From positions 1 to 8,645 of the forward strand of contig CAMWRC010000038.1 of NCBI GenBank assembly GCA_947176565.1: a stretch of DNA of 8,645 nt. Reading direction: 5' to 3'. Each line of letters starts with the position of its first letter. The first letter of the stretch is position 1. Below the pieces are notes generated by a model. It was not told the DNA's origin and made no database searches. It saw nothing but the letters and a program-made list of their open reading frames with translations. Source of the DNA: an uncultured Ruminococcus sp. (GTDB lineage Bacteria > Bacillota > Clostridia > Oscillospirales > Ruminococcaceae). The position numbers were made by a program, and so were the translations under genes. Shown here piece after piece: positions 1 through 8,645 of this stretch.

Positions 1-1065
1 ATTCATTATGTTCTTCGCTATCCTTAATGTTCCGTTTGAAAGTAGTATAGCTATACTTCCAATTGTCATAAATTCAGATGGTGTTGATTATACTGACCAA
101 ATCTATAAAAGGATTCGATTTTATCTTGGTAGGCTTAATATGATTTTCTTGAATAAGTTTTCTTCAAAAGAAGCACTTGTCTTGAAAATTTTTGAGCAAA
201 CCGGATTTGAAATAAACAATGAGGAATTAAAGGAAAGTTTGTATCATGCCAGTGAATCGGAATCATTGAGATTAAAGGCTCAAAATGATATTATGCTTAA
301 TTTTTCAAAAGAGTATTTTGACATAGCTGTATCCTCTGAAAGCAGAATCCTTGATGTTGGTTGTGCAAATGGTAATTATATAATGTCACATCTTGAGAGC
401 AGAGAATACAGAAGTTTATTGGGCATTGATATAGATTCAGAACAAATAGAACAAGCTAATCAAACGTATGAATCGGAAAAAAATACTTTTTTTGCTTGTG
501 ATGCGTTGTCAAACGAATTTGACTCAATCTTGTCTGATTATCTCGAAGAAAACGAAGCGTTGGGATTTGATTTGATACATATTTCAGCGATGTTGTTGCA
601 TTTAGTAAATCCTGTAAAGCTGCTTCAGACTTTAAGAAGATACTTGAAAAAAACGGACGATTATTTATTCAAGACGAAGACGATGGTGCTAATATTGTAT
701 ATCCAAATTCGCGGTTTTATGATTTAGCTTTTAGAATCTGGAAAGATTCAAAAGAAAGCGGAGATAGGCATTGTGCGCGTAAAATTCCGGATTATCTTTC
801 ACAAGCGGGTTTCAAAAGAGTGAAATTGGCAAAATGCGGAGTTTCGAATCCGGGATTGAGTAGTGAACAGCAGTCTGCACTGTGGGATATTTATTTTAAT
901 TACCATTTGTGGTTAGCAGCCGATGAAAATATATTTTATCATGTGAATGCAACAAATAAACTGCTTGAAGAATATAAAATACTGTATGAGGAATACAAAA
1001 AACAGTATGATAACGGAAAGACTTTCATCCAGCTTGGTTTTTTCTTCTATATTGCTCAGAAGTAG
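1..1065 (+). pseudogene. SAM-dependent methyltransferase-like gene, 5'-partial, with a -1 frameshift
   Basis: A class I SAM-dependent methyltransferase is encoded in two frames. Numbering from the ATG at 8, motif I is ILDVGCANG (residues 114-122), the post-I acidic strand is GIDID (139-143) and the motif II-like strand is FDLIH (187-191). After LKK (residue 215) the frame turns to nonsense and stops at 725-727. The -1 frame from position 652 continues the expected fold with NGRLFIQDEDDG and stays open to the TAG at 1063-1065, giving about 352 residues if joined. The break lies in a run of seven A (647-653); eight A would restore one frame. The frame is open to the left edge and the ATG at 8 has no visible Shine-Dalgarno site, so the true start may be outside. 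The first 100 residues and the lysine/tyrosine-rich C-terminal 80 are not recognised, and the substrate is unknown. The gene is clearly AT-richer than the minus-strand operon. It is either a decayed gene, a sequencing error in the homopolymer, or less likely a recoded one. Confidence 0.7.
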
Positions 1066-1093
1066 TTTTTGATGGCTTTTCAATGATATTGTT

Positions 1094-1333
1094 ATGGGCG
1101 ATACAACAAATGCAAACTTTGTCAATCTGAACGTTACAAAGATTACTGTTAATCCAGCTATGGAAGCAGGTGTATCTGCTATTATAGGTTCAGAAAATTC
1201 AGGTGGTACTTTCAGGACAATGACATTTGTAAACGGCGGTAACGGCACTTATACAATCACAGATTTGTGTGATGATAACAGATTGGATATATTCGATTTA
1301 TGTATGATGAAACAGTTGCTTTCAAATAAGTGA
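1094..1333 (+). pseudogene. Dockerin-type C-terminal remnant of a secreted protein
   Basis: A 79-codon open frame starts at an ATG without a Shine-Dalgarno site and has an in-frame TGA just upstream (1070-1072). It has no signal peptide. Its last 25 residues resemble one dockerin type I calcium-binding repeat: Asp57, Asp61, Asp65 and Asp68 fit ligand positions 1, 5, 9 and 12, followed by the helix DLCMMKQLL. Position 3, normally Asn or Asp, is Cys, and the usual second repeat is missing. The preceding segment (GGTFRTMTFVNGGNGTYTI) looks like the end of an extracellular beta-rich domain. Dockerins attach enzymes to cohesins on ruminococcal and clostridial cellulosomes. A lone, degenerate half-dockerin without export signal is best read as the 3' end of a larger gene whose 5' part was lost, perhaps when the methyltransferase region arrived. 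A small expressed protein cannot be excluded. Confidence 0.5.
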
Positions 1334-1374
1334 CAATCTCTTTATTAAAGATAAATATCTCAACTAAAAAATTT

Positions 1375-1404
1375 AAGGCTGTACAGAATTTTCTGTACAG
1401 CCTT
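1375..1404. terminator. Bidirectional rho-independent terminator
   Basis: A perfect inverted repeat pairs 1375-1388 with 1391-1404; in practice this is a 12-bp stem with a six-base AATTTT loop. On the + strand it runs into a long T-rich tract (about 1403-1417) after the methyltransferase/dockerin remnant. On the minus strand, 14 nt after the asnB stop, the stem is followed by AAATTTTTT, a usable though weaker U-tract. It therefore fits as the shared end of two convergent transcription units. Confidence 0.85.
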
Positions 1405-1417
1405 TTTTTATTTTTTG

Positions 1418-2998
1418 TTATACTCCGCTTTCACCATAATTTGAAAGCACACGCGCAGACGGGTCATTGACATCGCAGCCGTCCCATTCCTTGTTAGGCA
1501 TCCAGAAATCAACTACCATTTCTGAATTGCCGGAATAGTATTTCTCAAAAATTTCACGGTAGAGAAGCGATTCCTTTGTAAACGGTCGGGCGTGAACATA
1601 TTCAGCTGATTTCTCCTCAAACTCGGATTGAGTATACTGCTCCTCCGCATACATTTTCAGATAATCAACCATGGAATGACCAACTGCATCTGAAAACGCA
1701 GCTTTTTCGCGGTAGAGTATATCGACCGGAAGATAATCGCCCTCAAAAGCATGACGGAGCAGATATTTTCCCTTATTATATTTGTTGAGCTTCATTTCAG
1801 GGTCAATAGCCATAACATATTTTACAAAGTCGAGGTCGCCGAAAGGAACTCTTGCTTCAAGAGAATTTACCGATATACAGCGGTCTGCACGAAGTACATC
1901 ATACATATGAAGTTCACGTACACGCTTGACTGATTCTTTCTGGAACTCCTCCGCACTTGGTGCAAAATCAGTATACTTGTAACCGAAAAGCTCATCAGAT
2001 ATTTCACCTGTAAGAAGAACCCTTACATCAGTCTGTTCATGGATTGCCTTGCACAACAGATACATTCCCATACTTGCGCGTATAGTTGTAATATCATACG
2101 TACCTAAAATCTGAATAACTGTTTCAAGTGAATCAATAACATCATCTTTTGTTATGATAATCTCAGTATGTTCGCTGCCGATATAATCCGCAACCTGCTT
2201 GGCGTATTTAAGGTCAATAGCGTCGGTATTCATACCAATAGCGAATGTTCTTATCGGCTTATCACTTTTACGCTGTGCAACCGCACATACAAGAGAGGAA
2301 TCAAGTCCGCCTGACAGCAGGAATCCCACTTTTGCATCAGCCGCGAGACGTTTCTCAATACCAGCCACAAGCTTGTCATGAATATTTCTGCACACAGTTT
2401 CAATGTCATCATGTATTACTTTTTTTACCTCTGTTATATCGCAATAACAGGTAAATTCACCGTCTTTATAGTAATATCCCGGAGGGAATGGCATTATTTT
2501 TCTGCAAATCTTCGTGAGATTCTTCGCTTCACTTGCGAAAACCATTGAACCGTCATCAGTTTTTCCGTAATAAAGCGGACGTATGCCTATAGGGTCACGG
2601 GCAGCTATAAATCCATGACTTTCCGCATCGTAAATTATACAGGCAAACTCCGCGTCAAGCCGGCTGAACATCTCAACACCGTATTCCTTATACATCGGAA
2701 GAAGTATTTCGCAGTCGCTGTCGCTTCTGAAAGAATAGCCTTTTTTCACAAGTTCTTCGCGCTGTTTAAGGAATCCATATATCTCACCGTTGCATACTGC
2801 GTAATTTCCGTCAAGTTCAAAAGGCTGCATACCCTCTGGAGTAAGTCCCATAATCGAAAGTCTCTGGAATCCGAGAACTCCGTCATTCAAATCAATAATT
2901 CTGCAATCGTCAGGGCCGCGTGAAACAGTAGTTTCAAGTCCTTCCGAAACATATTTCATACCATCGGTTTTACCGAAGTAACCCATAATTGTACACAT
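1418..2998 (-). CDS. asnB: Asparagine synthase, glutamine-hydrolysing
   Basis: Cytoplasmic enzyme of 526 residues (E. coli AsnB is about 554) that makes asparagine from aspartate, ATP and the amide of glutamine. The protein begins Met-Cys, so removal of Met1 exposes the class II amidotransferase nucleophile Cys2. Glutaminase-domain motifs follow: RGPD (27-30), QRLSI (45-49), NGEIYG (70-75), SDCE (94-97) and RDPIGIRPLYYG (134-145). The synthetase domain has the pyrophosphate loop SGGLDSS (229-235), GEISDELFGY (331-340) and EARVPFGD (381-388). The ATG at 2996-2998 has the strong Shine-Dalgarno AGGGGAG seven or so bases upstream (about 3005-3011). It is the last gene of the minus-strand run, 38 nt after purF and just before a terminator. 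All catalytic landmarks are present, so it should be active. The B-type assignment rests on overall similarity. Confidence 0.95.
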   Translation of the reverse strand: MCTIMGYFGKTDGMKYVSEGLETTVSRGPDDCRIIDLNDGVLGFQRLSIMGLTPEGMQPFELDGNYAVCNGEIYGFLKQREELVKKGYSFRSDSDCEILLPMYKEYGVEMFSRLDAEFACIIYDAESHGFIAARDPIGIRPLYYGKTDDGSMVFASEAKNLTKICRKIMPFPPGYYYKDGEFTCYCDITEVKKVIHDDIETVCRNIHDKLVAGIEKRLAADAKVGFLLSGGLDSSLVCAVAQRKSDKPIRTFAIGMNTDAIDLKYAKQVADYIGSEHTEIIITKDDVIDSLETVIQILGTYDITTIRASMGMYLLCKAIHEQTDVRVLLTGEISDELFGYKYTDFAPSAEEFQKESVKRVRELHMYDVLRADRCISVNSLEARVPFGDLDFVKYVMAIDPEMKLNKYNKGKYLLRHAFEGDYLPVDILYREKAAFSDAVGHSMVDYLKMYAEEQYTQSEFEEKSAEYVHARPFTKESLLYREIFEKYYSGNSEMVVDFWMPNKEWDGCDVNDPSARVLSNYGESGV

Positions 2999-3036
2999 AA
3001 CAACTCTCCCCTATAAAAATTTTTCAGAGTATGCAC

Positions 3037-4455
3037 TTATGCATGAATTTTTTCATCAAATTTATCTTTCGTGCTTGCTCCTGAAACATCAACAGGATAT
3101 TTTCCGGAAAAACAGCCCATACAGAAATCATCACTGTCAACGAGATTACAGAGCTTGTCCGCCGGAAGATATGCAAGTGAATCCGCACCTATAGCCGCAG
3201 CAATTTCTGATTCTGAACTGCATCGGCTTGCTATAAGATTTTCCTCGCTGCCGATGTCAGTTCCAAAATAGCATGAATGAATAAACGGCGGCGACGATAT
3301 ACGGACATGAACTTCTTTTGCTCCTGCTTCGCGCAGAAGTCTGATAATTCTTGCGCTTGTAGTACCGCGGACTATAGAATCATCTATCATGATAACACGT
3401 TTTCCGGCAACGCTTTCACGGACGGCATTGAGTTTTATTTTCACTGCACTTTCGCGTTGATTTTGCTGAGGCTGTATAAAGCTTCTGCCTATGTATTTAT
3501 TTTTGATAAATCCTATTCCGTATGGAATACCACTTTTTTCGGCATATCCAAGAGCAGCATCAAGTCCGGAATCCGGTACGCCTATGACTATATCCGCATT
3601 AACAGGACAGCAGTCCGCAAGTATTCTGCCGGCACGCACTCTTGCAGCGTGAACCGATACCCCTTCGATTACGGAATCCGGACGCGCAAAATATATATAT
3701 TCAAAAATACAGATATTTTTTTTCTTTTTTACGTGAGTGCGTATGGATTTCACTTCTCCGCCGCTGAAAACAACGATTTCGCCAGCTTCGACATCGCGTA
3801 TAAATTCAGCTCCGACTGTTTCGAGTGCGCATGATTCAGATGCTGTGACATATGCTCCGTCAGCCGTCTTTCCGATACAAAGCGGACGGAATCCGTCAGG
3901 GTCGCGGAATGCTATAAGTTTCTGTGCCGTCATGATTATGCACGAATACGCACCTTTTATCTTCGGCATTGCACGCTCAACCGCTTCCTCTGTAGAATGG
4001 CATTTCAGACGTTCGCGTACAATTGCATACGCGATTGCTTCCGTATCGGACGTACCGTGAAATATTGCGCCTGAAAGTTCAAATTCCCGTCTCAGTTCAG
4101 CGGCGTTTATAAGATTTCCGTTATGAACGAGCGCAAGATTTCCCTTGACATGCCGTATAACCAGCGGCTGTATATTATTCGGATTTTTCCCTCCGAAAGT
4201 TGAATATCTCACATGACCTACAGCTATATTGCCTCTGCCGAGATGTTCAAGCTCCTCACGGCTGAAAACGTCCGAAACAAGACCGTCCGCACGTCTGTGA
4301 CTGAAAACGCCGTCATCATTCACAGCAATTCCGCAGCTTTCCTGACCGCGGTGCTGCAAGGCATAAAGTCCGAAATAGGTACTTGATGCCACATCAGCTG
4401 TATTTTCCTCATAAATGCCAAAAACTCCGCATTCCTCATGAATTTCATTAAACAT
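3037..4455 (-). CDS. purF: Amidophosphoribosyltransferase, Fe-S type
   Basis: First committed enzyme of de novo purine synthesis: PRPP plus glutamine gives 5-phosphoribosylamine, in the cytoplasm. The 472-residue protein starts with an eight-residue propeptide (MFNEIHEE) before Cys9, the class II amidotransferase nucleophile exposed by self-processing. Glutaminase motifs include QHRGQES (34-40), HNGNL (111-115) and GTSDTE (134-139). The PRPP site is VIMIDDSIVRGTT (354-366). Cys249, Cys395, Cys445 and Cys448 match the four [4Fe-4S] ligands of the B. subtilis-type enzyme, so this is the oxygen-sensitive Fe-S form rather than the E. coli form. Just before Cys249 lies a four-lysine stretch encoded by A-rich DNA (3716-3730). 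The ATG has GGGAG nine bases upstream (4465-4469). It sits 17 nt after the ANTAR gene and 38 nt before asnB, away from other pur genes within this window, grouping it with glutamine use. Confidence 0.96.
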   Translation of the reverse strand: MFNEIHEECGVFGIYEENTADVASSTYFGLYALQHRGQESCGIAVNDDGVFSHRRADGLVSDVFSREELEHLGRGNIAVGHVRYSTFGGKNPNNIQPLVIRHVKGNLALVHNGNLINAAELRREFELSGAIFHGTSDTEAIAYAIVRERLKCHSTEEAVERAMPKIKGAYSCIIMTAQKLIAFRDPDGFRPLCIGKTADGAYVTASESCALETVGAEFIRDVEAGEIVVFSGGEVKSIRTHVKKKKNICIFEYIYFARPDSVIEGVSVHAARVRAGRILADCCPVNADIVIGVPDSGLDAALGYAEKSGIPYGIGFIKNKYIGRSFIQPQQNQRESAVKIKLNAVRESVAGKRVIMIDDSIVRGTTSARIIRLLREAGAKEVHVRISSPPFIHSCYFGTDIGSEENLIASRCSSESEIAAAIGADSLAYLPADKLCNLVDSDDFCMGCFSGKYPVDVSGASTKDKFDEKIHA

Positions 4456-4472
4456 AGTTAAGGACTCCCAAA

Positions 4473-5054
4473 TTACATATACTGCTCGGCGATTCTGTCA
4501 ATTATCTCAGATGCAGCAATTGTTTTTTTCTTCCGGTTCTTCATGGCATACTGTTCAATATATGAATGTGCTTCATCTTCCGTCATATTCCGGTACTGCA
4601 TAAGCCTGAATTTTGCCTTGTCTATAAGCTTTATATCTTCAATTTTCCGTTCAAGCCTGACTGTTTCCTCATAAAGCGCATATGAACGCCGTATAGAAAT
4701 ATTCACTGCTTTTATTACCTGATGCAGAAGCTGCTTTGAAAACGGCTTTGCAACAAGTATAATATCGCCTCTGTCAGCTCTTGGGCTGACTTTTTCATAA
4801 TTATCGCTTTTTATAAGTACGAGACAGCTTGCGGCGGTTATTTCAGATGCATATTCCGCAAGTTCGATTCCGGCTTCGTCAGAAAGCGGACTATTTATAA
4901 GTACGAGCTCAAATCCGCGGCTTTTACTGAGTATCTCACGGGCACGGCGTGCTGTTTCAGCTATTGTAACCTGACAGTGGAATGATTCTTTTATAAAAGC
5001 CGAAAGCGACTCCGCCGCCGAACTGCTGCTTGAAATTACAATAACATTTTCCAA
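4473..5054 (-). CDS. ANTAR-domain regulator with a degenerate receiver domain (NitR-like)
   Basis: A 193-residue response-regulator-like protein. Residues 1-120 form a receiver-like domain, about 125-140 a helical linker likely to be coiled coil, and about 135-190 an ANTAR RNA-binding domain, recognisable by KAKFRLMQYRNMTEDEA (146-162) and the following YAMKNRKKK...ASEII segment. ANTAR proteins bind paired small hairpins in nascent mRNA and prevent termination; related regulators sit beside glnA in solvent-forming clostridia (recalled as NitR). Here the receiver lacks the phosphorylation pocket: the usual acidic pair after strand 1 is a serine run (VISSSSS), and the acceptor Asp of strand 3 is Asn54 (LVLINSPL), though Lys103-Pro104 is kept. 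Phosphorylation control is therefore unlikely and a ligand or partner protein may act instead. The start is a TTG with GGAGG six bases upstream. It lies 12 nt after the GS-like gene. No histidine kinase is present in the window. Confidence 0.88.
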   Translation of the reverse strand: MENVIVISSSSSAAESLSAFIKESFHCQVTIAETARRAREILSKSRGFELVLINSPLSDEAGIELAEYASEITAASCLVLIKSDNYEKVSPRADRGDIILVAKPFSKQLLHQVIKAVNISIRRSYALYEETVRLERKIEDIKLIDKAKFRLMQYRNMTEDEAHSYIEQYAMKNRKKKTIAASEIIDRIAEQYM

Positions 5055-5060
5055 AGAAAA

Positions 5061-5065
5061 CCTCC
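5061..5065 (-). promoter_or_regulatory. Ribosome binding site fixing the TTG start of the ANTAR gene
   Basis: GGAGG on the minus strand lies one base after the stop codon of the GS-like gene (5067-5069) and six bases before TTG at 5052-5054. An ATG at 5045-5047 is closer to a normal start codon but is out of frame and reads only three codons before TAA. The strong site therefore supports TTG and suggests translational coupling to the upstream gene. Confidence 0.75.
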
Positions 5066-5066
5066 G

Positions 5067-6362
5067 TTACAGACTGTAGAAATATTTTTTATCCTCATAC
5101 AGCTCCTTGTCATATTCAGAAGAATATTCCCTCCACTCTGACTTTGAGCTTTCCACAACCGTATCAATAACACACTGCGGAACATATCTTTTCAGAAATT
5201 CTGAATTTTCTGCTGTCTGCGCAGCTTCGAGAAGATTTTCAGGAAGCGTTTCATAACATCTGCAATCAGGGTCAAATTTTTCAGCCATTTCGAACTTATT
5301 TCCGATTCCATCCATTGCAGCATATATCAGAAGTCCGAACACAAAATACGGATTGCATACGCAGTCAGGAGCGCGGAGTACAACAGGTGCTTCATCAATA
5401 TTATTGATATTCAGTTTGACAAGCTGTTCCTGCTCCTCATCAGACCATGTAATATATCTTGGACGTGAAAATTCACCAAAACGGTTGTACGAGTTTACGG
5501 TAGAATTGGTAAACACAGTATATTCACGGATAAATTTCATTATTCCGGCAGCAGCCATTTTAACTGCTTCTGAATTATCAGAATCAATATCGTTATTGAA
5601 AAAATCGCTGTCGCGGAAAACGTTCACACCGATATGCATACCGTTTCCGCAGTCATTGCGAACCGGCTTCGGCATAAAGCTTGCGTGTATACCATGCTGT
5701 TCAGCTACTGACTTTACAGCAGATTTGAAACTCAGAAACGTATCGGCGGCTTTCAGAGCAGATGAAGCGTTGAAATCTATCTCATGCTGTCCGTGACCGG
5801 CTTCATGACGGGAAGATACAGGGTGTATGCCCATCTGCTCCAGCGTGAAGCATACATCACGGCGGAAATTCTCTCCCTTATCATCGGGAGCTGTATCGCA
5901 GTATCCTGCATAATCATGCGGAATTTTCGTCGGCATACCGCTTTCGTCATTCCGGAAAAGCATAAATTCGCTTGATGTTCCGAACCGGAAACACCACCCC
6001 TTTCCGAGTGATGTTTTCATAGCCTGCTTGAGAAAATATCTTCCGTCACCCTCAAACGGAGTACCGTCACCGTATCTGATATAGCAGAACATTCGTATAA
6101 CCCGTCCGTGCTGCGGTCTCCACGGGAGAACCCGCATAGTCTGTGAATCAGGATATAAATATAAATCCCGTCCTCCTGCAATTCCGAATCCGAATATTTT
6201 CTTTGCTGTAATTCTGACGCCATGTTCAAATGCTGCTGCCATTTCAGACGAAATAACCGATATATTTTTAAGTGAACCCTTTAAATCACAGAATGTAAGC
6301 TTTACGAATTTCACATCATTTTCGTCAATATACTGCAAGACCTCATTTTCTGTATAAATCAT
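5067..6362 (-). CDS. Glutamine synthetase family protein, GS-I fold, probably catalytically degenerate
   Basis: This 431-residue protein follows the glutamine synthetase type I architecture: an N-terminal beta-grasp (VKFVKLTFCDLKGSLKN, 17-33) and a catalytic domain with APDDKGENFRRDV (158-170), RHEAGHGQHEIDF (185-197), HASFMPKP (226-233), CGNGMH (238-243), TVNSYNRF (288-295) and NPYFVFGLLI (337-346). By eye alignment to the Salmonella/E. coli enzyme, ligands E131, E212, E220 and H269 are kept (E132, E187, E194, H243), as are R321 (R294) and R359 (R330). Key positions are changed: D50 to Thr52, S53 to Lys55, E129 to Ser130, flap E327 to Ser299, R339 to Gln311, R344 to Lys316 and E357 to Val328. 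The Tyr397 adenylylation loop is absent. Normal glutamine synthesis is therefore doubtful; a sensor or regulatory role, or a different ligase reaction, is possible. The ATG at 6360-6362 is chosen for its AAGGAG site. It is placed between gltD (32 nt) and the ANTAR gene (12 nt). Confidence 0.85.
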   Translation of the reverse strand: MIYTENEVLQYIDENDVKFVKLTFCDLKGSLKNISVISSEMAAAFEHGVRITAKKIFGFGIAGGRDLYLYPDSQTMRVLPWRPQHGRVIRMFCYIRYGDGTPFEGDGRYFLKQAMKTSLGKGWCFRFGTSSEFMLFRNDESGMPTKIPHDYAGYCDTAPDDKGENFRRDVCFTLEQMGIHPVSSRHEAGHGQHEIDFNASSALKAADTFLSFKSAVKSVAEQHGIHASFMPKPVRNDCGNGMHIGVNVFRDSDFFNNDIDSDNSEAVKMAAAGIMKFIREYTVFTNSTVNSYNRFGEFSRPRYITWSDEEQEQLVKLNINNIDEAPVVLRAPDCVCNPYFVFGLLIYAAMDGIGNKFEMAEKFDPDCRCYETLPENLLEAAQTAENSEFLKRYVPQCVIDTVVESSKSEWREYSSEYDKELYEDKKYFYSL

Positions 6363-6369
6363 AACCGCA

Positions 6370-6375
6370 CTCCTT
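6370..6375 (-). promoter_or_regulatory. Ribosome binding site deciding the start of the GS-like gene
   Basis: AAGGAG on the minus strand sits about seven bases before ATG 6360-6362. A GTG at 6396-6398, overlapping the gltD stop as GTGA, would add twelve residues (MILFSDSERSAV) unlike any GS N-terminus, and it lacks a comparable site, so the ATG is preferred. Confidence 0.75.
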
Positions 6376-6394
6376 TCAGAATCCGAAAAAAGAA

Positions 6395-7879
6395 TCACAG
6401 ATTGCTGTATCCCATAAGATATTCATCAGTTTCGCGGGCTGCATCTCTGCCCTCACGGATTGCACGCACAACAAGTGACTGACCTATATGCATATCCCCC
6501 GCTGTGAATACCTTTTCGATATTCGTAGAAAACTTTCCGCTTCCTGTATTGACAACGTTTCTGCCGTTCAGTTCAACGCCGAAAGCATCAGCAACATACG
6601 TCTGCGCGCCTGTGAATCCTGCCGCTATAAGACAGAGTTCACAGCTGATAATTTCTTCGCTGCCTTCGATTTCTTTTGGAATCATTCTGCCGGATTCATT
6701 ATCTTTAACAAATTCAAGACGTACTGTCTTTACAGCTGTGAGATTATTTCCGTCATCTCTGATAAATTCCTTTACAGTAGTACAGTATTTTCTGGGGTCG
6801 CTGCCAAAGACTGCCGCTGCTTCTTCCTGACCGTAATCAGTCTTGCATATTCTGGGATATTCCGGCCACGGATTATTTTCTGCGCGTTCATCGGGAAGTT
6901 TCGGCATCATTTCAAGCTGTATGACTGACGCGCAGCCATGTCTTACAGCTGTACCTACGCAGTCGTTTCCGGTATCGCCGCCGCCGATTACAACAACATT
7001 TTTTCCCTCAGCCGATATATAGTTATCATCAGCAAGTGCGGAATCGAGCAGACTTTTTGTAGTTGATTTAAGAAAATCAACTGCAAAATATATTCCGGCT
7101 GCATCTCTGCCCTCAGCCTTTATATCACGGGGTTCTGACGAACCGCAGGCAAGAATTACTGCATCTGATTTTCTGAGTATCTCTCCGGCTGATATATTAT
7201 GACCTACATCAGCATTGGTGATAAACTGCACGCCCTCTGCTTTCATGATTTCAATACGGCGGTTTACAACTGATTTTTCGAGCTTCATATTCGGGATTCC
7301 GTACATAAGAAGTCCGCCTGCCCTGTCTGAACGCTCATATACAGTAACAAAGTGTCCGCGTTTATTTAGTGTATCAGCAGCTGCAAGTCCTGCCGGTCCT
7401 GAACCGATAACAGCAATTTTCTTACCGCTTCTTACTTTCGGAATCTCAGGCTTTATAAGACCGCTGCTGAATCCGTATTCTATAATTGCGTTCTCGTTTT
7501 CCTTTACCGTAACCGGACTGCCGTTCAGTCCGCAGGTACAGGCTTTTTCACAGAGAGCCGGACAGACTCTCGATGTAAATTCCGGAAAATTATTAGTCAT
7601 AAGAAGTCTCTCAAGTGCCTGCTCCTTATGGTCATGATAAAGCAGGTCATTCCATTCCGGAATAAGATTGTTAAGCGGACAGCCTGAAATCATGCCGTTT
7701 ATTGCTTTACCGTTCTGACAGAACGGTACTCCGCAGTCCATACAGCGTGCTGCCTGAGCCTTTCTCTGCCTGTCTGTCAGCGGTTCGTGAAATTCGCTGT
7801 AATTCTTTATACGCTCCAGCGGCTGGAACGCGGTGTTGTCATTTCTTTCAAATTCAAGAAATCCTGTAGGCTTTCCCAT
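6395..7879 (-). CDS. gltD: Glutamate synthase small subunit (NADPH, FAD, Fe-S)
   Basis: The 494-residue beta subunit of glutamate synthase passes electrons from NAD(P)H through FAD and Fe-S clusters to the GltB subunit, which converts glutamine plus 2-oxoglutarate to two glutamates. The N-terminal Fe-S domain shows Cys46, Cys49, Cys54 and Cys67, then Cys106, Cys110, Cys114 and Cys116. The FAD Rossmann motif is VIGSGPAGLAAA (157-168), the NADPH Rossmann motif is VVIGGGDTGND (296-306), and the C-terminal FAD signature is FTAGDMHIGQSLVVRAIREG (458-477). The length is normal for GltD. The ATG at 7877-7879 is only three bases from the gltB stop, and its AGGAG (7890-7894) lies inside the gltB 3' end, so translation is probably coupled and the subunits made in matched amounts. 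No key residue is missing. Confidence 0.97.
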   Translation of the reverse strand: MGKPTGFLEFERNDNTAFQPLERIKNYSEFHEPLTDRQRKAQAARCMDCGVPFCQNGKAINGMISGCPLNNLIPEWNDLLYHDHKEQALERLLMTNNFPEFTSRVCPALCEKACTCGLNGSPVTVKENENAIIEYGFSSGLIKPEIPKVRSGKKIAVIGSGPAGLAAADTLNKRGHFVTVYERSDRAGGLLMYGIPNMKLEKSVVNRRIEIMKAEGVQFITNADVGHNISAGEILRKSDAVILACGSSEPRDIKAEGRDAAGIYFAVDFLKSTTKSLLDSALADDNYISAEGKNVVVIGGGDTGNDCVGTAVRHGCASVIQLEMMPKLPDERAENNPWPEYPRICKTDYGQEEAAAVFGSDPRKYCTTVKEFIRDDGNNLTAVKTVRLEFVKDNESGRMIPKEIEGSEEIISCELCLIAAGFTGAQTYVADAFGVELNGRNVVNTGSGKFSTNIEKVFTAGDMHIGQSLVVRAIREGRDAARETDEYLMGYSNL

Positions 7880-7882
7880 AAA

Positions 7883-8645
7883 TCAGCTCTCCTTCTTTGT
7901 AATATAGAACGCTTCGATTTCAGCCTGTTCACTGCTCATTCCTTTTTCTTCAAGAGCAACGACAGTACTCTGTATCTTTGCATAATCATGAGGGAGAATC
8001 TTCTTGAAGCTGCCGATATAGCTTGCGAAATCTTCAAGTATTCTTCCGGCTTTTTCAGAACCTGTAGCGTTGTAATGCTCCTGAATGATATTTTTGAGTT
8101 CCATGATGTCATATTTGTTAGTTACAGATTCGAGCGATACAAGAGACTTGTTTATCTTCATGTACAGATTTCTGTCCTCATCAAGAACATATGCGATTCC
8201 GCCTGACATTCCGGCAGCGAAGTTCTTGCCGGTACGTCCGAGAATAACAACACGTCCGCCGGTCATATATTCGCAGCCGTGGTCGCCTGTACCTTCACAT
8301 ACTGCAACAGCTCCGGAATTTCTTACACAGAATCTTTCACCTGCTATGCCGTTTATGAACGCCTTGCCGCTTGTTGCACCGTAAAGAGCAACGTTGCCGG
8401 CAATGATATTATCTTCCGCCTTGAATCCTGAATTTGCCGGCGGATAAAGTATGAGCTTTCCGCCCGAAAGACCTTTTCCGAAATAGTCGTTACTGTCTCC
8501 GGAAAGTTCAAGCGTAAGACCCTTAGGAATAAATGCTCCGAAACTCTGACCGCCGCTTCCGTGGCACTTAACAGTGAATGTATCGTCCGGAAGTACATGG
8601 CTGTCTCCCCATTTTCTGGTAATTTCCGAACCGAAAAGCGTACCG
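7883..8645 (-). CDS. gltB: Glutamate synthase large subunit, C-terminal part only
   Basis: The frame is open from the right edge of the window to a TGA at 7883-7885, giving the last 253 or so residues of the large subunit. It reads through the end of the FMN/synthase domain (GTLFGSEITRKWG) and the structural GXGXG beta-helix: HGSGGQSFGAF, GDSNDYFGKGLSGGKL, GNVALYGATSGKAF, NSGAVAVCEGTGDHGCEY and MTGGRVVILGRTGKNFAAG. It then ends in the usual helical tail (Y/NATGSEKAGRILEDF ... LPHDYAKI). An internal Met at 8264-8266 is part of the conserved GCEYMTGGR segment and is not a start. The glutaminase Cys, FMN and 3Fe-4S regions lie beyond the window. The protein works as a complex with GltD, encoded three bases downstream, and this is the first visible gene of the operon. 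Confidence 0.97.
   Translation of the reverse strand, partial: GTLFGSEITRKWGDSHVLPDDTFTVKCHGSGGQSFGAFIPKGLTLELSGDSNDYFGKGLSGGKLILYPPANSGFKAEDNIIAGNVALYGATSGKAFINGIAGERFCVRNSGAVAVCEGTGDHGCEYMTGGRVVILGRTGKNFAAGMSGGIAYVLDEDRNLYMKINKSLVSLESVTNKYDIMELKNIIQEHYNATGSEKAGRILEDFASYIGSFKKILPHDYAKIQSTVVALEEKGMSSEQAEIEAFYITKKES

Follow-up and report, generated by a model that had tools for sequence, protein, structure and literature searches.

A glutamine synthetase pseudoenzyme as the likely nitrogen-sensing partner of an ANTAR antiterminator in Ruminococcus

Introduction

In work by Stutz et al. (2007), NitR of Clostridium saccharobutylicum was reportedly identified as an ANTAR antiterminator of the GS/GOGAT genes. 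The glutamine synthetase (GS) of the NitR system is a working enzyme, and AmiC, which partners the ANTAR protein AmiR, is a binding protein. NitR induces the genes of the GS/GOGAT cycle under nitrogen limitation, by a mechanism which the available part of a review calls incompletely understood and for which it names no sensor partner (PMC6316151). AmiR and NasT are ANTAR proteins with a (pseudo-)receiver domain, each held by a protein that binds small molecules, AmiC or NasS, for as long as no nitrogen compound is detected; NasS is similar to a transport protein that binds nitrate (PMC3795266, PMC3369931). EutV is switched by phosphorylation and requires two closely spaced hexaloops (PMC3369931, PMC8934654). 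In Bacillus, feedback-inhibited GS signals nitrogen excess to GlnR and TnrA by protein contact, mostly through its D50 loop and E flap (PMC9249791). These papers, and PMC7496416 below, are cited for the portions of their text that were available.

We have analysed an 8,645-nucleotide stretch of DNA from an uncultured Ruminococcus sp. (hereafter the window), which is contig C38 of an assembly of 66% completeness. It encodes a GS-like protein that was judged, from the DNA alone, to have lost much of its active site and was put forward as a possible nitrogen sensor. The adjoining gene encodes an ANTAR protein. A literature search, with most subscription journals outside its reach, found no report of a catalytically dead GS that works together with an ANTAR protein. 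Fixed beside an ANTAR gene, such a protein offers a direct, testable sensor candidate for clostridial ANTAR nitrogen control.

Results and discussion

The features of the window are collected in Table 1. The 3′ end of gltB, gltD, the GS-like gene, the ANTAR gene, purF and asnB form a run on one strand. Synteny places gltB immediately 5′ of gltD in relatives, and the order gltBD, then the GS-like and ANTAR pair, then purF and asnB is common to relatives within the genus. The intact frame and ribosome binding site originally noted for the GS-like gene are both present. No Rfam family matched anywhere in the window. We note that a short open reading frame at positions 1094-1333 of the plus strand, with no Pfam match, has an end resembling a dockerin repeat by eye (DNRLDIFDLCMMKQLL).

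Table 1 Features located in the window
Feature	Position	Strand	Details
Methyltransferase-domain ORF	8-727	+	start of window
asnB, glutamine-hydrolysing asparagine synthase	1418..2998	-	NF006949 617 bits; same gene run
purF, glutamine amidophosphoribosyltransferase	3037..4455	-	TIGR01134 509.7 bits; same gene run
ANTAR-domain regulator	4473..5054	-	193 aa, TTG start; degenerate receiver domain; Pfam
GS-like pseudoenzyme (predicted)	5067..6362	-	431 aa; ATG 6362-6360, TAA 5069-5067
Ribosome binding site AAAGGAG	6370..6376	-	7 nt 5′ of ATG; by sequence
gltD, glutamate synthase small subunit	6395..7879	-	TIGR01317 677.9 bits; directly upstream of GS-like gene
gltB 3′ end, glutamate synthase large subunit	7883..8644	-	open at window edge

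The GS-like protein contains the GS beta-grasp and catalytic domains (Pfam), in keeping with the type I fold signatures noted originally; a structure search also returned the GS fold and nothing beyond the sequence result. Against TIGR00653, the GlnA equivalog, it scores 267.5 bits, far below the cut-off of 429.15. Positions are given throughout in what we take to be Salmonella GS numbering, and the functional role ascribed to each site is likewise our assumption. In the alignment to B. subtilis GS, the register of which is anchored by flanking motifs, D50 is replaced by T, S53 by K, E129 by S, E327 by S, R339 by Q, R344 by K and E357 by V, exactly the substitutions originally named, to which S52→K and R355→P can now be added. 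The residues said to remain (E131, E212, E220, R321 and R359) are indeed retained, as is H269. The Asp50, Glu327, n2-metal ligands and phosphate Arg set that define the GlnA enzymes are not found, and by its residues the protein is not a member of that group. Arg62 of B. subtilis GS, which has been linked to the inhibited state (PMC9249791), is not retained either.

Orthologues were compared as a set of 121, comprising the window protein and the best 120 of 2281 matches. Within this set D50, E327 and R355 are absent from all 121 (the E327 column holds Asp in 2), S53 is K in 120 and N in 1, E129 is S in 120 and T in 1, and R339 is absent in 117. Glutamate is still found at E357 in 62/121 and arginine at R344 in 78/121, so the losses of these two are not family-wide; the expectation of shared substitutions thus holds for D50, S53, E129, E327 and R355, and for R339 in 117/121, but not for E357 and R344 across the family. 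The flap reads GEF[ST], with Glu two positions ahead of the E327 column in 118 sequences and Asp in 3. Comparison of the window gene with six orthologues gave dN/dS of 0.026-0.082. The gene is under strong purifying selection, and none of the window-type matches listed (those to orthologues of the window gene) has internal stop codons. Together with the fixed replacements, these ratios point to neither chance nor decay, and they bear out the original view of selected divergence.

The genome does carry another GS gene, the absence of which would have counted against the original reading: a GS-III gene is present in the source assembly as a fragment cut by the contig end. GS-III is found in 118/125 genomes of the genus, including 68/68 of the good ones. 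In a complete relative it aligns end to end with the solved GS-III structure 3o6x and keeps the motifs GPEQEYF, HNEVAPAQHE, NGSGKH, RLGANEAPP, NRTSPF and FEFR. We infer that GS-III is responsible for glutamine synthesis in Ruminococcus.

The ANTAR gene begins 12 nt downstream of the GS-like gene on the same strand. Its product scores 51.2 bits for the ANTAR domain (cut-off 27.3) and 23.2 bits for Response_reg, below the cut-off of 30.2 (Pfam). In the receiver domain the phospho-acceptor Asp is replaced by Asn (LINSPL), and the acceptor column lacks Asp in 41/41 window-type ANTAR partners (N 30, Y 8, S 2, H 1) and in 29/30 ANTAR partners of a second GS paralogue described below. Pseudo-receiver ANTAR proteins are controlled by a partner protein (PMC3369931), and such control is therefore expected for an Asp-less receiver. 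Of the 43 window-type loci fetched, which represent 32 distinct GS sequences as two collections overlap, 41 have an ANTAR gene in the same orientation directly after the GS stop; the two misses (L011/L093) are one locus, located at a contig end. The RNA contacts of EutV are Arg142, Lys143, Lys147, Lys149, Glu160, Tyr164, Arg168, Met172, Asn173, Arg175 and Arg177 (PMC8934654). The window ANTAR protein matches Lys143, Lys147, Lys149, Glu160, Met172 and Arg175 at equal spacing, Tyr164 is His, Asn173 and Arg177 are both Lys, and Arg142 and Arg168 are not retained (Ile and Glu). We predict that this neighbour is an RNA-binding antiterminator. The locus thus combines an ANTAR domain and acceptor-less receiver with an adjoining candidate sensor gene, as in systems of the AmiR/NasT kind; the candidate has the GS fold, not that of a solute-binding protein. 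This gene context favours the predicted nitrogen sensor. As to the partner, a GlnR/TnrA-type regulator had been the model, and the evidence instead favours the ANTAR antiterminator.

The same assembly contains a second type I GS paralogue on contig C114 (L001:21-1292), next to which lies another ANTAR gene. All 30 second-type loci fetched (L120-L149) have the ANTAR gene downstream. In these proteins E129 is R or K (30/30), E212 is K (30/30), H269 is absent (30/30) and E327 is Y in 26/30, with D50 kept in 30/30; Lys and Arg occupy the metal sites as if basic side chains had replaced the metals. To judge from these residues the second paralogue is also dead, by different substitutions from the window type. 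One second-type GS gene (G065:C32:70698-71984) contains a single in-frame TAG. By a hand count of the matches listed, of the 125 genomes of the genus at least 90 have the window type (identity ≥57%), at least 107 the second type (identity ≥60%) and at least 81 both; among the matches listed, neither is seen in 9, the window type alone in 9 and the second alone in 26, many genomes being incomplete.

Outside both types, 32 related GS proteins (L017-L048) keep the catalytic set bar a few sites; an ANTAR gene adjoins 8 of them, downstream in 7 cases and upstream in 1. Loci from the wider family were the best-scoring ones and not a random draw (L153-L175). Eight of these, from other genera (L168-L175), all pair an ANTAR gene with a GS intact at the metal and flap sites, where S53 is the sole differing site. 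The other fifteen (L153-L167) are dead in the manner of the second type, E129 being absent in 14/15 and E212 in 15/15; at L156 no ANTAR gene was seen. The active GS proteins found beside ANTAR genes are suggested to play the same sensor part. Two further GS–ANTAR pairs (L207 in G052 and L208 in G087, genomes which fall outside the list of those with the window type) have by eye lost the flap Glu327 and kept the metal ligands, and possibly represent an early stage of loss. The window type is one clade in both GS and ANTAR trees (support 100 each); the second type is one clade in the GS tree (100) and weak in the ANTAR tree (74). A single clade of all dead forms is not rejected by the GS data (p-AU 0.459), so the GS tree does not decide whether the two paralogues lost catalysis independently.

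Candidate RNA targets lie upstream of gltB. In several relatives a divergent ammonium transporter gene (amt) sits 5′ of gltB, fused to PII in L004. A strict search for dual hexaloops 5′ of gltB, with gaps of at most 25 nt, found none in 12 loci (0.36 expected; at one, L009, the search was misplaced, the gltB frame being cut), and a scan for a single hexaloop with a terminator was therefore run. The leader so located has promoter-like hexamers (by eye) followed by a four-pair stem with a six-base loop; the loop and the 3′ strand of the stem also serve as the 5′ arm of an intrinsic terminator. It is present 5′ of gltB in 12/12 loci with that DNA and 5′ of amt in 9. These 21 leaders were gathered by hairpin pattern, so the complete pairing of their stems (84/84 cells) follows in part from the way they were chosen. 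Between the gltB and amt leaders, two pairs are exchanged in both arms of the stem. The loop has A1 in 20/21 and G4 in 21/21, with a closing C:G in 21/21. These are the hallmarks of the ANTAR RNA motif (PMC3369931; NasR selection, PMC7496416). The terminator helix is 93.8% paired, starts at loop A1 and overlaps the hexaloop hairpin. A second hexaloop occurs in 7/12 gltB and 8/9 amt leaders, 60-78 nt further on (230 in one). This spacing exceeds the tolerance of EutV, which requires a short one, and no short spacing was found here; the same work redefines the minimal ANTAR binding motif as one hexaloop (PMC8934654). One gltB leader (L014:3862-3934, plus strand) has the loop GATGGC, without A1, and there GS-III replaces amt directly 5′ of gltB. 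Upstream DNA was sufficient at 26 of the 30 loci of the second GS–ANTAR pair, the other 4 having hardly any, and none of the 26 has an AA.G hexaloop with terminator 5′ of the pair. Looser hits at three of these loci (L129, L131, L133) proved by eye to be a coding start in two cases and a plain terminator in one.

A leader model, R1, was used for wider searches. In its own genome the single match is the gltB leader (contig C147, positions 240-298; E 4.7e-13), and in 12 more genus genomes it gave 48 matches at E ≤ 0.5. We inspected 30 matches with loci and the one from the own genome, several being training sequences: 12 lie ahead of gltB, 11 of amt (two via an out-of-frame overlap), 1 of CTP synthase and 1 of a circularly permuted ATP-grasp protein. 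The remaining six have no strict hairpin or no nitrogen gene, and one of these (L204) precedes an open reading frame that by eye is an asparagine synthase. The ATP-grasp case (L200; G120:C12:9103-9150, minus strand; PF14403) has a hexaloop/terminator leader before the gene. At E ≤ 0.001, R1 matched 87/125 genomes of the genus versus 6/123 drawn from the rest of the phylum, the own genome being left out of the latter set; both large searches used stricter filters by which weak matches were lost, and G007 and G009 were scored as misses with R1 matches existing at E 0.003-0.004. The six phylum matches (L211-L216) come from other families and were outside the training set. The genes that follow them encode GS-III (3), an ammonium transporter (2) and a GS-I in which the catalytic motifs are present (1), and five of the six have an A1/G4 hexaloop on at least four pairs. 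These six untrained matches are the best check on the R1 element as a probable nitrogen-control leader. Among the matches listed, R1 is found in 79/90 genomes with the window-type gene versus 8/35 without (Fisher p 6e-12), leaving 11/90 without a match at E ≤ 0.001, and in 80/107 with the second type versus 7/18 without (p 0.004). These p values are inflated by shared ancestry and training, and the association is partly built in because leaders of such loci made up the training set of R1. The model could map a wider ANTAR nitrogen regulon across the phylum.

Taken together, it seems probable that the dead GS is a nitrogen-sensing partner which controls an ANTAR antiterminator of nitrogen assimilation. 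We envisage a three-part switch in which the dead GS would be the receptor, the ANTAR protein the RNA-binding output and the hexaloop/terminator leaders the targets, with the switch genes sitting inside the operon under their own control. The protein would still form the GS ring and would bind an amino acid in the kept pocket, most likely glutamine or glutamate, since E131, E212, E220, H269, R321 and R359 are kept; it would be unable to capture ammonium or to hold the second metal or the ATP phosphates. The remodelled D50 loop and E flap would bind the receiver domain of the ANTAR protein; the equivalent elements supply most of the GlnR contacts in Bacillus-type GS (PMC9249791). When glutamine is plentiful, the ANTAR protein would be held by the dead GS. 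When it is scarce, the ANTAR protein would be freed to bind the leader hairpin and block the overlapping terminator, allowing read-through into gltB-gltD-deadGS-ANTAR-purF-asnB and into amt, with catalysis left to GS-III. This sign is suggested because NitR acts on nitrogen limitation (PMC6316151) and Bacillus GS reports glutamine excess (PMC9249791). The pairing of GS and ANTAR genes, which recurs at a second locus and in further genera of the family, supports the sensor reading; such adjacency also fits co-regulation without contact. As regards which of the two pairs serves the leaders, either ANTAR protein may do so. A broader proposition, to which we give an even chance, is that GS function has been split, GS-III performing the chemistry and the type I GS, no longer catalytic, acting as a dedicated receptor for glutamine by which an ANTAR antiterminator is gated without phosphorylation. 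The organism would carry two such pairs, their active sites lost in different ways, and the steps from active enzyme to pure sensor would be preserved within the family.

Other accounts of the dead GS have been weighed. It might sense nitrogen and target GS-III, an Amt–PII fusion or a GlnR-like repressor, the ANTAR gene being a mere neighbour. Bacillus GS does act on GlnR and TnrA (PMC9249791), and genes for the Amt–PII fusion and GS-III lie nearby in relatives. The GS–ANTAR pairing is, however, seen twice over, at separate loci, and extends to other genera of the family, even with different neighbours, which makes this account unlikely. A different ligase, in which the GS fold joins glutamate to another amine as in the gamma-glutamylmethylamide and gamma-glutamylputrescine synthetases, we regard as distinctly improbable. 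E129, E327, R355 and mostly R339 are gone, residues with which ligases of this kind presumably all handle metal and phosphate. The protein reaches 195.5 of 469.6 with the type III ligase model and 175.2 of 650 with GGputSyn, and the adjoining genes (gltD, ANTAR, purF and asnB) include none for amine handling.

The active sites of GS are formed between subunits, and it is conceivable that the dead GS is a helper subunit, joining the second paralogue or some other GS in one assembly and so completing composite sites; D50 would come from the second paralogue (kept in 30/30) and E131, E212 and E220 from the window type. Neither supplies E129 or E327, however, and therefore no pairing completes a site. 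Since each type also occurs alone (9 and 26 of 125 genomes among the matches listed, many incomplete), we consider the helper very unlikely. It is less credible still that the protein remains a GS in which the conserved Glu of the GEF[ST] flap replaces E327. That Glu is present in 118/121, and E357 is kept in 62/121 (window protein and best 120 of 2281 matches), but the protein also lacks D50, S53, E129 and R355, and 118/125 genus genomes contain GS-III. The loss of catalytic residues might by itself suggest a decaying paralogue without a role, to which we attach a negligible chance: decay without function is ruled out by the dN/dS values, and the fixed replacements, the gene order and the lack of internal stops among the matches listed also speak against it. 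The sensing partner of the ANTAR protein is thus the reading that we carry forward.

Conclusions

If this reading is correct, an enzyme has been turned into a receptor in bacteria of the gut and rumen, where they assimilate ammonia, and intermediate stages are extant within one bacterial family. As with NitR, an ANTAR protein is tied to GS and glutamate synthase genes, but in Ruminococcus the GS beside it is predicted to be dead and GS-III is present. A candidate sensor with an ANTAR protein proposed to act on leader RNA recalls AmiC–AmiR and NasS–NasT; the Ruminococcus candidate has a GS fold, however, and the proposed sign is the opposite, ligand freeing the ANTAR protein in those systems and holding it here. 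With Bacillus GS–GlnR/TnrA the locus shares a GS as proposed reporter of nitrogen excess to a regulator. The Bacillus GS is active and its partner binds DNA, whereas the Ruminococcus protein has a remodelled D50 loop and E flap, lacks catalytic residues and has an ANTAR protein as its candidate partner. The leaders resemble those of EutV in their A1/G4 hexaloop overlapping an intrinsic terminator, and the RNA-contact residues are largely kept; unlike EutV, the receiver lacks its Asp and the hexaloops are far apart. The GS–ANTAR pair is thus likely to be a variant of the ANTAR-with-sensor systems, one built from a glutamine synthetase.
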